Assembly: GCF_036250065.1 (NCBI RefSeq)
Contig: NZ_CP109199.1
Coordinates: forward strand, 5,766,001-5,830,000
Length of the DNA: 64,000 nt
Origin: Micromonospora sp. NBC_01699
Lineage (GTDB): Bacteria; Actinomycetota; Actinomycetes; Mycobacteriales; Micromonosporaceae
Reading direction: 5' to 3'
The translations under genes and the position numbers were made by a program. The notes under the pieces were generated by a model that was given only the letters and a program-made list of their open reading frames with translations, had not been told where the DNA came from and searched no databases. Of this stretch, positions 1 through 64,000 are shown piece by piece. How positions within the stretch are numbered: position 1 is the stretch's first letter; each line of letters opens with the position of its first letter.

Positions 1-150
1 CAGGTAGAGGAAGAGGGCGTCGGTCCGTTCACCGGCCCAGACGTCGCGCAGCGCCGGCCGGGGCCGCAACGGCCGGTACGCCGTCTTGTGCGGGTAGGCG
101 TACAGGTAACCCTGGTACGGCGAGCCGTCCAGCCCGTCCACCCCGTTCAC
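1..150 (-). CDS. STM4012-family radical SAM protein, N-terminal fragment
   Basis: Only the first 50 codons are inside the window; the gene runs off the left edge. It starts with GTG at 150-148, overlapping the TGA of the upstream gene by four bases (GTGA). The visible residues include SPYQGYLYAYPHKTAYRPL, then VWAGE and LFLYL. This is the N-terminal pattern of HemN/HemW-like radical SAM proteins of the STM4012 type, where LFLYLHIPFC leads into the CxxxCxxC cluster site. That site would lie just outside the window, so the radical SAM call rests on the N-terminus and the gene order. It is the fifth gene of the operon that begins at 4078. Confidence 0.72.
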   Translation of the reverse strand, partial: MNGVDGLDGSPYQGYLYAYPHKTAYRPLRPRPALRDVWAGERTDALFLYL

Positions 151-968
151 TCCCAGTCCCCCGGTTTCCCCCACGCGCCCGGCTCCAGCACGAACTGCCC
201 GTACGGCACCGTCCACACCACCTCGTGGCCGAGCCGGTGTCCACTGTGGCCGTCCTCGCCATACGCGGTGCCGTGGTCGGCGCAGAGCACCACCAGGCAG
301 TTGCGGTCGCGGGAGCCGGCCAGGGCGAAGAGCCGGCCGATGTGCCGGTCGACGTACTCCAGGGCGGCGGCGTGACTGTCCCGGCTGTCCCGCTCGGCGC
401 CGGGCAGGTAGTGCCGGTTGGGCTGGTGCATGGCGGCGACGTTGACGAAGAGAAACAGCGGCTGTTCCTCCGGGACGGTCGGTACGACGGTGGCGATCCG
501 GTCGAGCTGCGCCTCGAAGCAGCCCGGTGCGGCCACCCCGAACTCGGGTTCCCAGTGCGCCTCGGCGAACAGCCCCGGCAGCACCGCGCCGAGCGGTGGC
601 TTGCGGTTGAAGAAGCCGACCCCGCCGACGCAGACGGTGTGGTAGCCGGCGGCGGTCAGCCCGGTCACCACGTCCGGGGCGTCGAAGACCCAGGTGTCGT
701 CGCCAGTGCTCTCGCTGCCGGGGAAGGCCGCCGCGAACAGCCGGGGGTGCGGGCCGGGGGTGGTCGGGGTCGGCAGGAAACCGGCGAAGAACGCCTGGTG
801 TGCGGCGTAGGTGAAGCTGGCCGGGCTGTGCCGGCGTTCCCATCCGCCGGGCAGCGCGCGGTGAAGGTTCGGGGTCCGGCCGGTCGCGGCGAGCTCGGTG
901 GCCACGTCGTAGCGCAGCGTGTCCAGGGTGACGAACAGCAGGTCGTGGTTGCCGATCAGGTCCCTCAT
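147..968 (-). CDS. STM4013-family hydrolase, alkaline phosphatase/sulfatase fold
   Basis: 273 aa. The start ATG at 968-966 overlaps the stop of the ATP-grasp gene by four bases. The N-terminus has a metal-site strand (LLFVTLDTLRYDVA, residues 10-23), where an Asp and a Thr sit at the place of the metal ligand and nucleophile of the alkaline phosphatase superfamily. The C-terminal part has a second metal-site pattern (CADHGTAYGEDGHSGHRLGH). There is no C/S-x-P-x-R sulfatase motif, so it is not a formylglycine-dependent sulfatase; a phosphoesterase or phosphotransferase is more likely. No signal peptide is visible, so it should be cytoplasmic. Substrate unknown; gene order places it with the STM4012 radical SAM protein. 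Confidence 0.8.
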   Translation of the reverse strand: MRDLIGNHDLLFVTLDTLRYDVATELAATGRTPNLHRALPGGWERRHSPASFTYAAHQAFFAGFLPTPTTPGPHPRLFAAAFPGSESTGDDTWVFDAPDVVTGLTAAGYHTVCVGGVGFFNRKPPLGAVLPGLFAEAHWEPEFGVAAPGCFEAQLDRIATVVPTVPEEQPLFLFVNVAAMHQPNRHYLPGAERDSRDSHAAALEYVDRHIGRLFALAGSRDRNCLVVLCADHGTAYGEDGHSGHRLGHEVVWTVPYGQFVLEPGAWGKPGDWE

Positions 969-2176
969 CCGACCTGCCCCCTTCCGCCGGTGGCCGACAC
1001 CAGCGGCCGCCGCACCGTCCCGGTCGCCGCCGTCTCTGCCGCCGGGGTGGAACCGATCGGCGTCCGTGGCCGGTCGGTGGACCGTCCGGCCCGCCAGCGG
1101 TCGAAGCGACCACTGGTCAGCGCGTGCAGTTGGGCGGCGTAACTGTCCCGGCCCGCCGGGTCGAGCAGGTTGGGCAGCAGGTCGCCGAACGCGTTCACCT
1201 CGGCCACCATATGCCGCCGCCAGTCGGTGCCGACCATCAGGTCGACCCCGGCGTGCAGGCTGCCGGGAAAGCGGGCGGCCACGCGTACGCAGGTGGAGAG
1301 CACGGCCTCGTACGCCGGTTCTCCCATCGCCGCCCGGACCTCGGCCAGGTCGCCGCGGTCGTTGCCCAGGTGCAGGTTGGTCAGCGGACCGCGACCGGAC
1401 CGGACCACCACGTGCCCCGGCTGCCCGGCCACCACCAGCACCCGCAGGTCGAGGGTCCGCCCGCCCAGCCCGGCCTTGGGAAACCACCGCTCGACCTGGA
1501 GTCCGTCCGGGGCGAGCCGGTCGACGATCGCGGCGACCTCCCGTTCGGTCCGGTAGCGACGCACCCGCAACGAGTTGAACAGCCGACCGTCGGCGGCCAG
1601 CTCGACCGAGGTGGTCGCCTGGACCCGCCCCGGCGCCGTCTCCAGGGCCAGTACGCCGGACGCGGACGACCCGTGCGCCGGCTTCACGAACACCCGCGCC
1701 CAGCCGGCGCCACGCAGCATCGCGCGCAGCTCGCCGTAGTCGCCCGGCGACACCGGCAGGGCCGCCGGCACCGGTACGCCGAACCGGGTCAGCCGGGCGT
1801 GGCAGGCGCGCTTGTCGAACATGACCGCGACATCGGCGGGATCGTTGACCAGGGTCGCGTGCGCGTCCCGTACGGCGGTGGTGAGCCGGTCGAGCGCGGC
1901 CCGCAGGCCGGCGTACCAGGCCGCGGAACCGCCGATCTCGCCGTGCTCGGCCGGGCGGTCGGCGCCGCGCAGCAGCCGGTCGACCTCGGCGTCCTCGCCG
2001 GGTGAGTCGACCCGGACGACCGCGTGGTCGGGCAACCGGACCGGGCCCTCGGCAAGCCGCCGCCAGGGCAGCGTCTCGACCGGGCCGGGCCAGGCGGCTC
2101 CGGCGGCGGCCTGGAACATCCGGACCCGACGGTTGTCCGGGTTGCCGACGACGACCAGCGGCGGCGCGGTGGTCAT
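965..2176 (-). CDS. STM4014-family ATP-grasp protein
   Basis: 403 aa. The N-terminus (APPLVVVGNPDNRRVRMF) looks like a pre-ATP-grasp domain. The central part has ATP-grasp features: a conserved Lys in RVFVKPAHGSSASGV (about residues 160-175), a basic strand LRVLVVAGQPGHVVVRSG, and the acidic metal-binding end HAGVDLMVGTDWRRHMVAEVNAFGD, which resembles the D...E-x-N signature. ATP-grasp enzymes join a carboxylate to an amine or thiol through an acyl phosphate. The substrate is unknown here. It follows the second LRR gene after 31 bases and overlaps the next gene by four. A low-complexity, Arg/Thr-rich tail of about 40 residues follows the fold. Confidence 0.8.
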   Translation of the reverse strand: MTTAPPLVVVGNPDNRRVRMFQAAAGAAWPGPVETLPWRRLAEGPVRLPDHAVVRVDSPGEDAEVDRLLRGADRPAEHGEIGGSAAWYAGLRAALDRLTTAVRDAHATLVNDPADVAVMFDKRACHARLTRFGVPVPAALPVSPGDYGELRAMLRGAGWARVFVKPAHGSSASGVLALETAPGRVQATTSVELAADGRLFNSLRVRRYRTEREVAAIVDRLAPDGLQVERWFPKAGLGGRTLDLRVLVVAGQPGHVVVRSGRGPLTNLHLGNDRGDLAEVRAAMGEPAYEAVLSTCVRVAARFPGSLHAGVDLMVGTDWRRHMVAEVNAFGDLLPNLLDPAGRDSYAAQLHALTSGRFDRWRAGRSTDRPRTPIGSTPAAETAATGTVRRPLVSATGGRGQVG

Positions 2177-2207
2177 CGCTTCCCGGCCCCGGGGTGCGTG
2201 CCGGTGG

Positions 2208-3158
2208 TCATTCGGCCACGGCCACGTAGTACTCGTCCTCGTCGTCGGCGTCGATGCCCTCGGTCAGGTCGACGTCCACACCGGGCAGTTCGGCGACCAG
2301 CCGGGCCGCCAGGTCGTCGGTGACGAAGTGGTGGTTCAGGTCCAGCCGGCGCAGGTGGGTCAGCGGCTGCCCGGCCAGCAGCGCCGCCGCGCCCCGGTCG
2401 CCGAACATGCCCAGCGACAGGTCCAGGGTGTGCAGCCGGGCCACCACCGGCGCCCCGGCCAGCGCCGCCGCCACCTGGTCGGCGATCTCCGCGTCCCGCA
2501 GCCCGAGGTAGGTCAGCGCCGGCAGCCGGGTCCCGGCCAGGATCGGCGCCAAATCCTCCACGGTGGCGTTGCCGCCGTAGTTGTCGGTGCCGAGCCAGAG
2601 CTCCAGGTGGGTCAGGGCGGGCAGGTCGCACTCGCCGACCGCGCGGACCAGCTCGGCGGAGAGCCCACCGGACTCAAACGCCAGCTCCCGCAGCAACCCG
2701 TGGCGGACCGGGCGCAGCCGCACCGGAGCCTTGTGCGGTTCGGAGCCGCGGACCCGGAGCACCTCCAGCGCGGGGTACGCCTCCAGCACCGGGGCCACGT
2801 CCTCCTGCCGGATCCAGGAGATCTCGCACTCCTCGCTCATCATGTCGCCGAGGAAGAGCGCCCGCAGGCCGGTGAGCCGGTCCGCCGCCGCGCAGAGCTG
2901 GGCGTACGGCGGCGTGTTGAACGCGGCGTAGCCCCAGGAACCGAGCACCAGCGCGGTGACCGAGGCCGGGTCGACCGTGTCGAGGAACTGCTCGAACCGC
3001 TGGGCGAAGGCGGGCGAGGGCAGATCCTCGTCCCAGTCTCCGTCGTGCTCGAATGCGATCCGCCAGGCGACCGCCGAGGGGTCGGCCGGTGGCGTCGCTT
3101 CCGGGTCGAACTCGTGCACCGGCAGCCCGGCGAACTCGGTCCGGTGTCGGCCGATCAT
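2208..3158 (-). CDS. STM4015-family leucine-rich-repeat protein, copy B
   Basis: 316 aa. The start ATG at 3158-3156 overlaps the stop of copy A (ATGA). The N-terminal 130 residues have no recognised domain. From about residue 170 the protein is a ribonuclease-inhibitor-like LRR array (ALTHLELWLGTD, ALTYLGLRDAEIAD, RLHTLDLSLGMFGD, HLRRLDLNHHFVTDD) and it ends in an acidic tail (DADDEDEYY). LRR proteins of this type usually bind other proteins, so a scaffold or substrate-recognition role in the operon is plausible but inferred. The LRR half differs from copy A at about 17 of 120 positions, and stretches of over 50 bases are identical including silent sites, so the duplication is recent or kept alike by gene conversion. 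Confidence 0.78.
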   Translation of the reverse strand: MIGRHRTEFAGLPVHEFDPEATPPADPSAVAWRIAFEHDGDWDEDLPSPAFAQRFEQFLDTVDPASVTALVLGSWGYAAFNTPPYAQLCAAADRLTGLRALFLGDMMSEECEISWIRQEDVAPVLEAYPALEVLRVRGSEPHKAPVRLRPVRHGLLRELAFESGGLSAELVRAVGECDLPALTHLELWLGTDNYGGNATVEDLAPILAGTRLPALTYLGLRDAEIADQVAAALAGAPVVARLHTLDLSLGMFGDRGAAALLAGQPLTHLRRLDLNHHFVTDDLAARLVAELPGVDVDLTEGIDADDEDEYYVAVAE

Positions 3159-4078
3159 TCGGCCACGTCCACGTACCGGTCGCCGTCGCGGTCGGCTTCC
3201 TTGGCGTCGGAGAGGTCGATCTCGACCCCGGGCAGCTCCTCGACCAGCCGCGCGGCCAGCTCCGGGCCGACGTAGTGGTGGTGCAGGTCGAGCCGGCGCA
3301 GGTGGGTCAGCGGCTGCCCGGCCAGCAGCGCCGCCGCGCCGACGTCGGACAGGATGCCCAGCGACAGGTCCAGGGTGTGCAGCCGGGCCACCACCGGCGC
3401 CCCGGCCAGCGCCGCCGCCACCGGGTCGGCGATCTCCGCGTCCCGCAGCCCCAGGTAGGTCAGCGCCGGCAACCGGGTCCCGGCCAGGATCGGCGCCAGA
3501 TCGTCCACGGTGGCATCGCCGAGGTATTCGTCGGTGCCGAGCCACAGCTCCAGGTGGGTCAGCGCGGGCAGGTCACACTCGGCGACCGCGCGGACCACCG
3601 TCGCCGGCAGGCCGCCGGACTCGAACGCCAGTTCACGCAGGGCCCGGTGCCGGGTCGGGGTCACCACCAGCCCGTCCGAGCCGCGCACCCGCAGGGTCTC
3701 CAATTCCGGGTACGCGACCAGCAGCGGCGTCACGTCCGTCTGCTTGATCCAGGAGATCTCGGACTCCTCGAAGGTCATCTCGCCGAGGAAGAGCTCCCGC
3801 AGCCCGGTCAACCGCCCGGCCAGTCCCACCAGCAGCTCGACCGGCGCCTCCTCCTCGTACGCGGAGCCCCACTGGCCGATGATCAGGGTCCGGACCGAGG
3901 CCGGTTCGACCTTGGCCAGGAACTGCTCGACCAGGGCGGCGAAGTCCCCGGTGGACGAGTCGTAGTCGGCGGTCAGTCGCCAGGCCACCGTGCTCGGATC
4001 GGCCGGCAGCTCCGCCGCCGGATCGAAGACGATCACCGGCCGGCCGGCGAATTCGGTGAGGTGGGTGTTGATGGTCAT
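3155..4078 (-). CDS. STM4015-family leucine-rich-repeat protein, copy A
   Basis: 307 aa, first gene of the five-gene minus-strand operon. The start was set at ATG 4078-4076 because GGGAG lies about nine bases upstream and residues from MTINTHLTEFAGRPV align with the N-terminus of copy B; an upstream in-frame ATG exists but lacks support. Same layout as copy B: a variable N-terminal half (FDPAAELPADPSTVAWR versus FDPEATPPADPSAVAWR) and a ribonuclease-inhibitor-like LRR half. The tail is again acidic (KEADRDGDRYVDVAE). The variable part is where the two copies could differ in partner. No membrane segment or signal peptide is visible. Confidence 0.78.
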   Translation of the reverse strand: MTINTHLTEFAGRPVIVFDPAAELPADPSTVAWRLTADYDSSTGDFAALVEQFLAKVEPASVRTLIIGQWGSAYEEEAPVELLVGLAGRLTGLRELFLGEMTFEESEISWIKQTDVTPLLVAYPELETLRVRGSDGLVVTPTRHRALRELAFESGGLPATVVRAVAECDLPALTHLELWLGTDEYLGDATVDDLAPILAGTRLPALTYLGLRDAEIADPVAAALAGAPVVARLHTLDLSLGILSDVGAAALLAGQPLTHLRRLDLHHHYVGPELAARLVEELPGVEIDLSDAKEADRDGDRYVDVAE

Positions 4079-4159
4079 GGACACGGTCTCCCGGGCGCTG
4101 GGGGTGCGGGCGGGCGACACCATAGCAAGCCGGAACGACATCGCCGCCCATCCACACGG

Positions 4160-5053
4160 CTACCCGGCCGGTTCGAACCGGGCCCGCCGGCCCAGGTCGG
4201 TGAAGCCGAGACGCCGGTACAGGTGGACCGCCGGGTTGTCCACGTTGACGTCGAGCAGCGCCTCGGCCGAGCCATCGGCCCGCATCCGGCGCAGCGCCTC
4301 GACCACCAGCGCGGCACCGAGCCGCCGACCCCGCGCCGGTGGGCGTACGCCGACCTGCACGATCCAGCCCTGCCCGGCGGTGACGAACCCGAGGTCGGCA
4401 CCGGCCGGATCGGTGGCCAGCAGGCTCCAGTCCGGGCGAAAGTCCTCGTCGTCGGTGGTCCACTCCACCCACTGCCCGACCGACCAGCCGGGAAAGCCGG
4501 GCCGTTGCGCGAACGCGTCGTGGTAGACGGCGAAGAACCGCTCGACCAGCTCCGGCGACCACGACCGTACGGTCAGCCCGGCCGGCAGGTCGATCCGGGG
4601 CGGTTCGGCACCGGCCAGGTCGAACCGGAGCACGTCCTCGGCGAACGTCTGGCGCAGGCCACGGGCGGTGAACAGGTCCCGGGCCGGGTCGGTCAGCGCC
4701 TCGGTCTCCAGGGTCACCCGGTCGGCGCCGACCAGGGCCGGGTCGAGCAGCCAGTCGAGCAGGGCTGTGCCCAATCCCCGCCCCCGGTGAGCCGGGTCGA
4801 CCAGGCCGGTGGCGACGGCTCGGCGTACCCCGTTGGTTTTCTGTGGTCGGACCGCGCCGGCGGCGACAAGCGTGCCCGCCGGGTCGACCGCGACCCGGCC
4901 CAGCCCACCGTCGGCGGCGAACCGGCGGGCCAGGAACGACGGGTCGGCGGCCAGCGGCATTCCGCCGTCGGCGGCCAGGCAGCGCCGGGCCAGGGCGGCG
5001 ACCGCCGGCAGGTCGTCGGCGGTCAGCGCCCGCCAGCCGGATTCAATTTCCAC
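4160..5053 (-). CDS. Tandem GNAT-family N-acetyltransferase
   Basis: 297 aa from a GTG at 5053-5051; the next codons (EIESGWRALTADDLPAV) match a GNAT N-terminus and longer forms read antisense into the neighbour. Two acetyltransferase domains are seen. The first, about residues 1-145, has the acetyl-CoA loop RGRGLGTALL. The second, about 150-297, has RGRRLGAALV followed by NPAVHLYRRLGF. The two-domain layout resembles mycothiol synthase MshD, but the specific residues of MshD could not be confirmed, so I do not name a substrate. It lies just upstream of the LRR operon on the same strand, 81 bases away, and diverges from the metallo-hydrolase gene at 5195. Confidence 0.85.
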   Translation of the reverse strand: MEIESGWRALTADDLPAVAALARRCLAADGGMPLAADPSFLARRFAADGGLGRVAVDPAGTLVAAGAVRPQKTNGVRRAVATGLVDPAHRGRGLGTALLDWLLDPALVGADRVTLETEALTDPARDLFTARGLRQTFAEDVLRFDLAGAEPPRIDLPAGLTVRSWSPELVERFFAVYHDAFAQRPGFPGWSVGQWVEWTTDDEDFRPDWSLLATDPAGADLGFVTAGQGWIVQVGVRPPARGRRLGAALVVEALRRMRADGSAEALLDVNVDNPAVHLYRRLGFTDLGRRARFEPAG

Positions 5054-5194
5054 GACCGGGCAGCCTAGGCCGGCGCGGCCACGATGCCCACCGATTTCCG
5101 CCGCCGCCGCACGCCCCCTCGGTACGGTGTCCACAGGATCGAGCCAACGCCGGGTGCGGGACGCCGCGGCGGACCAGGTCGGCGGAGGAGAACG

Positions 5195-5833
5195 ATGCGA
5201 CTGACCAAGAAGGGTCACGCCTGCGTCCGGTTGGAGCAGGACGGGACCACGCTGGTGTTCGATCCGGGCGCCTACAGCGATCCCGACGCGCTGGCCGGCG
5301 CGGACGCCGTGCTGATCACCCACGAGCACCAGGACCACTTCGTCGAGGACCGGATCCGGGCCGCGGTGGAGAGTCAGCCGCGCCTGCGGGTCTTCGCCAA
5401 CCGGGCGGTGGCCGCGAAGCTGGACGGGCTCGGCGAGCGGCTCCGGATAGTCGGCGAGGGCGACACCTTCTCGGTCAACGGGATCGACATCGCCGTGTAC
5501 GGCGAACTGCACGCGGTGATCCACCCGGACATCCCCCGGATCACCAACGTGGGTTACCTCGTCAACGGCGAGCTCTTCCACCCCGGTGACGCGCTGACCG
5601 TGCCCGACCGGCCGATCGCCACCCTGCTGCTGCCGGCCCACGCCCCCTGGTCGAAGACCGCCGAACTGATCGAGTACGTCCGCGAGGTGAGCCCGCAGCA
5701 GGCCATCCCGGTGCACGACGCCGGGTTGAGCGACACCGGCCGGAGCACTGTGCAGATGCTGATGGGCGGGGGCGGGCCGACGACCGGGGTGACCTACCGG
5801 CCGGTGGCCGACGGGGAGACCGCCGAGGTCTGA
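5195..5833 (+). CDS. Metallo-beta-lactamase-fold metal-dependent hydrolase
   Basis: 212 aa. The ATG at 5195 follows a strong ribosome site (GGAGGAG, about four bases before). UlaG/YtkL-like proteins of this size share its layout: THEHQDHF (residues 46-53) is the HxHxDH metal motif, ELHAVIHP and LFHPGDAL supply further His/Asp ligands, and LLLPAHAPWSK and AIPVHDA follow near the C-terminus. This is a cytoplasmic enzyme fold that usually hydrolyses a phosphoester, lactone or amide; the substrate is unknown. It converges with uvrB, leaving only 21 bases between stop codons. Confidence 0.85.
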   Translation: MRLTKKGHACVRLEQDGTTLVFDPGAYSDPDALAGADAVLITHEHQDHFVEDRIRAAVESQPRLRVFANRAVAAKLDGLGERLRIVGEGDTFSVNGIDIAVYGELHAVIHPDIPRITNVGYLVNGELFHPGDALTVPDRPIATLLLPAHAPWSKTAELIEYVREVSPQQAIPVHDAGLSDTGRSTVQMLMGGGGPTTGVTYRPVADGETAEV

Positions 5834-5854
5834 GCCGATCCCCCCGCCCGTGCC

Positions 5855-7963
5855 CTACTGCACCCCGGTGGCGTCCATCCCGCGCAGTTCCTTCTTCATC
5901 TCCTGCACCTCGTCCCGGATCCGGGCGGCCAGCTCGAACTGCAACTCCCGGGCGGCGGCCAGCATCTGGTCGTTGAGCTCCTGGATGAGCTGGGCCATCT
6001 CGGCGCGGGCCATCCCGGCGCGGACCGGACCGGCGGCCTTGCCACCGCTCTTGCTGCGGGTCTCCGGCACCGGCGCCTTGCCCCGGGAGAGCTGCCGCAC
6101 CGCACCGCCGACCCGGGTGCTCTCGGTGTCCTCGGCCTCGCGGTAGATGTCGTCCAGGATGTCGTGGATCTTCTTCCGGAGCGGTTCGGGGGTGATCCCG
6201 TTGGCCTCGTTGTGCGCCACCTGCTTGGCCCGCCGCCGGTTGGTCTCGTCGATCGCGCTGGCCATCGACGGGGTCATCTTGTCGGCGTACATGTGCACCT
6301 GGCCGGAGACGTTCCGGGCGGCCCGGCCGATGGTCTGGATGAGCGACCGGCCGCTGCGCAGGAAGCCCTCCTTGTCCGCGTCCAGGATCGCGACCAGGGA
6401 CACCTCGGGCAGGTCCAGCCCCTCGCGGAGCAGGTTGATGCCGACCAGTACGTCGTAGTCACCCTTGCGCAGCTCGCGCAGCAGCTCGACCCGGCGCAGC
6501 GTGTCGACCTCGGAGTGCAGGTAGCGGACCCGGATGCCGTGCTCCAGTAGATAGTCGGAGAGGTCCTCGGCCATCTTCTTGGTCAGCGTGGTGACCAGCA
6601 CCCGCTCGTCCCGGTCGGTACGCAGCTTGATCTCGTGCATCAGGTCGTCGATCTGCCCCTTGGTGGGCTTCACGATCACCTCGGGGTCGACCAGCCCGGT
6701 CGGGCGGATGACCTGCTCGACGAACTCGCCCTGGGCCTGCTCCATCTCCCAGTTGCCGGGGGTGGCGGAGAGGAAGACCATCTGGCCGACCCGTTCGAGG
6801 AACTCGTCGAACCGCAGCGGGCGGTTGTCGGCGGCGCTGGGCAGCCGGAACCCGTGGTCGATCAGCATCCGCTTGCGGGACGCGTCGCCCTCGAACATGC
6901 CGCCGATCTGCGGGATGGTCACGTGCGACTCGTCGACCACGGTGAGGAAGTCGTCCGGGAAGTAGTCGAGCAGGCAGTGCGGTGGGCTGCCCGGCTCCCG
7001 GCCGTCGATGTGCATGGAGTAGTTCTCGATGCCCGAGCAGAAGCCGACCTGGCGCATCATCTCGATGTCGTAGCTGGTCCGCATCCGCAGCCGCTGTGCC
7101 TCCAGCAGCTTGCCCTGCCGTTCGAGGTCGGCCAACCGCTCGGTCAGCTCCGCCTCGATGCCGCCGATCGCCCGCTCCATCCGCTCCGGGCCGGCCGCGT
7201 AGTGCGTGGCGGGGAAGATCAGCAGGTGGTCTACCTCGCGGACCACCTCACCGGTGAGCGGGTGCAGGTAGTAGAGCTTCTCCACCTCGTCGCCGAAGAA
7301 CTCGACCCGCAGGGCCAGTTCCTCGTACGCCGGGATGATCTCCAGGGTGTCGCCCCGGACCCGGAAGGTGCCCCGGTTGAAGGCCATGTCGTTGCGGCTG
7401 TACTGGATGTCGACCAGCCGGCGGAGCAGCTTGTCCCGCTCGAACTCCTGCCCGACCTTGATCCGTACGGCCCGGTCGAGGTATTCGTCCGGGGTGCCCA
7501 GCCCGTAGATCGCCGACACCGTCGCCACCACGATCACGTCACGGCGGGTGAGCAGGGACATGGTCGCCGAGTGCCGCAGCCGCTCCACCTCCTCGTTGAT
7601 CGAGGAGTCCTTCTCGATGTAGGTGTCGGTCTGCGGGATGTACGCCTCGGGCTGGTAGTAGTCGTAGTACGAGACGAAGTATTCGACCGCGATGTTCGGC
7701 ATCAGCTCGCTGAACTCCTTGGCGAGCTGCGCGCAGAGCGTCTTGTTCGGCGCGATCACCAGGGTGGGCCGCTGCAACCGCTCGACCAGCCAGGCGGTGG
7801 TCGCGCTCTTGCCGGTGCCGGTGGCGCCGAGCAGCACCGAATGACGATCGCCCCGGCGGACCCGTTGCTCAAGATCGTTGATCGCCGCCGGCTGGTCGCC
7901 GGAGGGTCGGAATTCGCTGATGACCTCAAACCGGCCGTCGAGTCGTGGGATGTCGAGCGCCAT
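5855..7963 (-). CDS. uvrB: Excinuclease ABC subunit B
   Basis: 702 aa, full length. UvrB receives damaged DNA from UvrA, opens the strands and holds the pre-incision complex for UvrC. Walker A (GATGTGKS) is at residues 46-53. The beta-hairpin region [12 protein letters not shown], the helicase motifs ([20 protein letters not shown]) and the C-terminal UVR coiled-coil motif ([25 protein letters not shown]) are all present. The start is ATG 7963, giving the conserved [14 protein letters not shown]. The actinobacterial neighbours coaE, rpsA and polA follow in the usual order. No LexA-type box was recognised upstream. Confidence 0.98.
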
Positions 7964-8310
7964 GCCGACAACCGTACGCCGCAGGTATGACAGCCCTGGT
8001 GGACACGGGTACGACAGCCCCGGCGGGCAACCGTCGGTACACGATCGGCTTCGATATACGCATTGTGTGGTCGAGATCACCGCGATACCGTTCTGGAGTA
8101 GGCCGCTCGCGGCGGCCGACCGGGTTCGCGACCGGGCCTCCACAACGGCCGATCGCACCCGGCGCAGTGGTTGCAGCCCCGGCCCTCGTCGGCGTGCGCA
8201 CCCGACGCGGTCGCGCCAACGCGCAGACCGGCCGCCGCGAGCGCCCCTCGCGTCCCGACACGCCCGACGGCCGCACGTCACTTTGCCCCGGATTCGCCGT
8301 TCAACCACGC
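7964..8310. other. Intergenic region between divergent uvrB and lipoprotein gene
   Basis: This stretch of 347 bases should hold the uvrB promoter on the minus strand and the promoter of the gene at 8311. Reading frames cross it but none has a credible start, ribosome site or family resemblance. I saw no convincing paired -35/-10 element and no actinobacterial SOS box of the GAAC-N4-GTTC type. Confidence 0.6.
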
Positions 8311-10020
8311 GTGAGCACCTCGTTGCCCCCCGCCGAGCGCCGACGATCCGCCACCGGGCAACCACCCACCGCCGACCGCCGGCAACCCGACCGGGCCGCC
8401 CCGCTGGGCGGCAACCCCGGTCGCGGCGCCACCGGACGCGCCCGGCTGCTGACCCTGGGCGTACTCGGCTGCCTCGCCGTCGGCTCCGGCGCCGGCCTCG
8501 CCGCCGGGCTGGTCTCCTGCGCCGCCCCCGGCCCGAGCGACCCGGCCCGAGCCCTCACCGCCGCCGAGGCGGACCGGCTGGCGGCGATGCGGATCACCAA
8601 CCATCGCGCCGGACGGGTCGGCGTCCACGCCACGCTCGGCAGCCCGGGCACCCAGATCGAACTGACCGGCACGGTCGACTGGCCCCGAGGGCTCGCCTAC
8701 CTGAGCGTCACCGGGCCGGGCGCCGGCACTCAGCGGGGACTGCTCCAGGCCGTACCCGGACTGGTGCTCAGCCGCCCGGACCCGGCGGCCGGGCCGGACC
8801 GGACCGGCGGCGGACCGGGCCCGCTGCCGGCGCTGGTACCGCCGGCACCGGCACCGCCACCGCCCGCGACACCACCCGGCGACGGCTGGCGGGCCCGTCG
8901 GATGGTCACCGGCGGACCGGTGCCGGCCGCGGTCGACTCGTTCCTCACCCTGCTCTTTACCGTCGCCGCCGACCGGCCGGACCCGACCGGGCCGCTGCTG
9001 ACCCGGGACACCGCCCGGTGGCTGGGCCGGGACCGGGTCGACGGGACCACCGTCGACGTGCTGCTCGGCCCCGCCGTGCCCGCGCTCACCCCGAACCCCG
9101 ACCCGGCCACCGGCGGGGCGACCCCGGCACCGCTCGCCGGTGGACCGGCCGGCGGCGCCGTACGGTACTGGCTGGACCGCGACGGACGGCTGCACCGGTT
9201 CGAGGCGCTGCTCGCCGGTGACGTGCCGGTCCAGGTCGACCTCGACCGGGCCGAGCGGCCCGAGCTGACCGCCGTCGCCGCGCTCGGCGGCGCACCGGCA
9301 CAGCCACGGGCGGCCACCCGCGCCGAGGCCGACCTGCTCGCGCGAGTACGGACGGCGAACCGGGCGCTCGGCGGCGCGGAGATCACCCTCGCGGTGCCCA
9401 CCACCGCGCCCGTGCCCGAACTGCCGGCGGTCAACCTCCGGGCGGCGGGCTGGGTCGACTGGTCCGACGGCGTCGCCTACCTCGCCGTACACGAACTCGA
9501 CCGGCCGGGCGAGCGGACCCTGATCCGGGCCAACCGGACCGGCGTGGCGGTACGCGACGTCCCGTCGTCGCCCTCCACGAAGGGATCGACCGGCCCGGCG
9601 TCCGACCGGCCACCCGGCGCGGCCGGTGCCGTACCGCCGCCGCTGCCCCCGCCCCGCGACCGGCACTGGGAGCAGCTGAGCTGGCAGCAGCGCACCGACG
9701 CGCACGGGGCCCCGGACCTGGACCTGTTGCTGAACGAGGCACTGGCAATCGGCGGCGCCGGGCTGGGACCGGTGCAACGACTGCGCGACTCGGCGAGCCG
9801 GCTGCGGCAGGACCGGCTCGACGGGCGGCCGGTGACGGTGTTCGAGATCCCGAAGGAGGCCGAGGCGGGAGTCGGCCGGGGAGAGGCCCGGCTGCGCTAC
9901 TGGGTGGACGCCACGGGGCTGCTGCGCCGGCTGGAGCTGCGTACGCGTACCGGCGCGTTCGCCCAGCTCGACCTCACCCCCGGCCCGGTGCCGGCCCTGC
10001 CCGCCGTGCCGCTGCGCTGA
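8311..10020 (+). CDS. Putative lipoprotein with two LppX/LolA-like repeats
   Basis: 569 aa from GTG 8311. The start is uncertain: upstream frame is open but overlaps uvrB, and no ribosome site is clear. A basic region of about 45 residues precedes a hydrophobic stretch (residues 46-69) ending in LVSC, a lipobox with Cys 70. After it come two similar units. The first has [17 protein letters not shown], a domain with [12 protein letters not shown], and [17 protein letters not shown]. The second has [29 protein letters not shown], and [16 protein letters not shown]. This internal duplication resembles beta-sheet lipid-binding lipoproteins (LppX/LprG/LolA type), an inference from pattern only. 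It probably sits outside the membrane. Confidence 0.7.
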
Positions 10021-10041
10021 CCCGACCGGGGCGCCGCCGCT

Positions 10042-10079
10042 GGTCGGTGTGGCCACCGGACCCGGTGACCACACCGACC
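10042..10079. terminator. Bidirectional hairpin between convergent genes
   Basis: Arms 10042-10059 and 10062-10079 are inverted repeats of 18 bases with one mismatch and a two-base gap. The hairpin lies in the 75-base gap between the lipoprotein gene (ends 10020) and coaE (ends 10096), so it can stop transcripts from both sides. There is no U-tract, as is common in GC-rich actinomycetes. Confidence 0.75.
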
Positions 10080-10095
10080 GCCGCCAATCCGCTGC

Positions 10096-11277
10096 TCAGG
10101 GACGCCAGTCGGTGGTGGCCGCCCACCGCTCGGCCTCGACGTGCTCGCCGTCGAACCAGGGCTCCTTCGCCGCCGCGTAGCTGGCCGTGTCCGGGCCGCC
10201 GGCCGCCAGCCCGCGCTTGAGCGCCAGGTAACCGGCGCGTTGCCGCTCGTCCGCGCGCAGGTGATCGCGCATCAGCAGGGCGTAGCGCCACCCCGGCGTG
10301 CCGCCCACCCGCAGGTGCAGGTTGACCGGTCGGGCCGGGTCGGCGCTGCCATGCAGCCGCTTCTCCCAGCGGGCGTCGCCGGTCGGGTACCGGGGCTGGT
10401 CCCACCAGTCGCCGGCGCAACGCGGGAAGCCGGCGTCACCGAGCGGGCCGGCGAGCTTGTCGGCCTGGTCGATGGACTCGACGGTGAGCTGGATGTCGAT
10501 CACGTTCTTGGCCGCCAGTCCGGGCACCGAGGTGGAGCCGACGTGGTCGATCCGGAGGTCGGCGGGACGAACCGCGTGCCGGATCCGGGCGGCGAGGCGG
10601 GCGTACTGCACCGGCCAGTCCGGGTCGGCCTCGGTGAGCTTCACCGTCCCGCCCCGGACCGCGACGCCGTCGCGCAGGTTGTGCTCGTACGGCAGCAGCC
10701 GGTCCCGCCAGAGCGTCTCCACCCGGCCGTGCAGGTCCGCCAGGTCGCCGTCGTTGCCGAGCACGACGTCGGCGGCGGCCCGCCGCTGCGGGTCCCCGGT
10801 CTGGGCTCTGATCCGCTGCTCGGCCTGCTCGACGCTCATCCCCCGGTCGCGGACCAGCCGGTCCACCCGGGTGGCCCGGTCCGCGGTCACCACGACCACC
10901 AGGTGGTACGTCGGCGCGAGCCCCGCCTCGACCAGCAGCGGTACGTCGTTGACCACTATCGCGTCGGCGGGCGCCCCGGCGGCGAGTTGAGCGGTACGGG
11001 CCCGGACCCGCGGATGGGTGATCCGTTCCAGTTGTCGTCGCGCCGGCTCGTCGTCGAACACGAGCGCGCCGAGGGCGGGCCGGTCCAGGCTGCCGTCGGC
11101 GGCGAGCACCCGGTCGCCGAAGGTCGCCACGATCTCGGCCAGGCCCTCGGTTCCGGGTGCGACCACCTCGCGGGCGATCCGGTCGGCGTCGATGAGCACC
11201 GCGCCGAGCCGGCTCAGTCGGGTCGCCACGACGCTCTTGCCCGATCCGATTCCACCGGTAAGCCCCACCATCAGCAC
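10096..11277 (-). CDS. coaE: Dephospho-CoA kinase fused to UPF0157/GrpB domain
   Basis: 393 aa. CoaE phosphorylates the ribose 3'-OH of dephospho-CoA, the last step of coenzyme A synthesis. The P-loop GLTGGIGSGKS is at the N-terminus, and VVNDVPLLVEAGL and the lid-like RDRGMSVEQAEQRI follow. From about residue 205 a second domain starts (VKLTEADPDWPVQYARLAARI ... IDHVGSTSVPGLAAKNVIDIQL), which is the GrpB/UPF0157 nucleotidyltransferase-like family. The same fusion is known in M. tuberculosis CoaE (Rv1631). I chose GTG 11277 because it matches that protein's N-terminus; ATG 11271 or 11313 is possible. It is followed by the hairpin at 10042. Confidence 0.93.
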   Translation of the reverse strand: MLMVGLTGGIGSGKSVVATRLSRLGAVLIDADRIAREVVAPGTEGLAEIVATFGDRVLAADGSLDRPALGALVFDDEPARRQLERITHPRVRARTAQLAAGAPADAIVVNDVPLLVEAGLAPTYHLVVVVTADRATRVDRLVRDRGMSVEQAEQRIRAQTGDPQRRAAADVVLGNDGDLADLHGRVETLWRDRLLPYEHNLRDGVAVRGGTVKLTEADPDWPVQYARLAARIRHAVRPADLRIDHVGSTSVPGLAAKNVIDIQLTVESIDQADKLAGPLGDAGFPRCAGDWWDQPRYPTGDARWEKRLHGSADPARPVNLHLRVGGTPGWRYALLMRDHLRADERQRAGYLALKRGLAAGGPDTASYAAAKEPWFDGEHVEAERWAATTDWRP

Positions 11278-11347
11278 CGGCCCAGTCAACCCCGCCGCCC
11301 CAACCCCCGGCAACCCACCCCACCCGGTTCCCCCCCCCGCCCCACCT

Positions 11348-11410
11348 CGTTGATCATGAAGTTAACAACGGTTCGAGCGCGCTGACCCGTTGCTAACTTC
11401 ATGATCAACG
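11348..11410. repeat. Palindromic intergenic repeat with TGATCATGAAGTTA arms
   Basis: Arms 11348-11371 and 11387-11410 form an inverted repeat of 24 bases with one mismatch around a spacer of 15 bases. Each arm contains TTGATCATGAAGTTA. The arms are markedly AT-richer than the surroundings. The element lies between coaE and rpsA, 71 bases beyond the assigned coaE start. Its left side is a C-rich run and its right side a G-rich run, so the whole block is a larger quasi-palindrome. I recall similar palindromes in intergenic regions of Micromonosporaceae, but could not check copy number here. Confidence 0.8.
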
Positions 11411-11413
11411 ACG

Positions 11414-11458
11414 TGAGGGGTGGGGGTGGGTGGGTGGGGGTGGGTGGGGGTGGGTGGA
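11414..11458 (+). repeat. G-rich tract with repeated GGGTGGG units
   Basis: The plus strand carries at least six runs of three to five G separated by single T bases or short spacers. This fits the G-quadruplex consensus on the plus strand. It lies between the palindromic repeat and the rpsA terminator-like hairpin. On the template for rpsA and coaE, which are minus-strand genes, it would appear as C runs in the transcript. Confidence 0.7.
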
Positions 11459-11461
11459 CGG

Positions 11462-11495
11462 CGGCCCCGCCCTTCCGTGGGGAAGGACGGGGCCG
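11462..11495 (-). terminator. rpsA terminator hairpin
   Basis: Arms 11462-11476 and 11481-11495 pair over 15 bases with one C-A mismatch and a four-base loop. It begins 43 bases past the rpsA stop codon on the minus strand, a typical place for an intrinsic terminator, although no U-run follows. Confidence 0.75.
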
Positions 11496-11537
11496 TCGTG
11501 TGGTTCTACCCGCGGGTTGGGTCACCCGTGGGGCGGC

Positions 11538-13034
11538 TCACTTACCGCCGGCGAGCTTCTCCCGCAGTGCGGCGAGCGCCTCGTCGGTGGCCAGGGTGCC
11601 AGCCGGCTCCTCGGCCTGACGGGCCGGCGCCGGGGTGGACGACGAGGTCGCCCCGCCGCCACCGGTGCTGACCGGGGTCGGGTTGGCAGCGGCCTCGGCG
11701 TCGGCGGCGCGGGAGGTCTGCACCTGCTTGGTGTGGGCCTCCCAGCGGGTACGAGCCTCGGCGTACTGCGTCTCCCAGGTTTCGCGCTGCTTGTCGAAAC
11801 CTTCGAGCCACTCCCCGGTCTCCGGGTCGAAGCCCTCGGGGTAGATGTAGTTGCCCTCGTTGTCGTACGTCGCGGCCATGCCGTAGAGGGTCGGGTCGAA
11901 GTGCTCCTCGCCCTCGACGAAGCCCTCGTTGGCCTGCTTGAGCGAGAGCGAGATCCGCCGCCGCTCAAGGTCGATGTCGATGACCTTGACCATGACGTCC
12001 GAGCCGACCTGGACGACCTGCTCCGGGATCTCCACGTGGCGCTCGGCCAGCTCGGAGATGTGGACCAGGCCCTCGATGCCGTCGTCCACCCGGACGAACG
12101 CACCGAACGGGACCAGCTTGGTGACCTTGCCCGGCACGATCTGCTGGATCGCGTGGGTCCGGGCGAACTGCCGCCACGGGTCCTCCTGGGTCGCCTTCAG
12201 CGACAGCGAGACGCGCTCGCGGTCGAGATCGACGTCCAGGACCTCGACCTCCACCTCCTGGCCGACCTCGACCACCTCGGAGGGGTGGTCGATGTGCTTC
12301 CAGGACAGCTCGGAGACGTGCACCAGACCGTCGACGCCGCCGAGGTCGACGAACGCACCGAAGTTGACGATCGAGGAGACGACGCCCTTGCGGACCTGCC
12401 CCTTCTGCAACTTGTTGAGGAACTCGGTGCGCACCTCGGACTGGGTCTGCTCCAGCCAGGCCCGGCGGGACAGGACCACGTTGTTGCGGTTCTTGTCCAG
12501 CTCGATGATCTTGGCTTCGAGTTCCCGGCCCACGTACGGTTGCAGGTCCCGCACCCGACGCATCTCCACCAGCGACGCGGGCAGGAAGCCCCGCAGGCCG
12601 ATGTCGAGGATGAGGCCACCCTTGACCACCTCGATGACGGAACCGCGAACGACGCCGTCCTCGTCCTTGATCTTCTCGATGGTGCCCCAGGCGCGCTCGT
12701 ACTGCGCCCGCTTCTTCGAGAGGATCAGCCGGCCCTCTTTGTCCTCCTTCTGGAGAACCAGGGCTTCGATGTGGTCACCAACGGAAACCACATCGGCGGG
12801 GTCGACATCGTGCTTGATCGACAACTCGCGCGAGGGGATGACACCCTCGGTCTTGTAGCCGATGTCGAGCAGGACCTCGTCCCGATCGACCTTGACGACG
12901 GTGCCTTCGACAATATCGCCGTCGTTGAAGTACTTGATGGTCTCGTCGATCGCGGCGAGGAAAGCTTCCTCGGAGCCGAGATCGTCGTGGGTGACCCGGT
13001 TGGCGCTCGAGGGGGCCTCGATGCTGCTCGTCAT
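11538..13034 (-). CDS. rpsA: 30S ribosomal protein S1
   Basis: 498 aa. S1 binds mRNA leader regions and docks on the 30S subunit. Four S1 RNA-binding domains are seen at roughly residues 38-108, 125-193, 210-283 and 300-370; the last two keep the signature (FGAFVDLGGVDGLVHVSEL and FGAFVRVDDGIEGLVHISEL). Actinobacterial S1 has four domains rather than the six of E. coli, so this is full length. A low-complexity Ala/Pro/Thr tail of about 80 residues follows. Start ATG 13034 has GGAG about 11 bases upstream. Neighbours coaE and polA are the usual ones. Confidence 0.98.
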   Translation of the reverse strand: MTSSIEAPSSANRVTHDDLGSEEAFLAAIDETIKYFNDGDIVEGTVVKVDRDEVLLDIGYKTEGVIPSRELSIKHDVDPADVVSVGDHIEALVLQKEDKEGRLILSKKRAQYERAWGTIEKIKDEDGVVRGSVIEVVKGGLILDIGLRGFLPASLVEMRRVRDLQPYVGRELEAKIIELDKNRNNVVLSRRAWLEQTQSEVRTEFLNKLQKGQVRKGVVSSIVNFGAFVDLGGVDGLVHVSELSWKHIDHPSEVVEVGQEVEVEVLDVDLDRERVSLSLKATQEDPWRQFARTHAIQQIVPGKVTKLVPFGAFVRVDDGIEGLVHISELAERHVEIPEQVVQVGSDVMVKVIDIDLERRRISLSLKQANEGFVEGEEHFDPTLYGMAATYDNEGNYIYPEGFDPETGEWLEGFDKQRETWETQYAEARTRWEAHTKQVQTSRAADAEAAANPTPVSTGGGGATSSSTPAPARQAEEPAGTLATDEALAALREKLAGGK

Positions 13035-13367
13035 GTGGGCGGTTGCTCCGGTCGGATGGGTGTCACAGCAGGCGTTTGTGTCGCAGTGACCTGTTTGCGC
13101 CAGCGGATCCGTCGCCGTACACACCTAACGATCATGCGTGAGACCGTGGGATATGCCCGTCGACCGCGGACCTGCTCCCTGCCGAGGCACACGATCCGCG
13201 AGCGCATCGAACAGCTTACCGTGCGCATTACCACAGCATGCAAGCCCTCCTGCCACCTGATGCGACACGCCGTCCACGACGCGGGAACTCGCCCGTTTCC
13301 GGGGTCGTCCGGCGCGTCGGCGAGGCCGCCCGCGACGTGCGCGTACCCGGCCTCTAGCGTGGCCGGG
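13035..13367. other. Divergent promoter region between rpsA and methyltransferase gene
   Basis: These 333 bases hold no credible gene. They must contain the rpsA promoter and leader on the minus strand. A TAGGTG hexamer on the minus strand near 13125 and a TAGCGT hexamer on the plus strand just before the methyltransferase start (near 13353) could be -10 elements, but matching -35 elements are not clear. A long plus-strand reading frame through this region and antisense to rpsA is a GC-bias artefact. Confidence 0.5.
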
Positions 13368-14186
13368 ATGAGCGACGACGAGGCCGAGGGTGTGACCCGG
13401 CGCACGGTCAGCGACAGCGAGACCCGCCGGGCGAGCCGGCAGTGGTGGGACCGGGACGCCGACGACTACCAGGCCGAGCACGGCGAGTTCCTCGGCGACG
13501 TCGACTTCGTCTGGTGCCCCGAGCGGCTGCGCGAGGCCGACGCCCGGCTGCTCGGCGAGCTGCCCGGCCGCCGGGTGCTGGAGCTCGGCTGCGGCGCCGC
13601 CTCGGCCGCCCGCTGGCTCGCCACCCAACAGGCCCGGCCGGTCGCCCTGGACCTGTCCGCCGGCATGTTGCGGCACGCCGCGCGCGCGGCCGGAACCTCC
13701 GGCGTACGGGTGCCGCTGGTCCAGGCCGACGCCCTCGCGCTGCCGTTCGCCGACAACGCCTTCGACATCGTCTGTACGGCGTTCGGCGCGGTGCCGTTCG
13801 TCGCCGACTCGGCGGCGGTGATGCGGGAGGTGTTCCGGGTGCTGCGCCCCGGCGGCCGGTGGGTCTTCTCGGTCACCCACCCGATGCGCTGGATCTTCCT
13901 CGACGACCCGGGCGAGGGCGGCCTCAAGGCGGTGCACTCCTACTTCGACCGGCGCCCGTACGTGGAGCAGGACGGCACCGGGGTGCCCAGCTACGTCGAG
14001 CAGCACCGGACCCTCGGCGACCGGATCCGGGAGCTGGTCGGCGCCGGGTTCCGGCTGCGTGACCTGGTGGAGCCGGAGTGGCCGGAGGGGCACGAGCAAC
14101 TGTGGGGGCAGTGGAGCCCGCTGCGCGGCCGACTCTTCCCCGGTACGGCGATCTTCGTCAGCGACAAACCGCCCGTCCCGGCCTGA
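13368..14186 (+). CDS. Class I SAM-dependent methyltransferase
   Basis: 272 aa from ATG 13368. The SAM-binding motif I is VLELGCGAASAARWL (residues 70-84), followed by the acidic residue in PVALDLS, motif II-like ADALALPFADNAFDIVC, and the post-motif LRPGGRWVFSVTHPM. This is the UbiE/Methyltransf_11 type, which methylates small molecules. The substrate is unknown. The same protein is commonly found beside rpsA and polA in actinomycetes. A possible -10 element sits only about 15 bases upstream, so the transcript could have a very short leader. Confidence 0.9.
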   Translation: MSDDEAEGVTRRTVSDSETRRASRQWWDRDADDYQAEHGEFLGDVDFVWCPERLREADARLLGELPGRRVLELGCGAASAARWLATQQARPVALDLSAGMLRHAARAAGTSGVRVPLVQADALALPFADNAFDIVCTAFGAVPFVADSAAVMREVFRVLRPGGRWVFSVTHPMRWIFLDDPGEGGLKAVHSYFDRRPYVEQDGTGVPSYVEQHRTLGDRIRELVGAGFRLRDLVEPEWPEGHEQLWGQWSPLRGRLFPGTAIFVSDKPPVPA

Positions 14187-14240
14187 ACCGCCGCCCGCAC
14201 CGCCCCGGTTTTCGGCCCGGTGGGCAGGGTAGACCGGGTC

Positions 14241-14459
14241 ATGGACAAGGACGAGAAGCTGCACAAGGGCGACCGGGTGAGCTGGCGCAGCCACGGCGGG
14301 ACCGCGTACGGCACGGTCCAGGAGGAGATCACGAAACGGACGACCGCGGCCAGACGTACGGTCGACGCCAGCAAGGAGGATCCGCAGTACCGGGTCCGAT
14401 CGGACTCCGGCGGCGAGGCGGTGCACAAGCCGGGAGCGTTGCGCCGTGCCCCGCGGTGA
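14241..14459 (+). CDS. DUF2945 small protein (TUDOR-like, HVA1 family)
   Basis: 72 aa. Residues 1-60 (KLHKGDRVSWRSHGGTAYGTV ... DPQYRVRSDSGGEAVHKPGALR) match the DUF2945 pattern, a small SH3/TUDOR-like domain with alternating charged strands. The function is unknown. ATG 14241 was preferred over an earlier in-frame start at 14220. Its end overlaps the next gene by 14 bases, so the two are translationally coupled. The pairing with DUF3140 is, from memory, common. Confidence 0.8.
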   Translation: MDKDEKLHKGDRVSWRSHGGTAYGTVQEEITKRTTAARRTVDASKEDPQYRVRSDSGGEAVHKPGALRRAPR

Positions 14460-14784
14460 GGACCGGGCCGACGTCTACCGGGACTTCACCGACGCGGTCA
14501 ACATGAAGCCCGGCGAGCTGGAGACGTGGCTGGACACCGACGACTCCAAGGCGGTCGGTCAGCACTCCCGCGGCGGCGGCGAGTCGGTCGGCCACGAGTC
14601 CGGGCGGCGGATCATCGGACTGTTGCGCCGCAAGCGGGCGGAACTGACCGACCGGGACTACGCGCACATGCGCAAGGTCGTCGGTTACGTGCACCGGCAC
14701 ATGGCGCAGCGCCCCCGGGGCGACGTCAGCCGCACCCGGTGGCGCTTCTCCCTGATGAACTGGGGCCACGACCCGCTCAGGTGA
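14446..14784 (+). CDS. DUF3140 protein
   Basis: 112 aa. The sequence YRDFTDAVNMKPGELETWL followed by DSKAVGQ and GHESGRRIIGLLRRKRAEL is the DUF3140 pattern; VVGYVHRHMAQRP and WRFSLMNWGHDP follow. The protein is highly charged and helical and lacks a signal peptide. Its function is not known. It shares a transcript with the DUF2945 gene and converges with polA, leaving only 13 bases between stop codons. Confidence 0.85.
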   Translation: MPRGEDRADVYRDFTDAVNMKPGELETWLDTDDSKAVGQHSRGGGESVGHESGRRIIGLLRRKRAELTDRDYAHMRKVVGYVHRHMAQRPRGDVSRTRWRFSLMNWGHDPLR

Positions 14785-14797
14785 CCCGCACGCCGAC

Positions 14798-17521
14798 TCA
14801 GTGGTCGGCGCTGTTCCAGTCCCGGCCCGCACCAACCGAGACCTCCAGCGGTACGGAGAGCGGGTGCGCGTTGCCCATCTCGCGCCGGACCAGCGCCTCA
14901 AGCTGCTCCCGCTCGCCGGGGGCGACCTCGAAGACCAACTCGTCGTGCACCTGTAGCAGCATCCGGGAGCGCAGGCCGGAGCCGCGCAGCGCGGTGTCGA
15001 CGTGCAGCATGGCAACCTTGATCATGTCGGCGGCCGAGCCCTGGATCGGGGCGTTGAGCGCCATCCGCTCGGCCATCTCCCGCCGCTGCCGGTTGTCGCT
15101 GACCAGGTCCGGCAGGTAGCGCCGCCGGCCGAGCATGGTCTCGGTGTAACCGTCGCGCACGGCCCGACGCACCACCTCCTGGAGGTAGTCGCGCACCCCC
15201 CCGAACCGGGTGAAGTACTCCTCCATCAGCCCGCGCGCCTCGTCCGCGGCGATGTTGAGCTGCTGGGCCAGGCCGAACGCGCTCAGCCCGTACGCCAGGC
15301 CGTAGTTCATTGCCTTGATCTTGCGGCGCTGGTCGGCGGTGACCTCCGCGACCGGCACGTGGAAGACGAACGACGCGGTGGCGGCGTGGAAGTCCTCGCC
15401 CGAGTTGAACGCCTCGATCAGCGCCTCGTCGCCGGAGAGGTGCGCCATGATCCGCATCTCGATCTGGCTGTAGTCGGCGGTGAGCAGGGTGTCGTAGCCG
15501 GTGCCGACCACGAAGGCGCGCCGGATCCGCCGCCCCTCCTCGGTCCGGATCGGGATGTTCTGGAGGTTGGGGTCGGTCGAGGAGAGCCGACCGGTGGCCG
15601 CCACCGTCTGGTTGTAGGTGGTGTGGATCCGGCCGTCGTCGGAGATCGACTTGAGTAGCCCGTCGACGGTCGACTTGAGCCGGGCCACGTCCCGGTGGCG
15701 CAGCAGGTGACCCAGCACCGGGTGCGGGTTCTGCGCGTAGAGCCACTGCAACGCGTCCGCGTCGGTGGTGTAGCCGGTCTTGATCTTCTTGGTCTTGGGC
15801 AGCCCCAGCTCGGTGAAGAGGATCTCCTGGAGCTGCTTGGGCGAGCCGAGGTTGAACTCCCGCCCGACCACCTCGTACGCCGCCTGAGCCGCCGCCTTCA
15901 CCTCGCCCGCGAAGTGCGCCTCCAACTCGGAGAGGTAGTCGGTGTCGGCGGCGATGCCGACCTGTTCCATCTCGCCGAGCACCCGCACCAGCGGCAGTTC
16001 CACGTCGGCCAGCAACCCGGTGGACAGTGTGCCGTCGCGGGCGAGTTCGGCGTCGACCGCGTCGGCGAGGTCGAGGGTCGCGGCGGCCCGCAGCATCAGG
16101 TTCTGCTCGACCTCGCCGTCGTTGCCGAGCCCCTCGAAGGTGAGCTGGCCGGACTCCGGCTGGTCGACCCGCAGCTCCCGGTGCAGATAGCGCAGGGCCA
16201 GGTCACCCAGGTCGTACGAGCGCTGGTCCGGCCGGGCCAGGTAGGCCGCGAGCGCGGTGTCGCGGGTGACCCCGCGCAGCTGCCAGCCGTGCGCGGCGAA
16301 CGCCAGCGACGCCGGCTTGCTGTCGTGCAGGACCTTCGGCCGCGCCTCGTCGGCCAGCCAGCCGGCCACCGCCGCCTCGTCGGCCGGATCCAGCGTGACC
16401 GGGTCGAACCAGCCGCCGGCACCGCTCGCCGTGGCCACCGCGATCCCGGTCAGCGAGCCGGTGCCGCGACCGAAGGTGCCGGCCACCGCCATCCCGGTCG
16501 GCGTGCCGACGGGGGCGTGCTCGGCCAGCCAGGCCGCCACCGCACCGGTGCCGAGCACCTCGGTGGCCAGCTCGAACCCGGCCTCGGCCTCCGGCTGCAC
16601 CGCCTCCAGGTACTGGTAGAGCCGGTCGCGCAGGACCCGGAACTGGAGCGTGTCGAAGACCTGGTGGACCGCCTCGCGGTCCCAGCCGGCCCAGCGGGCG
16701 TCGGCCGTGCCCAGCGACAGCTCCAGGTCGTCGACGAGCCGGTTGAGCTCGTAGTTGCGGATCACGTCGGCGAGCCGTTCGCGCAGGCTCTCGCCGGCCT
16801 TGCCCTTGATCTCGTCGGCCCGGGCGATCACGCCCTCCACCCCGCCGAACTGGTTGATCCACTTGGCCGCGGTCTTCGGGCCCACCCCCGGGATGCCGGG
16901 CAGGTTGTCGCTGCTCTCGCCGACCAGGGCGGCCAGGTCGCGGTACTGCTCCGGGCCGACGCCGTAACGCTCGGTGACCGCCGCCGGATCCATCCGGGCC
17001 AGGTCGGAGACGCCCTTGCGGGGGTAGAGCACGGTGACCTGGTCGCCGATAAGCTGGAAGGCGTCCCGGTCGCCGGTGCAGATCAGCACGTCCATGCCGC
17101 TCTCCCGGCCCTGCCGGGCGAGGGTGGCGATGACGTCGTCGGCCTCGTAGTCCGCCTTCTCGACCACCGGCACCCGCAGCGCGGCGAGCACCTCCTTGAC
17201 CAGGCTCACCTGGCCGTGGAAGTCGGTCGGCGTCTCGGCCCGGCCCGCCTTGTACTCGGCGTAGCGCTCGGTGCGGAACGACCGGCGGGAGATGTCGAAC
17301 GCGACGATCAGGTGGGTCGGCCGCTCGTCGCGGAGCACGTTGATCAGCATCGAGGTGAAGCCGTACACCGCGTTCGTCGGCTGTCCAGTGGTGGTGGAGA
17401 AGTTCTCCACCGGCAGCGCGAAGAAGGCCCGGTAGGCCAGCGAATGGCCGTCCAACAACAGGAGGCGGGGTGCGTCGGTCACCTCACCGACTCTAGTCGG
17501 GCCCACCGACAGGTCGGTCAC
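14798..17521 (-). CDS. polA: DNA polymerase I
   Basis: 907 aa. The 5'-3' exonuclease domain fills about residues 1-310 (LLLLDGHSLAYRAFFALP, CTGDRDAFQL, GIPGVGPKTAAKWI). A degenerate 3'-5' exonuclease-like domain follows to about 500. The polymerase domain has motif A DYSQIEMRIMAHLSGD, motif B RRKIKAMNYGLAYG and motif C LQVHDELVFEV. As in other actinobacteria the proofreading carboxylates are not evident, so editing activity is unlikely. The start is GTG 17521; an internal GTG at 17482 would remove 13 residues and neither has a clear ribosome site. Confidence 0.98.
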   Translation of the reverse strand: MTDLSVGPTRVGEVTDAPRLLLLDGHSLAYRAFFALPVENFSTTTGQPTNAVYGFTSMLINVLRDERPTHLIVAFDISRRSFRTERYAEYKAGRAETPTDFHGQVSLVKEVLAALRVPVVEKADYEADDVIATLARQGRESGMDVLICTGDRDAFQLIGDQVTVLYPRKGVSDLARMDPAAVTERYGVGPEQYRDLAALVGESSDNLPGIPGVGPKTAAKWINQFGGVEGVIARADEIKGKAGESLRERLADVIRNYELNRLVDDLELSLGTADARWAGWDREAVHQVFDTLQFRVLRDRLYQYLEAVQPEAEAGFELATEVLGTGAVAAWLAEHAPVGTPTGMAVAGTFGRGTGSLTGIAVATASGAGGWFDPVTLDPADEAAVAGWLADEARPKVLHDSKPASLAFAAHGWQLRGVTRDTALAAYLARPDQRSYDLGDLALRYLHRELRVDQPESGQLTFEGLGNDGEVEQNLMLRAAATLDLADAVDAELARDGTLSTGLLADVELPLVRVLGEMEQVGIAADTDYLSELEAHFAGEVKAAAQAAYEVVGREFNLGSPKQLQEILFTELGLPKTKKIKTGYTTDADALQWLYAQNPHPVLGHLLRHRDVARLKSTVDGLLKSISDDGRIHTTYNQTVAATGRLSSTDPNLQNIPIRTEEGRRIRRAFVVGTGYDTLLTADYSQIEMRIMAHLSGDEALIEAFNSGEDFHAATASFVFHVPVAEVTADQRRKIKAMNYGLAYGLSAFGLAQQLNIAADEARGLMEEYFTRFGGVRDYLQEVVRRAVRDGYTETMLGRRRYLPDLVSDNRQRREMAERMALNAPIQGSAADMIKVAMLHVDTALRGSGLRSRMLLQVHDELVFEVAPGEREQLEALVRREMGNAHPLSVPLEVSVGAGRDWNSADH

Positions 17522-17561
17522 AGCCCACGCGGCGACCGAACCGGACGAACGGGACGGCGGA

Positions 17562-17603
17562 CACGACCTCGGCCCGACGCTGACGCGTCGGGCCGAGGTC
17601 GTG
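17562..17603 (-). terminator. Terminator hairpin after livF
   Basis: A perfect inverted repeat of 18 bases (17562-17579 and 17586-17603) has a six-base loop. It lies nine bases past the livF stop codon on the minus strand, where the liv operon should end, and just upstream of the polA start. No U-run follows. Confidence 0.88.
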
Positions 17604-17611
17604 CGGGCGGG

Positions 17612-18322
17612 TCACGCCACGCCCAGGTACGCCTCCTTGACCGCCGGGTCGTGCAGGAGGTCCCGTCCGGAGCCCTCCTTGACGATCCGGCCGGTCTCCA
17701 GCACGTAGCCCCGGTGCGCCCGGGACAACGCCTGCTGCGCGTTCTGCTCCACCAGCAGGACCGTGGTGCCCTGCTGGTTGATCCGCGTGATGATCTCGAA
17801 GATCTGCTGGATCAGCTTCGGCGCCAGACCCATCGACGGCTCGTCCAGCAGCAACAGGCGGGGCCGGGTCATCATCGCCCGACCGACCGCCAGCATCTGC
17901 TGCTCGCCGCCGGACAGGGTGCCGCCGGGTTGCTTGCGGCGCTCCAGCAGCCGGGGGAAGAGCCCGTACACCATTTCCAGGTCCTCGGCGATGGCCGCCT
18001 TGTCCCGTCGGGTGTAGGCGCCCATCTCCAGGTTCTCGTGCACCGTCATGCCGGGGAAGACGCCCCGGCCCTCGGGCGACTGCCCGATCCCGCGGATCAC
18101 CCGCAGGTCGGCCCGGAGCTTGGTGACGTCGGTGCCGTTGAACCGGATCGAGCCGCCGGCGACCGGGTGCAGGCCGGAGATGGCCCGCATCGTGGTGGTC
18201 TTGCCGGCGCCGTTGGCCCCGATCAGGGCCACGATCTCGCCCTCGGCAACGGTCAGGCTGATCCCGTGCAGCGCCTGGATCCGACCGTAGAGCAGGGTCA
18301 GGTTATCGATCTCAAGCAGCAT
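17612..18322 (-). CDS. livF: Branched-chain amino-acid ABC transporter ATP-binding protein LivF
   Basis: 236 aa. Walker A is GANGAGKTT (residues 34-42), the signature is LSGGEQQ, and Walker B is LLLLDEPSMGLAP, typical of LivF. It is one of the two ATPases that power import of branched-chain amino acids or related amides. Its start overlaps the end of livG by 11 bases. The full order on this strand is binding protein, livH, livM, livG, livF, so a complete importer is encoded. Confidence 0.95.
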   Translation of the reverse strand: MLLEIDNLTLLYGRIQALHGISLTVAEGEIVALIGANGAGKTTTMRAISGLHPVAGGSIRFNGTDVTKLRADLRVIRGIGQSPEGRGVFPGMTVHENLEMGAYTRRDKAAIAEDLEMVYGLFPRLLERRKQPGGTLSGGEQQMLAVGRAMMTRPRLLLLDEPSMGLAPKLIQQIFEIITRINQQGTTVLLVEQNAQQALSRAHRGYVLETGRIVKEGSGRDLLHDPAVKEAYLGVA

Positions 18323-19271
18323 CTTCCGACACCCCCAGGTAAGCCGCGATCACCTTCGGGTCGTCGCGGACCTCGGCCGGCGTACCCTCGGCGATCTTCT
18401 GGCCGAACTCCAGCACCACGATCCGGTCGGTCACACCCATGACCAGCCGCATGTCGTGCTCGATCAGCAGCACCGTGACACCCCGGTCCCGGATCTTGCG
18501 GATCAGCTGGAGCAACGCCTCCTTCTCCGCCGGGTTGAAGCCGGCGGCCGGCTCGTCCAGGCAGAGCAGGCTCGGGTCGGTGGCCAACGCGCGGGCGATC
18601 TCCAACCGCCGCTGGTCGCCGTACGAGAGGTTGCGGGCCAGGTTCTCGGTGTGGCTGTTCACCCCGACGAAGTCGAGCAGCTCACGCGCCTTCTCCCGAC
18701 CCTGCTTCTCCTCGCGCCAGTGCCGGGGCAGTCGCAGCAGCGCGCTGGGCACGCTGGTCTTGTGGTGTGCGTCCGCACCCACCTGCACGTTCTCCAGCAC
18801 CGTCATCTCCGGGAAGAGACGGATGTTCTGGAACGTACGGGCCACGCCCAGCTTGGTGATCTTGAAGCGCTTCTGCCCGCTCAGCCTACGGCCCTGGAAC
18901 CGGATCTCGCCCTCGGTCGGGGTGTAGACACCGGTCATCGCGTTGAAGCAGGTGGTCTTCCCGGCACCGTTCGGTCCGATCAGGCCGAGGATCTCCCCCT
19001 TGTAGAGGGTGAAGTTCACCTTGTTCAGCGCCACCACACCGCCGAAGCGGAGGGTCACGTTGTCCACCTCAAGCAGTGGCTCGCGGCCGACCGGCGGCAC
19101 GTCGGAACCCGGCGACTCCCCACGCGGTGCGGGAATCTGAGCGGCCGGACCGGACGCGGCCTGCGCTCCGGCACCGGACTCGGGCGGAGAACCCACCTCG
19201 ACCCGGGCGTCCGGAGCGAGGTCACGCTCGCTGGTCACGTCCCGCTCACTGCCCATCTGCGGCTCACTCAA
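18312..19271 (-). CDS. livG: Branched-chain amino-acid ABC transporter ATP-binding protein LivG
   Basis: 319 aa. The ATPase begins at about residue 67 (LLEVDNVTLRFGGVVALN). It has Walker A GPNGAGKTT, signature NLSYGDQRRLE and Walker B LLCLDEPAAGFNP, and ends with the LivG-specific tail EVRDDPKVIAAYLG. The N-terminal 65 residues are an extra acidic, low-complexity segment absent from typical LivG. It overlaps livM by eight bases, and a start inside the extension cannot be excluded. Partner of LivF at the cytoplasmic face. Confidence 0.94.
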   Translation of the reverse strand: MSEPQMGSERDVTSERDLAPDARVEVGSPPESGAGAQAASGPAAQIPAPRGESPGSDVPPVGREPLLEVDNVTLRFGGVVALNKVNFTLYKGEILGLIGPNGAGKTTCFNAMTGVYTPTEGEIRFQGRRLSGQKRFKITKLGVARTFQNIRLFPEMTVLENVQVGADAHHKTSVPSALLRLPRHWREEKQGREKARELLDFVGVNSHTENLARNLSYGDQRRLEIARALATDPSLLCLDEPAAGFNPAEKEALLQLIRKIRDRGVTVLLIEHDMRLVMGVTDRIVVLEFGQKIAEGTPAEVRDDPKVIAAYLGVSEDAA

Positions 19272-20454
19272 CGACCGCCACCTCCTTCTGCCGGTCCTTG
19301 AGCTCGGCGGCCCGCCGCCGGTTCGGCCACAGGCCCTGCGGCCGGAAAACCATCACGATGATCAGCAACGCCCCGAAGAACACGTAGCGCAGCGAGGTGG
19401 GGCTGACGTCGTACGCCCTACCGGCGAAGGTGAGCGTCTCCGGCAGGCCGAACACGTCACCGACCGACCGTAGCCACTCCGGGATGTAGATCACCAGGAA
19501 GCCGCCCAGGATCGCGCCCGGAATACTGCCGGCACCGCCGAGCAGCACCGCGGCCAGCACCAGGATCGAGTTCTCCAGCGAGAAGGTGGAGGAGTTGACG
19601 AAGTTCGCCTGCCCCGCCCACAGCGAGCCGGAGAGCCCGCCGACCGCCGCGCCGATGGCAAACGCCCAGAGCTTGAACCGGAACGTCGGCACGCCCATGA
19701 TCTCGGCTGCGTCCTCGTCCTCCCGGATCGCCACCCAGGCCCGCCCCACCCGGCTGTTGGAGAGGTTCCGGATCAGGAAGATCGCGATGATGATGACCGT
19801 GAGCAGCAGCCAGTAGTACGGCTTGAACGCCAGGCCGAAGATCGGCGTACCGTCCGACCACTTGCCCGGCGGGTGCGCCACCTGCGGGATACCCCGGTCG
19901 CCGTTGAGGATCCAGTCCTGGTTCTTCGCGATGATCCGGATCATCTCGGCGAAGCCGAGGGTCACGATCGCCAGGTAGTCACCGCGCAGCCGCAGGGTCG
20001 GCGCACCGAGCAGAACCCCGGAGAGCAGGGCCAGCGCGACCGCGATCGGCACCGTGACCAACCACGGCCACGGGCTCTCCAGCCAGTTGTACTCGGTGAT
20101 CAGCTTGCTCTCCGGCGAGGTGAGCAGCGCCACCGTGTACGCGCCGACCGCGAAGAAGCCGAAGAAGCCGAGGTCGAGCAGGCCGGCGTAACCGACCACC
20201 ACGTTCAGGCCGAGCGACAGCAGCACGATCCAGGCGCAGTAGAACAGCACCGCGGCCATGTCGTTGCTGGTGGTGTAGAGCGGGATCCAGAGCCCGGGGA
20301 TGTTCAGGTACTCGTAGAACGACTTGTTCGGCAGGACGTAGAGGAAGGCCACGAAGAGCAGCAGCCCGGTGATGCGTACGGGCTTGGGCAGCGTGTCGAA
20401 CACGTGGCCGACCCGGCTGGTGGCCTCGTGCCACCGGGTTCGAAAGTCGGTCAT
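19264..20454 (-). CDS. livM: Branched-chain amino-acid ABC transporter permease LivM
   Basis: 396 aa polytopic membrane protein. The N-terminus is cytoplasmic and basic, then hydrophobic segments follow from ITGLLLFVAFLYVL. LivM features include LNVVVGYAGLLDLGFFGFFAVGAYT near the first third, the EAA-like loop GRAWVAIREDEDAAEIMGV and the ending VMVFRPQGLWPNRR. Its start overlaps the livH stop by four bases. It forms the membrane channel with LivH. Confidence 0.95.
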   Translation of the reverse strand: MTDFRTRWHEATSRVGHVFDTLPKPVRITGLLLFVAFLYVLPNKSFYEYLNIPGLWIPLYTTSNDMAAVLFYCAWIVLLSLGLNVVVGYAGLLDLGFFGFFAVGAYTVALLTSPESKLITEYNWLESPWPWLVTVPIAVALALLSGVLLGAPTLRLRGDYLAIVTLGFAEMIRIIAKNQDWILNGDRGIPQVAHPPGKWSDGTPIFGLAFKPYYWLLLTVIIIAIFLIRNLSNSRVGRAWVAIREDEDAAEIMGVPTFRFKLWAFAIGAAVGGLSGSLWAGQANFVNSSTFSLENSILVLAAVLLGGAGSIPGAILGGFLVIYIPEWLRSVGDVFGLPETLTFAGRAYDVSPTSLRYVFFGALLIIVMVFRPQGLWPNRRRAAELKDRQKEVAVVE

Positions 20455-21401
20455 GCCCGCGCCCTTCCCAACGACTCGCCGAGCAGGCCGGTCGGCCGGA
20501 ACATCAGCAGCGTGATCAGCACGACGAAGGCGATCAGGTCACGCCACTGCGAGCCGAAGACCGCCGAGCCGTAGTTCTCCACCAGCCCCAGCAGGATGCC
20601 ACCGATCGCTGCGCCACGCAGGTTGCCGATGCCGCCGAGCACGGCGGCGGAGAACGCCTTGAGCCCGAGCAGGAAGCCGATGTTGTACCGGGTGTTGCCG
20701 CTCTTCATGTCGCTGAAGACCGCGGCCACACCGGCCATCAGTCCACCGAGCACGAAGACCAGGCCGATCACCCGACTCTTGTTGACACCCATCAGGGCCG
20801 CGGTGTTGGCGTCCTGCGCCACCGCCCGGATGCCACGCCCGAACCGGGTCTTGTTCACGAAAAAGTCCAGGCCGACCATCATGATGATGGCCACGCTCAG
20901 GGTCAGCAGCTGGACCGGGGTGATCCTGAAGCCGCCGATACTGATGATCGGATCGGTGGGTAGCAGTCGCGGGGACCCGATCTGACGCCGCTGCGTGAAC
21001 GCACCCAACAGTTCCATCAGGAAGTACGACGCACCGATGGCGGTGATCAGGAAGGCCAGCGGGGGCGCGTTGCGCCGGCGCAGCGGCCGGTAGGCCGTGA
21101 CCTCGATCAGGAGGGCGGTTCCACCCGAGAACGCCGCGGCCACGACTATCGCTGCCACGATCAGCAGCAGCGCCATCGGTACCGAGGGGGCATCAGTGTC
21201 ACTGGTTAGCCCGAAGAAACCCCAGGTCCACACGGCGGCGAAGGTGCCGATCATGAAGACCTCGGAGTGCGCGAAGTTGATGAGGCGAAGGACGCCGTAC
21301 ACGAGGGTGTAGCCGAGCGCGATGAGCGCGTAGATCGCGCCCTGGACCAGCCCGGTCGTGGTCAGTTCCGGGAAACCCCGGATGAGTTCTGCAAAGTCCA
21401 C
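20451..21401 (-). CDS. livH: Branched-chain amino-acid ABC transporter permease LivH
   Basis: 316 aa. GTG 21401 was chosen because GGAG lies about six bases before it and VDFAELIRGFPELTTTGLVQGAIYALIALGY is the normal LivH N-terminus; an upstream ATG would read through the attenuator hairpin. Markers include GYTLVYGVLRLINFAHSEVFMIG, the loop GRGIRAVAQDANTAALMGVN and the C-terminal LLMFRPTGLLGES. It pairs with LivM in the membrane. Confidence 0.95.
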   Translation of the reverse strand: MDFAELIRGFPELTTTGLVQGAIYALIALGYTLVYGVLRLINFAHSEVFMIGTFAAVWTWGFFGLTSDTDAPSVPMALLLIVAAIVVAAAFSGGTALLIEVTAYRPLRRRNAPPLAFLITAIGASYFLMELLGAFTQRRQIGSPRLLPTDPIISIGGFRITPVQLLTLSVAIIMMVGLDFFVNKTRFGRGIRAVAQDANTAALMGVNKSRVIGLVFVLGGLMAGVAAVFSDMKSGNTRYNIGFLLGLKAFSAAVLGGIGNLRGAAIGGILLGLVENYGSAVFGSQWRDLIAFVVLITLLMFRPTGLLGESLGRARA

Positions 21402-21430
21402 CAAAGCTCCGAGGGGTTGCGTGATACGGG

Positions 21431-21457
21431 TGTGGCCGGCAAGAATCGCCGGCCACA
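21431..21457 (-). terminator. Stem-loop between the binding-protein gene and livH
   Basis: A perfect 10-base inverted repeat (21431-21440 and 21448-21457) has a seven-base loop. It sits in the 116-base gap between the binding-protein stop (21518) and the livH start (21401). Stem-loops here usually stabilise or partly terminate the message so that the binding protein is made in excess over the permease. That role is inferred from position. Confidence 0.65.
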
Positions 21458-21517
21458 CCAGCACCATTTGTGTTCGTTACGCACCGATCCGGTTCGCGCC
21501 TGGCGCCCCCGATCGGG

Positions 21518-22684
21518 TCAGCCCTTCGGGATCTCCACATCCGGCGCCCAGGCGCCAGCGGTGGCCTTGAACGCCCACACCTTGACCTGAGCCGGGTCAA
21601 GCTCGCCGTTCGCTTCCCACTTGTACGTCACACCGGAAGCCGAACCCGCCTTGTTGTAGCTGCTCAGGAAGGTCTGGATGTCGGCGCGAGTGGTCTTGCC
21701 GGCCTTGATCGCCTCAAGGTAGATCTTGGCGAGGTCGTACGACACGTCGGCGTAGACACCCGGGTCGACCGAGTACTTCGCCTTGAAGTCGGTGACGAAG
21801 GTGCCCTTGGCCGCGGTCGCCGGACCACACGGGCAGGTGGAGATGGTGCCCTCGACGTCCTTCTGACCGGTCACCGACAGCATGTTCGCGTCGTTGATGC
21901 CGTCACCGCCGATGAAGGTGCCGGTCCAACCGTTGGCCCGCAGCTGCTTCAGGAACGGCGCCGCCTCCTCGGTGTAACCCGCGTACATCAGCACGGTCGC
22001 GCCGCTGGTCTTCACGCTGGAGATCTGGGCACCGAACTCCTGCGCGTTGTCGACGACCTTGTCGGTCTTGACCACGAGCGGGCCGAGGACCTTCTTCGCC
22101 TCGTCGGCGAGGCCGGCACCGTACGCGGACTGGTCGTCGATGACGAAGACCTTCTCCGCCTTCAGGACGCTCTTGATGTAGTTGGCGATCGCCGGACCCT
22201 GCGAGAAGTCGTTGCCGACGCCGCGGTGGAAGACCTTCCAGCCCTTGTCGCTCAGGCTCGGACGGGTCGCGGAAGGCGTGATGGTCGCCAGCCCGGCCTG
22301 CTCGAAGATCGGCAGACCGACCTCGCTCTCGCCGGAGAACGCCGGGCCGATCAGTCCGACAATCTTCTCGTCGGCGGCGGCGCTGGTGGCCAGACCGCCG
22401 GCCAGGTCGGCCTTACCCTGCGAGTCGAACGGGGCCACCGTCACCTGGCAGTCCGCGTTCTCCTTGTTGTATTGCTCGACGGCCAGGTCGGCGCCCTGCT
22501 TCATCGGCGTCACGAGCCCGGCGTCCGCACCGGACAGCGCGCCGAAGAAGCCGATCTTGAGGTCGCACGCCTGGCTACCGGAGCCGTTGCTCGAACCCTC
22601 GTCCTGCTTGCACGCGGTAGCGCCGCCGACGAGCACCGCCGCCATGGCGACACCGCCGAGGACGCGTACGAAGTTTTGCCTCAA
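21518..22684 (-). CDS. livK: Branched-chain amino-acid ABC transporter substrate-binding lipoprotein
   Basis: 388 aa from a TTG at 22684-22682, chosen because GGAGGAGGGG ends eight bases upstream and the reading gives a short basic N-terminus (LRQNFVRVLGG). The signal peptide runs into VLVGGATAC, a lipobox. The mature protein begins IGFFGALSGADAGL and has the periplasmic-binding type I fold of Leu/Ile/Val receptors (Peripla_BP_6), ending VKVWAFKATAGAW. It captures the substrate outside the membrane for LivHMGF. Peptides, amides or urea cannot be excluded as substrates. Confidence 0.93.
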   Translation of the reverse strand: MRQNFVRVLGGVAMAAVLVGGATACKQDEGSSNGSGSQACDLKIGFFGALSGADAGLVTPMKQGADLAVEQYNKENADCQVTVAPFDSQGKADLAGGLATSAAADEKIVGLIGPAFSGESEVGLPIFEQAGLATITPSATRPSLSDKGWKVFHRGVGNDFSQGPAIANYIKSVLKAEKVFVIDDQSAYGAGLADEAKKVLGPLVVKTDKVVDNAQEFGAQISSVKTSGATVLMYAGYTEEAAPFLKQLRANGWTGTFIGGDGINDANMLSVTGQKDVEGTISTCPCGPATAAKGTFVTDFKAKYSVDPGVYADVSYDLAKIYLEAIKAGKTTRADIQTFLSSYNKAGSASGVTYKWEANGELDPAQVKVWAFKATAGAWAPDVEIPKG

Positions 22685-22895
22685 GGCTGAAACCCCTCCT
22701 CCATCCACGAGTCCGGTGCCACGGGCTGGTGAGCCACGACAGCGCCGAACGAGACCGTTCACCCGGTCTGGCCGGGGACGTTATCCCACTGGCCCGACCC
22801 GCCGGTAGGTCTGATCGCTCGCGTTGACTCAACCGTTACGTAGCGTGGCAACTTTTGCGCTCGGATGTCATACCCGCGAGGTTTGTCGATCCCGA

Positions 22896-24092
22896 TCATG
22901 GAGCAGCCGGAAAAGCCGACCACCAGGCACGGGCCTCCCGACCATCATCGGTGGCCATCACTACCTGACCAGCCATCGCGGCCACCGCCGCCGCGGTGTC
23001 CCCGCCGGGCGGCAGGTCGACCGGAAGCGCCACCGCCGACCACCGCCGGGCGGCCGAGTCGGAAATCCACAGTCGGTGACCGTCGGCCGCGACCGATACC
23101 GCGAGTACACGTCCGGCGTAGGTCGCGACCGCCTCCACCGCCGCGATCGCGCCGGCGCCCGCGAGCCCGAACCGCCCGCCCGCCTGCCAGCCGGCCGCGT
23201 CCCCGCCGTCGGTGCCGTCGAGCCGCCACCCGCCGAACGTCCCACCACGCAGCCCGAGCGCCAGCACCGCGTCGCCGACCCGGGCCAGCCGGTGCACGGC
23301 CTCGTCCTCGCCGGTGGCCGGCAGGGCGATCCGGGTCCAGGTCAGGCCGTCGGGCGAGGTCCACACCAGTGGATCATGATCCGGCCGGCCCCCGGCCCGG
23401 CCGCTGCCACCCACCAACCAGCCGTCGGCGACCGCGAGCGCGTCCGTCGCCGATGTCCGCACCGCCGCGTCGCCGGCCAGGCCGGGCGCGCCCTCGACGA
23501 TCCGGAAGTCCGCCGCGTCCGGCGACCGCCAGACCGCGGCGCCGCTCTCCCGGCCGCCGGCGATCAGCCAACCCCGGGGCCCACCCGCCACCCGGCTGAC
23601 GTTGACCGCCCTGGGTCCGCCATAGAGTTCGAACTCGGCCGACACCTCCACCAGCGACCCGTCCGGTAGCTGGCGCCAGGTCCGCACCCGCGGATTGCCG
23701 TGCGCGCCGCCGGCCTTGGCACCGATGACGGCGATCCGGCCGTCCCGGCACCCGGCCGCGTAGAGGATCGCCCGCTCGCCGTAGTAACTGGTGGGGGCGA
23801 GCCGCACGGCGGTCCAGGTACGCGCGTCGGCGCTGGTCCAGGCCGCCGGCCGGGTCGCCCCGTCGGCCCCACCGATCGCGCCGACGAGGTACCAGCGGTC
23901 GGCGCAGGCCACCGCGTCCCGCAGCAGCACCCGCCCGGCCGGGCCCGGCGGCATCGGCAGGACCACCGGATGCCAGTCCGGCCGGGTCAGCGCGTACGCG
24001 CCCCCGGGGTCGTTCGCGGTCGGGCGCTCGCACCCGGCCAGCAGCAGGGTCAGCGCGACGAGACCCGCGACCAGCCGCCGATGGATGGACAT
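22896..24092 (-). CDS. Putative lipoprotein with beta-propeller-like repeats
   Basis: 398 aa. A signal peptide (RRLVAGLVALTLLLAGC) ends in a clear lipobox with Cys 21. The mature part has repeated short blades with W and D/G turns: WYLVGAIGG, AAWTSADARTWTAV, GWLIAGGRESGAAVWRSPDAADF, GWLVGGSGRAG, LVWTSPDGLTWTRI and RLWISDSAARRWSAV. This resembles exo-alpha-sialidase/Kelch type propellers, but no catalytic residues can be named. Function unknown. It is attached to the outer face of the membrane. It ends 211 bases upstream of the liv binding-protein start. Confidence 0.75.
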   Translation of the reverse strand: MSIHRRLVAGLVALTLLLAGCERPTANDPGGAYALTRPDWHPVVLPMPPGPAGRVLLRDAVACADRWYLVGAIGGADGATRPAAWTSADARTWTAVRLAPTSYYGERAILYAAGCRDGRIAVIGAKAGGAHGNPRVRTWRQLPDGSLVEVSAEFELYGGPRAVNVSRVAGGPRGWLIAGGRESGAAVWRSPDAADFRIVEGAPGLAGDAAVRTSATDALAVADGWLVGGSGRAGGRPDHDPLVWTSPDGLTWTRIALPATGEDEAVHRLARVGDAVLALGLRGGTFGGWRLDGTDGGDAAGWQAGGRFGLAGAGAIAAVEAVATYAGRVLAVSVAADGHRLWISDSAARRWSAVALPVDLPPGGDTAAAVAAMAGQVVMATDDGREARAWWSAFPAAP

Positions 24093-24181
24093 GGCCCGAT
24101 CCTAGAACGGTCCGCCGACGACACCCGGTCCCACTTCCGGTCGGGGTGAGCGGGTCAGCCGGCCCGGTCGGGGTGGACGGC

Positions 24182-24799
24182 TCAGCCGGCCTCGGCCGGC
24201 TCGGTGCCCGTACCCTCGGCCAGGATCCGCTCGGCGACCTCGCGCATGGTCATCCGGTGGTCCATCGCGGTGCGCTGGATCCACTTGAACGCCTGCGGCT
24301 CGGTCATGCCGTACGTGGTCATCAGCGCGCCCTTGGCCCGCTCCACCGTCTTGCGGATCTCCAGGCGATCGGTCAGTCCGGCCACCTCGGACTCCAGCGC
24401 GGCAATCTCCGAGTAACGCGACAGCGCGATCTCGATCGCCGGCACCAGGTCGCTCTTCTGGAACGGCTTGACCAGGTACGCCATCGCGCCGGCCGCCCGC
24501 GCCCGCTCGACCAGGTCACGCTGGCTGAACGCGGTCAGGATGACCACCGGGGCGATCCGGCCGGCGGCGATCCGCTCGGCGGCGGCCAGTCCGTCCATGA
24601 TCGGCATCTTGATGTCGAGGATGACGAGGTCGGGTTTGAGTTCCTCGGCCAGGCGCACCGCGGTCTCCCCGTCGCCCGCCTCCCCCACCACGTCGTAACC
24701 CTCTTCGACCAGCATCTCGGCGAGATCCAGCCGGATGAGCGCCTCATCCTCGGCGATCAGCACCCGCCTACGCTCGATACCCGCCTGCGTGTCGGCCAC
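24182..24799 (-). CDS. pdtaR: ANTAR-domain response regulator PdtaR
   Basis: 205 aa. The receiver domain (residues 12-125) has VLIAEDEALIRLD, the phosphoacceptor Asp in LVILDIKMP, the Thr of ILTAFS and the Lys of YLVKPF. A coiled-coil linker (EIAALESEVAGLTDRLEIR) leads to the ANTAR RNA-binding domain (KTVERAKGALMTTYGMTEPQAFKWIQRTA). ANTAR regulators bind RNA hairpins and prevent termination. The M. tuberculosis orthologue Rv1626 works with the kinase PdtaS, which is not in this window. Gene order relative to polA agrees with that genome. Confidence 0.95.
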   Translation of the reverse strand: MADTQAGIERRRVLIAEDEALIRLDLAEMLVEEGYDVVGEAGDGETAVRLAEELKPDLVILDIKMPIMDGLAAAERIAAGRIAPVVILTAFSQRDLVERARAAGAMAYLVKPFQKSDLVPAIEIALSRYSEIAALESEVAGLTDRLEIRKTVERAKGALMTTYGMTEPQAFKWIQRTAMDHRMTMREVAERILAEGTGTEPAEAG

Positions 24800-24825
24800 G
24801 AACCTCTACCCCCAGCGCTGTTGTC

Positions 24826-24849
24826 CGACACCCGCCCGGCCGGGTGTCG
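24826..24849. promoter_or_regulatory. Hairpin in the pdtaR upstream leader
   Basis: A perfect nine-base inverted repeat (24826-24834 and 24841-24849) has a six-base loop. It lies 27 bases upstream of the pdtaR start on the minus strand and about 57 bases before the tRNA gene on the plus strand. It could be part of the pdtaR leader or a terminator between units. The loop on the minus strand reads GCCGGG, which lacks the A at loop position 1 seen in ANTAR targets. Confidence 0.45.
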
Positions 24850-24906
24850 CCGACATCAGCGTAGTGGGTACCCTAGACCCGGCCTACTCGTCAGGTCCGT
24901 GGCAAC

Positions 24907-24980
24907 GTCCCCGTATTCCAACCGGTAGAGAAACGGAGCTCAAACCTCCGACAGTGTGGGTTCGAATCCCACCGGGGGCA
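24907..24980 (+). tRNA. tRNA with CAA anticodon (Leu), short variable loop
   Basis: 74 bases. The acceptor stem pairs 24907-24913 with 24973-24979 over seven pairs, including one U-G. The discriminator base is A and CCA is not encoded. The anticodon stem is five pairs around the loop CTCAAAC, so the anticodon is CAA, reading the Leu codon UUG. The T arm is five pairs with loop TTCGAAT. The D stem is weak, with about three pairs. The variable region is only five bases, whereas tRNA-Leu normally has a long variable arm. A tRNA of similar size lies, as I recall, near pdtaR in M. tuberculosis. Charging identity is therefore uncertain. Confidence 0.85.
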
Positions 24981-25068
24981 CGTCAAAGAGCCGTCAACAC
25001 GCAACGCGGTCGACCGATGACCAAGCGTGTAGGCCCGACTCAAGCTCGGGTAGCGCGGCAGGTGCCAG

Positions 25069-25105
25069 GAAAAGGTGCGGCTCGTCCATCGAGTCGCACC
25101 TTTTC
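25069..25105. terminator. Terminator hairpin between tRNA and FAD oxidoreductase gene
   Basis: Arms of 16 bases (25069-25084 and 25090-25105) pair except for one G-U on one strand, with a five-base loop. The arms end in A-runs and T-runs, so on the plus strand a stem ending CCTTTT follows the tRNA, and the mirror holds for the minus strand. It is the most classical intrinsic terminator in the window and can act in both directions. Confidence 0.85.
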
Positions 25106-25201
25106 GAGTAAAGCTTGTAGTTCTGTCCGGTATCCGACTGCATCACTCCCACCCGGTGGACGCGACCGAGGCTCCATCGGCACGCCGGGCGGCAGCTCGG
25201 G

Positions 25202-26701
25202 TCAGCGTGACGCGGGTGGGATGCTCTGCTCGTACTGGAAGACGTTGTGCGGGTCGTACTTCGCCTTGATCTCGCGCAGCCGGTCGAAGTTGCGTCCCCA
25301 GTAGGCGGTCTCCCATTCCGCCATTCCGATGTTCGGCACATTCACGTAGGCGCCGTCCACGTACGGCCGCAGTGCCTGGCTGAACTCGGCGATCCAGGCC
25401 TGGGCGATCGGGGTGACGGCGTCGCCGCTGTCCGGCTCGCCCCTGGTGCCCCAGCCGGCACCGGGCTCGGAATAGAACAGTGCGTCGCGATGCGGGAACG
25501 CCGAGCCGCCGCGGGGTTCCCTCGTCTGCGCCCCGGTGCCGAATGCCTGGGTGAAGAAGTTGCTGTCCTCCGACGGGGCGTCCGCCATGAACGCGCGGAT
25601 CACGTCGATCGCCTCCTCCGGGAACGGCTCGGTGCTGAACTGCGAGAAGAACTTCCAGTTCGCCGGCTCGTCCTCGGTCGGTATCTGGAATCCGGCATAG
25701 GTGTCGCCCCAGCCCCCGGTCTGCACGGTGACCTCGGGGTTGCCGATGGAGAGGATCGGTTCCAGCAGTTCCCTCGCCGTTGCCTCCGAACCGTCGGCGA
25801 GCACCCCGAACAGCAGGATCTGGGATTTGTGGATCTCAAGCTGGGTTCCGAGGCGGTTGTCGGCGAACGGTGCGCTGCGCTGCCAGGTGTCGAAGACACC
25901 GTGCAGATCGTCCAGCCCCTGCCAGGTCGCTTGCAGGTACGCGACCTGCCGCAGCGGGGTTACCCGGTAGGTGAGTGAGGTGACGATCCCGAAGTTGCCG
26001 TTTCCGGCCCCGCGAAGCGCCCAGAGCAGGTCCCGGTGATTCTTCAGGTCCACCTCGATCGCCTTCGCGCCGTCGGCACCCGACGCGACGACAATCTCCG
26101 CCCCTATCAGGCTGTCGCAGGCCATGCCGAGGTAGCGGGTGAGGAAACCGAAACCGCCGCCGAGGGTCGCACCGGAAAGACCGACGGTTCCCTCCGTTCC
26201 GGTCGTCACCGCAAAGTCCTGCTCCCCGAGCGCGGTCACCGCCTCCAATTGACTGAGCCCGGCACCGACCGTCGCGGTACGGGTGGCGGCGTCGATCCGG
26301 GTCGACTTCAGCTCGCTGACGTCGATCACTATGCCGTTGTCCACGTTCGACCAGCCTTCGAGGCTGTGGCGGCCACTGCGCACCCGCAGCGCGACGTTGT
26401 TCTGCCGCGCCCAGGTGAGGGCGTTGACCACGTCCTGGGTTTCCTGGGCGAAGACGATGACCAGCGGATAGCGAACGAAAAGCTCGTCCCAGCCGAGACT
26501 CGCATTCGCGTAGCCGGGATCGCGGGGACGGACGATGCGGCCGGTCAGCGTGGCCGGCGGGCTCCCCGTACCGGGGGACCAACCCGGGCCGTCGTCCGCG
26601 ACAGCCGGGGTGCCTCCGGCGACAATGCCCGGGAAGACGACCGCACCGGCGCCGACGGCCGCGGTCGCCCGGAGCAGGTCGCGACGAGAAAGGTCATGCA
26701 T
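25202..26701 (-). CDS. Secreted FAD-linked oxidoreductase, berberine-bridge-enzyme type
   Basis: 499 aa. ATG 26701 has GAGAGG about nine bases upstream and gives a twin-arginine signal (SRRDLLRATAAVGAGAVVF), so the folded flavoprotein is probably exported by Tat. The FAD-binding 4 domain includes RVRSGRHSLEGWS, where His 112 is the expected site of covalent FAD attachment, and TVGLSGATLGGGFGFLTR. The C-terminus has the BBE domain (YWGRNFDRLREIKAKYDPHNVFQYEQSI). These enzymes oxidise sugars, alkaloids or other alcohols with O2. The substrate is unknown. It stands alone between a terminator and the ANTAR genes. Confidence 0.92.
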   Translation of the reverse strand: MHDLSRRDLLRATAAVGAGAVVFPGIVAGGTPAVADDGPGWSPGTGSPPATLTGRIVRPRDPGYANASLGWDELFVRYPLVIVFAQETQDVVNALTWARQNNVALRVRSGRHSLEGWSNVDNGIVIDVSELKSTRIDAATRTATVGAGLSQLEAVTALGEQDFAVTTGTEGTVGLSGATLGGGFGFLTRYLGMACDSLIGAEIVVASGADGAKAIEVDLKNHRDLLWALRGAGNGNFGIVTSLTYRVTPLRQVAYLQATWQGLDDLHGVFDTWQRSAPFADNRLGTQLEIHKSQILLFGVLADGSEATARELLEPILSIGNPEVTVQTGGWGDTYAGFQIPTEDEPANWKFFSQFSTEPFPEEAIDVIRAFMADAPSEDSNFFTQAFGTGAQTREPRGGSAFPHRDALFYSEPGAGWGTRGEPDSGDAVTPIAQAWIAEFSQALRPYVDGAYVNVPNIGMAEWETAYWGRNFDRLREIKAKYDPHNVFQYEQSIPPASR

Positions 26702-26986
26702 GATCCGTATCCTCTCGATCGGGTGACGCCACCATTCGACTAAGAGGAGAACTTCCGACCTCCCTCTGGGGCGCGAACCCACGCTAATACGGGAGACTTC
26801 TTCGGAGATCCGAGATCCTGTCTCGGAACCCGGTCGGGTGACGTCGACCTGACTTTCGTGCGGCAGACCGGACGTTGCCACCGGGGAGCCTGCTAGGTTG
26901 CGCGCGATACGCAGGGCGGCCAGGGCGAACAGGTCGGCACCGAGATCGCCGCGAACCGGCCACGACCACCGGCGCGCCGGGCCGTG

Positions 26987-27724
26987 CTACCGGATCGGTC
27001 GAGCGAAATCGGGGATGCTGGCAAGATCCGTGACGATGGCGTGGGCCACGTCCACCAGCCGCTGGTTGTTGGACCGGGCGTAACCGCGGATGAGGGTGAA
27101 CGCCTCGTCCACGCTGACACCACTGTTCTGCGCGATCGCGCCCTTTGCCTGCTCGATGACGATCCGGCTGTTGAGGGCACTCTGGAGTTGGACGGTGAGT
27201 TCCTCACCCCGGCTGATCGAACGTTCCTGGAGAATGGCGATGGACGCCAGATCCGCCAGCGCCTGCACGATCGGGATGTCGTCGTCGCCGAGAAGCCTGC
27301 CGTCGTCGACGCCGAACACGTTGAGTGCTCCGATCACCTGGGCGCGCAGGCGGAGCGGGAAGGCGTACACGTAGCGGAATCCGGCGGCGACGGCGTGCGG
27401 TGCGAAATGTGGCCATCGCCCGACGGCGGCGCTCAGGTCCGTGTCGACGACCGTGCCTCCGGTCCGGAACGCGTCGAGGCAGGGTCCCTCGTCGTTCTGT
27501 AGCTGGAACAGCTCCAGGAGTCGGGCCTCCTCCCGGGAGCCGGCCATGAACTGGAGCTGTCCGTGCTGGTTGGCCAGGACCAGACCCACGACGCTGGCAG
27601 CGGCGAGTTCGGCGGCCCGCAGCGTCAGCATGTGGAGGAATTCGATGAGGTCGAACTCGTCCACCAGGGTGTCCGAGACCTCGACGAACACCTTCGCGAG
27701 TCGTTGCGGTGAGACTGCGGTCAT
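26987..27724 (-). CDS. GAF-ANTAR domain regulator (first copy)
   Basis: 245 aa. ATG 27724 has GGAG about eight bases upstream and was preferred over earlier in-frame starts. The GAF domain covers about residues 20-165 (VSDTLVDEFDLIEFLHMLTLRAAELAAAS ... GALNVFGVDDGRLL). The ANTAR domain follows at about 175-230 (LNSRIVIEQAKGAIAQNSGVSVDEAFTLIRGYARS). It should sense a small ligand and act on RNA hairpins to control termination. It ends 37 bases downstream of the second GAF-ANTAR gene and probably shares its transcript. Actinomycetes carry many such proteins with unknown targets. Confidence 0.9.
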   Translation of the reverse strand: MTAVSPQRLAKVFVEVSDTLVDEFDLIEFLHMLTLRAAELAAASVVGLVLANQHGQLQFMAGSREEARLLELFQLQNDEGPCLDAFRTGGTVVDTDLSAAVGRWPHFAPHAVAAGFRYVYAFPLRLRAQVIGALNVFGVDDGRLLGDDDIPIVQALADLASIAILQERSISRGEELTVQLQSALNSRIVIEQAKGAIAQNSGVSVDEAFTLIRGYARSNNQRLVDVAHAIVTDLASIPDFARPIR

Positions 27725-27761
27725 GACAACTCCATGCCTGTCCATAGTGAGGTGCCGTCGT

Positions 27762-28505
27762 TCATGGTCCGGTTCCGTCGAATCGCAGCTTGCGGTCGAC
27801 GATGTCGCGTGCGACCTGGTGCAGTGGGCGCGCCTCGGCATAGGCGTGGGCGCGTAGGTGGATCAGCGCCTCGCCGATGCTGACTCCGAGCTGCACCATG
27901 ATCATGCCCTGTGCCTGCGCCACCTCCGCCCGGTAACCGGGTGTCTCGTCGAATCCGAGCGCCAGAGCCTCTCGCCCGGAGTTTTCCTGACCGTCGAGCA
28001 CCGTCATCATGACAATCTCGGCAAAGGTAAGCGCCTGGTCCAGTATGTCCGGGTTGATCGGACCGGTCTGCTCGCGGAAGAGGACCATGACACCGAGACG
28101 AGCCGCACCGACCTGGAGCGGGAATGCAAATACGGCATGGATGCGGCCCTCGGCCATCGCGGCGGCGAAGATGGGCCACCGACCCCTGGCACCCGTGCCG
28201 GCGAGATCCGTGACCAGGACCGGGCGACGGGTGTCGAAGGCATCGACACCGGGCCCCTCCCCGAGCGTGAATTGCAGTTCCGCGAGCAGGTATGCGGGTT
28301 CGTCGGACGCGACGGCGTAGCTCTGTACCCCGTCCTCGGTCAGCACGCTGATCCCCACACCGGACACGGACAGCGCGTACACGGCGGCACGACAGATCCG
28401 GGTGAGCGTCTGGGTGATGCCGGAGGTTCCGTCGTCCGGCCAGGGTTGCTCGGCGATCAACCCCAACGCCCGGACCCAGCGGTCTGCGGATCCGGTCACC
28501 GCCAT
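27762..28505 (-). CDS. GAF-ANTAR domain regulator (second copy)
   Basis: 247 aa. The GAF domain is at about residues 25-165 (LTRICRAAVYALSVSGVGISVLTEDG ... LGVMVLFREQTGPI), and the ANTAR-like C-terminus is at about 180-240 (EVAQAQGMIMVQLGVSIGEALIHLRAHAYAEARPLHQVARDI). The usual ANTAR Ala-Lys-Gly is replaced by AQGMIM, so this ANTAR domain is somewhat divergent. It is the upstream member of a pair with the gene at 26987. The long intergenic region beyond its start should hold the promoter. Confidence 0.88.
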   Translation of the reverse strand: MAVTGSADRWVRALGLIAEQPWPDDGTSGITQTLTRICRAAVYALSVSGVGISVLTEDGVQSYAVASDEPAYLLAELQFTLGEGPGVDAFDTRRPVLVTDLAGTGARGRWPIFAAAMAEGRIHAVFAFPLQVGAARLGVMVLFREQTGPINPDILDQALTFAEIVMMTVLDGQENSGREALALGFDETPGYRAEVAQAQGMIMVQLGVSIGEALIHLRAHAYAEARPLHQVARDIVDRKLRFDGTGP

Positions 28506-29112
28506 GCCGCCCCCACACCGCCCACGGCTCCGCCGGCCGAACGAGGGTGCTCCCGGGAAGACATCGGCATTTGCGCACCTTCCGGGGATATTCAGAGGTG
28601 CCGCCGGCCGGTAACGACATCAGCGGGATCATTCCAGCAGGGACAATACCTCCCGGAGCCTGGCGTGGCCCGTTCCAGTCGCGATTCGTCGGTGCCTCTT
28701 GACAGCAAACTGGGCGCCGGGATACCGTGGTCGCGTCCATTATTGGACGTTGCCCCAGACCTCGGCAATGGAGTTTTACGTCCGAAGGTGGGGACTCGTG
28801 ACCTTTCCCAAATCGCGATAGCGATCACCACACCGTTACGCCCGTACCGGTTCGCACCGAGCGCGGACCGACCGGAACCTCTCATCACCCGCGTAAAACG
28901 TAGTGGCCGCCGCCCCGGGTGTGTCCGCGCGATCGCGGCGTCGACCCGTCACTTGTTCATCAGTAGGGCATTCCGCCGAAGCGCGCGCGTGAGACGGGAC
29001 GGCACCGGCAACCAGACCGCACCCGTTCGGCCGCCGCCGGGTCGCGTCCACCCCGCTCCGCACCATCGAGCGCCTTCACCGGCAACGGGCGGTGCCGGCA
29101 GAGGGACAAAAA
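28506..29112. other. Gene-free region of 607 bases between divergent genes
   Basis: No reading frame here has a ribosome site with a family resemblance. The part around 28690-28870 is AT-richer than its surroundings, which suits promoters of the GAF-ANTAR pair (minus strand) and the membrane protein gene at 29113 (plus strand). A small RNA or ANTAR target hairpin could lie here, but I could not identify one by eye. Confidence 0.5.
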
Positions 29113-29694
29113 ATGAACGACGATTCAGTCTTCGGGAACGGTCTCGACCCGGTACCGCTGTCCGGACACCGACCATCAGCGCCGCACGACAACCCCGAAT
29201 CATCCGGTGCGACCAATATCGCCGCTCATCCCCGATCGGACTACGACTGGGACCGCCGGGTGATCTCGATGGTCGCGACGAGTTGGCGTCCATTCGAGGT
29301 GACGTTCATGCTCGCGGCCACGGCGTGCGGAATCGCCATGCTCACCTTTGCCGCACGCATGGCACCGATCACCGACGTGATGCCCGTGCTGACCCAGACG
29401 ATCTGGAAGGCCAGCCTCGTCCCGGTCGGCATTCTCGGCCTGGTCGGCATCACCTGGCGAGGACAACTGTCCACGGGCATGGCAATGCGACTCGGCTCAC
29501 TGATCCTGCTCGGGACCGCCACCGGCATGTACACGATCGCCATACTCACCGAACTCGGCATCGCCGCGATGCCCTCGGCGGCGTTCGTCTCCGCCGTACC
29601 GGTGGCCGCCTGGTGGAGGTCCGGACAGATCACGATGGACCTGGTGGGACTGGCGAGAGCCGCCGAACGGCAACCGCCGTCATCATCTCGGTAA
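29113..29694 (+). CDS. Small hypothetical membrane protein
   Basis: 193 aa from ATG 29113, with GAGGG about eight bases upstream. The first 60 residues are polar. Four hydrophobic segments follow at about residues 66-85, 100-116, 126-148 and 157-175. The family is not recognised. It has no catalytic motif. It lies alone downstream of the gene-free region and is followed by remnants of a DedA gene. Base use is slightly less GC-rich than in neighbours. Confidence 0.65.
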   Translation: MNDDSVFGNGLDPVPLSGHRPSAPHDNPESSGATNIAAHPRSDYDWDRRVISMVATSWRPFEVTFMLAATACGIAMLTFAARMAPITDVMPVLTQTIWKASLVPVGILGLVGITWRGQLSTGMAMRLGSLILLGTATGMYTIAILTELGIAAMPSAAFVSAVPVAAWWRSGQITMDLVGLARAAERQPPSSSR

Positions 29695-29927
29695 CCCGGC
29701 GCCTCGCCGCCCGACAGTAGACGCCGGGAACGTCGACGTGGCCGTCCCCCACTCGGCGCTCGATCGGGGTAGGGGACGCCCATCTCACCGCTGGCGGACA
29801 TCCGCGAGCAGACAAAAACCGTGACCCCCAACGCGTACGGGAGCAGCCGGTGCTGGCCTCCGGGCGCCCGGCGGGCCGCGTACCGAGCGCGCAGGTCGGC
29901 GAGTGCCCGGCGGTGGTACGTCATCGC

Positions 29928-30233
29928 CCCAGCGTAGGCGGCGGACGGTCGGCTTTCCCCGGTGCGATCGTCGGCGCCTTCGCCCTGTTCGACGCGCTCG
30001 CGGCCGGGTCCTGGGCGGTCTATTCCGCCCTGGTCGGCTACCTCGGCGGGGTGGCGTTCGAACACGACCCGGTGAAGGGTCTGCTGCTCGGGCTCGGCAT
30101 CGCCCTGACCATCACGATCGTCGTCGAGCTGGTCCGCTACCTGCGCCGCCCGCCGGCGCGACTCCCTGCGGCCGTGCCGTCCACCGGGAGCGCCGACCCG
30201 GCCAGCGCGACGACCGGGGTCAGGCCAGGGTGA
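29928..30233 (+). pseudogene. Truncated DedA-family membrane protein remnant
   Basis: The plus-strand frame encodes LFDALAAGSWAVYSALVGYLGG, then FEHDPVKGLLLGLGIALTITIVVELVRY. This is the C-terminal two-helix end of DedA/SNARE-associated membrane proteins. Before it, GGGRSAFPGAIVGAF looks like a shortened form of the conserved R-F-x-PGGRTA loop, and the N-terminal two thirds of the family are absent. An in-frame start exists at 29850 but gives an unrelated leader. I read this as a deletion remnant. It overlaps the end of the antisense transglutaminase gene by 14 bases. Confidence 0.7.
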
Positions 30234-31035
30234 CCAACCGTTCGTGGTCGTCCAGCGCCAGGTCACCGCCGGACACCGCCCTGATCTCCAGGGTGTCCAG
30301 GTCGAGCCGTCCGTCGATCACCGTGCAGAACGCGATGTCGGCGGCGTCCCGGCCGGTGGTGATGCGTACCAGGCTCTGTCGCGGGGCCAGCCGGGTGGCG
30401 TCCCAGACCTGCCAGCGGCCGTCGATGTCGGTCTCCACCACGGCGTGGAAGTCCATCGGGGACAGGCCGGGGGCGTAGACGGCGGCGATCCGCGCCGGTA
30501 CGTCGACCGCCCGGCACAGCGCGGCGACCAGGTGCGCGAAGTCGCGGCAGACGCCCTGACCGCCGAGCAGCGTGTCGAGCGCGTCGGTGGTCGGACCGCT
30601 GGCCCCGGAGACGTACGCGATGTGCCGCCAGACGTAGTCGTTGATCGCCCGTACCCGCTGGCCGGCGCTGGGCAGGTCGCCGAAGTGGCTCTGGGCGAAG
30701 CCGGCGAGCCGGTCGGAGGGGCAGTAGCGGCTCGGCCGCAACGCCTCCACCCGCTCCGCGTCGCCGACCCGCCCGGTGCTGCCGGCCCCCGTGGTGAGGG
30801 TCGCCCGGTACTCGACGGTCAGTTTGCCCGGCCCGACCCGGAACAGGTGCGAACGACCGCCGACCGGTCCGGCGAGTTCGGTGGCGTGCACCGGGCCGGT
30901 GTCGCCGACGATGTCGAGGCGCTCGTCGAGGTCACCGGCGGACGGGCGGGCGGGTGCGATCTGGAGCACCACCCCGGCCGGTGCGGTGACGTCGAGCGTC
31001 AGGGTGCATCCGACCTGGCTCTGCGCGTGGTCCAC
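30220..31035 (-). CDS. Transglutaminase-like cysteine protease family protein
   Basis: 271 aa from GTG 31035. The N-terminal beta-rich region (about residues 1-110) resembles the bacterial transglutaminase N-terminal domain. The catalytic core has Cys in GQGVCRDFAHLV, His in MDFHAVVET and Asp in WQVWDATRL, the full papain-like triad. The protein ends ALDDHERLVTLA. It lacks a signal peptide, so it acts in the cytoplasm, perhaps as a protease or amidase. Substrate unknown. Its stop overlaps the DedA remnant on the other strand. Confidence 0.88.
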   Translation of the reverse strand: MDHAQSQVGCTLTLDVTAPAGVVLQIAPARPSAGDLDERLDIVGDTGPVHATELAGPVGGRSHLFRVGPGKLTVEYRATLTTGAGSTGRVGDAERVEALRPSRYCPSDRLAGFAQSHFGDLPSAGQRVRAINDYVWRHIAYVSGASGPTTDALDTLLGGQGVCRDFAHLVAALCRAVDVPARIAAVYAPGLSPMDFHAVVETDIDGRWQVWDATRLAPRQSLVRITTGRDAADIAFCTVIDGRLDLDTLEIRAVSGGDLALDDHERLVTLA

Positions 31036-31121
31036 CGTTGGTACGTCCCGTCCCTCGTCTGCCGTGGCGCCGTCCGGTACGTCGCACCGAGGTCACGAAC
31101 CCCCACCCGCCGGTTCGGCCG

Positions 31122-31658
31122 CTAGGTCAGGGTCGGCGTCGGGTCCGGTGTGGCGTCGCGTCGCCGGGATCGATTATGGCCGTTCCCGCCGTCGTCCGCT
31201 CGGGACGACGACGGCGTACCGGGCTCTCGTGGCCCCGGCGGTCGGCTGCCGCCGCCGGGAACGGAGGCGGCCTGCATGGCCGCCGTGGCGACCGCGAACG
31301 CGGTCTGTGCCGGCACCACCGCCAGGTCGATCCGGAGGTCACCCGACCCGGTGAGGATGACCAGGTCGGCGTCGAGCGTGGCGAACCAGCCGACCCGCAG
31401 CACCCGGTCGCCGATCCCGATCCGTCGCGGGTGCCGGTCCCAGGCGGACGGCTGCAACATGACCCGTTCGATCGGGCCGATCCGCTCGGCGGTCAGCGCG
31501 AGGACCAGGCCGGTGAGTTCCCGTACCGGGTCGCGGGAGCCGGGCCACCAGCTCCCGTCGAGCATCGCCCGGCTGGACCGGGGCGTGCTGAGCCGGATCC
31601 GGGCCGGTGGCGGTTCGTCGGTGCAGGTCCAGATCCTGCGGTCCGCGACGGTGGTCAT
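31122..31658 (-). CDS. DUF5994 protein
   Basis: 178 aa. ATG 31658 overlaps the stop of the LapA-like gene (ATGA). The core (RIRLSTPRSSRAMLDGSWWPGSRD ... LVLALTAERIGPIERVMLQPSAWDRHPRRIGIGDRVLRVGWF) matches DUF5994, a small actinobacterial family of unknown function. The last 35 residues are Pro/Gly/Arg-rich and probably disordered. It is coupled to a membrane protein upstream, which suggests a joint task at the membrane, though no data support a specific one. Confidence 0.75.
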   Translation of the reverse strand: MTTVADRRIWTCTDEPPPARIRLSTPRSSRAMLDGSWWPGSRDPVRELTGLVLALTAERIGPIERVMLQPSAWDRHPRRIGIGDRVLRVGWFATLDADLVILTGSGDLRIDLAVVPAQTAFAVATAAMQAASVPGGGSRPPGPREPGTPSSSRADDGGNGHNRSRRRDATPDPTPTLT

Positions 31659-32014
31659 GCGGCCGGGCCGGTCTGCTCGGCCGAAATCGTGGTCTGCGGG
31701 GCCACCCGTCCGGCCAGCATCCGCGCCCGGACCAGGCGGGCGACGGCCGGTACGGAGACCAGCAGCACCCCGGCCACGGCGGCCAGCAGCATCGCCACGC
31801 CCATCGGCAACTGCCCGCGCAGGCCCAGGAAGCGCACCTCCGACGACTGGCCGTTCTGCAACACGAAGATCAGCATGAGCAGGACGAAGGCGGCGACAGC
31901 GCAGGCGATCCAGGGCGCCAGCGTGCCGGTACGGGGCACCGGACGGGGCAGGCCGTTGATCGGGGGAACGGGTCGGCCGTCGGCCGACCGCGCCGGACTG
32001 ACAATGCGAGTCAT
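31655..32014 (-). CDS. LapA-family (DUF1049) small membrane protein
   Basis: 119 aa. Two transmembrane segments are seen: about residues 32-52 (LAPWIACAVAAFVLLMLIFVLQNGQ) and about 70-90 (MGVAMLLAAVAGVLLVSVPAV). Between them is the LapA-type loop NGQSSEVRFLGLRGQLPMGVAM. In E. coli LapA helps assemble lipopolysaccharide, but in Gram-positive bacteria the role is unknown. ATG 32014 follows GAAGG. It is the first gene of a two-gene transcript with DUF5994. Confidence 0.8.
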   Translation of the reverse strand: MTRIVSPARSADGRPVPPINGLPRPVPRTGTLAPWIACAVAAFVLLMLIFVLQNGQSSEVRFLGLRGQLPMGVAMLLAAVAGVLLVSVPAVARLVRARMLAGRVAPQTTISAEQTGPAA

Positions 32015-32523
32015 GGGGGACCTTCGTTTCGGCGGCGGTGTGCGGAGTCCGCGAAACCCGAGGCGCCGAGGTCCAGGGCAACACCCGAACCCTACTCCGC
32101 CCTGCACGCGACCGGTGTGGCCGGATGTCGGATTTGCCCGCTCGCCGCGATCGTGCCGGCGCACCCCGTCCGCGCTCGGCAAGGGGCACCGCGTGCGGGA
32201 AACGGGCGCGCCCCTCGGAGTAGAGTGGGCATTGCCGCCGCGGGGATCCGGCCACCGGGCCGGTCCGACGGCGATCCGCGACCCGGACAACCGGAAGTAT
32301 GAGGACCAGCGCGGGCGGGGCGGCGATCCAGCCGACCACCGGTACGGCAAGCTCTCTTTCGATCAACCGTGGTCGCCGCGCTCGACGGCCGCGACGGCGG
32401 CGGGGATGTGGCGACGGCGACCCGGAGCCCCGCTCCGGCGGGCAGCGATCGACGACCGACCGTCCGCGAGCCGGAGCACGATCGACAGTTCTCGACCGAC
32501 AAGGCGTACGAAGAGAGCAGGAC
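32015..32523. other. Gene-free region of 509 bases between divergent units
   Basis: This separates the LapA/DUF5994 unit (minus) from the glycosyltransferase unit (plus). Frames cross it without credible starts or families. It should contain two promoters; none could be named with confidence. Confidence 0.5.
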
Positions 32524-32697
32524 ATGGAAATCGACAAGGATAAGATCCTCGACGCGTTGCGCCGCCGCGGCCAGCACCACCGGGCCGAGTGGGTCGACAA
32601 GGAGATGCCCGACCGGATCGACACCGTACGCAACTCCGGCCTGCTGGCGACGCTCAACCTCGACCCGGCCGAGTTCGCCGACCAGCCGACCAGGTGA
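32524..32697 (+). CDS. Small conserved-looking protein ahead of a glycosyltransferase
   Basis: 57 aa (MEIDKDKILDALRRRGQHH ... LDPAEFADQPTR). It is charged and probably helical with no membrane segment. The family is not recognised. Its TGA overlaps the GTG of the glycosyltransferase (GTGA), so it is translated as part of the same unit. The coupling and the regular codon use argue that it is a real gene despite its size. Confidence 0.65.
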   Translation: MEIDKDKILDALRRRGQHHRAEWVDKEMPDRIDTVRNSGLLATLNLDPAEFADQPTR

Positions 32698-33695
32698 GGG
32701 TGGCCCTGCTGGGGCCGGTGGCATGGCGTACGCCACCACATCACTACGGGCCGTGGGAACGGGTGACCGGCCTGCTCGCCGAGGGGCTGGTGGCCCGTGG
32801 CGTCGACGTGACGCTGTTCGCCACGCTCGACTCGGTCACCTCGGCCACCCTCGACGGGGTCTGCCCGCGCGGGTACGCCGACGACCCGGACCTGGACGGG
32901 CGGGTGTGGGAGGCGATGCACGTCGCCCACGCGCTGGCCCGGTCGGGTGAGTTCGACCTGGTCCACAACCACCTGGACTGGCTGCCGCTGGCCTTCGCCG
33001 AGCACTGCCGCGCCCCGCTGCTCACCACCATCCACGGTTTCTCCGGTGCCGGCATCCAACCCGCGTACGAGAGGGCGAAGTCGGCGTACGTCTCCATCTC
33101 CGACGCCGACCGGGTCCCCGGTCTCGACTACGTCGCCACCGTGCCGCACGGGATCGACCTCGACGGGTTTCCGTTCGGCCGCGACGGCGGCCCCGGACTG
33201 GTCGCCTTCGGCCGAATCCATCCGGACAAGGGCATCCACACCGCGATCGAGATAGCGCGGCTGGCCGGCCGACCGCTGACCATCTGCGGCATCGTCCAGG
33301 ACGAGCGTTACCACGCCGAACAGGTCGCCCCGCACATCGACGGCGAACTGGTCACCTTCCTCGGCTCGGTCGGCCCCGAACAGCGCGGCGAGATCCTCGG
33401 CGGGGCCGCCGCCCTGCTGCACCCGATCGCCTTCGCCGAGCCCTTCGGGCTGTCGGTGGTGGAGGCGATGGCGTGCGGGACGCCGGTGGTGGCATACCGG
33501 CGCGGGTCGATGCCGGAGGTGGTCGACGAGGGGGTGACGGGTTATCTGGTGCAGACCGTGGACCAGGCCGTCGCGGCCGTCGAGCGGATCGGCGCCATCG
33601 ACCGGGCCGGCTGCCGCGACCGGGCCCGGCAGCGTTTCGGGGTGGACCGGATGGTGCAGGACTACCTGGAGGTCTACCGCGCCCTGGTCCCGTGA
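32694..33695 (+). CDS. GT4-family glycosyltransferase
   Basis: 333 aa from GTG 32694. This is a GT-B fold enzyme. The N-terminal domain starts VRVALLGPVAWRTPPHHYGPWE and includes DLVHNHLDWLPLAF. The C-terminal domain has LVAFGRIHPDKGIHTAIEIARLA and the nucleotide-sugar site EPFGLSVVEAMACGTPVVAY, with the two Glu of the E-x7-E motif. It should transfer a sugar from a nucleotide donor with retention; donor and acceptor are unknown. Neighbours include a second GT4 and a GH130 enzyme, pointing to mannose- or glucose-containing glycans. Confidence 0.9.
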   Translation: MRVALLGPVAWRTPPHHYGPWERVTGLLAEGLVARGVDVTLFATLDSVTSATLDGVCPRGYADDPDLDGRVWEAMHVAHALARSGEFDLVHNHLDWLPLAFAEHCRAPLLTTIHGFSGAGIQPAYERAKSAYVSISDADRVPGLDYVATVPHGIDLDGFPFGRDGGPGLVAFGRIHPDKGIHTAIEIARLAGRPLTICGIVQDERYHAEQVAPHIDGELVTFLGSVGPEQRGEILGGAAALLHPIAFAEPFGLSVVEAMACGTPVVAYRRGSMPEVVDEGVTGYLVQTVDQAVAAVERIGAIDRAGCRDRARQRFGVDRMVQDYLEVYRALVP

Positions 33696-33932
33696 CAGCG
33701 CCCTGACCTCGTAACAGCGTCCTAATCCAGTTACAGACAGTGCTGATAAGGTCAAACCGCCGGGAACTCGCCACAGAGTCCGGCCAGGTGCCCGGCAGAC
33801 GCGGTTCCGCCCGAGGCGGCGCTCGTCGTGCATCCGTTCCGCCCGCCACACACGCTGGTCGGGTGAGCGCCGTTATCGCGTGAGGCCGACGCCGTTCACG
33901 CGGCGCCAGCCGATGACCGGAAGGCGCCACAC

Positions 33933-35078
33933 ATGGCCGCCAGTTACGGTTTTCTCAGCACCCACCCACCGACCCAGTGCGGACTGGCCACCTTCAACTC
34001 GGCCCTGTCCGCCCAGCTCACCGCCGGTGGCCGACCCGGCGGAATCGTCCGGGTGGTGGCCGCCGGCGAGGACGAACGCGCCGGGCCCGGTGTCGTACAC
34101 ACCTGGTCCCCGCTGCACGCCGACGGGTGGCGGGACGCGGCCGAGGCGCTCGACGCGTTCGACGTCGCCATCGTGCAACACGAGTACGGCATCTACCCCG
34201 GACCCGACGGCGCCCAGGTGCTGCCGCTGCTGCGGGCACTCGACCGGCCCGCCATCGTGGTCCTGCACACCGTGCTGGCCCAGCCCACCGCCGGGCAGCG
34301 GAGCACGTTGGAGGCGGTCGTGGCGGCGGCCGGCGCGGTGGTCACCATGACCGAGACCGCTCGGGACCGGCTGCTCGTCGGGTACGCGGTCGACCCCGCG
34401 AAGGTCACCGTCATCCCGCACGGTGCCGGCGACCACACCGGCGTACCCGCCACCTCCGGTGCGCGTCCGCACCTGCTCACCTGGGGACTGATCGGTCCGG
34501 GCAAGGGCATCGAGTGGGCGTTGCGGGCCGTCGCCCGGTTGCGTGACCTCACGCCGTCGCCGGTCTACACGGTGGCCGGCAAGACCCATCCCAAGGTGCT
34601 CGAACAGCACGGGGAGCAGTACCGGACGAGCCTGCAAAGCCTGGGCTCGCTGCTGGGCATCGCCGACGCCGTCCGCTACCAGCCGGTCTACCGCGACGAG
34701 GCGGCACTGAGCCGGCTGATCCGCTCCGCCGACGTCGTCGTGCTGCCGTACGACTCGCGCGAACAGGTCACCTCCGGGGTCCTGATCGAAGCGGTGGCCG
34801 CCGGGGTTCCCGTGGTCGCCACGCCCTTCCCGCACGCGGTGGAACTGCTCACCGACGGTCCCGGCCTGCTCGTACCGCACCGGGATCCGGCCGCCATGGG
34901 CACCGCCATCCGGCGGATCCTGACCGAACCCGGCCTGTCCGGCAGCCTCGCCGGCCGTACCGGTCCGCTGGCACCAACCCTGCTCTGGCCGGCGGTGGCC
35001 GCCCGCTACGCCGCGCTCGCCGAACGGCTGCGAACGGCCAACCCGCCGGTCATGGCCGCGCCGGCGGTGCCGGCGTGA
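33933..35078 (+). CDS. GT4-family glycosyltransferase (second)
   Basis: 381 aa. The N-terminus (YGFLSTHPPTQCGLATFN) is the pattern of GT4 enzymes found next to GH130 genes. Further marks are VAIVQHEYGIYPGPDG, the donor-domain opening LLTWGLIGPGKGIEWALRAVA and the site VTSGVLIEAVAAGVPVVATPFPHA. A gap of 237 bases separates it from the first glycosyltransferase. Its stop overlaps the start of the next gene by four bases, so three genes (33933, 35075, 36172) are tightly coupled. No signal peptide; expected to act at the cytoplasmic side. Confidence 0.9.
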   Translation: MAASYGFLSTHPPTQCGLATFNSALSAQLTAGGRPGGIVRVVAAGEDERAGPGVVHTWSPLHADGWRDAAEALDAFDVAIVQHEYGIYPGPDGAQVLPLLRALDRPAIVVLHTVLAQPTAGQRSTLEAVVAAAGAVVTMTETARDRLLVGYAVDPAKVTVIPHGAGDHTGVPATSGARPHLLTWGLIGPGKGIEWALRAVARLRDLTPSPVYTVAGKTHPKVLEQHGEQYRTSLQSLGSLLGIADAVRYQPVYRDEAALSRLIRSADVVVLPYDSREQVTSGVLIEAVAAGVPVVATPFPHAVELLTDGPGLLVPHRDPAAMGTAIRRILTEPGLSGSLAGRTGPLAPTLLWPAVAARYAALAERLRTANPPVMAAPAVPA

Positions 35079-36175
35079 CCGGCGTACGGGTCATCGGCAG
35101 TGGCGCACGCGTCACCGGCGGCGGCAACGGTCACGCCGCCGACCGGAAGGTCACCGCGCTCGCCCGCACCGGCGGCGTACCGGCGCCCAGCTTCGCCCAC
35201 CTGGCCCGGATGAGCGACGACACCGGCCTGTTCGAACACGCCCGGCACGCGATCCCCCGCCGCGAGCACGGTTACTGCACCGACGACGTGGCGCGCGGAC
35301 TCGTGGTCACCAGCCGCGAACCCGATCCCACCGCCCCCGTGCTCCGGCTCGCGGAGTGCTACCTGGCGTTCCTGACCCACGCCCAGGACGGTGACGGCGC
35401 GTTCCACAACCGGCTCGGCCACGACCGGCGGTGGACCGACGACCCCGGCGTCGGCGACTGGTGGGGGCGGGCGCTGTGGGGCCTGGGCACCGCCGCGACC
35501 CGCAGTACGGCACCGTGGATCCGGGAGGAGGCGCTGGTCGCCTTCACCATCGGCACCGCCCAGCGCTCCCCGGACCCGCACGCCATGGCCTTCGCCGGTC
35601 TCGGCGCCGCCGAGGTGCTGCGCGGCCACCCGGACCACCGGGCCGCGGCCGTCCTGCTCGACGACGCCGCCATCGCCGTCGGCACCCCGGAGGACAGCCG
35701 GGACTGGCCGTGGCCACGCCCTCGGTTGACGTACGCCAACGCCGCCCTCGCCGAGGTCGTCATCGCCGCCGGTGAGCTGCGCGGCAACGGTGACCTGCTC
35801 GCCACCGGACTGCGGATGCTGACCTGGCTGCGCGAGGTGCAACTGCGGCAGGGCAGGCTGTCGGTCATCCCGGTCGACGGCTGGCGGCGGCACGGCCCCC
35901 GGCTGCGGCACGACCAGCAGGCGATCGAGGTGGCCGCGCTCGCCGACGCCTGCGCCACCGCCGCCTCGGCCACCGGTGACCACGGCTGGGAGATCGGTGT
36001 CCGGCAGGCGGTCGCCTGGTTCCTCGGCGAGAACGACGTCGGCACCGCGATGTGGGATCCGGCGACCGGCGGCGGGTACGACGGCCTGACCCCGCACGGA
36101 CCCAACCTCAACCAGGGCGCCGAGTCGACCCTCGCGCTCATCTCCACCCTGCAACACGGCCGAGCACGGCTATGA
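35075..36175 (+). CDS. Alpha/alpha-toroid protein coupled to GH130, often called glycosyltransferase
   Basis: 366 aa. It has repeated helical hairpins typical of (alpha/alpha)6 barrels: LARMSDDTGLFEHARHAIPRRE with HGYCTDDVARGL, then WWGRALWGLG, HAMAFAGLGAAEVL, YANAALAEVVIAAGEL and DQQAIEVAALADACATA. Acidic residues in YCTDD and DQQA face where a sugar site would be. Homologues are sometimes annotated as glycosyltransferases because they can be fused to GT4 domains. A hydrolase, phosphorylase or epimerase-like activity is equally possible. It overlaps both neighbours by four bases. Confidence 0.75.
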   Translation: MTGVRVIGSGARVTGGGNGHAADRKVTALARTGGVPAPSFAHLARMSDDTGLFEHARHAIPRREHGYCTDDVARGLVVTSREPDPTAPVLRLAECYLAFLTHAQDGDGAFHNRLGHDRRWTDDPGVGDWWGRALWGLGTAATRSTAPWIREEALVAFTIGTAQRSPDPHAMAFAGLGAAEVLRGHPDHRAAAVLLDDAAIAVGTPEDSRDWPWPRPRLTYANAALAEVVIAAGELRGNGDLLATGLRMLTWLREVQLRQGRLSVIPVDGWRRHGPRLRHDQQAIEVAALADACATAASATGDHGWEIGVRQAVAWFLGENDVGTAMWDPATGGGYDGLTPHGPNLNQGAESTLALISTLQHGRARL

Positions 36176-37677
36176 CCGAGGAGATCTCCCCCACCGGTTT
36201 CCGGCCGGACCCGGCCACCCGGGTCGGCGGGACGCTGGACCCCGACCCGCGACGGGTCATCGTGAAGCTTTTCGTGCCGGGCGAGGACGCCATCCTCGCC
36301 CGAACCCGGGCGCACGCCCTGATCGAACGGATCGCCGGCCTCGGCGACGAGGAGACGGGCATCCTGCTGCGGCAGACCCTGCTCCGCTTCGGCGACCGGC
36401 ACCACGATCTCGAAGCCACCTTCCGGCACCACTACGACCTGGTCCACCACCGGGTGGCCCGGACCAGCGAGCTGTCACCCGAGGCCCGCCTGCTGGTCGG
36501 CGCCTACTTCTCCCACGAGTACGCGGTGGAGGCGGCCGCCCTGTGCAACCCGTCCCTGGTCGCGCACCCGGACCAGGGCGGCCTCGACCCGGGTGAGCTG
36601 CGTGTCGCGATCAGCCTGCGGCAGATCGGGGAGGGGCACCTGTCCTCGATCGGGTTCGCCACCGCCGTACTCGGGCCGGAATCGCGGCTGCGGGTCGCCG
36701 ACCGGACCGGGCCGTTGGTCACCGGGCGGCGTACCAGCGCACTGCATCGGCGCGACCTGCTGGCCGCCGGGCTGGCCGAGGAGGACTGGGACAACGAGGT
36801 CTCCGCCACCGTGCTGGGCTGCCTGGGCGAACGCTTCGACGACGACGCCTTCGAACGGGCCCTGGGTGGGCTGCCCACCGACCTGCTCACCCGCGCCACC
36901 GCGCACCGTACCCTCGAACAGCTCCGGCGGACGATCACCGCGAGTTACGCGATGACCTTCCCCGCCGACGTGCCGTTGCACCGGCGGGTGCTCTGGCCGG
37001 CGACGCCGGCCGAGTGCAACGGGATGGAGGATGCCCGGTTCGTCCGGTGGGTCGACGACGACGGGGCGGTGGCGTACCGGGCCACCTACACCGCGTACGA
37101 CGGTCGGAGCATCGCCGCGCGGATGCTCGGCAGCGAGGATCTTCGGCACTTCGAGGTGACCCCGATGCGTGGACCGGCCGCCCGCAACAAGGGCATCGCG
37201 CTGTTCCCTCGTCCGGTCGGCGGTCGCCGGCTCGCGCTGTGCCGGTCCGACGGCGAGACCATCGGCCTGTCGACGCTCGACGCCGAGAACCGCTGGCAGT
37301 CCCCGGTGCCGTTGCACGGCCCCCGCCGGGGCTGGGAGCTGATCCAGGTCGGCAACTGCGGCTCGCCGATCGAGACCGACGCCGGTTGGCTCGTGCTCAC
37401 CCACGGGGTCGGCCCGATGCGCCAGTACGCCATCGGGGCGATGCTGCTCGACCTGGCCCGGCCCGAGCGGGTGATCGCCGAGTTGCCGGGTGCGTTACTC
37501 CGGCCGGACGACACCGAACGCGACGGCTACGTGCCCAACGTCGTCTACTCGTGCGGCGGCCTGCTGCACGCCGGGACGCTGTGGTTGCCGTACGGCGCGG
37601 GCGACGCCCGGGTCGGATTCGCCACCATCGACCTGACCGCCCTGCTCGCGGCGATGGTGGCGCCGCCAGGCCGGTAG
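36172..37677 (+). CDS. GH130-family mannoside phosphorylase-like enzyme
   Basis: 501 aa. The five-bladed propeller core starts near residue 270. It has the family's key GMEDARF with the catalytic Asp, followed by AYRATYTAYDG, then NKGIALFPR, GNCGSPIETDAGWLVLTHGV and YVPNVVYSCG. GH130 enzymes cleave beta-mannosides with phosphate or water. The N-terminal 260 residues are helical, as in the longer GH130 proteins of actinobacteria. ATG 36172 overlaps the previous stop. Adjacent GT4 genes suggest it trims or recycles a mannose-containing glycan, an inference. Confidence 0.85.
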   Translation: MTEEISPTGFRPDPATRVGGTLDPDPRRVIVKLFVPGEDAILARTRAHALIERIAGLGDEETGILLRQTLLRFGDRHHDLEATFRHHYDLVHHRVARTSELSPEARLLVGAYFSHEYAVEAAALCNPSLVAHPDQGGLDPGELRVAISLRQIGEGHLSSIGFATAVLGPESRLRVADRTGPLVTGRRTSALHRRDLLAAGLAEEDWDNEVSATVLGCLGERFDDDAFERALGGLPTDLLTRATAHRTLEQLRRTITASYAMTFPADVPLHRRVLWPATPAECNGMEDARFVRWVDDDGAVAYRATYTAYDGRSIAARMLGSEDLRHFEVTPMRGPAARNKGIALFPRPVGGRRLALCRSDGETIGLSTLDAENRWQSPVPLHGPRRGWELIQVGNCGSPIETDAGWLVLTHGVGPMRQYAIGAMLLDLARPERVIAELPGALLRPDDTERDGYVPNVVYSCGGLLHAGTLWLPYGAGDARVGFATIDLTALLAAMVAPPGR

Positions 37678-37761
37678 GACGGGCGGCCGGGTTCGGACGG
37701 CGCCGGATCGACGGGGGCGCGGATCGCAACGTGCGGTCAACTCGATAGTCAGCGACGGCAA

Positions 37762-37783
37762 ATCGTTGACAGCACTCAACGAT
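37762..37783 (+). promoter_or_regulatory. Operator-like palindrome over the doxX -35 element
   Basis: ATCGTTGA and TCAACGAT form a perfect eight-base inverted repeat with a six-base spacer. It covers the -35 hexamer of the promoter upstream of the DoxX gene, so a dimeric repressor bound there would block transcription. HxlR, MarR or TetR regulators use such sites. No such regulator gene is adjacent, so it may be encoded elsewhere. Confidence 0.7.
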
Positions 37784-37794
37784 CTATCTAGGGT
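37766..37794 (+). promoter_or_regulatory. Sigma-A/HrdB-type promoter for doxX
   Basis: TTGACA at 37766-37771 and TAGGGT at 37789-37794 are separated by 17 bases, the standard layout for the main vegetative sigma factor in actinomycetes. The DoxX start is at 37857, giving a leader of about 55 bases. It is the clearest promoter in the window. Confidence 0.8.
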
Positions 37795-37856
37795 GACGGA
37801 CGCACGAAGCACCCCGTCCACTCCCCAGCCTCGACGGCACACCCCCAGGGAGCACC

Positions 37857-38207
37857 ATGTCCATCGCCTACGTCGTCCTCGCGATCCTGCTCTCCGCCAT
37901 GCTCCTGATGTCCGCCCGGGGCAAGCTGACCAAGGACGAGCGGGTGGTCCAGGGCCTCACCGCCGCCGGGGTCCCGCTCAACTGGTACCCGCCGCTGGCC
38001 ATCATCGAGATCATCGGCGCGGTCGGCCTGATCGTCGGGATCTTCCTCGCGCCGCTCGGCGTCGCCGCGGCGATCGGTGTGGTCCTCTACTTCGTCGGCG
38101 CGATCATCGCGCACGTGCGCACCGGCGACACCAAGGGCGCCGCCGCACCGGGAACTATCCTGCTCGTCGCCATCGCCACCCTGCTCACCCGGATCCTGTC
38201 GCTGTAG
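37857..38207 (+). CDS. DoxX-like integral membrane protein
   Basis: 116 aa with four hydrophobic segments: about residues 3-20, 45-65, 67-88 and 97-114. The pattern LSAMLLMSARGKLTKDERVVQGLTAAGVP followed by LAIIEIIGAVGLIVG matches the DoxX-like family. These small membrane proteins are linked to redox and stress functions in some actinobacteria; the role here is unknown. The promoter with an overlapping palindrome upstream indicates repression and induction by a signal. It is a single-gene unit. Confidence 0.85.
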   Translation: MSIAYVVLAILLSAMLLMSARGKLTKDERVVQGLTAAGVPLNWYPPLAIIEIIGAVGLIVGIFLAPLGVAAAIGVVLYFVGAIIAHVRTGDTKGAAAPGTILLVAIATLLTRILSL

Positions 38208-38230
38208 GTCCCGCCGTCCGGCCGCGAAAC

Positions 38231-38274
38231 GATCGGTCGCCCGGTCCCGCACCAACGGGACCGGACGACCGATC
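38231..38274. terminator. Bidirectional terminator between doxX and sugar-binding protein gene
   Basis: Arms of 19 bases (38231-38249 and 38256-38274) match except for one position, with a six-base loop. It lies between two convergent stop codons (38207 and 38301), so it can serve both units. No U-run follows on either side. Confidence 0.85.
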
Positions 38275-38300
38275 CGGCACCCGGCCGGAAACCCACTCGA

Positions 38301-39281
38301 TCAGAAGCCGCCCTTGGGGTCGAGGTACTGGGCCGCGTTCTCCTTGGTCACCCGGGGCGAGGGCACAACGGTGTCCTTCTCCGTCTTGGTGCCGCCGAGG
38401 ATCTCGACCGCCCGGTCCAGCCCCAGGCTGCCGATGACGTCCGCGTCGTTCAGACCGGTGACCAGGTAGTTCGTGCCGTCGAGAATGGCCTTGAGCGCCT
38501 CGGCCTGACCGTCGACACCGGCGATGATGATCTGCTTGTCCTTACCCGCGTCGGCGATCGCCCGCTGCGCGCCCAGGCACATCGCGTCGTTCTCGCAGAA
38601 CACCGCGGCCAGGTCGCCGTTGGTGGCCAGCAGGCTCTCCATCACGGTCAGCCCGCCGTCGGAACCCCAGTTACCGAAGTCCGGCGCCTCGACCAGCGTG
38701 AACCCCGACCTACCGGCGAGCACCGACTTCACCCCGTCGGTACGGGCCAGCCCGATGCTGTTGTCGGCCGGCCCACCCTTGATGATCGCGACCTTGCCAC
38801 CGCTGGGCAGCTTCTCGGCCAGGAACTCCCCGTTCTGTACGCCGATCGCCTTGTTGTCCGGGCCGATCCAGCTGGTGTACTCGCCGGTCTGGAACTTCCG
38901 GTCGACCAGCACCACCGGCTTGCCCGCCGCCTTGATCGCGTTCAGTGCCGCCGGGGCCGACTCCAGCGGTCCGCCCGAGATGATCACCGCGTCGACGTTC
39001 TTGCTGAGCAGGTCCTCGACGTTGGCGGCGAGCTTGGCCGCGTCACCGTTCGCGTCGGTGCTGATGATCTCGACGTTCCCCTTCTTCTTGGCCTGGGCCG
39101 CGATGGCCTTGTCCATGCCGCTGAAGTAGGGGCCGCTCAACATGAAGTTCGCGACGCCGATCGTGTACGAGCCGTCCCCGCCGTCCCCGCCCGAACCGCC
39201 GGAGTCGGAGCAGGCGGTCAGCCCGAGGGCGACGGCGAGGGTGCCGGTGACCAGCAGCCGGCGCAGCTTCTTCGCGTTCAT
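38301..39281 (-). CDS. Sugar ABC transporter substrate-binding lipoprotein
   Basis: 326 aa. The signal peptide (KKLRRLLVTGTLAVALGLTAC) ends in a lipobox with Cys 24, then a Ser/Gly/Asp linker. The mature domain (YTIGVANFMLSGPYFSGMD ... ISTDANGDAAKLAANVEDLLSKNVDAVIISG) is the ribose/galactose-binding type (Peripla_BP_4). The FCENDAMCLGAQRAI segment is the usual second-domain hinge. It delivers a sugar to the permease and ATPase encoded just upstream. Pentose or deoxyhexose is likely but not proven. It is the last gene of the IclR-ALDH-ABC operon. Confidence 0.92.
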   Translation of the reverse strand: MNAKKLRRLLVTGTLAVALGLTACSDSGGSGGDGGDGSYTIGVANFMLSGPYFSGMDKAIAAQAKKKGNVEIISTDANGDAAKLAANVEDLLSKNVDAVIISGGPLESAPAALNAIKAAGKPVVLVDRKFQTGEYTSWIGPDNKAIGVQNGEFLAEKLPSGGKVAIIKGGPADNSIGLARTDGVKSVLAGRSGFTLVEAPDFGNWGSDGGLTVMESLLATNGDLAAVFCENDAMCLGAQRAIADAGKDKQIIIAGVDGQAEALKAILDGTNYLVTGLNDADVIGSLGLDRAVEILGGTKTEKDTVVPSPRVTKENAAQYLDPKGGF

Positions 39282-39333
39282 GCCAACATCTCCCGTGGTG
39301 TGGTGGGTGGGGTGGTGGTGGGGCCGGTCCGGG

Positions 39334-40338
39334 TCAGGGGCGTACCCGGTTGACCCGCTGGACCAGGATCACCGCGATGATGATCAGTCCCTTGAGGACC
39401 TGCTGCCAGAAGCTCTGCACGCCGTACAGGTTCAGCAGGTTGTTGATCAGGGCGAGGACGAGGACACCGCCGAGGGTCGCCTTCGCCGTACCACGTCCGC
39501 CGGCCAGGCTCGCCCCGCCGATCACGCAGGCGGCGATCGCGTCCAACTCGAAGGCGACGCCGACACTCGGCTGGGCGATGCCGACCCGGCTGGCCAGGAT
39601 CACCCCGGCCAGTCCCGCACAGGCACCGCTGATCGTGTACGCGAGGATCACGTGCCGGCGTACGTTGATGCCGGCCAGCCGTACGGTCTCCGGGTTGCCG
39701 CCGATCGCGATGATCGACCGCCCGGCCGGGGTACGGGACAGGAACACCCCGCCCAGCCCGAAGACCGCCAGCATGATCACCGTGGTCAGCGGGATCGGGC
39801 CGACCATCGCCGTACCGAGGGTGAAGAACGACGGGTCCTCCGGCGCGATCGGCACCTCGGAGTAGACGAAGGCCAGCCCCCGGACGGTGGTCAGCGCGGC
39901 CAGCGTCACCACGAACGGCGCCAGCCCGAAGCGGGCGATCAGGGTGCCGTTGACCAGCCCGAACCCGATCCCGGCCAGGATGCCGACCAGCATCGCCAGC
40001 GGGATCGGCAGGCCCGAGACCAGTCCGGCGGTGACGATGCCGGCGAACGCCACCACCGAGCCGACCGACAGGTCGATGCCGCCGGTGAGGATGACCACCA
40101 GCATGCCGAAGGCGAGCAGCCCGGTGGTCACCATCTGCTTGAGCAGGTTGGTCAGGTTGGTCTGGGTGAAGAACGTGTCGGAGGTCAGCGCGGCCACCAC
40201 GATCAGGGCGATCACGAGCGTGCCGAGCACCGCCTCGACCGTACGGTCCCGACCGTTGACCACCAGGCGCAACGGTCGACGCGGTCCCCCGCCGGTGCTG
40301 GTCGTGTCCGGCGCGGTGCCGGTGAGCTGCCCGGTCAT
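39334..40338 (-). CDS. Sugar ABC transporter permease, RbsC type
   Basis: 334 aa with about ten hydrophobic segments. Marks of the RbsC family are LVVILTGGIDLSVGSVVAFAG, GLVNGTLIARFGLAPFVVTLAAL, GNPETVRLAGINV and AACVIGGASLAGGRGTAKATLGG. ATG 40338 overlaps the stop of the ATPase gene (ATGA). It forms the membrane channel, probably as a dimer, with the ATPase encoded upstream and the binding protein encoded downstream. Confidence 0.93.
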   Translation of the reverse strand: MTGQLTGTAPDTTSTGGGPRRPLRLVVNGRDRTVEAVLGTLVIALIVVAALTSDTFFTQTNLTNLLKQMVTTGLLAFGMLVVILTGGIDLSVGSVVAFAGIVTAGLVSGLPIPLAMLVGILAGIGFGLVNGTLIARFGLAPFVVTLAALTTVRGLAFVYSEVPIAPEDPSFFTLGTAMVGPIPLTTVIMLAVFGLGGVFLSRTPAGRSIIAIGGNPETVRLAGINVRRHVILAYTISGACAGLAGVILASRVGIAQPSVGVAFELDAIAACVIGGASLAGGRGTAKATLGGVLVLALINNLLNLYGVQSFWQQVLKGLIIIAVILVQRVNRVRP

Positions 40339-41867
40339 GCGCTCTCCTCGTACCCGGTCATGGGCGTCCCCTCCGTCCGGCCGGTGGCCGGTCCGATCGC
40401 GTAACCGAGCACCTCGTCCTCGGTGGTCCGGTCGGCGGCCAGTTCGCCGGTGAGCCGACCCTGGCGCATCACCAGCACCCGGTCGGTGGCGCCGAGCACC
40501 TCGGTCAGGTCCGAGGAGATGAGCAGCACACTCAGCCCGGACCGGGCCAGGCCGTCGATGATGCGGTAGATCTCGACCCGGGTGGCCATGTCCACCCCAC
40601 GGGTCGGCTCGTCGAGGATCAGCACCCTCGGGCCGACCAGCAGCCACTTGGCCAGCACCGCCTTCTGCTGGTTGCCGCCGCTGAGGTTGACCACCGCCAT
40701 CGAGGCGCAGTGCGCGGGCTGGATGCCGAGCCGGTCGACCATCCCGGTCACCTCGCGGCCCTGCCGAGCCCGGTCGATCAGGCCGACCCGGCTGTTGCGG
40801 TGCAGCGTGGTGAGGGCGATGTTGTCCCGTACGGTCAGGTCGAGCACCAGCCCGGTGCGCTTGCGGTCCTCGGTGACCAGCGCGAGACCGGCCGCGATCG
40901 CCTCGGCCGGGGTACGGAAGTCGGCCCCGCCGCCGGCCACCCGGACCTGCCCGGTGGCCGCCCGCTCGGCGCCGAAGACGCACCGCGCCAGCTCGCTGCG
41001 GCCCGAGCCGACCAGGCCGAACAGGCCGACGATCTCGCCCTCGTGCAGGGTGAACGAGACGTCGGCGAACTCGCCCGGCCGACCGAGCCCGGTGACGGTC
41101 AGCCTGGCCGCCCCGCGTCCGTCGCGCCGGTCCGGGTAGATCTGGGCCAGCCGCCGCCCGGCCATCAGCCGGATCAGCTCGTCCTCGCTCGTTTCGGCGG
41201 GCCGGGTGGTGGCCACCACCCGGCCGTCCTTGATCACCACAATGGTGTTGGCGAGTTCGAGCACCTCGGCCAGCCGGTGCGACACGTAGATCACCAGCAC
41301 GCCGTGTTCGGTCAGCCGCCGGACCAGCGCGAAGAGCGAGTCGAGGTCGCTGCCGGCCAGCACGGCGGACGGCTCGTCGAGCACCAGCACCCTCGGTTCG
41401 CTGACCAGCGCCTTGGCGATCTCGACCATCTGCTGCCGGGCCACCGAGAGCCGGCCGGCGATCGTACGGGGGTTGATCGCGCCGAAGCCGATCGATTCGA
41501 GCAGCTCCCCGGCCCGACGGTGCGCGGCGGCCCAGTCGATCAGGCCCAGCCGCCGGGGGAAGTTCCCCATCAGCAGGTTCTCCGTGACCGACAGTTCGGG
41601 CACCAGGCTCAGTTCCTGGTAGACCGTACGGATGCCGTGGTCGTGCGCGTCGTGCGGCGAGCGCAGCTCGACCCGTTCGCCGTCGATCCGCATCTCGCCC
41701 GCACTCATCGGCTGCGCCCCGGCCAGGATCTTGATCAGGGTGGACTTGCCGGCGCCGTTCGCGCCGACCACCGCGAGCACCTCGCCGGGCCGACCGTGAA
41801 GGTCCACCCCGTGCAGCACCCGGACGCCGCCGTAGTCCTTGTGTACGCCGCGCAGTTCGAGGCTCAT
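40335..41867 (-). CDS. Sugar ABC transporter ATP-binding protein, RbsA type
   Basis: 510 aa with two ATPase halves. The first has Walker A GANGAGKST, a divergent signature LSVARQQM and Walker B VLVLDEPSAVL. The second lacks a normal Walker A (GLVGSGRSE), but has the signature LSGGNQQKA and Walker B LILDEPTRGVD. This asymmetry is normal for RbsA/MglA/XylG. It starts within the end of the aldehyde dehydrogenase gene (four-base overlap). Energises import of the sugar bound by the protein at 38301. Confidence 0.95.
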   Translation of the reverse strand: MSLELRGVHKDYGGVRVLHGVDLHGRPGEVLAVVGANGAGKSTLIKILAGAQPMSAGEMRIDGERVELRSPHDAHDHGIRTVYQELSLVPELSVTENLLMGNFPRRLGLIDWAAAHRRAGELLESIGFGAINPRTIAGRLSVARQQMVEIAKALVSEPRVLVLDEPSAVLAGSDLDSLFALVRRLTEHGVLVIYVSHRLAEVLELANTIVVIKDGRVVATTRPAETSEDELIRLMAGRRLAQIYPDRRDGRGAARLTVTGLGRPGEFADVSFTLHEGEIVGLFGLVGSGRSELARCVFGAERAATGQVRVAGGGADFRTPAEAIAAGLALVTEDRKRTGLVLDLTVRDNIALTTLHRNSRVGLIDRARQGREVTGMVDRLGIQPAHCASMAVVNLSGGNQQKAVLAKWLLVGPRVLILDEPTRGVDMATRVEIYRIIDGLARSGLSVLLISSDLTEVLGATDRVLVMRQGRLTGELAADRTTEDEVLGYAIGPATGRTEGTPMTGYEESA

Positions 41868-43315
41868 CCGAACGCCTCCATCACCACGATGGTCTTCTGC
41901 CGGGTGAAGTCCAGCGCGGAGTCGTGGATGCCCTCGCGGTAGCCGCCGGTGTCCTTGGTGCCGCCGAACGGCAGGTTCTCGGCCCGGACCGCGGTCGAGC
42001 CGTTGATCAGCACCCCGCCGACGTCGAGCCGGCGGGCCAGGGTGAACGCGCGCGAGACGTCCCGGGTGAAGACCGCCGCGTGCAGCCCGTACGGCGACTC
42101 GTTGGCCATCGCGACCGCGTCGAGCGGGTCGGCGAACCGGGCCACCGGGGCCACCGGCCCGAAGATCTCCTCGGCCAGGGCCGGGCTGTCCGCCGGCACG
42201 TCAACCAGGACGGTCGGGTCGACGAACGCGCCGCGCCGGTCCCCGCCGGCGACCAGCCGGGCCCCGTCGTGGACGAGCCGGCCGACCGCCTCCTCGACAC
42301 CGCGCGCGGCCGACTCGGCGATCAGCGGCCCGACGTCGGTCTGCTCCAGCAACTGGTCGCCGACGGTCAGCTCGGCGGTCTGCGCCAGCAGCGCCGCCAC
42401 GAACGCGTCGTGCACCCCGTCCTGCACGTAGACCCGCTTGACCGCGCAGCAGATCTGCCCGTTGCCCCGGGCCAGCCGGCCGAGCACGACCGCCTCGGCG
42501 GCCCGGTCGACGTCGGCGTCGTCGCAGACGATCAGCGCGTCGTTGCCGCCGAGTTCGAGGAAGACCTTCTTCAGGGTGGTCGCCGCCCGCCGGGCGATCT
42601 CGCGTCCGGCGGCGGTGCTGCCGGTGAGGCTGACCGCGGCGATGCCGGGCAGTTCGGCCAGGAGCTGGGAGACGCGTACCCCGCCGGTGACGAGTTGGTG
42701 TGCGTGTCGGGGGGCGCCGGCCTGTTCGACCAGTTCGGCGATCCGGACCAGGCTGAGCGGGCAGCGCGCGGGCGGCTGCACCACCACGGCGTTGCCGGCG
42801 GCGAGCGCGGCGGCGGCCTTGTGCGCGTACAGCTCGACCGGGTAGTTGAACGGGACCAGCGCGGCCACCACGCCGATCGGTTCGCGCAGGGTCACCGCCA
42901 GGTGCCGCTCCATTCCGGGTACGGCGTCCAGCGGGATCTGCCGACCGAAGAGTCGGGTCGCCTCGCCCGCGTGCCCACGGAAGATCCGGATCGCCGCCTC
43001 GACCTCGCCCCGGGTCTGGGTCAGCGGCTTGCCGTTCTCGGCGGCGAGCAGCCGGGCCAGGCTCTCCTGTTCGGCCTCGACCAGGTCGGCGATCCGGCGC
43101 AGCAGCCCGGCCCGCTCGTACGCGGGCAGCGCGGCCATCAACCGCTGACCGGCCTGGGCGGCGTCGACCACCGCGATCACGCGTTCGTCGGTGGCCGACT
43201 CGACCTCGCCGAGCGGAGCTCCGGTGCCCGGATTGTGCACGGTGATGACGGCGTCGGCCGGGGCGGCGGCACCGGTGGACGGGGCGGAACCAGGTGACGA
43301 TGTGACGGTGGACAT
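41864..43315 (-). CDS. NAD(P)-dependent aldehyde dehydrogenase
   Basis: 483 aa. ATG 43315 has AAGGAG eight bases upstream. It has the catalytic Glu in FLELGGNDAL, the catalytic Cys in GQICCAVKR and the cofactor-site motifs FNYPVELYAHK and SLTGSTAAG. The C-terminus has FGGTKDTGGYREG. It oxidises an aldehyde to the acid, probably one formed in breakdown of the sugar imported by the adjacent ABC system; lactaldehyde, glycolaldehyde or a semialdehyde are candidates. No isomerase, kinase or aldolase gene is adjacent, so the pathway is incomplete here. Confidence 0.92.
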   Translation of the reverse strand: MSTVTSSPGSAPSTGAAAPADAVITVHNPGTGAPLGEVESATDERVIAVVDAAQAGQRLMAALPAYERAGLLRRIADLVEAEQESLARLLAAENGKPLTQTRGEVEAAIRIFRGHAGEATRLFGRQIPLDAVPGMERHLAVTLREPIGVVAALVPFNYPVELYAHKAAAALAAGNAVVVQPPARCPLSLVRIAELVEQAGAPRHAHQLVTGGVRVSQLLAELPGIAAVSLTGSTAAGREIARRAATTLKKVFLELGGNDALIVCDDADVDRAAEAVVLGRLARGNGQICCAVKRVYVQDGVHDAFVAALLAQTAELTVGDQLLEQTDVGPLIAESAARGVEEAVGRLVHDGARLVAGGDRRGAFVDPTVLVDVPADSPALAEEIFGPVAPVARFADPLDAVAMANESPYGLHAAVFTRDVSRAFTLARRLDVGGVLINGSTAVRAENLPFGGTKDTGGYREGIHDSALDFTRQKTIVVMEAFG

Positions 43316-43335
43316 CCGTTCCACTCCTTGGCTGG

Positions 43336-44235
43336 TCAGCGGACGCGTTCGCCGACGGTCGGGCGAACCGGTCGGGGATGGCCCTCGGGCCGGGCGGGTT
43401 GTTCGGGTCGGACGGGTTGTTTGCTTTCCGTCGGGTCTCCGATCGGCGCCGTTGTGTTCGGGTGGCGGCGACGATGGGCCGGGTAACCGATCCGCCGACC
43501 GATATTGACCGCCATGGCCAGTGCGGTCGGCGCCAGCCGATGGCAGTCGTCGATGCTGAACCGGTGCGCCGGAGCCGAGACGCTGAACGCTCCGACCGGC
43601 TGGCCGGAGGCACTCAGGATCGGCAGGCCGAAACAGCGGACGCCTTCCTCGTTCTCCTCGTCGTCGATCGCGAACCCGCGAGCCCGGACGAGGTCGAGTT
43701 CGGTGAGCAGGGCCGCCCCGGTGAGCGTCCGGCCGGTACGCACCGGCAGCGGGCCGGCGAGGATCTCCGCCCGCCGCCGCTCGTCCACGGTGGCGAGTAC
43801 GGCCTTGCCCATCGAGGTGCTGTGCATCGCGATCCGGCTGCCGATCCGGGAGACCAGCCGTACGGACTTGGCGCTCTCCACCTTGTCCACGTAGACGATG
43901 TGGTTGCCGACCGGGATGCCCAGGTGCACGGTCTCCCCGCTCAGCTCGACCAGTTCGACCAGGTACGGCCGGGCCGCGGCGCGCAGACCGTCCTCTTCGA
44001 GGTACTGCCCGGCGAGAGCGATCAGGGTGACGCCGAGGTGGTAGGCGCCGGCCGGATCCCGCTCGAACACGCCGAGTTCGAGCAGCGAGGTGGTGTACCG
44101 GTGGGTGGTGCTCAGCGCGATGCCGGCTTCCGCGGCAAGCTCGCCCAGGGTCAGTCCGGCCCCGCCAGCCTCGGAAACCGCGCCGATCAGCTCGAATGCC
44201 TTATCGACGCTGGACGATTTTCTTCCGCTCCTCAT
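43336..44235 (-). CDS. IclR-family transcriptional regulator
   Basis: 299 aa. The N-terminal winged helix (KSSSVDKAFELIGAVSEAGGAGLTLGELAAEAGIALSTTHRYTTSLLELGVFERD) is followed by the IclR effector domain (about residues 80-250: VHLGIPVGNHIVYVDKVESAKSVRLVSRIGSR ... ARGFAIDDEENEEGVRCFGLPI). The tail of 50 residues is Pro/Arg-rich and unusual for the family. It is the first gene of the operon it probably controls, with 20 bases to the aldehyde dehydrogenase gene. A perfect palindrome covers its start codon. Confidence 0.93.
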   Translation of the reverse strand: MRSGRKSSSVDKAFELIGAVSEAGGAGLTLGELAAEAGIALSTTHRYTTSLLELGVFERDPAGAYHLGVTLIALAGQYLEEDGLRAAARPYLVELVELSGETVHLGIPVGNHIVYVDKVESAKSVRLVSRIGSRIAMHSTSMGKAVLATVDERRRAEILAGPLPVRTGRTLTGAALLTELDLVRARGFAIDDEENEEGVRCFGLPILSASGQPVGAFSVSAPAHRFSIDDCHRLAPTALAMAVNIGRRIGYPAHRRRHPNTTAPIGDPTESKQPVRPEQPARPEGHPRPVRPTVGERVR

Positions 44236-44250
44236 TCGAGTTACTCGAAT
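44234..44250 (-). promoter_or_regulatory. Palindromic operator candidate at the iclR-type gene start
   Basis: ATTCGAG and CTCGAAT form a perfect seven-base inverted repeat around TTA. It overlaps the start codon of the IclR gene (44235-44233). A similar half-site (ATCGAGT) lies about 20 bases further upstream. Its location suits autoregulation of the whole IclR-ALDH-ABC operon. Confidence 0.65.
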
Positions 44251-44585
44251 CCATTTCCATCGAGTTCAGATATCGGCGATGTTTACACCAGGAAACAACT
44301 CTGTCAACCTTTTGAGCCGCCAGACATCGGACCTATCCGCCCACCTCAAGATCACCCAAACCCACCCCCCGAGAGAAAACTCCTGGTGGAACGCACTGGG
44401 AGCGCTATCGCCGACACCAACCGGAGGGGGCGATTCACGGCGATCTTGTCTCGCATGCGAAGACATCCAATGTCTCCCGCATCCCACACATACCTTGATC
44501 AATGCGATCCGCGCCGGCCGCCGGGCACACCGGCCGGCACGACCACCCGGCCCGAACGTCGTACCGGGACGGTAGGGTCCGGGGC
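44251..44585. other. Gene-free region of 335 bases upstream of the IclR operon
   Basis: No credible gene. The part next to 44250-44330 is AT-richer and should hold the promoter of the IclR operon on the minus strand. A plus-strand promoter for the small gene at 44586 is also expected but not identified. Confidence 0.5.
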
Positions 44586-44753
44586 ATGACAGGTGACGAG
44601 CAGGAGCGGCGCCAGGCCGACGAGGACTGGAACCGTTTCGTCGACGGGCAGCTCGCCGAACTGGGGATCAGCCGCGACGAGTTGGCCCGACAGGCCGCCC
44701 GGGGCGAGTTCGAGTCGGCCTCCGCCCAACACCTCTGGACCCTGATCAACTGA
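44586..44753 (+). CDS. Small charged hypothetical protein
   Basis: 55 aa (MTGDEQERRQADEDWNRFV ... ISRDELARQAARGEFESAS), starting at ATG 44586. It is acidic and helical with no signal or membrane segment. The family is not recognised. The ISRDELARQAARGEF segment resembles the short helix-turn regions of small DNA-associated proteins, but is too short for a call. It stands alone between divergent and downstream units. Confidence 0.55.
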   Translation: MTGDEQERRQADEDWNRFVDGQLAELGISRDELARQAARGEFESASAQHLWTLIN

Positions 44754-44843
44754 CCGGCACCGCCGGGGCCGGGGGCCGGCGGGCGGGGCGGTGGGCAGGC
44801 TCACCCGATCCGCCCGAGTGGAACAAAATGGGCGGACCGACTG

Positions 44844-45866
<1,023 letters not shown>

Positions 45867-46008
45867 CCGGGAACACCCCCGATCGGGAGCCACGAAACAG
45901 CATCTTCACGTGGCTGTCACCGGCACGCCCCGTAACCCCACCTAGTGTTATCACCGGTGGTGGTTCGACATGCGCGGTCGGGACGGGTCGCGTCATGTCG
46001 CGGTGTGT

Positions 46009-46055
46009 GTCGTACCGGGCCGGGTGGGGTGGGCCCCTACCCGGTCCGGTACGAC
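46009..46055. terminator. Terminator hairpin between LLM oxidoreductase and PL11 lyase genes
   Basis: Arms of 17 bases (46009-46025 and 46039-46055) match at all but one position, with a 13-base loop. It lies between two convergent stop codons. Just beyond it two direct copies of TACGACCGAGCCA lie two bases apart at about 46070-46097. Confidence 0.75.
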
Positions 46056-46101
46056 TGGGCCCGCGGTACGACCGAGCCACATACGACCGAGCCAGCGAGC
46101 C

Positions 46102-48492
46102 TCAGCGCAGATAGATGTTGGGCTGAGGCGGTGTGGCCATCCCGTTGCCGATGAAGAAGCTCGGATGCGGCGGCTGGTTGTAGGCGGTGTTCTGCCAGGC
46201 GACCGCCACCCGATACTGCGGGTCGTGCATCAGCGTCGCAATCCTGATGTTGCTCGGCGTCGGCGTGCTGTAGATCCGTAGCGCCGAACTGTCGCTGGTC
46301 CGCCAGACCACCTCCTCCCGCCAGTCGCCGAGCAGGTCGGCCGAGAGCGCGGGCGTGGACTTGGTGCCGTTGTTCGAGGCGACCCCGCTGCCGGTGAGCA
46401 GCCGGGTGTCGCCGCCGGTGCCGTACTTGTCGATCCGGGTGGCGTCCAGCAGTTCCCGTACCGGGTCGCCGTCCCACCAGGCCAGGAAGTTGGTCGACGA
46501 GGGCTTTCGCCCGACGTTCGCGCCACTCGGGCTGCGCAGCCCGTCAACCGCCGCCGACCACGACTCGGCACCGGCGCTGCCGGCGTAGATGTCCGCCGCC
46601 ACTCCCCGGCCGTTGTCCCCGGACGCCGCCGTGGACCAGAGGACCTGACCGGTACGCGCGTTCGCGAACCAGGACGACGGCTTGCTGGCATCCTCGCTGA
46701 CCTTGAAATACTCCAGCCCCGCCCGGCTCGGGTCCAGGTCACCGACGTGCGCGGCGTCGCCGTGACCGTGCCCGGTGTTCCACAGCACGCCGCCGTTGTC
46801 GTCGACGCACATGGCACCGAACAGGATCTCGTCCCGGCCGTCGGCGTCCACGTCCGCCACGGCCAGGCTGTGGTTGCCCTGGCCGGCGTACTGGCTGCCG
46901 GCGGAGTTGGAGTCGAACGTCCAGCGCCGGGTCAGGGCGCCGTTGCGGAAGTCCCAGGCCACGATCACCGTCCGGGTGTAGTAACCACGGGACATGATCA
47001 GCGAGGGGCGCTGGCCGTCCAGGTAGGCGGTGCCGGCCAGGAACCGGTCCACCCGGTTGCCGTAGTTGTCACCCCACGACGACACCGTGCCACGGGCCGG
47101 CAGGTAGTCCACGGTGGAGGCGATCGCCCCGGTCCGGCCGTCGAACATGGTCAGGTACTCCGGGCCGGCGAGCACGTAGCCGCTGGCGTTGCGGTGGTCG
47201 GCCGAGGACGAGCCGATCAACTGCCCGGTGCCGGAGCGGGTGCCGTCGGCGGTCTTCATCGCCACCTCGGCGTCGCCGTCACCGTCGTAGTCGTACACCT
47301 GGAACTGGGTGTAGTGCGCGCCGGCCCGGATGTTGCGGCCCAGGTCGATCCGCCACAGCCGGGTCCCGGTCAGGGTGTACGCGTCGACGAAGACGTTGCC
47401 GGTGTACCCGGACTGCGAGTTGTCCTTGGCGTTCGACGGGTCCCACTTCAGCACGATCTCGTACCGGCCGTCGCCGTCCAGGTCACCGACCGAGGCGTCG
47501 TTGGCCGAGTACGTGTACGCCTCCCCGGACGGCGTGGTCCCGCCCGGCGGCACCTGGAGCCGTACGTCGAGGTAACCGTTGCCGAACTGGAGCGCCGGTG
47601 CGGACGCGGCCTGTTCGGTGCCACCCACCACCGCCCGTACGGTGTACGCCGCGCCCGCCGCGCCCCCGCTGTCCAGGAAGTTGGTCACCCCGGTGATCGG
47701 CGAGCCGTTCAGCCTGGTCGACCCCCGGTACAGGTTGAACGCGACCCCCGACCCCTCGGTGCCGAGCAGCCGCCAGGACACCAGGTTGGCGCTGCCGGAG
47801 CGGACGCTGACCAATCCCCGGTCCAGGTCCTCGGCCTGTTTCGCCCCGGCCGCCGGTGGGGTCGTCGGCGGCGGGGTGGTCGGGGTGGTCGGCGGCGGGT
47901 CGGTGGTCGGTGCCGGCGTCGTACCGGTCGGGGTCGGCGTCGCGGTCGGTGTCCCGGTCGGCGGCGGGCCGGTGGTCGGGTTGACGCCGCCGGTACAGGT
48001 GGTGCCGTTCACCGCGAAACTCGCCGGTGCCGGGTTGCCGCTGTTGTTCCAGGACCCGTTGAAGCCGAACGAGACGGTGCCGTTGGTGGCAACCGCCCCG
48101 TTGTGGCCGACGTTGACGGCGCTGACCTGGGCGCCGGACTGGGTCACCGTGGCGTTCCACGCCTGGGTCACCTGCTGTCCGGCGGTGTACGACCAGGTGA
48201 GGGTCCACCCGGTGATCGGGTCGCCGAGGTTGGTGATGGTGACACCGGCGCCGAATCCGCCCTGCCACTGGTTGGTCACCTGGTAGTCGACCCGGCAACC
48301 GACGGCGGCGGCCGAGGCGACCACCGAGGTCATCGCGGCGGTGGCGGCGAGCGTGCCGGCGGTGATCGCGGCCAGCAGTGCGGTGCGGCGGGATCGCGGG
48401 CCGGCCGATCCGGCGGCCTCGACCCGGGCGGAGCGTTTCGCCATCCGGGCGGCCCGGATGGAGTACGGAAAGCGTTGTCGTGAGCTGGGCAT
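46102..48492 (-). CDS. Secreted rhamnogalacturonan lyase (PL11) with CBM2
   Basis: 796 aa. A long basic N-terminus leads to a signal peptide ending near SVVASAAA (about residue 62). Residues 64-167 form a CBM2 (VDYQVTNQWQGGFGAGVTITNLG ... ITGWTLTWSYTAGQQVTQAWN), which binds cellulose. A Pro/Thr linker follows to about 215. The rest is the PL11 beta-propeller (VSWRLLGTEGSGVAFNLYRG, SVGDLDGDGRYEIVLKWDPSNAKDNSQ, YDYDGDGDAEVAMKTADG, DVDADGRDEILFGAMC), whose Asp-rich loops bind calcium. It cuts the rhamnose-galacturonate backbone of pectin outside the cell, probably the first step for the genes that follow. Confidence 0.93.
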   Translation of the reverse strand: MPSSRQRFPYSIRAARMAKRSARVEAAGSAGPRSRRTALLAAITAGTLAATAAMTSVVASAAAVGCRVDYQVTNQWQGGFGAGVTITNLGDPITGWTLTWSYTAGQQVTQAWNATVTQSGAQVSAVNVGHNGAVATNGTVSFGFNGSWNNSGNPAPASFAVNGTTCTGGVNPTTGPPPTGTPTATPTPTGTTPAPTTDPPPTTPTTPPPTTPPAAGAKQAEDLDRGLVSVRSGSANLVSWRLLGTEGSGVAFNLYRGSTRLNGSPITGVTNFLDSGGAAGAAYTVRAVVGGTEQAASAPALQFGNGYLDVRLQVPPGGTTPSGEAYTYSANDASVGDLDGDGRYEIVLKWDPSNAKDNSQSGYTGNVFVDAYTLTGTRLWRIDLGRNIRAGAHYTQFQVYDYDGDGDAEVAMKTADGTRSGTGQLIGSSSADHRNASGYVLAGPEYLTMFDGRTGAIASTVDYLPARGTVSSWGDNYGNRVDRFLAGTAYLDGQRPSLIMSRGYYTRTVIVAWDFRNGALTRRWTFDSNSAGSQYAGQGNHSLAVADVDADGRDEILFGAMCVDDNGGVLWNTGHGHGDAAHVGDLDPSRAGLEYFKVSEDASKPSSWFANARTGQVLWSTAASGDNGRGVAADIYAGSAGAESWSAAVDGLRSPSGANVGRKPSSTNFLAWWDGDPVRELLDATRIDKYGTGGDTRLLTGSGVASNNGTKSTPALSADLLGDWREEVVWRTSDSSALRIYSTPTPSNIRIATLMHDPQYRVAVAWQNTAYNQPPHPSFFIGNGMATPPQPNIYLR

Positions 48493-48714
48493 TGTCTACT
48501 CCGTGGGAGACGGGTGCGCGGCGGTGCCGCCGACCGGTGGCCGGACGGGCGCTGCCGGCCTGCCCAGGACCGGCGGCTCAACACACCGCGGAACGGCCGG
48601 AAACTGGATCAGTTCAATGGCCGCTTCAACGAAGGATGGGGGCTCCGAACGCACCTGGAGCGTAGGACAAGCTTTTGCCGGGCCACAAGATAGACCGGTC
48701 CAAATTTAAAGGTT

Positions 48715-51042
48715 TCAGTTCTCCCGCAGCACCAGGTAACCGTTCGCTGGCACGACGACCGGTGCTCCGGTCACCGGGACCGATCGCGGCTCGGGGTCGT
48801 GGTTGAGTAGGAAGAGCCAACTCGTGCCGTCGGGCGACCGGCGACGGACCGCCTCCACCCCGTCCGGTGCCGCCGGACAGGTCGGCGCCGCCCCGGCCGC
48901 CCGCGCCGCCCCGGTCAGCAACCGCCGGTACGAGGTGTCGTCGAGCCGGGTGGAGACGTACCAGGCCACTCCGGCACCGAACCGGTGTCGGGTCGCCGCC
49001 GGCTGACCGGCGAGCCGACCGGCACCGTACGCGAGCACGGTGCTTGCCCCGGCCGGCCGTACGGTCTCGGTCCACAGCCGACCGGTCCCGCCGGTACCGG
49101 AGTCATGATCGGCCCCGGCGGGCTCGGCCGTCCCGGCTTCCTCGGTACCGTCGGCAAGCTCGGCCGTCCCCGTCTCCTCGGTACCGTCGGCGGGCTCGGG
49201 TCGGACGAGGGGCTGCCGCTCGTCGTCGGGCAGGGGATGGAACTCCTCCACCCGGATGCCGAGCACGTCCCGGAACGCGCCCGGATAGCCGCCCAGACGG
49301 ATCCGGCCGTGCTCGTCGGCGATCCCGCTCAGGTAGCCGACCACCAGGTGACCGCCGGCCGCGACCCAGGCCCGGATCCGGGCGGCGGTCGCGTCCGACA
49401 CCAGGTAGAGGGCGGGCAGCACAAGCAGCCGGTACCCGGCCAGCGGGTCCGGGCCGACATCCGGGGTGAGCCGGTCCGGGGTGCCGGACGGGCTGAGCCG
49501 GTTCGGGCCGATGTCCGGGGTAAGCCGGTCCGGGGTGCCAGACGGGGTGAGCCGGTCCGGGCCGACGAAGTCGGTGCCGTACCCGGACTGCCACAGCAGC
49601 CGGTGGGCGGTGCGTACCTCGTCGAGGTAGTCGAGCCCGGCCGTGGGCAGGCCGGGGCCGTCCAGGGCCCACCAGCACTCGACGTCCCAGCCGATCGCGA
49701 CCGGAGCCTCCACCGCGCCGGTGGCCACCGCCGGCAGGTCGCCCAGGACGCGGCCCAGCTCGACTGTCTCCCGGAACACTCGGCTGTCCGGGCCGGCGTG
49801 TGGGACCAGGGCGGAGTGGAAGCGTTCGGCACCGCCGGCCGGCGCCCGCCACTGGAAGAACATCGCGCCGCGTGACCCGCGAGCGACGTACGCCAGGCTG
49901 TTGCGGACGAGTCGGCCCGGCTCCCGACTGTGCATCCGCCCCGGTGTGTAGATCAGGTTCGGCGCGCTCTCCATCAGCAACCAGTCCGGACCACCGGCAC
50001 CGCCGCCCGGAACCGGGTCGGCCGACGAGACCGGGTCAGCCGGTGGGACCGGGTCAGCCGGTGGGACCGGGTCAGCCGGTGGGACCGGGTCAGCCGGTGG
50101 GACCGGAACGGCCGATTGGACCGAGACGGGCGGTGGGACGTGGCGGGCCCAGGAGCGGGCCAGGTCGGCGGCGAACGCGATCTGCTCCTCCGCGCCCCGG
50201 TCGGCCGTTGACGGGTAGTGGTCGATCGCCACCAGGTCCACCTCGCTCGACCAGCGGGCGTGGTCGACCGGCACCCAGTTGCCGAACACGTAGTTGGTGG
50301 TCACCGGCACGTCCGGGGTGGCGGCGCGGAGCAGGTCGCGCTGCTCGACGTACGCGGCGAGCAACTCGTCGGACCAGAACCGGCGGAAGTCCAGCAACTG
50401 GGCCGGGTTGGCCAGGTACTGGGTCGCCCGGGGCGTCGAGATCTGCGCCCAGTCGCCGTAGTGCTGTCCCCAGAAGCTCGTGCTCCAGACGTCGTTGAGC
50501 CGATCCAGCCCGTGGTGGCGGGCCCGCAACCAGCGCCGGAACGCCTCGGTCGCGTACGGGCAGTGGCAGCTGGTGCTGTACTCGTTGTGCACGTGCCAGA
50601 GGGCGAGCGCCGGGTGCCCCCGGTAGCGGTCGGCGAGCGCGGCGGCGATGCCCAGGGCGGCGGTACGGTACGCCGGGGCGCTCGCGCAGTAGGTGTCCCG
50701 GCTGCCGTGGTGCAGCCGTACGCCGTCGGCGGTGACCGGCAGCGCGTCGGGGTGGGCCAGCGAGAACCACGGTGGTGGGGACGCGGTCGGGGTGGCCAGC
50801 GCGACCCGGATCCCGCCGTCGTGGAGCAGGTCCAGCACCCGGTCCAGCCAGTCGAAGTCGTACCGGCCGGGCCGGGGTTCGAGCCGGGACCAGGCGAAGA
50901 CCCCGACGGTGACCAGGTTGACCCCGGCCCGCCGCATCAGCGCCACGTCCTGCGCCCAGACCTCGGGCGGCCACTGTTCCGGGTTGTAGTCCCCGCCGTA
51001 ACAGAAGCCGTCGATCCCCTTCGGCCAGTTCACTGCGCTCAC
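48715..51042 (-). CDS. GH42 beta-galactosidase with repeat-expanded loops
   Basis: 775 aa. The TIM barrel begins YGGDYNPEQWP. The acid/base Glu is E154 in WHVHNEYS, and the nucleophile is E358 in LLMESAPN. Cys 119, 159 and 161 suit the GH42 metal site. It lacks a signal peptide, so it acts inside the cell on galacto-oligosaccharides. Residues 314-344 are a PPADPV tandem array inserted just before the nucleophile strand. A second insert (about 500-530) and a third (about 610-640) are also repeats. These are not usual in GH42. The gene has its own upstream region with a near-palindrome at 51159. Confidence 0.9.
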   Translation of the reverse strand: MSAVNWPKGIDGFCYGGDYNPEQWPPEVWAQDVALMRRAGVNLVTVGVFAWSRLEPRPGRYDFDWLDRVLDLLHDGGIRVALATPTASPPPWFSLAHPDALPVTADGVRLHHGSRDTYCASAPAYRTAALGIAAALADRYRGHPALALWHVHNEYSTSCHCPYATEAFRRWLRARHHGLDRLNDVWSTSFWGQHYGDWAQISTPRATQYLANPAQLLDFRRFWSDELLAAYVEQRDLLRAATPDVPVTTNYVFGNWVPVDHARWSSEVDLVAIDHYPSTADRGAEEQIAFAADLARSWARHVPPPVSVQSAVPVPPADPVPPADPVPPADPVPPADPVSSADPVPGGGAGGPDWLLMESAPNLIYTPGRMHSREPGRLVRNSLAYVARGSRGAMFFQWRAPAGGAERFHSALVPHAGPDSRVFRETVELGRVLGDLPAVATGAVEAPVAIGWDVECWWALDGPGLPTAGLDYLDEVRTAHRLLWQSGYGTDFVGPDRLTPSGTPDRLTPDIGPNRLSPSGTPDRLTPDVGPDPLAGYRLLVLPALYLVSDATAARIRAWVAAGGHLVVGYLSGIADEHGRIRLGGYPGAFRDVLGIRVEEFHPLPDDERQPLVRPEPADGTEETGTAELADGTEEAGTAEPAGADHDSGTGGTGRLWTETVRPAGASTVLAYGAGRLAGQPAATRHRFGAGVAWYVSTRLDDTSYRRLLTGAARAAGAAPTCPAAPDGVEAVRRRSPDGTSWLFLLNHDPEPRSVPVTGAPVVVPANGYLVLREN
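49122..49193. repeat. 36-bp tandem repeat inside the GH42 gene
   Basis: Two copies of a 36-base unit (49122-49157 and 49158-49193) differ at few positions and a partial third follows. In the protein they give a Thr/Glu/Ala-rich repeat (ADGTEETGTAE and ADGTEEAGTAE). The unit is a multiple of three, so the frame is kept. Confidence 0.85.
49447..49554. repeat. 54-bp tandem repeat inside the GH42 gene
   Basis: Two copies of a 54-base unit (49447-49500 and 49501-49554) plus a partial copy. They encode two similar 18-residue units containing PDRLTPD and PNRLSPSGTP. It lies between the catalytic barrel and the trimerisation domain of the galactosidase. Confidence 0.88.
50013..50102. repeat. 18-bp tandem repeat array inside the GH42 catalytic domain
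   Basis: Four perfect copies of an 18-base unit (50031-50102) follow one diverged copy (50013-50030). They encode the PPADPV array at residues 314-344, just ahead of the nucleophile Glu 358. Perfect copies at the DNA level suggest recent expansion and a locus that could vary between strains. Confidence 0.92.
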
Positions 51043-51158
51043 CCCACTTCGGCGATCATTTGTTTGATCTCACACCTAATCCGGGGAGCGACGACAGCGC
51101 CCGAACCAGGCATTAAATCGCCGGACCGAGGCTTTGATGGCCGTCAACCCATTGACAG

Positions 51159-51179
51159 TTTGTTTGGAAGCCAAAGAAA
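51159..51179 (-). promoter_or_regulatory. Near-palindromic operator candidate upstream of GH42
   Basis: TTTGTTTGG and CCAAAGAAA flank AAG; eight of nine positions are symmetric. It lies 117 bases upstream of the GH42 start on the minus strand, in a local AT-rich patch. The shape resembles sites of ROK or LacI regulators, both of which are encoded nearby. Which one binds is not known. Confidence 0.55.
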
Positions 51180-51338
51180 CTAGAGGGCAGGCCGCTCGGC
51201 GGTGCGAGTGGACCGGAACAGACCGGCTGGCCGGTCGGCCCTCTGCCCACGGGGTGAGTTTCGGCGGCTGGAACCCCGAGGGCACGGGTCCGGCGGGGTG
51301 CCCAGGTGGGGGGCGCCCCGCCCCCGACCGGCCAGCGC

Positions 51339-52298
51339 TCAGCCCTTGACCGCACCGGTGAGCATGCCCTTGGTGAAGTGGCGCTGGACGAACGGGTAGA
51401 CCACCACCGCCGGGACCACGGTGACCACCACGACCGCCATCTTGATCGCCAGCGTCGGCGGGTACGCGCTGATCCCCGGCAGGTTCGGCACGCTGCCGGT
51501 CACGTGCGGCGCCTGGCCGGCGAGCAGGTAACTCTGCAACACCCGCTGGATCGGGAACTTGTCGTTGTCGTCCAGGTAGAGCACCGCGTTGAAGTACGAG
51601 TTCCAGTAGCCGACCGCGTAGAACAGCCCGACCACCGCCACCACCGCCCGGGACAGCGGCAGCATGATCCGGGTCAGGATGCGGAACTCCCCCGCCCCGT
51701 CGATCCGGGCGCTGTCCACCAGTTCGGCCGGCACGTTCATGAAGAAGGCGCGGATCACCACCAGGTTGAACACGCTGATCGCGCTCGGCAGGACCAGCGC
51801 CCAGAGGCTGTTCTTCAGGCCCAGTCCGGTGACCACCAGGTAGCTGGGCACCAGGCCGGGGAAGATCAGGAAGGTGAGCAGGAAGAAGAAGAGCAGCGGC
51901 CGGTGTGCCAGCGAGTCCGGCCGGGACAGCCCGTACGCGGCGAGCACGGTCAGCACCAGGCTGACCGCGGTGCCGGCGACGGTGACCAGGGTGCTGATCC
52001 AGACCGCCCGGGTGACCTGACCACCGGAGAAGATCGTCACGTACGCCGAGATGTCGAGCTCGCGCGGTACGAGCACAATGCCGCCGGCCTCGTTGATGGT
52101 GCCGCGCGAGGCGAGGCTGGTCACCAGCACCGCCCAGATCGGCCCGAGTACGGCCAACACGAGCAGGGTGAGCAGCAGTCCCTTGCCGAAGCGGCCGATC
52201 GGGGTCGGCGGCTCCTCCCACGCCGGTCGGCGCTCCCGCTCCCGCCGGGACCGCTCGGATCGGTTCAGTCCACTGTGCCCGGTCAACGTGAGGCTCAT
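51339..52298 (-). CDS. Carbohydrate ABC transporter permease (MalG/LplC type)
   Basis: 319 aa. ATG 52298 overlaps the stop of the first permease gene. Six hydrophobic segments start at LLLTLLVLAVLGPIWAVLV. The EAA loop ELVDSARIDGAGEFRILTRIMLPLSRA and the end FPIQRVLQSYLLAGQ ... FVQRHFTKGMLTGAVKG are the LplC pattern, which serves oligosaccharides in pectin, rhamnogalacturonan and xylan systems. It pairs with the permease at 52295. The shared ATPase (MsiK-like) is not in the window, which is normal in actinomycetes. Confidence 0.93.
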   Translation of the reverse strand: MSLTLTGHSGLNRSERSRRERERRPAWEEPPTPIGRFGKGLLLTLLVLAVLGPIWAVLVTSLASRGTINEAGGIVLVPRELDISAYVTIFSGGQVTRAVWISTLVTVAGTAVSLVLTVLAAYGLSRPDSLAHRPLLFFFLLTFLIFPGLVPSYLVVTGLGLKNSLWALVLPSAISVFNLVVIRAFFMNVPAELVDSARIDGAGEFRILTRIMLPLSRAVVAVVGLFYAVGYWNSYFNAVLYLDDNDKFPIQRVLQSYLLAGQAPHVTGSVPNLPGISAYPPTLAIKMAVVVVTVVPAVVVYPFVQRHFTKGMLTGAVKG

Positions 52299-53326
52299 GA
52301 TTTGGCGTACACCCCCTGCTCGCCGAGCCGATGCGCGGCGGAGTTCGCAACCAGGATCAGGGCCAGTCCGACGGCGGCCTTGAACAGCCCGGCCGCGGCA
52401 CCCAGGCCCCACTGCTGGGGCACTATCGCCTGGTAGTAGACGAAGGTGTCGAGCACCTCGGCGGCCTGTCGGCCGACCGCCTCGCGTTGCAGGATGAACT
52501 GCTCGAAGCCGACCGAGAGCGCGTCACCCAGCCGCATGATCAGCAACAGGATGATCACCGGGCGCAGTCCGGGCAGGGTGATGTGCCAGAGCCGCCGCCA
52601 GCGGCCCGCACCGTCGGCGGCGGCGGCCTCATACAGGTTCTGGTCGATCGCCGACAGGGCGGCCAGGAAGACAATCGCGCCCCAGCCGGCGTCCTTCCAG
52701 ACCGCCTCGGCGGTGACCAGCACCAGGAACGTGTCCGGGTTGGTCATCACGTCCCACGGCGCCAGGCCGACCTGGCGCAACTCCTGCGCCAGCAGGCCGG
52801 CGCCGCCGAGCATCTGTACGAAGAAGGTGACCACCAGCACCCAGCTGAAGAAGTGCGGCAGGTACACCACGCTCTGCACGAAGCCGCGTACCCGGCCGGA
52901 GACCACGCTGTTGAGCAGGATCGCCAGTGCGATCGGCAGCGGGAAGAAGAAGACGAGCTGGAAGGCGGTGATGGTCAGGGTGTTGCGGACCGCGTCCCAG
53001 AACGCGGGGTCGCGGAAGAGGGTCTCGAAGTTGCCGAAACCGATCCACTCGCTGTGGATGAACGCGTCCAGCGGGTCGTCGCCGAGGAACGGGTTGTAGT
53101 CCTGGAAGGCGATCACGTTGCCGAGCGTCGGCAGGTAGTGGAAGACCAGCAGCAGCAGCGCGGCGGGCGCGGCCATCAGCAGCAGCGGCCAGTCCCGGCG
53201 CAGCCGGTCGACGAACCCGCGCCGGCCCGGCCGCCGTCGCCGGCCCCGCTCCCGGTCGCGTCGCCGTCGTCGGCCGAGGCCCGGACCCGCGCCCGTCTGC
53301 CGTGGTCGGCCCAGGTCGGTGCTCAT
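52295..53326 (-). CDS. Carbohydrate ABC transporter permease (MalF/LplB type)
   Basis: 343 aa. A very basic N-terminus of about 45 residues precedes the first hydrophobic segment (LLLMAAPAALLLLVFHYLP). YLPHFFSWVLVVTFFVQML and the EAA loop NLYEAAAADGAGRWRRLWHITLPGLRP are diagnostic of LplB. Together with the permease at 51339 and the binding protein at 53323 it makes an oligosaccharide importer. Overlaps of four bases at both ends give a tight three-gene operon. Confidence 0.94.
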   Translation of the reverse strand: MSTDLGRPRQTGAGPGLGRRRRRDRERGRRRRPGRRGFVDRLRRDWPLLLMAAPAALLLLVFHYLPTLGNVIAFQDYNPFLGDDPLDAFIHSEWIGFGNFETLFRDPAFWDAVRNTLTITAFQLVFFFPLPIALAILLNSVVSGRVRGFVQSVVYLPHFFSWVLVVTFFVQMLGGAGLLAQELRQVGLAPWDVMTNPDTFLVLVTAEAVWKDAGWGAIVFLAALSAIDQNLYEAAAADGAGRWRRLWHITLPGLRPVIILLLIMRLGDALSVGFEQFILQREAVGRQAAEVLDTFVYYQAIVPQQWGLGAAAGLFKAAVGLALILVANSAAHRLGEQGVYAKS

Positions 53327-54999
53327 CTGCCGTTGTCGGCCAGGGCCTGTTCCAGGAACGCCCGGCCCTCGTCCCCGCCGCCGGACCGGAACTCCCGGAC
53401 CACCTGGTCGAGGTCGCCGATCGGGCGGCGGCCCCGGAGGATGTCATTGATCTTGTCTTCGCTCGGCACCAGCACCTTCGAGTAGTTCGCCGGCAGTTCC
53501 AGCTTGATCCCGGCGAACAGGTCCGGTTCGAGGTGGGTGATGGTCGCCCGGTGGTAACCGAGGTAGTCCTGCACGTAGTTCGGGGTGTCGCCGCTGCGCA
53601 CCTTGACCGGCACCCGGCCGCCGAGATAGTCGTACTGGGAGGCTTTCTCCTTGCGGCCCAGCTCGGTGGGGATCGGGCTGCCGTCGGCGGCGCGGGTGAA
53701 GTGCTTTCCCTCCACGCCGTACTCGCGCAGCTCGTACTCGCGGCTGCCGAACGGGGCGGCGCCCCAGTTGAGCACCCGCAGGATCTCCTCGGTACGCGCC
53801 CGGCCCAGCCCCTTCTTGACGAAGGTGAAGAAGATCGGCTTCTCGCTGCCCCAGACCACCGGCTTGGTGCTGCCCGCGCCGAACACCGGTATCGGCTGCA
53901 TGTCGAACGTCGAGGTCACCTTGGCCTGCTCGCCCTGCATGCCCTGCCAGGCGCCCAGCCCGTCCTGGTACATCAGGATCTTGCCGCCGTTGAAGAGCTG
54001 CTTCTCGTCCGCGCCCTTGCTGGCCACCGTGTCCGGGTGGACCAGCCCCTCGGCGAAGAGTCGGGCGGTGAACTCCAGCGCGGCCCGGTACTCGGGCAGC
54101 TCGTACTTGTGGGTCAGGCCGCCGTCGGGCTTGCGCCGCCAGCCGTTCTGTAGGCCGGGGCAGCCGAAGTACTGCTGCACCATGGAGAAGACGCTGCCGA
54201 ACGCCCAGACCCCCCGGTCGGCGCGGGTCATCTTCCTGCCGAACTCGTACAGCTCGTCGGTGCTGGTCGGCGCGGCGACACCGGCGGCGGCGGTGAGATC
54301 CTTGCGGTGGAACATGGCGAACGCGAACGGCCCGTCGGTCGGGAACGGCACCGAGTAGAGCCGACCACCCCAGGCCGCGTACTCCCAGGCGCCCGTCGAG
54401 AGCGCGGCCAGATTCGGGTACGCGTGCACCGCGTCACCCTTGAGGTAGTCGGTCAGGTCCTCGAACAGCGCCTTGACCGCGTCCGAGAACCGGGAGATCT
54501 TGTCGATTTCCCAGTTCGGCCCGACCAGCAGGTCCGGTACGTCCCGCGCACCGAGTACGGCGCTGAGCTTGTCCGCGTACGTGTTGCCGTCCTGGAGGCT
54601 CGGGTTCACGGTGACGCCGAGTTGGGCGTTCACCGCGTCCAGGTAGGAGTTACGCCCGAGCCCGGGTGGCGTCGGTCCCCACCACGGCGACATGGTCTTG
54701 ATCTCCGGCCCGCCGGCACCGGGCTTGTCCGGCACCGAGACGACCAGGTCGCGGGGGTAGGTGAGGAAGCCCTGCGGGATCGGCCCCGCACCGGGGATGT
54801 CCGGCTTGACCAGGTCGACCGGCCGGTAGCTCGGCAGCACGTCCTTGACCGCGTCGGCCTTGGTGGCGCTGCCCCGGCTGCCGGCCTCCCTGCTGCAACC
54901 GGTCAGCAGTCCGCCACCGGCCAGGGCGGCGGCGCCGAGGCCGAACAGGGCGAGGAATCGGCGGCGGTCGGTGATCCCGCTCGGATGCGTTGGGTCCAC
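53323..54999 (-). CDS. Oligosaccharide-binding lipoprotein (LplA type)
   Basis: 558 aa from GTG 54999, with GGGAG about eight bases upstream. The signal (DRRRFLALFGLGAAALAGGGLLTGC) has both an RR motif and a lipobox, so it may be exported by Tat and then lipidated. The mature protein is a large type-2 periplasmic-binding fold as in LplA/YtcQ (NPSLQDGNTYADKLSAVLGARDVPDLLV, LVHPDTVASKGADEKQLFNGGK, REYELREYGVEGKHFTRAADG). It should capture galacturonan- or rhamnogalacturonan-derived oligosaccharides. First gene of the ABC operon, divergent from the ROK regulator gene. Confidence 0.92.
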   Translation of the reverse strand: MDPTHPSGITDRRRFLALFGLGAAALAGGGLLTGCSREAGSRGSATKADAVKDVLPSYRPVDLVKPDIPGAGPIPQGFLTYPRDLVVSVPDKPGAGGPEIKTMSPWWGPTPPGLGRNSYLDAVNAQLGVTVNPSLQDGNTYADKLSAVLGARDVPDLLVGPNWEIDKISRFSDAVKALFEDLTDYLKGDAVHAYPNLAALSTGAWEYAAWGGRLYSVPFPTDGPFAFAMFHRKDLTAAAGVAAPTSTDELYEFGRKMTRADRGVWAFGSVFSMVQQYFGCPGLQNGWRRKPDGGLTHKYELPEYRAALEFTARLFAEGLVHPDTVASKGADEKQLFNGGKILMYQDGLGAWQGMQGEQAKVTSTFDMQPIPVFGAGSTKPVVWGSEKPIFFTFVKKGLGRARTEEILRVLNWGAAPFGSREYELREYGVEGKHFTRAADGSPIPTELGRKEKASQYDYLGGRVPVKVRSGDTPNYVQDYLGYHRATITHLEPDLFAGIKLELPANYSKVLVPSEDKINDILRGRRPIGDLDQVVREFRSGGGDEGRAFLEQALADNGR

Positions 55000-55058
55000 G
55001 CCACGCTCCCTTCGATCGGTGGGGTGTGCGGCGCAGCGACGCACAGGTAGAGTTATTT

Positions 55059-55088
55059 CGTCGGGTGACTAAACTAAGTTAATCGACG
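55059..55088. promoter_or_regulatory. AT-rich operator candidate between lplA-type and ROK genes
   Basis: The patch contains ACTAAACTAAGTTAA flanked by CGTCG and CGACG, in a 242-base divergent region between the binding-protein gene (start 54999) and the ROK gene (start 55242). ROK regulators of the XylR type recognise AGTTTA-like half sites. The symmetry here is imperfect, so this is a position-based guess. Confidence 0.35.
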
Positions 55089-55241
55089 GTGACCGCTGCC
55101 ACAAGGGAGTCGGGCGGCGCGTCGATCGACACGACATGGCCCACCACCGGCGGGTACGGCATGATGTGTGCACCGCCGCGAGCCGGCCGAGACCGGTCAG
55201 CACGCACCAGTACGCGGGGAGCGGGAAAGACTTTGATCACG

Positions 55242-56462
55242 ATGCAGACCGGTGCCGAACCGGCCGACCTCGCCGACGTACGGGCCACCAACCTCGCCGT
55301 CGTGCTGCGTCACGTACGCGCGCACGCGCCCTGCTCCCGCGCGGACATCGCCGCCTCCACCGGGTTGAACAAGGCAACCGTGTCCAGCCTGGTCGCCGAC
55401 CTGATCGACCGGCGACTGGTACGCGAGACCGGCCTCACCGAGAACCGGATCGGCCGTCCCGCCACCATGCTGGTCCTCGACGGCGAACCGTACGCGGCGA
55501 TCGGCATCGAGGTCGGCGCCGACCAGCTCACCGTGGTCGCCGTCGACCTCGGCGGAACCGAACTGCTCAGCTGGCGCCGGGCCTTCGCCGGCGTCGGCGG
55601 CACCGGCGCGCGGGCGGTCAGCTCGATCGCCACCCTGGCCGGCCGGGCGATCAACCGACTCGCCGGCCAGGGACGCCGCGTACTCGGGCTCACCGTCGGC
55701 GTACCGGGGCTGATCGACGGGGCCGGCACGGTCAGGATCGCGCCCAGCCTCGGCTGGCGGGACCTGACCCTCGGCGCCGACCTGCGCCGGGCGCTGCGGG
55801 AGCCGTCGTTCGAGGTGGTCGTCGACAACGACGCCAACCTGGCCGCGCTGGCCGAGTTCCGGCACGGCGCGTACGCCGGCACCGCCAACCTGGTCCACCT
55901 CACCGCGAGTGCCGGCATCGGCGCCGGGGTGGTGGCCGACGGCCGGCTGCTGCGCGGCGGGCGCGGCTTCGCCGGCGAGATCGGCCACCTCTGCCTCGAC
56001 CCGACCGGCCCGGCCTGCCCGTGCGGCCGGCGCGGCTGCCTGGAGGCACTCGCCGGCATCCCGGCGCTGATCCGCCGGGTGCTGCCGGACACCGCGTTGG
56101 ACGGGCCGGTGACCGACTTCGCCCCGGAGGTGGAACGGATCCGGGGCCGGGCCCGCCACGGCGACCGGGCGGCGCTGGACGCGCTCACCGAGGCCGGTCG
56201 GCACCTCGGCCACGGCGTCGCCGTGCTCGGCAACCTGGTCAATCCCGAGGTCGTCCTGCTCGGCGGCTACTTCGTCAGCCTCGCCCCGTGGCTGCTGCCG
56301 GCGGCCGAGACCGAACTCGCCGCCCGTACGGTGGCACCGGAAGCCGGCGGCACCCGGCTGGCCGCCTCCGCCCTCGGACCCGGCGCGACGGCGGCCGGCG
56401 GCGCGGCCCGCGCGCTCGCCATGGTCGACGCCGGCCGACTGCCCACCGCCCCGCCGCTCTGA
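55242..56462 (+). CDS. ROK-family transcriptional regulator
   Basis: 406 aa. ATG 55242 gives a short N-terminus before the winged helix (residues 15-75: NLAVVLRHVRAHAPCSRADIAASTGLNKATVSSLVADLIDRRLV). The ROK domain has a nucleotide-binding opening (GIEVGADQLTVVAVDLGG), the VVDNDANLAALAEF segment, GAGVVADGRLLRGGRGFAGEIGHL and the zinc motif CPCGRRGC with a following LE. As a sugar-sensing repressor it should control the divergent ABC operon and perhaps the GH42 and GH3 genes. Longer starts upstream were rejected for lack of homology. Confidence 0.92.
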   Translation: MQTGAEPADLADVRATNLAVVLRHVRAHAPCSRADIAASTGLNKATVSSLVADLIDRRLVRETGLTENRIGRPATMLVLDGEPYAAIGIEVGADQLTVVAVDLGGTELLSWRRAFAGVGGTGARAVSSIATLAGRAINRLAGQGRRVLGLTVGVPGLIDGAGTVRIAPSLGWRDLTLGADLRRALREPSFEVVVDNDANLAALAEFRHGAYAGTANLVHLTASAGIGAGVVADGRLLRGGRGFAGEIGHLCLDPTGPACPCGRRGCLEALAGIPALIRRVLPDTALDGPVTDFAPEVERIRGRARHGDRAALDALTEAGRHLGHGVAVLGNLVNPEVVLLGGYFVSLAPWLLPAAETELAARTVAPEAGGTRLAASALGPGATAAGGAARALAMVDAGRLPTAPPL

Positions 56463-56609
56463 CCGGGCCGGTCGCCGCCGGTTCGCCGGGCGGGCCAGAT
56501 CGACCGGCGTCATCCCTTGACCCGCCCGGCGGTGGGTGGAAGCCTCGAAGTGCCCCGTCACCACGCCCCGGCGTCCGGCGTGCCGGTGGGGCACAATTTT
56601 TCAAGGCCG

Positions 56610-56623
56610 TCGAAGCGCTTCGA
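56610..56623 (+). promoter_or_regulatory. LacI-type operator upstream of GH3 gene
   Basis: TCGAAGCGCTTCGA is a perfect 14-base palindrome with the central CG that LacI/GalR repressors recognise. It lies 123 bases before the GH3 start, and a LacI-family gene follows the GH3 gene directly. The two together form a self-contained switch, with the regulator most likely acting on its own operon. Confidence 0.8.
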
Positions 56624-56745
56624 GCTTCCCGGGCTGGCGGCCGATCCCCACCCGCCACCCCACCATGCTCGAACCGAGGTCTCACGAGGCGTTCCGCCCG
56701 CCCCCGCCGGTGGGGCCGCCCCGCAGATCACGAGAGGTGATCGAC

Positions 56746-59700
56746 ATGCGCCAGCCGACCATGCGCGAGGCCCTACCCGTGTGCGCACCCTCCGCCGGAG
56801 GCGAACCGACCGTCCCGGCCCGCCCCGCCACCCGGACCGAACCCGGCCGGGGCTTCCGCGACCCCGACCGGCCGCTCGCCGACCGGGTCGCCGACCTGCT
56901 CGGACAGCTCACCCTGGACGAGAAGATCGGCCTGCTGCACCAGTACCAGGCCGCGATCCCCCGGCTCGGCGTCGACACCTTCCGCACCGGCACCGAGGCG
57001 CTGCACGGGCTGGCCTGGCTCGGCCCGGCCACCGTCTTCCCGCAGGCCGTCGGGCTCGCCAGCAGCTGGCACCCGGACCTGCTGCGGGCCGTCGGGGACG
57101 CGGTCGGCGACGAGGTACGCGCCCGGCACCGGCAGGACCCGACCCGGATCGGGCTCAACGTCTGGGCGCCGGTGGTGAACCCGCTGCGGGACCCCCGCTG
57201 GGGGCGCAACGAGGAGGGCTACGCCGAGGACCCCTGGCTGACCGGGGTGCTCGGCACCGCGTACGCCACCGGGCTGCGCGGCGACCACCCGGACTACCTC
57301 AAGACCGCACCGACCCTGAAACACTTCCTCGGCTACAACAACGAGACCGACCGCTGCCTGAGCTCCAGCAACCTGCCGCCGAGGGTGCTACACGAGTACG
57401 AGCTGCCGGCCTTCCGGGCCCCGCTCGCGGCCGGCGCCGCGGTGGCCGTGATGGCGTCGTACAACCTGGTCAACGGGCGGCCGGCGCACCTGAGCCCGCT
57501 GCTGCGGCGGGAACTGCGCGACAGCGCACCCGGCGAGATCATGGTGGTCGGCGACGCGGGCGCGGTGACCAACCTGGCCGGCGCCCAGGGCTACCTGCCG
57601 GACCACCCGAACGGCTACGCCGCCGCGCTGCGGGCCGGGGTCGACAACGTCACCGAGGACGACACCGACGGGGCACCGTCGCGCTGGCGGTTCACCGAGG
57701 CGCTGCGCCGGGGCCTGCTGGTCGAGTCCGACCTGGACGACGCGGTCCGGCGCCAGCTCACCATCCGGTTCCGGCTGGGCGAGTTCGACCCGCCCGCGCG
57801 CAACCCGTACGCCCGGATCGGTGCGGAGGTGGTCGACTGCGCCACGCACCGGCGGCTGGCCCGGCAGGCCGCCGAGCAGTCGTTCGTGCTGCTGCGCAAC
57901 GACGGGCTGCTCCCGCTGCACCCGGACCGGATCGGCCGGGTGGCCGTACTCGGTCCGCTCGCCGGCACCCTGCACGTCGACTGGTACAGCGGCACCCTGC
58001 CGTACGCGGTGACCGCGCTGGACGGCCTGACCGAACGGCTCGGCGCCGGGGTGACCGCGTACCACCCCGGCGTCGACCGGATAGCGCTGCGGGTGGCCGG
58101 GCCGGACGCCGGCTGGGTGCACGCCACCGCCGACCCCGCCGGCGCACCCCTGACCGTCCAACCCGAGCCGGGACGCGGACCGATCGGCGAGGACGGACCG
58201 ATCGGCGAGGGCGGGGCAGTCGGCGGGGGTGGGCCGGCGAGCTGGTTCGAGGTGTACGACTGGGGCCGGGGACTGGTGGCGCTGCGGGCGGTCGGCAACG
58301 GCCGGCACGTCGGCGGCGACCCGGCCGGCGTCCTGGTCAACGACCGGCCCGGCCCCGGCGGCTGGCTGGTCCGGGAGACGTTCCGGCTGGTCGAGCGGGG
58401 CGACGGGACGACCCTGCTCCGGCACGAGGCCGGCGAATGCTTCGTCACCGTCGGCCCGGACCGGGTGCTGCGCGCCGACGCGTCCGACGCCGCCTCGGCG
58501 ACCCCGTTCACCGTCGAGCGGATCGAGGACGGCGCCGCCGAGGCGGCGCTGATCGCGGCGGACGCCGACGTGGCGGTGGTGGTGCTCGGCAACCACCCGA
58601 TGGTCAACGGGCGGGAGACCGAGGACCGGCTCGACCTGGCCCTGCCGGCCGCGCAGGAGGCGCTGCTGCGCGCCGTACGGGCGGCGAACCCGCGTACCGT
58701 GCTCGTGCTGACCAGCGGATATCCGTACGCGGTCAACTGGGCCGACGAGCACCTGCCGGCCCTGCTCTGGTCGGCGCACGGCGGCCAGGAGTACGGGCAC
58801 GCGCTGGCCGCCGTACTCTGCGGCGACGCCGACCCCGGCGGGCGGCTGACCCAGACCTGGTACCGGGCCGCCACCGAACTGCCCGACCTGTTCGACTACG
58901 ACGTGATCGCGAGCGACGCGACCTACCTCTACTACCGGGGCAGCCCGCTCTACCCGTTCGGCCACGGGCTGAGCTACACCAGCTTCGCCTACACCGAGCT
59001 GCGGTGCGACCGCGAGACGGTGGACCCGGACGGCACCGTCGAGGTCAGCGTCGAGGTGACCAACACCGGTGACCGGCCCGGCGTCGAGGTGGTGCAGCTC
59101 TACACCCGGCAGCGGCGCTCGCGGGTGAAGCAGCCGCTGCGCCAGTTGCGCGGGTTCGCCCGGGTCACCCTCGACCCCGGCGAACGGGCCACCGTACGGC
59201 TGCCGCTGCGCGCCGCCGACCTCGCGCACTGGGACGTCACCACCGACCGGTACGTGGTGGAGCGGGCCCGGCACACCGTCTCGGTCGGACGGTCCAGTCA
59301 GGACCTGCTGGCCAGCGCCACGCTGACCGTACGCGGTGAGCGGATCGGTCCCCGCGATCCCCGGCGCGGCCCCCTGCGCGCCGCCACCCACGACGAGTAC
59401 GCCGCGATCGTGGCGGTGCCCGACGGTGGGCTCGGCGACGCGGTGGAGGCGACCGAGGCGGGCGCCTGGCTCCGGTTCGCCGCCGTCGACTTCGGCACCG
59501 GGGTCTCCGGCCTGACCGCCCGGATCGCCAGCCCGCAGCCGCCCGTACCCGGCCCGCCGGTGCCCGTACCCGGAGCACCCCCGCGCGGGCCGGGACCGGC
59601 CGGGCGACCCGGACCGACGGGGCTCACCCTGCGGTTGGACGATCCGGTCGACGGGCCGGTGGTGGGTACCGTTCCGGTGCCGGCGATGGGCCTGCGCGAC

Positions 59701-59880
59701 CTCGACCCGGCCCAGCCACGGGACTGGGCCGAGGTGACCGGCCGCTGGCGGCCGGCGCAGGCGACCGGGGTACGGGACCTGTACCTGGTGTTCGACGCGC
59801 CAGGCGTTACCGTGAGCTGGTTGAGCTTCGTCAGCGCGACGATCGGTCAACGGCCCGTGGCCGATGCTGGAGGCGTTTAG
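56746..59880 (+). CDS. GH3 beta-glycosidase with inserted beta-trefoil-like domain and CBM6
   Basis: 1044 aa from ATG 56746, preceded by GAGAGGTGAT. The GH3 N-terminal barrel has VADLLGQLTLDEKIGLLHQ, LKHFLGYNNETDR and the nucleophile Asp 270 in MVVGDAGA. The second GH3 domain starts SFVLLRNDGLLPL and continues after an insert with VVVLGNHPMVNGRETEDR. The insert (about residues 465-605) holds FEVYDWGRGLVALRAVGNGRHV and HEAGECFVTVGPDRVLRAD, which resembles a fascin-like beta-trefoil. A FnIII-like domain follows (VTNTGDRPGVEVVQLY), then a C-terminal CBM6-like module. No signal peptide, so probably cytoplasmic. Specificity could be xyloside, glucoside or arabinoside. Confidence 0.9.
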   Translation: MRQPTMREALPVCAPSAGGEPTVPARPATRTEPGRGFRDPDRPLADRVADLLGQLTLDEKIGLLHQYQAAIPRLGVDTFRTGTEALHGLAWLGPATVFPQAVGLASSWHPDLLRAVGDAVGDEVRARHRQDPTRIGLNVWAPVVNPLRDPRWGRNEEGYAEDPWLTGVLGTAYATGLRGDHPDYLKTAPTLKHFLGYNNETDRCLSSSNLPPRVLHEYELPAFRAPLAAGAAVAVMASYNLVNGRPAHLSPLLRRELRDSAPGEIMVVGDAGAVTNLAGAQGYLPDHPNGYAAALRAGVDNVTEDDTDGAPSRWRFTEALRRGLLVESDLDDAVRRQLTIRFRLGEFDPPARNPYARIGAEVVDCATHRRLARQAAEQSFVLLRNDGLLPLHPDRIGRVAVLGPLAGTLHVDWYSGTLPYAVTALDGLTERLGAGVTAYHPGVDRIALRVAGPDAGWVHATADPAGAPLTVQPEPGRGPIGEDGPIGEGGAVGGGGPASWFEVYDWGRGLVALRAVGNGRHVGGDPAGVLVNDRPGPGGWLVRETFRLVERGDGTTLLRHEAGECFVTVGPDRVLRADASDAASATPFTVERIEDGAAEAALIAADADVAVVVLGNHPMVNGRETEDRLDLALPAAQEALLRAVRAANPRTVLVLTSGYPYAVNWADEHLPALLWSAHGGQEYGHALAAVLCGDADPGGRLTQTWYRAATELPDLFDYDVIASDATYLYYRGSPLYPFGHGLSYTSFAYTELRCDRETVDPDGTVEVSVEVTNTGDRPGVEVVQLYTRQRRSRVKQPLRQLRGFARVTLDPGERATVRLPLRAADLAHWDVTTDRYVVERARHTVSVGRSSQDLLASATLTVRGERIGPRDPRRGPLRAATHDEYAAIVAVPDGGLGDAVEATEAGAWLRFAAVDFGTGVSGLTARIASPQPPVPGPPVPVPGAPPRGPGPAGRPGPTGLTLRLDDPVDGPVVGTVPVPAMGLRDLDPAQPRDWAEVTGRWRPAQATGVRDLYLVFDAPGVTVSWLSFVSATIGQRPVADAGGV

Positions 59881-60938
59881 TGTCCGAACCGAACCTCGTG
59901 CCGAAGCGCCCGGACATGGTGACCATCGCCGACGTGGCCCGGCACGCCGGGGTGGCGGTGAGCACCGTGTCGTACGTGCTCAGCGGCAAACGGGCCATCT
60001 CGGCGACCACCCGGGAACGCGTGCTGACCAGCGTACGGAAGCTCGGCTACCACCCGAACGCCGGTGCGCGGGCGCTGGCCAGCCGACGGGCGAACGTGAT
60101 CGCGCTGGTGCTGCCGCTGCGCTCGGGCATGCATCTGCCGGTGCTGATGCAGTTCGCCACCTCGGTGGTGACCACGGCCCGCCGGTTCGACCACGACGTG
60201 CTGCTGATGACCGCCGACGAGGGTCCGGCCGAGCTGCGCCGGATCGCGGCCAGCGCGATGGTCGACGGGCTGATCCTGATGGACGTGGAGATGCACGATC
60301 CACGGGTGCCGCTGCTGCGCCGGTTGGAGCGGCCCAGCGTGTTGATCGGCTTCCCCGCCGACGCCACCGGTCTGACCTGCGTCGACCTCGACTTCTACCA
60401 GGCCGGTCAGGTCTGCGTCGAACACCTGGCCCGGCTCGGGCACCGCCGGGTGGCGCTGCTCGGCGCCCCGTCGGTGGTCTACGACCGGGACACCGGTTAC
60501 GCCCACCGGACCCGCGCCGGGTTCACCGAGACCGCCCGGCGGCTCGGCCTGACCGCGACGGCCCAGCCGTGCGAGGAGAACGTCGACTCCGTACGCCGCG
60601 AGCTGGCCGGCCTGTTCGACCGGCAACCGGACCTGTCCGGGCTGGTGGTGCACAACGAGGCGGCGGTGGGACAGGTGCTCGCCGCGCTGCCGGCGCTGGG
60701 TCGTACCGTGCCGCGCGACGTCTCGGTGGTGGCGATCTGCCCGGACGAGGTGGCCGAACGGGCCAGCCCGGCGCTGACCTCGGTGCTCATCCCGGCCGAG
60801 GAGGTCGGGCAGCGGGCGGTGACGCTGCTGATGGAGAAGCTGGCCGGCGCGGAGGTGCCGGAGGGCACTCTGCTGGACCCCCGGCTGACCGTCCGGGCCA
60901 GCACCAGCGCGCCCGTGCTCTCCCCCACCGCCCACTGA
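59880..60938 (+). CDS. LacI-family transcriptional regulator
   Basis: 352 aa from GTG 59880, which shares one base with the GH3 stop (TAGTG). The helix-turn-helix is VTIADVARHAGVAVSTVSYVLSGKRAIS with the hinge helix RALASRRANVIAL. The effector domain is of the sugar-binding type (RLGHRRVALLG, GLVVHNEAAVGQVLAALPALGRTVPRDVSVVAIC). It should repress the GH3 gene through the palindrome at 56610 and release it when a sugar product binds. It is co-transcribed with its target. Confidence 0.94.
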   Translation: MSEPNLVPKRPDMVTIADVARHAGVAVSTVSYVLSGKRAISATTRERVLTSVRKLGYHPNAGARALASRRANVIALVLPLRSGMHLPVLMQFATSVVTTARRFDHDVLLMTADEGPAELRRIAASAMVDGLILMDVEMHDPRVPLLRRLERPSVLIGFPADATGLTCVDLDFYQAGQVCVEHLARLGHRRVALLGAPSVVYDRDTGYAHRTRAGFTETARRLGLTATAQPCEENVDSVRRELAGLFDRQPDLSGLVVHNEAAVGQVLAALPALGRTVPRDVSVVAICPDEVAERASPALTSVLIPAEEVGQRAVTLLMEKLAGAEVPEGTLLDPRLTVRASTSAPVLSPTAH

Positions 60939-61062
60939 GCCGTGGCGCCGCCGGCGCCCCCAATATTCCCGTAGCTTTCCCGCAGCTGTCTCCCAGCGCG
61001 CGGTGCTGTGATGGACCCGGTCCCGGGCGGCCCGCCCCGACCGACGACGGATGGAGTATCCG

Positions 61063-61278
61063 ATGGCCCTGACAACGTCCTGGAAACCCGGCACCGGGCC
61101 GGTGCTGACCGGCGTCGACCGCGCCACGCCGTCCGGCGACGACCGCCCTGATCCGGACGGCCCGGTCGTCAAGGGTCAGGGTCCGCTGGTCTTCCTGCGG
61201 CCGGAGCGGATCCTCGCCGACACCGAACCGCTCGCGGTCGCCGACCACGGCCGGTGGAGATACCTGCGGGCGGCGTGA
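61063..61278 (+). CDS. Small hypothetical protein
   Basis: 71 aa from ATG 61063, with GGAG about seven bases upstream; an in-frame ATG at 61051 has weaker support. The sequence (MALTTSWKPGTGPVLTGVD ... PLVFLRPERILADTEPLAV) has no membrane segment. The family is not recognised. It stands between the LacI gene and the convergent Rrf2 gene, ending 21 bases before the Rrf2 stop. Confidence 0.55.
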   Translation: MALTTSWKPGTGPVLTGVDRATPSGDDRPDPDGPVVKGQGPLVFLRPERILADTEPLAVADHGRWRYLRAA

Positions 61279-61299
61279 CCCACCCGCTGCGGGTGGGAC

Positions 61300-61785
61300 T
61301 CAGATCCAGGCGTTCGGGTCGCTGACCAGCTCGGTGACCCGGTCGGGCAGCTTGCCGCTGGCCACGTCGGCGACGGTGACCAGTTCGAGAATCTCCCGCT
61401 CGCTGGCTCGCAACGCGATCCAGACCTCCTGTAGCGAGCGGGCCGCGCCCTGGTAGCCGAGATCCTCCGGGCGCTGCCCCCGGATGTGCGCGAGCGGCCC
61501 GTCGATCACCCGGATCACGTCGGCGAGGGAGATCTCCGCCGCCTTGCGGGCCAGCCAGTAGCCGCCCTCCGGGCCACGCTGGGCGTGCACTATGCCGCCC
61601 CGGCGCAGTTGCAACAGGATGCTCTCCAGGAACTTCGGCGGGATCTCCTGTGCGCGGGCGATCTGCTCGGCCGTCACCGGGTTCGGACGTCGGGCGGGGC
61701 CGGTTGCGGCGGCCGTGTCGTCCGCCGTGGCGGCGAGCTCGGCGGTTGCGCGCAGCGCGTAGTCGACCCGTGCGGAGAGACGCAT
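61300..61785 (-). CDS. Rrf2-family transcriptional regulator
   Basis: 161 aa from ATG 61785 (MRLSARVDYALRATAEL), the normal Rrf2 start; an upstream in-frame start would add 23 unrelated residues. The winged helix has TAEQIARAQEIPPKFLESILLQLRRGGIVHAQRGPEGGYWLAR. It has no Cys residues, so the three Fe-S ligands of IscR/NsrR are missing and it should sense something other than a cluster bound by Cys. Target genes are unknown. Confidence 0.92.
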   Translation of the reverse strand: MRLSARVDYALRATAELAATADDTAAATGPARRPNPVTAEQIARAQEIPPKFLESILLQLRRGGIVHAQRGPEGGYWLARKAAEISLADVIRVIDGPLAHIRGQRPEDLGYQGAARSLQEVWIALRASEREILELVTVADVASGKLPDRVTELVSDPNAWI

Positions 61786-61884
61786 GCCGGAAAGGTTAGC
61801 CCCCGCCACGCCCGGCGAACGGTGCCGGGGGTACCAAGCCTCGCAAGGCGCCACTTCCGGCGGAAATCGCGCTATCCCCGCCGG

Positions 61885-62769
61885 TCAGGCGCCGACCCGG
61901 CGGAGCAGTCCCTCCTGCACGGAGCTGGCGATCTGGCGACCGTCGACGGTGAACATCCGGCCGGTCGCCAGGCCCCGCGCGCGGGAGGCGGACGGGCTCC
62001 AGCAGTCGTAGAGGAACCACTCGTCGGCCCGGAACGGCCGGTGGAACCACAGGGCGTGGTCGAGGCTGGCGCCAACGACCCCGCCGGGCCCCCACACCTC
62101 ACCGTGCACCGAGAGCACCGAGTCGAGCAGGGTCAGGTCCGAGGCGTACGTCAGCGCGCAGGCGTGCAGCAGCGGGTCGTCGGGCAGCTTGCCGTCGATC
62201 CGCATCCACACCCGCTGGTACGGGTCGGCCGGCCGGTCGCCGGGGCGTACCCAGCCGGGCTCGCCGACGTAGCGGACGTCGATCGGACGCGGGATGAGCG
62301 ACCAGATGCCGAGCCGCTCCGGGTAGCGGGCCAGCCGGTCGGCCATGGTCGGCACCTCGTCCGGACCGGGTACGTCCGGCGGGACCGGCGCCTGGTGGTC
62401 GAGCCCCTCCTCGATCCGCTGGAACGACGCGGACATGAAGAAGATGGTCTTGCCGTGCTGCTTGGCCACCGACCGGCGGACCGAGAACGACCGGCCGTCG
62501 CGGATCCGTTCGACCTGGTACTCGATCGGCTCGACCGGGTCGCCGGGGCGGACGAAGTAGCCGTGCAGCGAGTGCACGAACCGGGTCGGGTCGACGGTCC
62601 GGCCGGCGGCCACCAGTGCCTGCCCGGCGACCTGACCGCCGTACACCCGTTGCGGGCCGACCGGCGGACTCATCCCCCGGAAGGTCATCTCGTCGACAGG
62701 GGTCAGGTCGAGCACTTCGAGAAGTTGGTCGACCGCGACCTGTCCACCGACCGGCCCGCCGGACGTCAC
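61885..62769 (-). CDS. tesB: Acyl-CoA thioesterase II
   Basis: 294 aa. The double hotdog fold is visible: the first half has VYGGQVAGQALVAAGRTV and SLHGYFVRPGDP, and the second half has ALTYASDLTLLDSVL, GASLDHALWFHRPFRADEWFLYD and GLATGRMFTVDGRQIASSVQEGLLR. The Asp, Ser/Thr and Gln residues of the TesB active site lie in these segments. It hydrolyses medium- and long-chain acyl-CoA. GTG 62769 overlaps the pyk stop (GTGA). M. tuberculosis has the same pykA-tesB1 pair. Confidence 0.96.
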   Translation of the reverse strand: MTSGGPVGGQVAVDQLLEVLDLTPVDEMTFRGMSPPVGPQRVYGGQVAGQALVAAGRTVDPTRFVHSLHGYFVRPGDPVEPIEYQVERIRDGRSFSVRRSVAKQHGKTIFFMSASFQRIEEGLDHQAPVPPDVPGPDEVPTMADRLARYPERLGIWSLIPRPIDVRYVGEPGWVRPGDRPADPYQRVWMRIDGKLPDDPLLHACALTYASDLTLLDSVLSVHGEVWGPGGVVGASLDHALWFHRPFRADEWFLYDCWSPSASRARGLATGRMFTVDGRQIASSVQEGLLRRVGA

Positions 62770-64000
62770 TGCAAGGCCCGGGCCGCCGCCGCGTCGACAA
62801 GGGAGCCGAGCTGGTGTACGCGCAACGTGTTGGTGAAGCCCGGGGTGCCGGGCGGGCTACCGGCGACGATCACCACGTAGTCGCCCGGGTTGCCCCGGCC
62901 GAGGCCGAGCAGGGCCTGGTCGACCTGGCGGAACATGTCGTCGGTGTGCTGCACGAACGGCATCAGGAAGGTCTCCACGCCCCAGGCCAGGGCGAGCTGG
63001 TCGCGCACCTCCGGCACCGGGGTGAAGGCCAGCAGCGGCAGGTCGCAGTGCAGCCGGGAGAGCCGGCGCACGGTGTCACCGGTCTGCGAGAAGGCGACCA
63101 GGGCCTTGGCGCCGATGGCACGGGCGATCTGCGAGGCGGCCACGGTGAGCGCGCCGCCGTGCGTACGCGGGTCGTGCTGGAGCCGCGGCACGCCGATCGA
63201 GCCGGACTCGGTGGTGGTGACGATCTTCGCCATGGTGCTCACGGTGAGCACCGGATACTTGCCGACGCTGGTCTCGCCGGAGAGCATCACCGCGTCGGCG
63301 CCGTCGAGCACCGCGTTGGCCACGTCGGACGCCTCGGCGCGGGTGGGGCGGGAGTTCTCGATCATCGAGTCGAGCATCTGGGTGGCCACGATGACCGGCC
63401 GGGCGTTCTCCCGGCAGAGCTGCACGGCCCGCTTCTGCACCAGCGGCACCTGGTCCAGCGGAAGCTCGACGCCGAGGTCACCGCGGGCGACCATGATGCC
63501 GCCGTCGAACGCGGCGACGATGGCCTCCAGGTGGTCCACCGCCTCCGGCTTCTCGACCTTGGCCATGACCGGCCGGTGGACGCCGACCTCCTGCATGATG
63601 CCGTGCGCCAGCTTGATGTCGTCGGCCGAGCGGACGAAGGACATCGCGATCATGTCGACGCCGAGGCCGAGGGCGAACCGGAGGTCGTCGGCGTCCTTCT
63701 CCGACATCGCCGGCACGCTCACCGCGACGTTCGGCAGCGAGACGCCCTTGTTGTTGGAGACCGCGCCGCCCTCGGTGACCAGGACCCGGATGTCGTTGCC
63801 CTCGACCGAGCTGACCTCGACCGCTACCCGCCCGTCGTCGATCAGCAGGCGGTCGCCGGGGCTGACCTCCTGGGGCAGCTTGCTGTAGGTGCAGGAGACT
63901 CGCTCGCGGGTGCCGACGATGTCATCGCCGGTGATCACTACGGAGTCACCGGTGCGCCACTCGTGCGGGCCGTCGGCGAACTTGCCGAGGCGGATCTTCG
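62766..64000 (-). CDS. pyk: Pyruvate kinase, C-terminal part
   Basis: 411 residues are visible; the N-terminus (about 60-80 residues) lies beyond the right edge. The reading opens KIRLGKFADGPHEWRTGD before the in-frame GTG at 63938, so the gene continues past that codon. It has the B domain (VSPGDRLLIDDGRVAVEVSSV), LGVDMIAMSFVRSADDI, the catalytic Lys in VMAKVEKPEAVDHL, MVARGDLGVELPLDQVPLVQKR and VATQMLDSMIENSRPTRAEASDVANAVLDGADAVMLSGETSVGKYP. It makes pyruvate and ATP from phosphoenolpyruvate. It overlaps tesB by four bases. Confidence 0.97.
   Translation of the reverse strand, partial: KIRLGKFADGPHEWRTGDSVVITGDDIVGTRERVSCTYSKLPQEVSPGDRLLIDDGRVAVEVSSVEGNDIRVLVTEGGAVSNNKGVSLPNVAVSVPAMSEKDADDLRFALGLGVDMIAMSFVRSADDIKLAHGIMQEVGVHRPVMAKVEKPEAVDHLEAIVAAFDGGIMVARGDLGVELPLDQVPLVQKRAVQLCRENARPVIVATQMLDSMIENSRPTRAEASDVANAVLDGADAVMLSGETSVGKYPVLTVSTMAKIVTTTESGSIGVPRLQHDPRTHGGALTVAASQIARAIGAKALVAFSQTGDTVRRLSRLHCDLPLLAFTPVPEVRDQLALAWGVETFLMPFVQHTDDMFRQVDQALLGLGRGNPGDYVVIVAGSPPGTPGFTNTLRVHQLGSLVDAAAARALQ

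Follow-up and report, generated by a model that had tools for sequence, protein, structure and literature searches.

A conserved C-terminal glutamate in STM4015-family leucine-rich-repeat proteins suggests a possible carrier or substrate of the STM4011–STM4015 operon

RimK is an ATP-grasp ligase responsible for the C-terminal glutamylation of ribosomal protein S6. According to the excerpts of PMC10433800, LysX joins an amine to the gamma-carboxyl group of the C-terminal glutamate of LysW, and the substitution E54A in ArgW, a LysW-related protein, rendered the strain an arginine auxotroph. The excerpts of PMC9303977 describe the pearlin pathways (3-thiaglutamate, 3-thiahomoleucine and ammosamide), in which the compound is built at the C-terminus of an encoded carrier and then released, with a radical SAM enzyme taking part in the 3-thiahomoleucine pathway. 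STM4015 has so far been no more than a Salmonella locus number, yet these leucine-rich-repeat (LRR) proteins are widespread in bacteria. The LysW/LysX and ArgW/ArgX pairs, as far as those excerpts describe them, likewise combine an ATP-grasp ligase with a protein whose short conserved C-terminal motif (EDWGE for LysW) ends in glutamate (PMC10433800). LysW is, however, a small zinc-binding protein, whereas STM4015 is an LRR protein of about 300 aa ending in R[YF]xAVxE; LysW loading is a reported ligation, whereas loading of STM4015 is predicted here from sequence. The conserved glutamate makes the question of function a direct one: does STM4014 modify the LRR protein, and with what?

The window analysed comprises 64,000 nucleotides of Micromonospora sp. 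NBC_01699 (NZ_CP109199.1, positions 5,766,001 to 5,830,000), and the operon runs out of it at the left edge (Table 1). All five families STM4011 to STM4015 scored above the curated NCBIfam cut-offs and appeared in conserved order among the six operon proteins, STM4015 being present twice; this bore out the initial annotation, which had called two LRR proteins, an ATP-grasp enzyme, an alkaline-phosphatase-fold hydrolase and a radical SAM protein. The same annotation had described the genes as joined by four-base overlaps, which holds for four of the five junctions (LRR1/LRR2, through ATGA; ATP-grasp/hydrolase; hydrolase/STM4012; STM4012/STM4011) but not for LRR2/ATP-grasp, the sole junction without overlap, where a 31-bp gap is spanned by a 12-codon frame. 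The CxxxCxxC motif that it had expected to the left of the window is there, as CEMRCGFC in STM4012 and CNYDCPYC in STM4011. Compared with the NCBIfam STM4011–STM4015 set, this operon shows no differences: it is a typical member, carrying two LRR genes. The corresponding models are mostly hypothetical equivalogs whose names give the enzyme class only and, in agreement with the initial annotation, no pathway assigned to these families was found in the literature searched.

Table 1. Features of the operon and its neighbours. Unprefixed positions refer to the window; window position = L009 position - 10000.
Feature	Position	Strand	Basis or remark
STM4015-family LRR protein 1 (LRR1), 307 aa, first gene of the operon	3155..4078	-	NF038076, 368 bits (cut-off 275)
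LRR1 tail RYVDVAE	3158..3178	-	tail statistics, per-position entropy
STM4015-family LRR protein 2 (LRR2), 316 aa	2208..3158	-	NF038076, 349 bits (cut-off 275)
LRR2 tail YYVAVAE	2211..2231	-	tail statistics
STM4014 ATP-grasp ligase, 403 aa	965..2176	-	NF038074, 417 bits (cut-off 175)
STM4013 alkaline-phosphatase-superfamily hydrolase, 273 aa, NPP-like	147..968	-	NF038075, 403.5 bits (cut-off 250)
STM4012 HemN-like radical SAM, N-terminal 50 codons in the window	1..150	-	NF006067, 579 bits (cut-off 380)
STM4012, whole gene	L009:8693-10150	-	leaves the window at its left edge; start at window 150
STM4011 radical SAM, outside the window, left	L009:7806-8696	-	NF038073, 402 bits (cut-off 200)
SM partner gene, outside the window, left	L009:5981-6301	+	
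DUF6745 partner gene, outside the window, left	L009:6301-7794	+	

The C-terminus was compared across 222 deduplicated STM4015 proteins (262 matches, reduced to 223 by dropping identical C-terminal 150 residues, with one weak match set aside). The terminal glutamate was present in 220 of them, and the two proteins lacking it look truncated or frame-shifted; in the alignment of LRR1, Glu307 was invariant (93/93). The commonest tail was R-[YF]-[VT]-A-V-[SGA]-E, preceded by a variable acidic linker. Entropy was 0.00 bits at position -1, 0.43 at -3 and 0.75-0.90 at -4, -6 and -7, with looser values at -5 (1.50) and -2 (1.83), and rose to 2.3-3.6 bits upstream, from -8 to -30. The spacing between the THL landmark and the C-terminus ranged from 44 to 81 residues among the 189 proteins with this landmark. 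Six proteins from Salmonella, Deinococcus (two), Paenibacillus and Methylobacterium had a looser tail that kept the terminal glutamate. Weak matches (20-26 bits) in genomes G296, G400, G461 (two), G468 and G491 were frames without the tail, as was a remnant in G423; those in G470, G510, G554 and G573 were left out of the tail reading. An LRR-like weak match in G738 ending in FLAVGE was dropped, its frame lying opposite another likely gene.

Such a tail might be a docking or structural element, packing on the LRR face or binding a partner enzyme, with the LRR protein as a scaffold that gathers the enzymes or recognises another substrate. The AlphaFold model of LRR1 is of high confidence throughout (mean pLDDT 97.5; means of 96 and 94 for the final two blocks, tail included), on which account the tail may pack on the LRR body. 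Moreover, the 106-aa protein SM and the DUF6745 protein encoded beside the operon are likewise conserved to their last residue (terminal Asp in 81/81 and terminal Thr in 78/81, respectively) and STM4012 ends in Lys or Arg in 72/79, so that STM4015 is not alone in having a conserved end. A docking motif, however, has no need of exact C-terminal placement, and the terminal glutamate was kept after a linker of variable length in every STM4015 protein that does not look broken. We regard this explanation as markedly improbable, and the distribution of the ligase bears on it further.

In a sample of 549 genomes from two actinobacterial families, STM4015 was found above cut-off in 231 and STM4014 in 224, the latter always together with STM4015 (117/117 and 107/107). 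All five families were present in 72 of 80 public loci, and the order STM4015(n)-4014-4013-4012-4011 was also found in Salmonella, Deinococcus, Paenibacillus and Methylobacterium; the Salmonella operon DNA gave no match to E. coli in 20,395 records searched by megablast only. Eight genomes had an STM4015 relative and no intact STM4014 that we could find: four of these failed the tail pattern and three lacked the terminal glutamate, as compared with two (Salmonella and Methylobacterium) and none, respectively, among the other 218 intact STM4015 proteins. Five of the eight genomes belong to one genus and seven are in 100-390 contigs, so that gaps in the assemblies may explain some of the ligase absences. 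Retention of the tail in the other four (G615, G718, G649 and G371) fits a docking or structural role, whereas its decay in half of these genomes speaks against one. One of the ligase-less genomes, G599, retains STM4013. Covariation between the tail and the operon proteins (106 loci) was highest for STM4014 at -2 and -4 and for the other operon proteins at -5, -6 and -7; it does not discriminate.

The LRR genes themselves occur in one to five tandem copies per locus, with up to eight STM4015 matches per genome, some away from the operon; six copies with no operon gene in the retrieved stretch still keep the tail. LRR1 and LRR2 are 68% identical, and the mean identity of LRR bodies in 63 same-locus pairs was 57%. 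The two LRR genes had been taken to mean two recognition targets, an idea that we abandoned as the leading one because copy number varies and the tail does not; multiple copies with one tail suggest copies of one substrate or carrier rather than several sensors. LRR bodies that bind partners as well would be compatible with a substrate or carrier.

STM4014, with its Lys and E-x-N residues conserved in alignments, was matched by NF038074 in all 55 members examined. At E <= 0.1, rimK_fam matched 52/55 members (best 1.6e-7) and LysX_arch 45/55 (best 1.1e-7), and the commonest Pfam matches were ATPgrasp_ST (44) and YheCD (32), with RimK in only 4. The best PDB match of the family profile was LysX (1uc8/1uc9), a weak one (E 0.0095); this weakness and the Pfam preference for ATPgrasp_ST count against the LysW-like explanation given below. 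RimK is an ATP-grasp enzyme like STM4014, but the STM4014 of the window scored only 12.6 bits against the RimK family TIGR00768, far below the cut-off of 143.4, and is accompanied by radical SAM proteins. The RimK-type matches, together with the many diverged LRR copies that share a single tail and lie in part off the operon, would agree with a permanent modification, in which STM4014 and its partners cap the LRR C-terminus stably, as RimK does on S6, and the LRR bodies do the cellular work with no small-molecule product. We consider this unlikely, since a simple cap should require fewer enzymes than a pair of radical SAM proteins plus an NPP-like hydrolase.

Regarding these enzymes, STM4012 matched HemN (1olt, E 5e-41) and NocN (9p2u, 2.3e-26), and STM4011 showed invariant C205, G218, C223, C247, C252 and C254 (24/24), its CX12GX4C being what we take to be a SPASM/twitch-like Cys pattern. 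The best PDB matches of STM4013 were the NPPs 7n1s/2gsn (E 6.5e-6), with SFTYAAH aligned to SLTFPNH; Thr53, at the position of the nucleophile Thr of NPPs, was invariant (23/23, and 6/6 aligned across phyla). With no Cys or Ser at the modified site in the formylglycine-type sulfatase test, the hydrolase lacks the formylglycine motif, as the initial annotation had stated, and sulfatase maturation by STM4011 was ruled out. An anti-phage defence system found little support, PADLOC models giving a single partial match (PDC-M51A, 27 bits, STM4012 residues 158-238).

A RiPP system could also account for the pair of radical SAM enzymes, of which one has a SPASM/twitch-like pattern, for the several precursor-like LRR copies and for a tail containing Arg, Tyr/Phe and Glu. 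The tail would then be a core peptide cross-linked or modified by the radical SAM enzymes and afterwards cut off, the LRR domain would be a leader of unusual size, and the bond made by the ATP-grasp enzyme would lie within the tail. RiPP core peptides are usually variable, whereas this tail is nearly invariant; Phe replaces Tyr in 41 of 222 proteins, which argues against a fixed tyrosine chemistry; and neither a protease nor an exporter was found among the six operon proteins. A RiPP origin thus seems to us quite unlikely.

The explanation that we favour, at roughly even chances, is that STM4015 serves, like LysW, as a carrier or substrate rather than as a sensor: STM4014 would load its C-terminal glutamate, and the operon enzymes would work on this protein. 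The sequences show a tail placed exactly at the C-terminus, the association of this tail with the ligase, and the families of the enzymes; from these we infer ligation to the glutamate, an order of steps, roles for the radical enzymes and the hydrolase, and release. The LRR domain would be a folded handle whose tail R-[YF]-x-A-V-x-E presents the glutamate; STM4014 would activate a carboxylate of this residue and attach an amine-bearing building block, much as LysX does with LysW or RimK with S6; the HemN-like STM4012 and the cysteine-rich STM4011 would next modify the attached group (or the tail itself), and the NPP-like STM4013 would remove or exchange a phospho-ester. The finished group would be released or left as a C-terminal modification, one enzyme set being served by several LRR copies. 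A profile search recognised no releasing peptidase among the six operon proteins. These proteins include none resembling LysZ, LysY, LysJ or LysK, and comprise instead two radical SAM proteins and the alkaline-phosphatase-fold hydrolase. Scanning of the six gave no match named as a PEARL; pearlins, in the excerpts of PMC9303977, are loaded by a tRNA-dependent PEARL, whereas the sole ligase seen in the operon is of the ATP-grasp type. The likeness to peptide- or natural-product-modifying systems noted in the initial annotation is, we consider, supported.

If a carrier or substrate role is true, LRR proteins would join a short list of biosynthetic handles and a radical-SAM pathway would become tractable; if not, the tail still marks the first residue to mutate. 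More tentatively, and as a doubtful extension, LRR proteins could add another type to the C-terminal carriers so far represented by the LysW type and pearlins. A radical-SAM pathway spread over Salmonella, Paenibacillus, Deinococcus and actinobacteria would then assemble a compound held by an amide bond to the last glutamate of the LRR protein, with STM4014 loading this carrier and SM and DUF6745 helping in many genomes.

The clustering of neighbouring genes suffered from noise, antisense frames having merged with DUF6745, and partner counts were obtained by targeted searches in its place. The constant partner that the initial annotation had looked for was thereby found in part: the SM and DUF6745 pair accompanies the operon at 82 of 127 loci, and is a newly seen linked partner of it.

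The left edge of the window cuts STM4012, and addition of left-flank DNA (stretch L009, in which window position equals L009 position minus 10000) completed a six-gene operon on the minus strand. Pfam cut-offs were passed by STM4012 (radical SAM) and STM4013 (sulfatase and phosphodiesterase); the LRR, the ATP-grasp and the STM4011 radical SAM matches lay below them. Closest named relatives among the matches listed were Plantactinospora species (hydrolase identity 87-88%). A 12-codon frame (window 2173-2211) overlaps four bases at either end, with the stop of LRR2 and with the start of the ATP-grasp gene, which may reflect translational coupling or chance. By eye, LRR1 and LRR2 share long near-identical DNA stretches in their C-terminal repeats (window 2340-2560 and 3290-3500), a resemblance as would be expected after recent duplication or gene conversion.

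Operon genes and the neighbouring gene pair, with the profile support or context of each
Feature	Location	Strand	Support or context
LRR1 (STM4015)	window 3155-4078	-	NCBIfam over curated cut-off
LRR2 (STM4015)	window 2208-3158	-	NCBIfam over curated cut-off
ATP-grasp (STM4014)	window 965-2176	-	NCBIfam over curated cut-off
AP-fold hydrolase (STM4013)	window 147-968	-	NCBIfam over curated cut-off
STM4012	L009:8693-10150	-	NCBIfam over curated cut-off
STM4011	L009:7806-8696	-	NCBIfam over curated cut-off
SM (106-aa protein)	L009:5981-6301, left of window	+	near STM4015-type loci
DUF6745 protein	L009:6301-7794, left of window	+	near STM4015-type loci

The C-terminal end of STM4015 was scanned in 205 of 206 loci, leaving out L001, a repeat of the window; 262 matches gave 223 after deduplication and, with one weak match set aside, 222 proteins from 167 loci. 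Glu was the final residue in 220 of them, and the other two (L125 and L160) look truncated or frame-shifted. Val predominated at -3 (207 of 222), Tyr (177) or Phe (41) at -6 and Arg (199) at -7. A pattern requiring an aromatic residue at -6, a residue from a mostly small or hydrophobic set at -3 and a final Glu was matched by 218/222 proteins; the misses were the two broken proteins and those of Methylobacterium and Salmonella, with the aromatic one or two places earlier. Per-position entropy (n = 220) lay at 2.3-3.6 bits in the linker and dropped to 0.00 at the final residue, with looser positions at -2 (1.83 bits) and -5 (1.50 bits). As controls, the final residues of STM4011, STM4013 and STM4014 were variable, and that of STM4012 was Lys or Arg in 72/79.

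Since this sample was biased to high-scoring matches, ten more stretches were examined, eight with a profile match ending early and two taken from genomes without the ligase. Among the eight, all STM4015 frames ended in Glu except one frame-broken copy in G481, whose other frame has it; the other two ended in Glu (G649) and Asp (G713). The tail was also kept in six LRR copies with no operon gene on the surrounding stretch, one of which (L102) belongs to G615, where no ligase was found. The predicted LRR model was confident almost end to end, tail included, so that the tail may pack on the LRR face; this would favour a tail serving only as a docking or structural element.

Eight genomes carried an STM4015 relative without an intact STM4014 being found, G713 being the only single-contig assembly among them (100-390 contigs in the remaining ones). 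G615 and G718 had an ordinary tail. G649 and G371 kept it with Asp at -2, also present in 4/222; the STM4014 frame of G371 carries an internal deletion, so ligase loss looks recent there. The tail aromatic was replaced by His in G599 and by Cys in G713, whose final residue is Asp, and the tail was gone in G727 and G451 (STM4015 relative of 216 bits, below the cut-off). The pattern thus failed in 4/8 vs. 2/218 other intact proteins (Methylobacterium and Salmonella, shifted aromatic), and terminal Glu was absent in 3/8 vs. 0/218, a comparison in which Fisher values are descriptive only, one genus supplies five of the eight genomes, and ligase presence was checked genome-wide only outside the public loci. 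Judged from these sequences, tail decay without the ligase supports a link between the two, short of proof. STM4013 was whole in G599, split in G615 and a fragment in G718, and the search did not find it in G649, G713 or G727.

The initial annotation had sought a constant partner of the LRR operon. SM and DUF6745 answer to this in part, being found, always as a pair, near 82/127 STM4015-type loci and missing nearby in 45/127; these loci are partly non-independent, because at least two public loci duplicate others. The pair lay on either side of STM4015, on the opposite strand in 75/78 placed loci, and occurred also in Deinococcus and Methylobacterium. SM exceeded 100 bits in 63/300 own-family genomes, all 63 STM4015-positive. 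Weaker matches appeared in four more, G569 being STM4015-positive and G396 (77 bits), G327 and G321 (30-33 bits) STM4015-negative. SM and STM4015 were on different contigs in G311, G485, G511 and G519, and tens of kilobases or more apart in G369 and G481. The genome of the window has a second DUF6745 gene, a distant one, at another site. SM ended in Asp in 81/81 distinct sequences, and hence may be a second tail-type substrate.

Three things are new here: the tail ending in Glu, its association with STM4014, and SM/DUF6745 as a partner. Together they favour a putative LysW-like carrier or substrate role of STM4015, loaded at its C-terminal Glu by STM4014, as the best explanation. Excerpts of PMC10433800 and PMC9303977 cover LysX/LysW chemistry and pearlins and AmCPs, respectively; that of PMC4431377 makes no mention of leucine, LRR, radical SAM or phosphatase. 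Among open-licence PubMed Central articles, STM locus names gave incidental mentions only, and no work on this gene set came up under the names of the families, under DUF6745 or under term combinations; one further search listed a paper on Asgard defence systems.

Alignments of STM4014 showed conserved ATP-grasp Lys and E-x-N residues. Of the solved structures, LysX was the best match of its profile, at a weak E of 0.0095, and the 55 members matched rimK_fam (52), LysX_arch (45) and MptN (36) at E <= 0.1 and, in Pfam, ATPgrasp_ST (44), YheCD (32), ATP-grasp_3 (15) and RimK (4); ribosomal protein S6 is the target of RimK. STM4013 resembles NPPs; the aligned position holds a Thr throughout, retained in Salmonella (motif FTWPSH). 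By profile comparison with the PDB, STM4012 was nearest to HemN and next to the methyltransferase NocN, and no relative of STM4011 was found; STM4011 carries CX12GX4C plus three more invariant Cys, a pattern akin to that of SPASM/twitch domains. On Ti plasmids, as in Agrobacterium pTi-SAKURA (L206), a sulfatase-like gene has 31% identity to STM4013, with no other operon genes annotated on the stretch shown. A Streptomyces albidoflavus plasmid (L204) has an STM4013 homologue in a different setting, with the gene order radical SAM, thymidylate kinase, hypothetical, STM4013 and NUDIX, a hint that the chemistry of this family may be nucleotide-linked.

The operon is a typical representative of a widespread and uncharacterised gene set. 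STM4015 (NF038076) was present in 6/296 genomes sampled across the phylum, and over cut-off in 108/300 own-family genomes and 123/249 of a second actinobacterial family; for STM4014 (NF038074) the same samples gave 107/300 and 117/249. All 224 STM4014-positive genomes of the two families had STM4015 over cut-off, the ligase never occurring alone. All five families were together in 72 of the best 80 public loci for STM4013. Tandem LRR copies numbered one to five, and STM4015 matches up to eight per genome. Plasmid records with full operons came from Salmonella, Deinococcus (three), Paenibacillus and Methylobacterium. The Salmonella Infantis record (L198), labelled as a plasmid, looks like chromosomal sequence because it carries glnA and typA with the STM4011-4015 operon; a Cof-type HAD phosphatase gene overlaps STM4011 there. 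A Salmonella-type STM4013 gene also occurs in two short phage-named records (OR845521.1 and OR850900.1), which may be host DNA.
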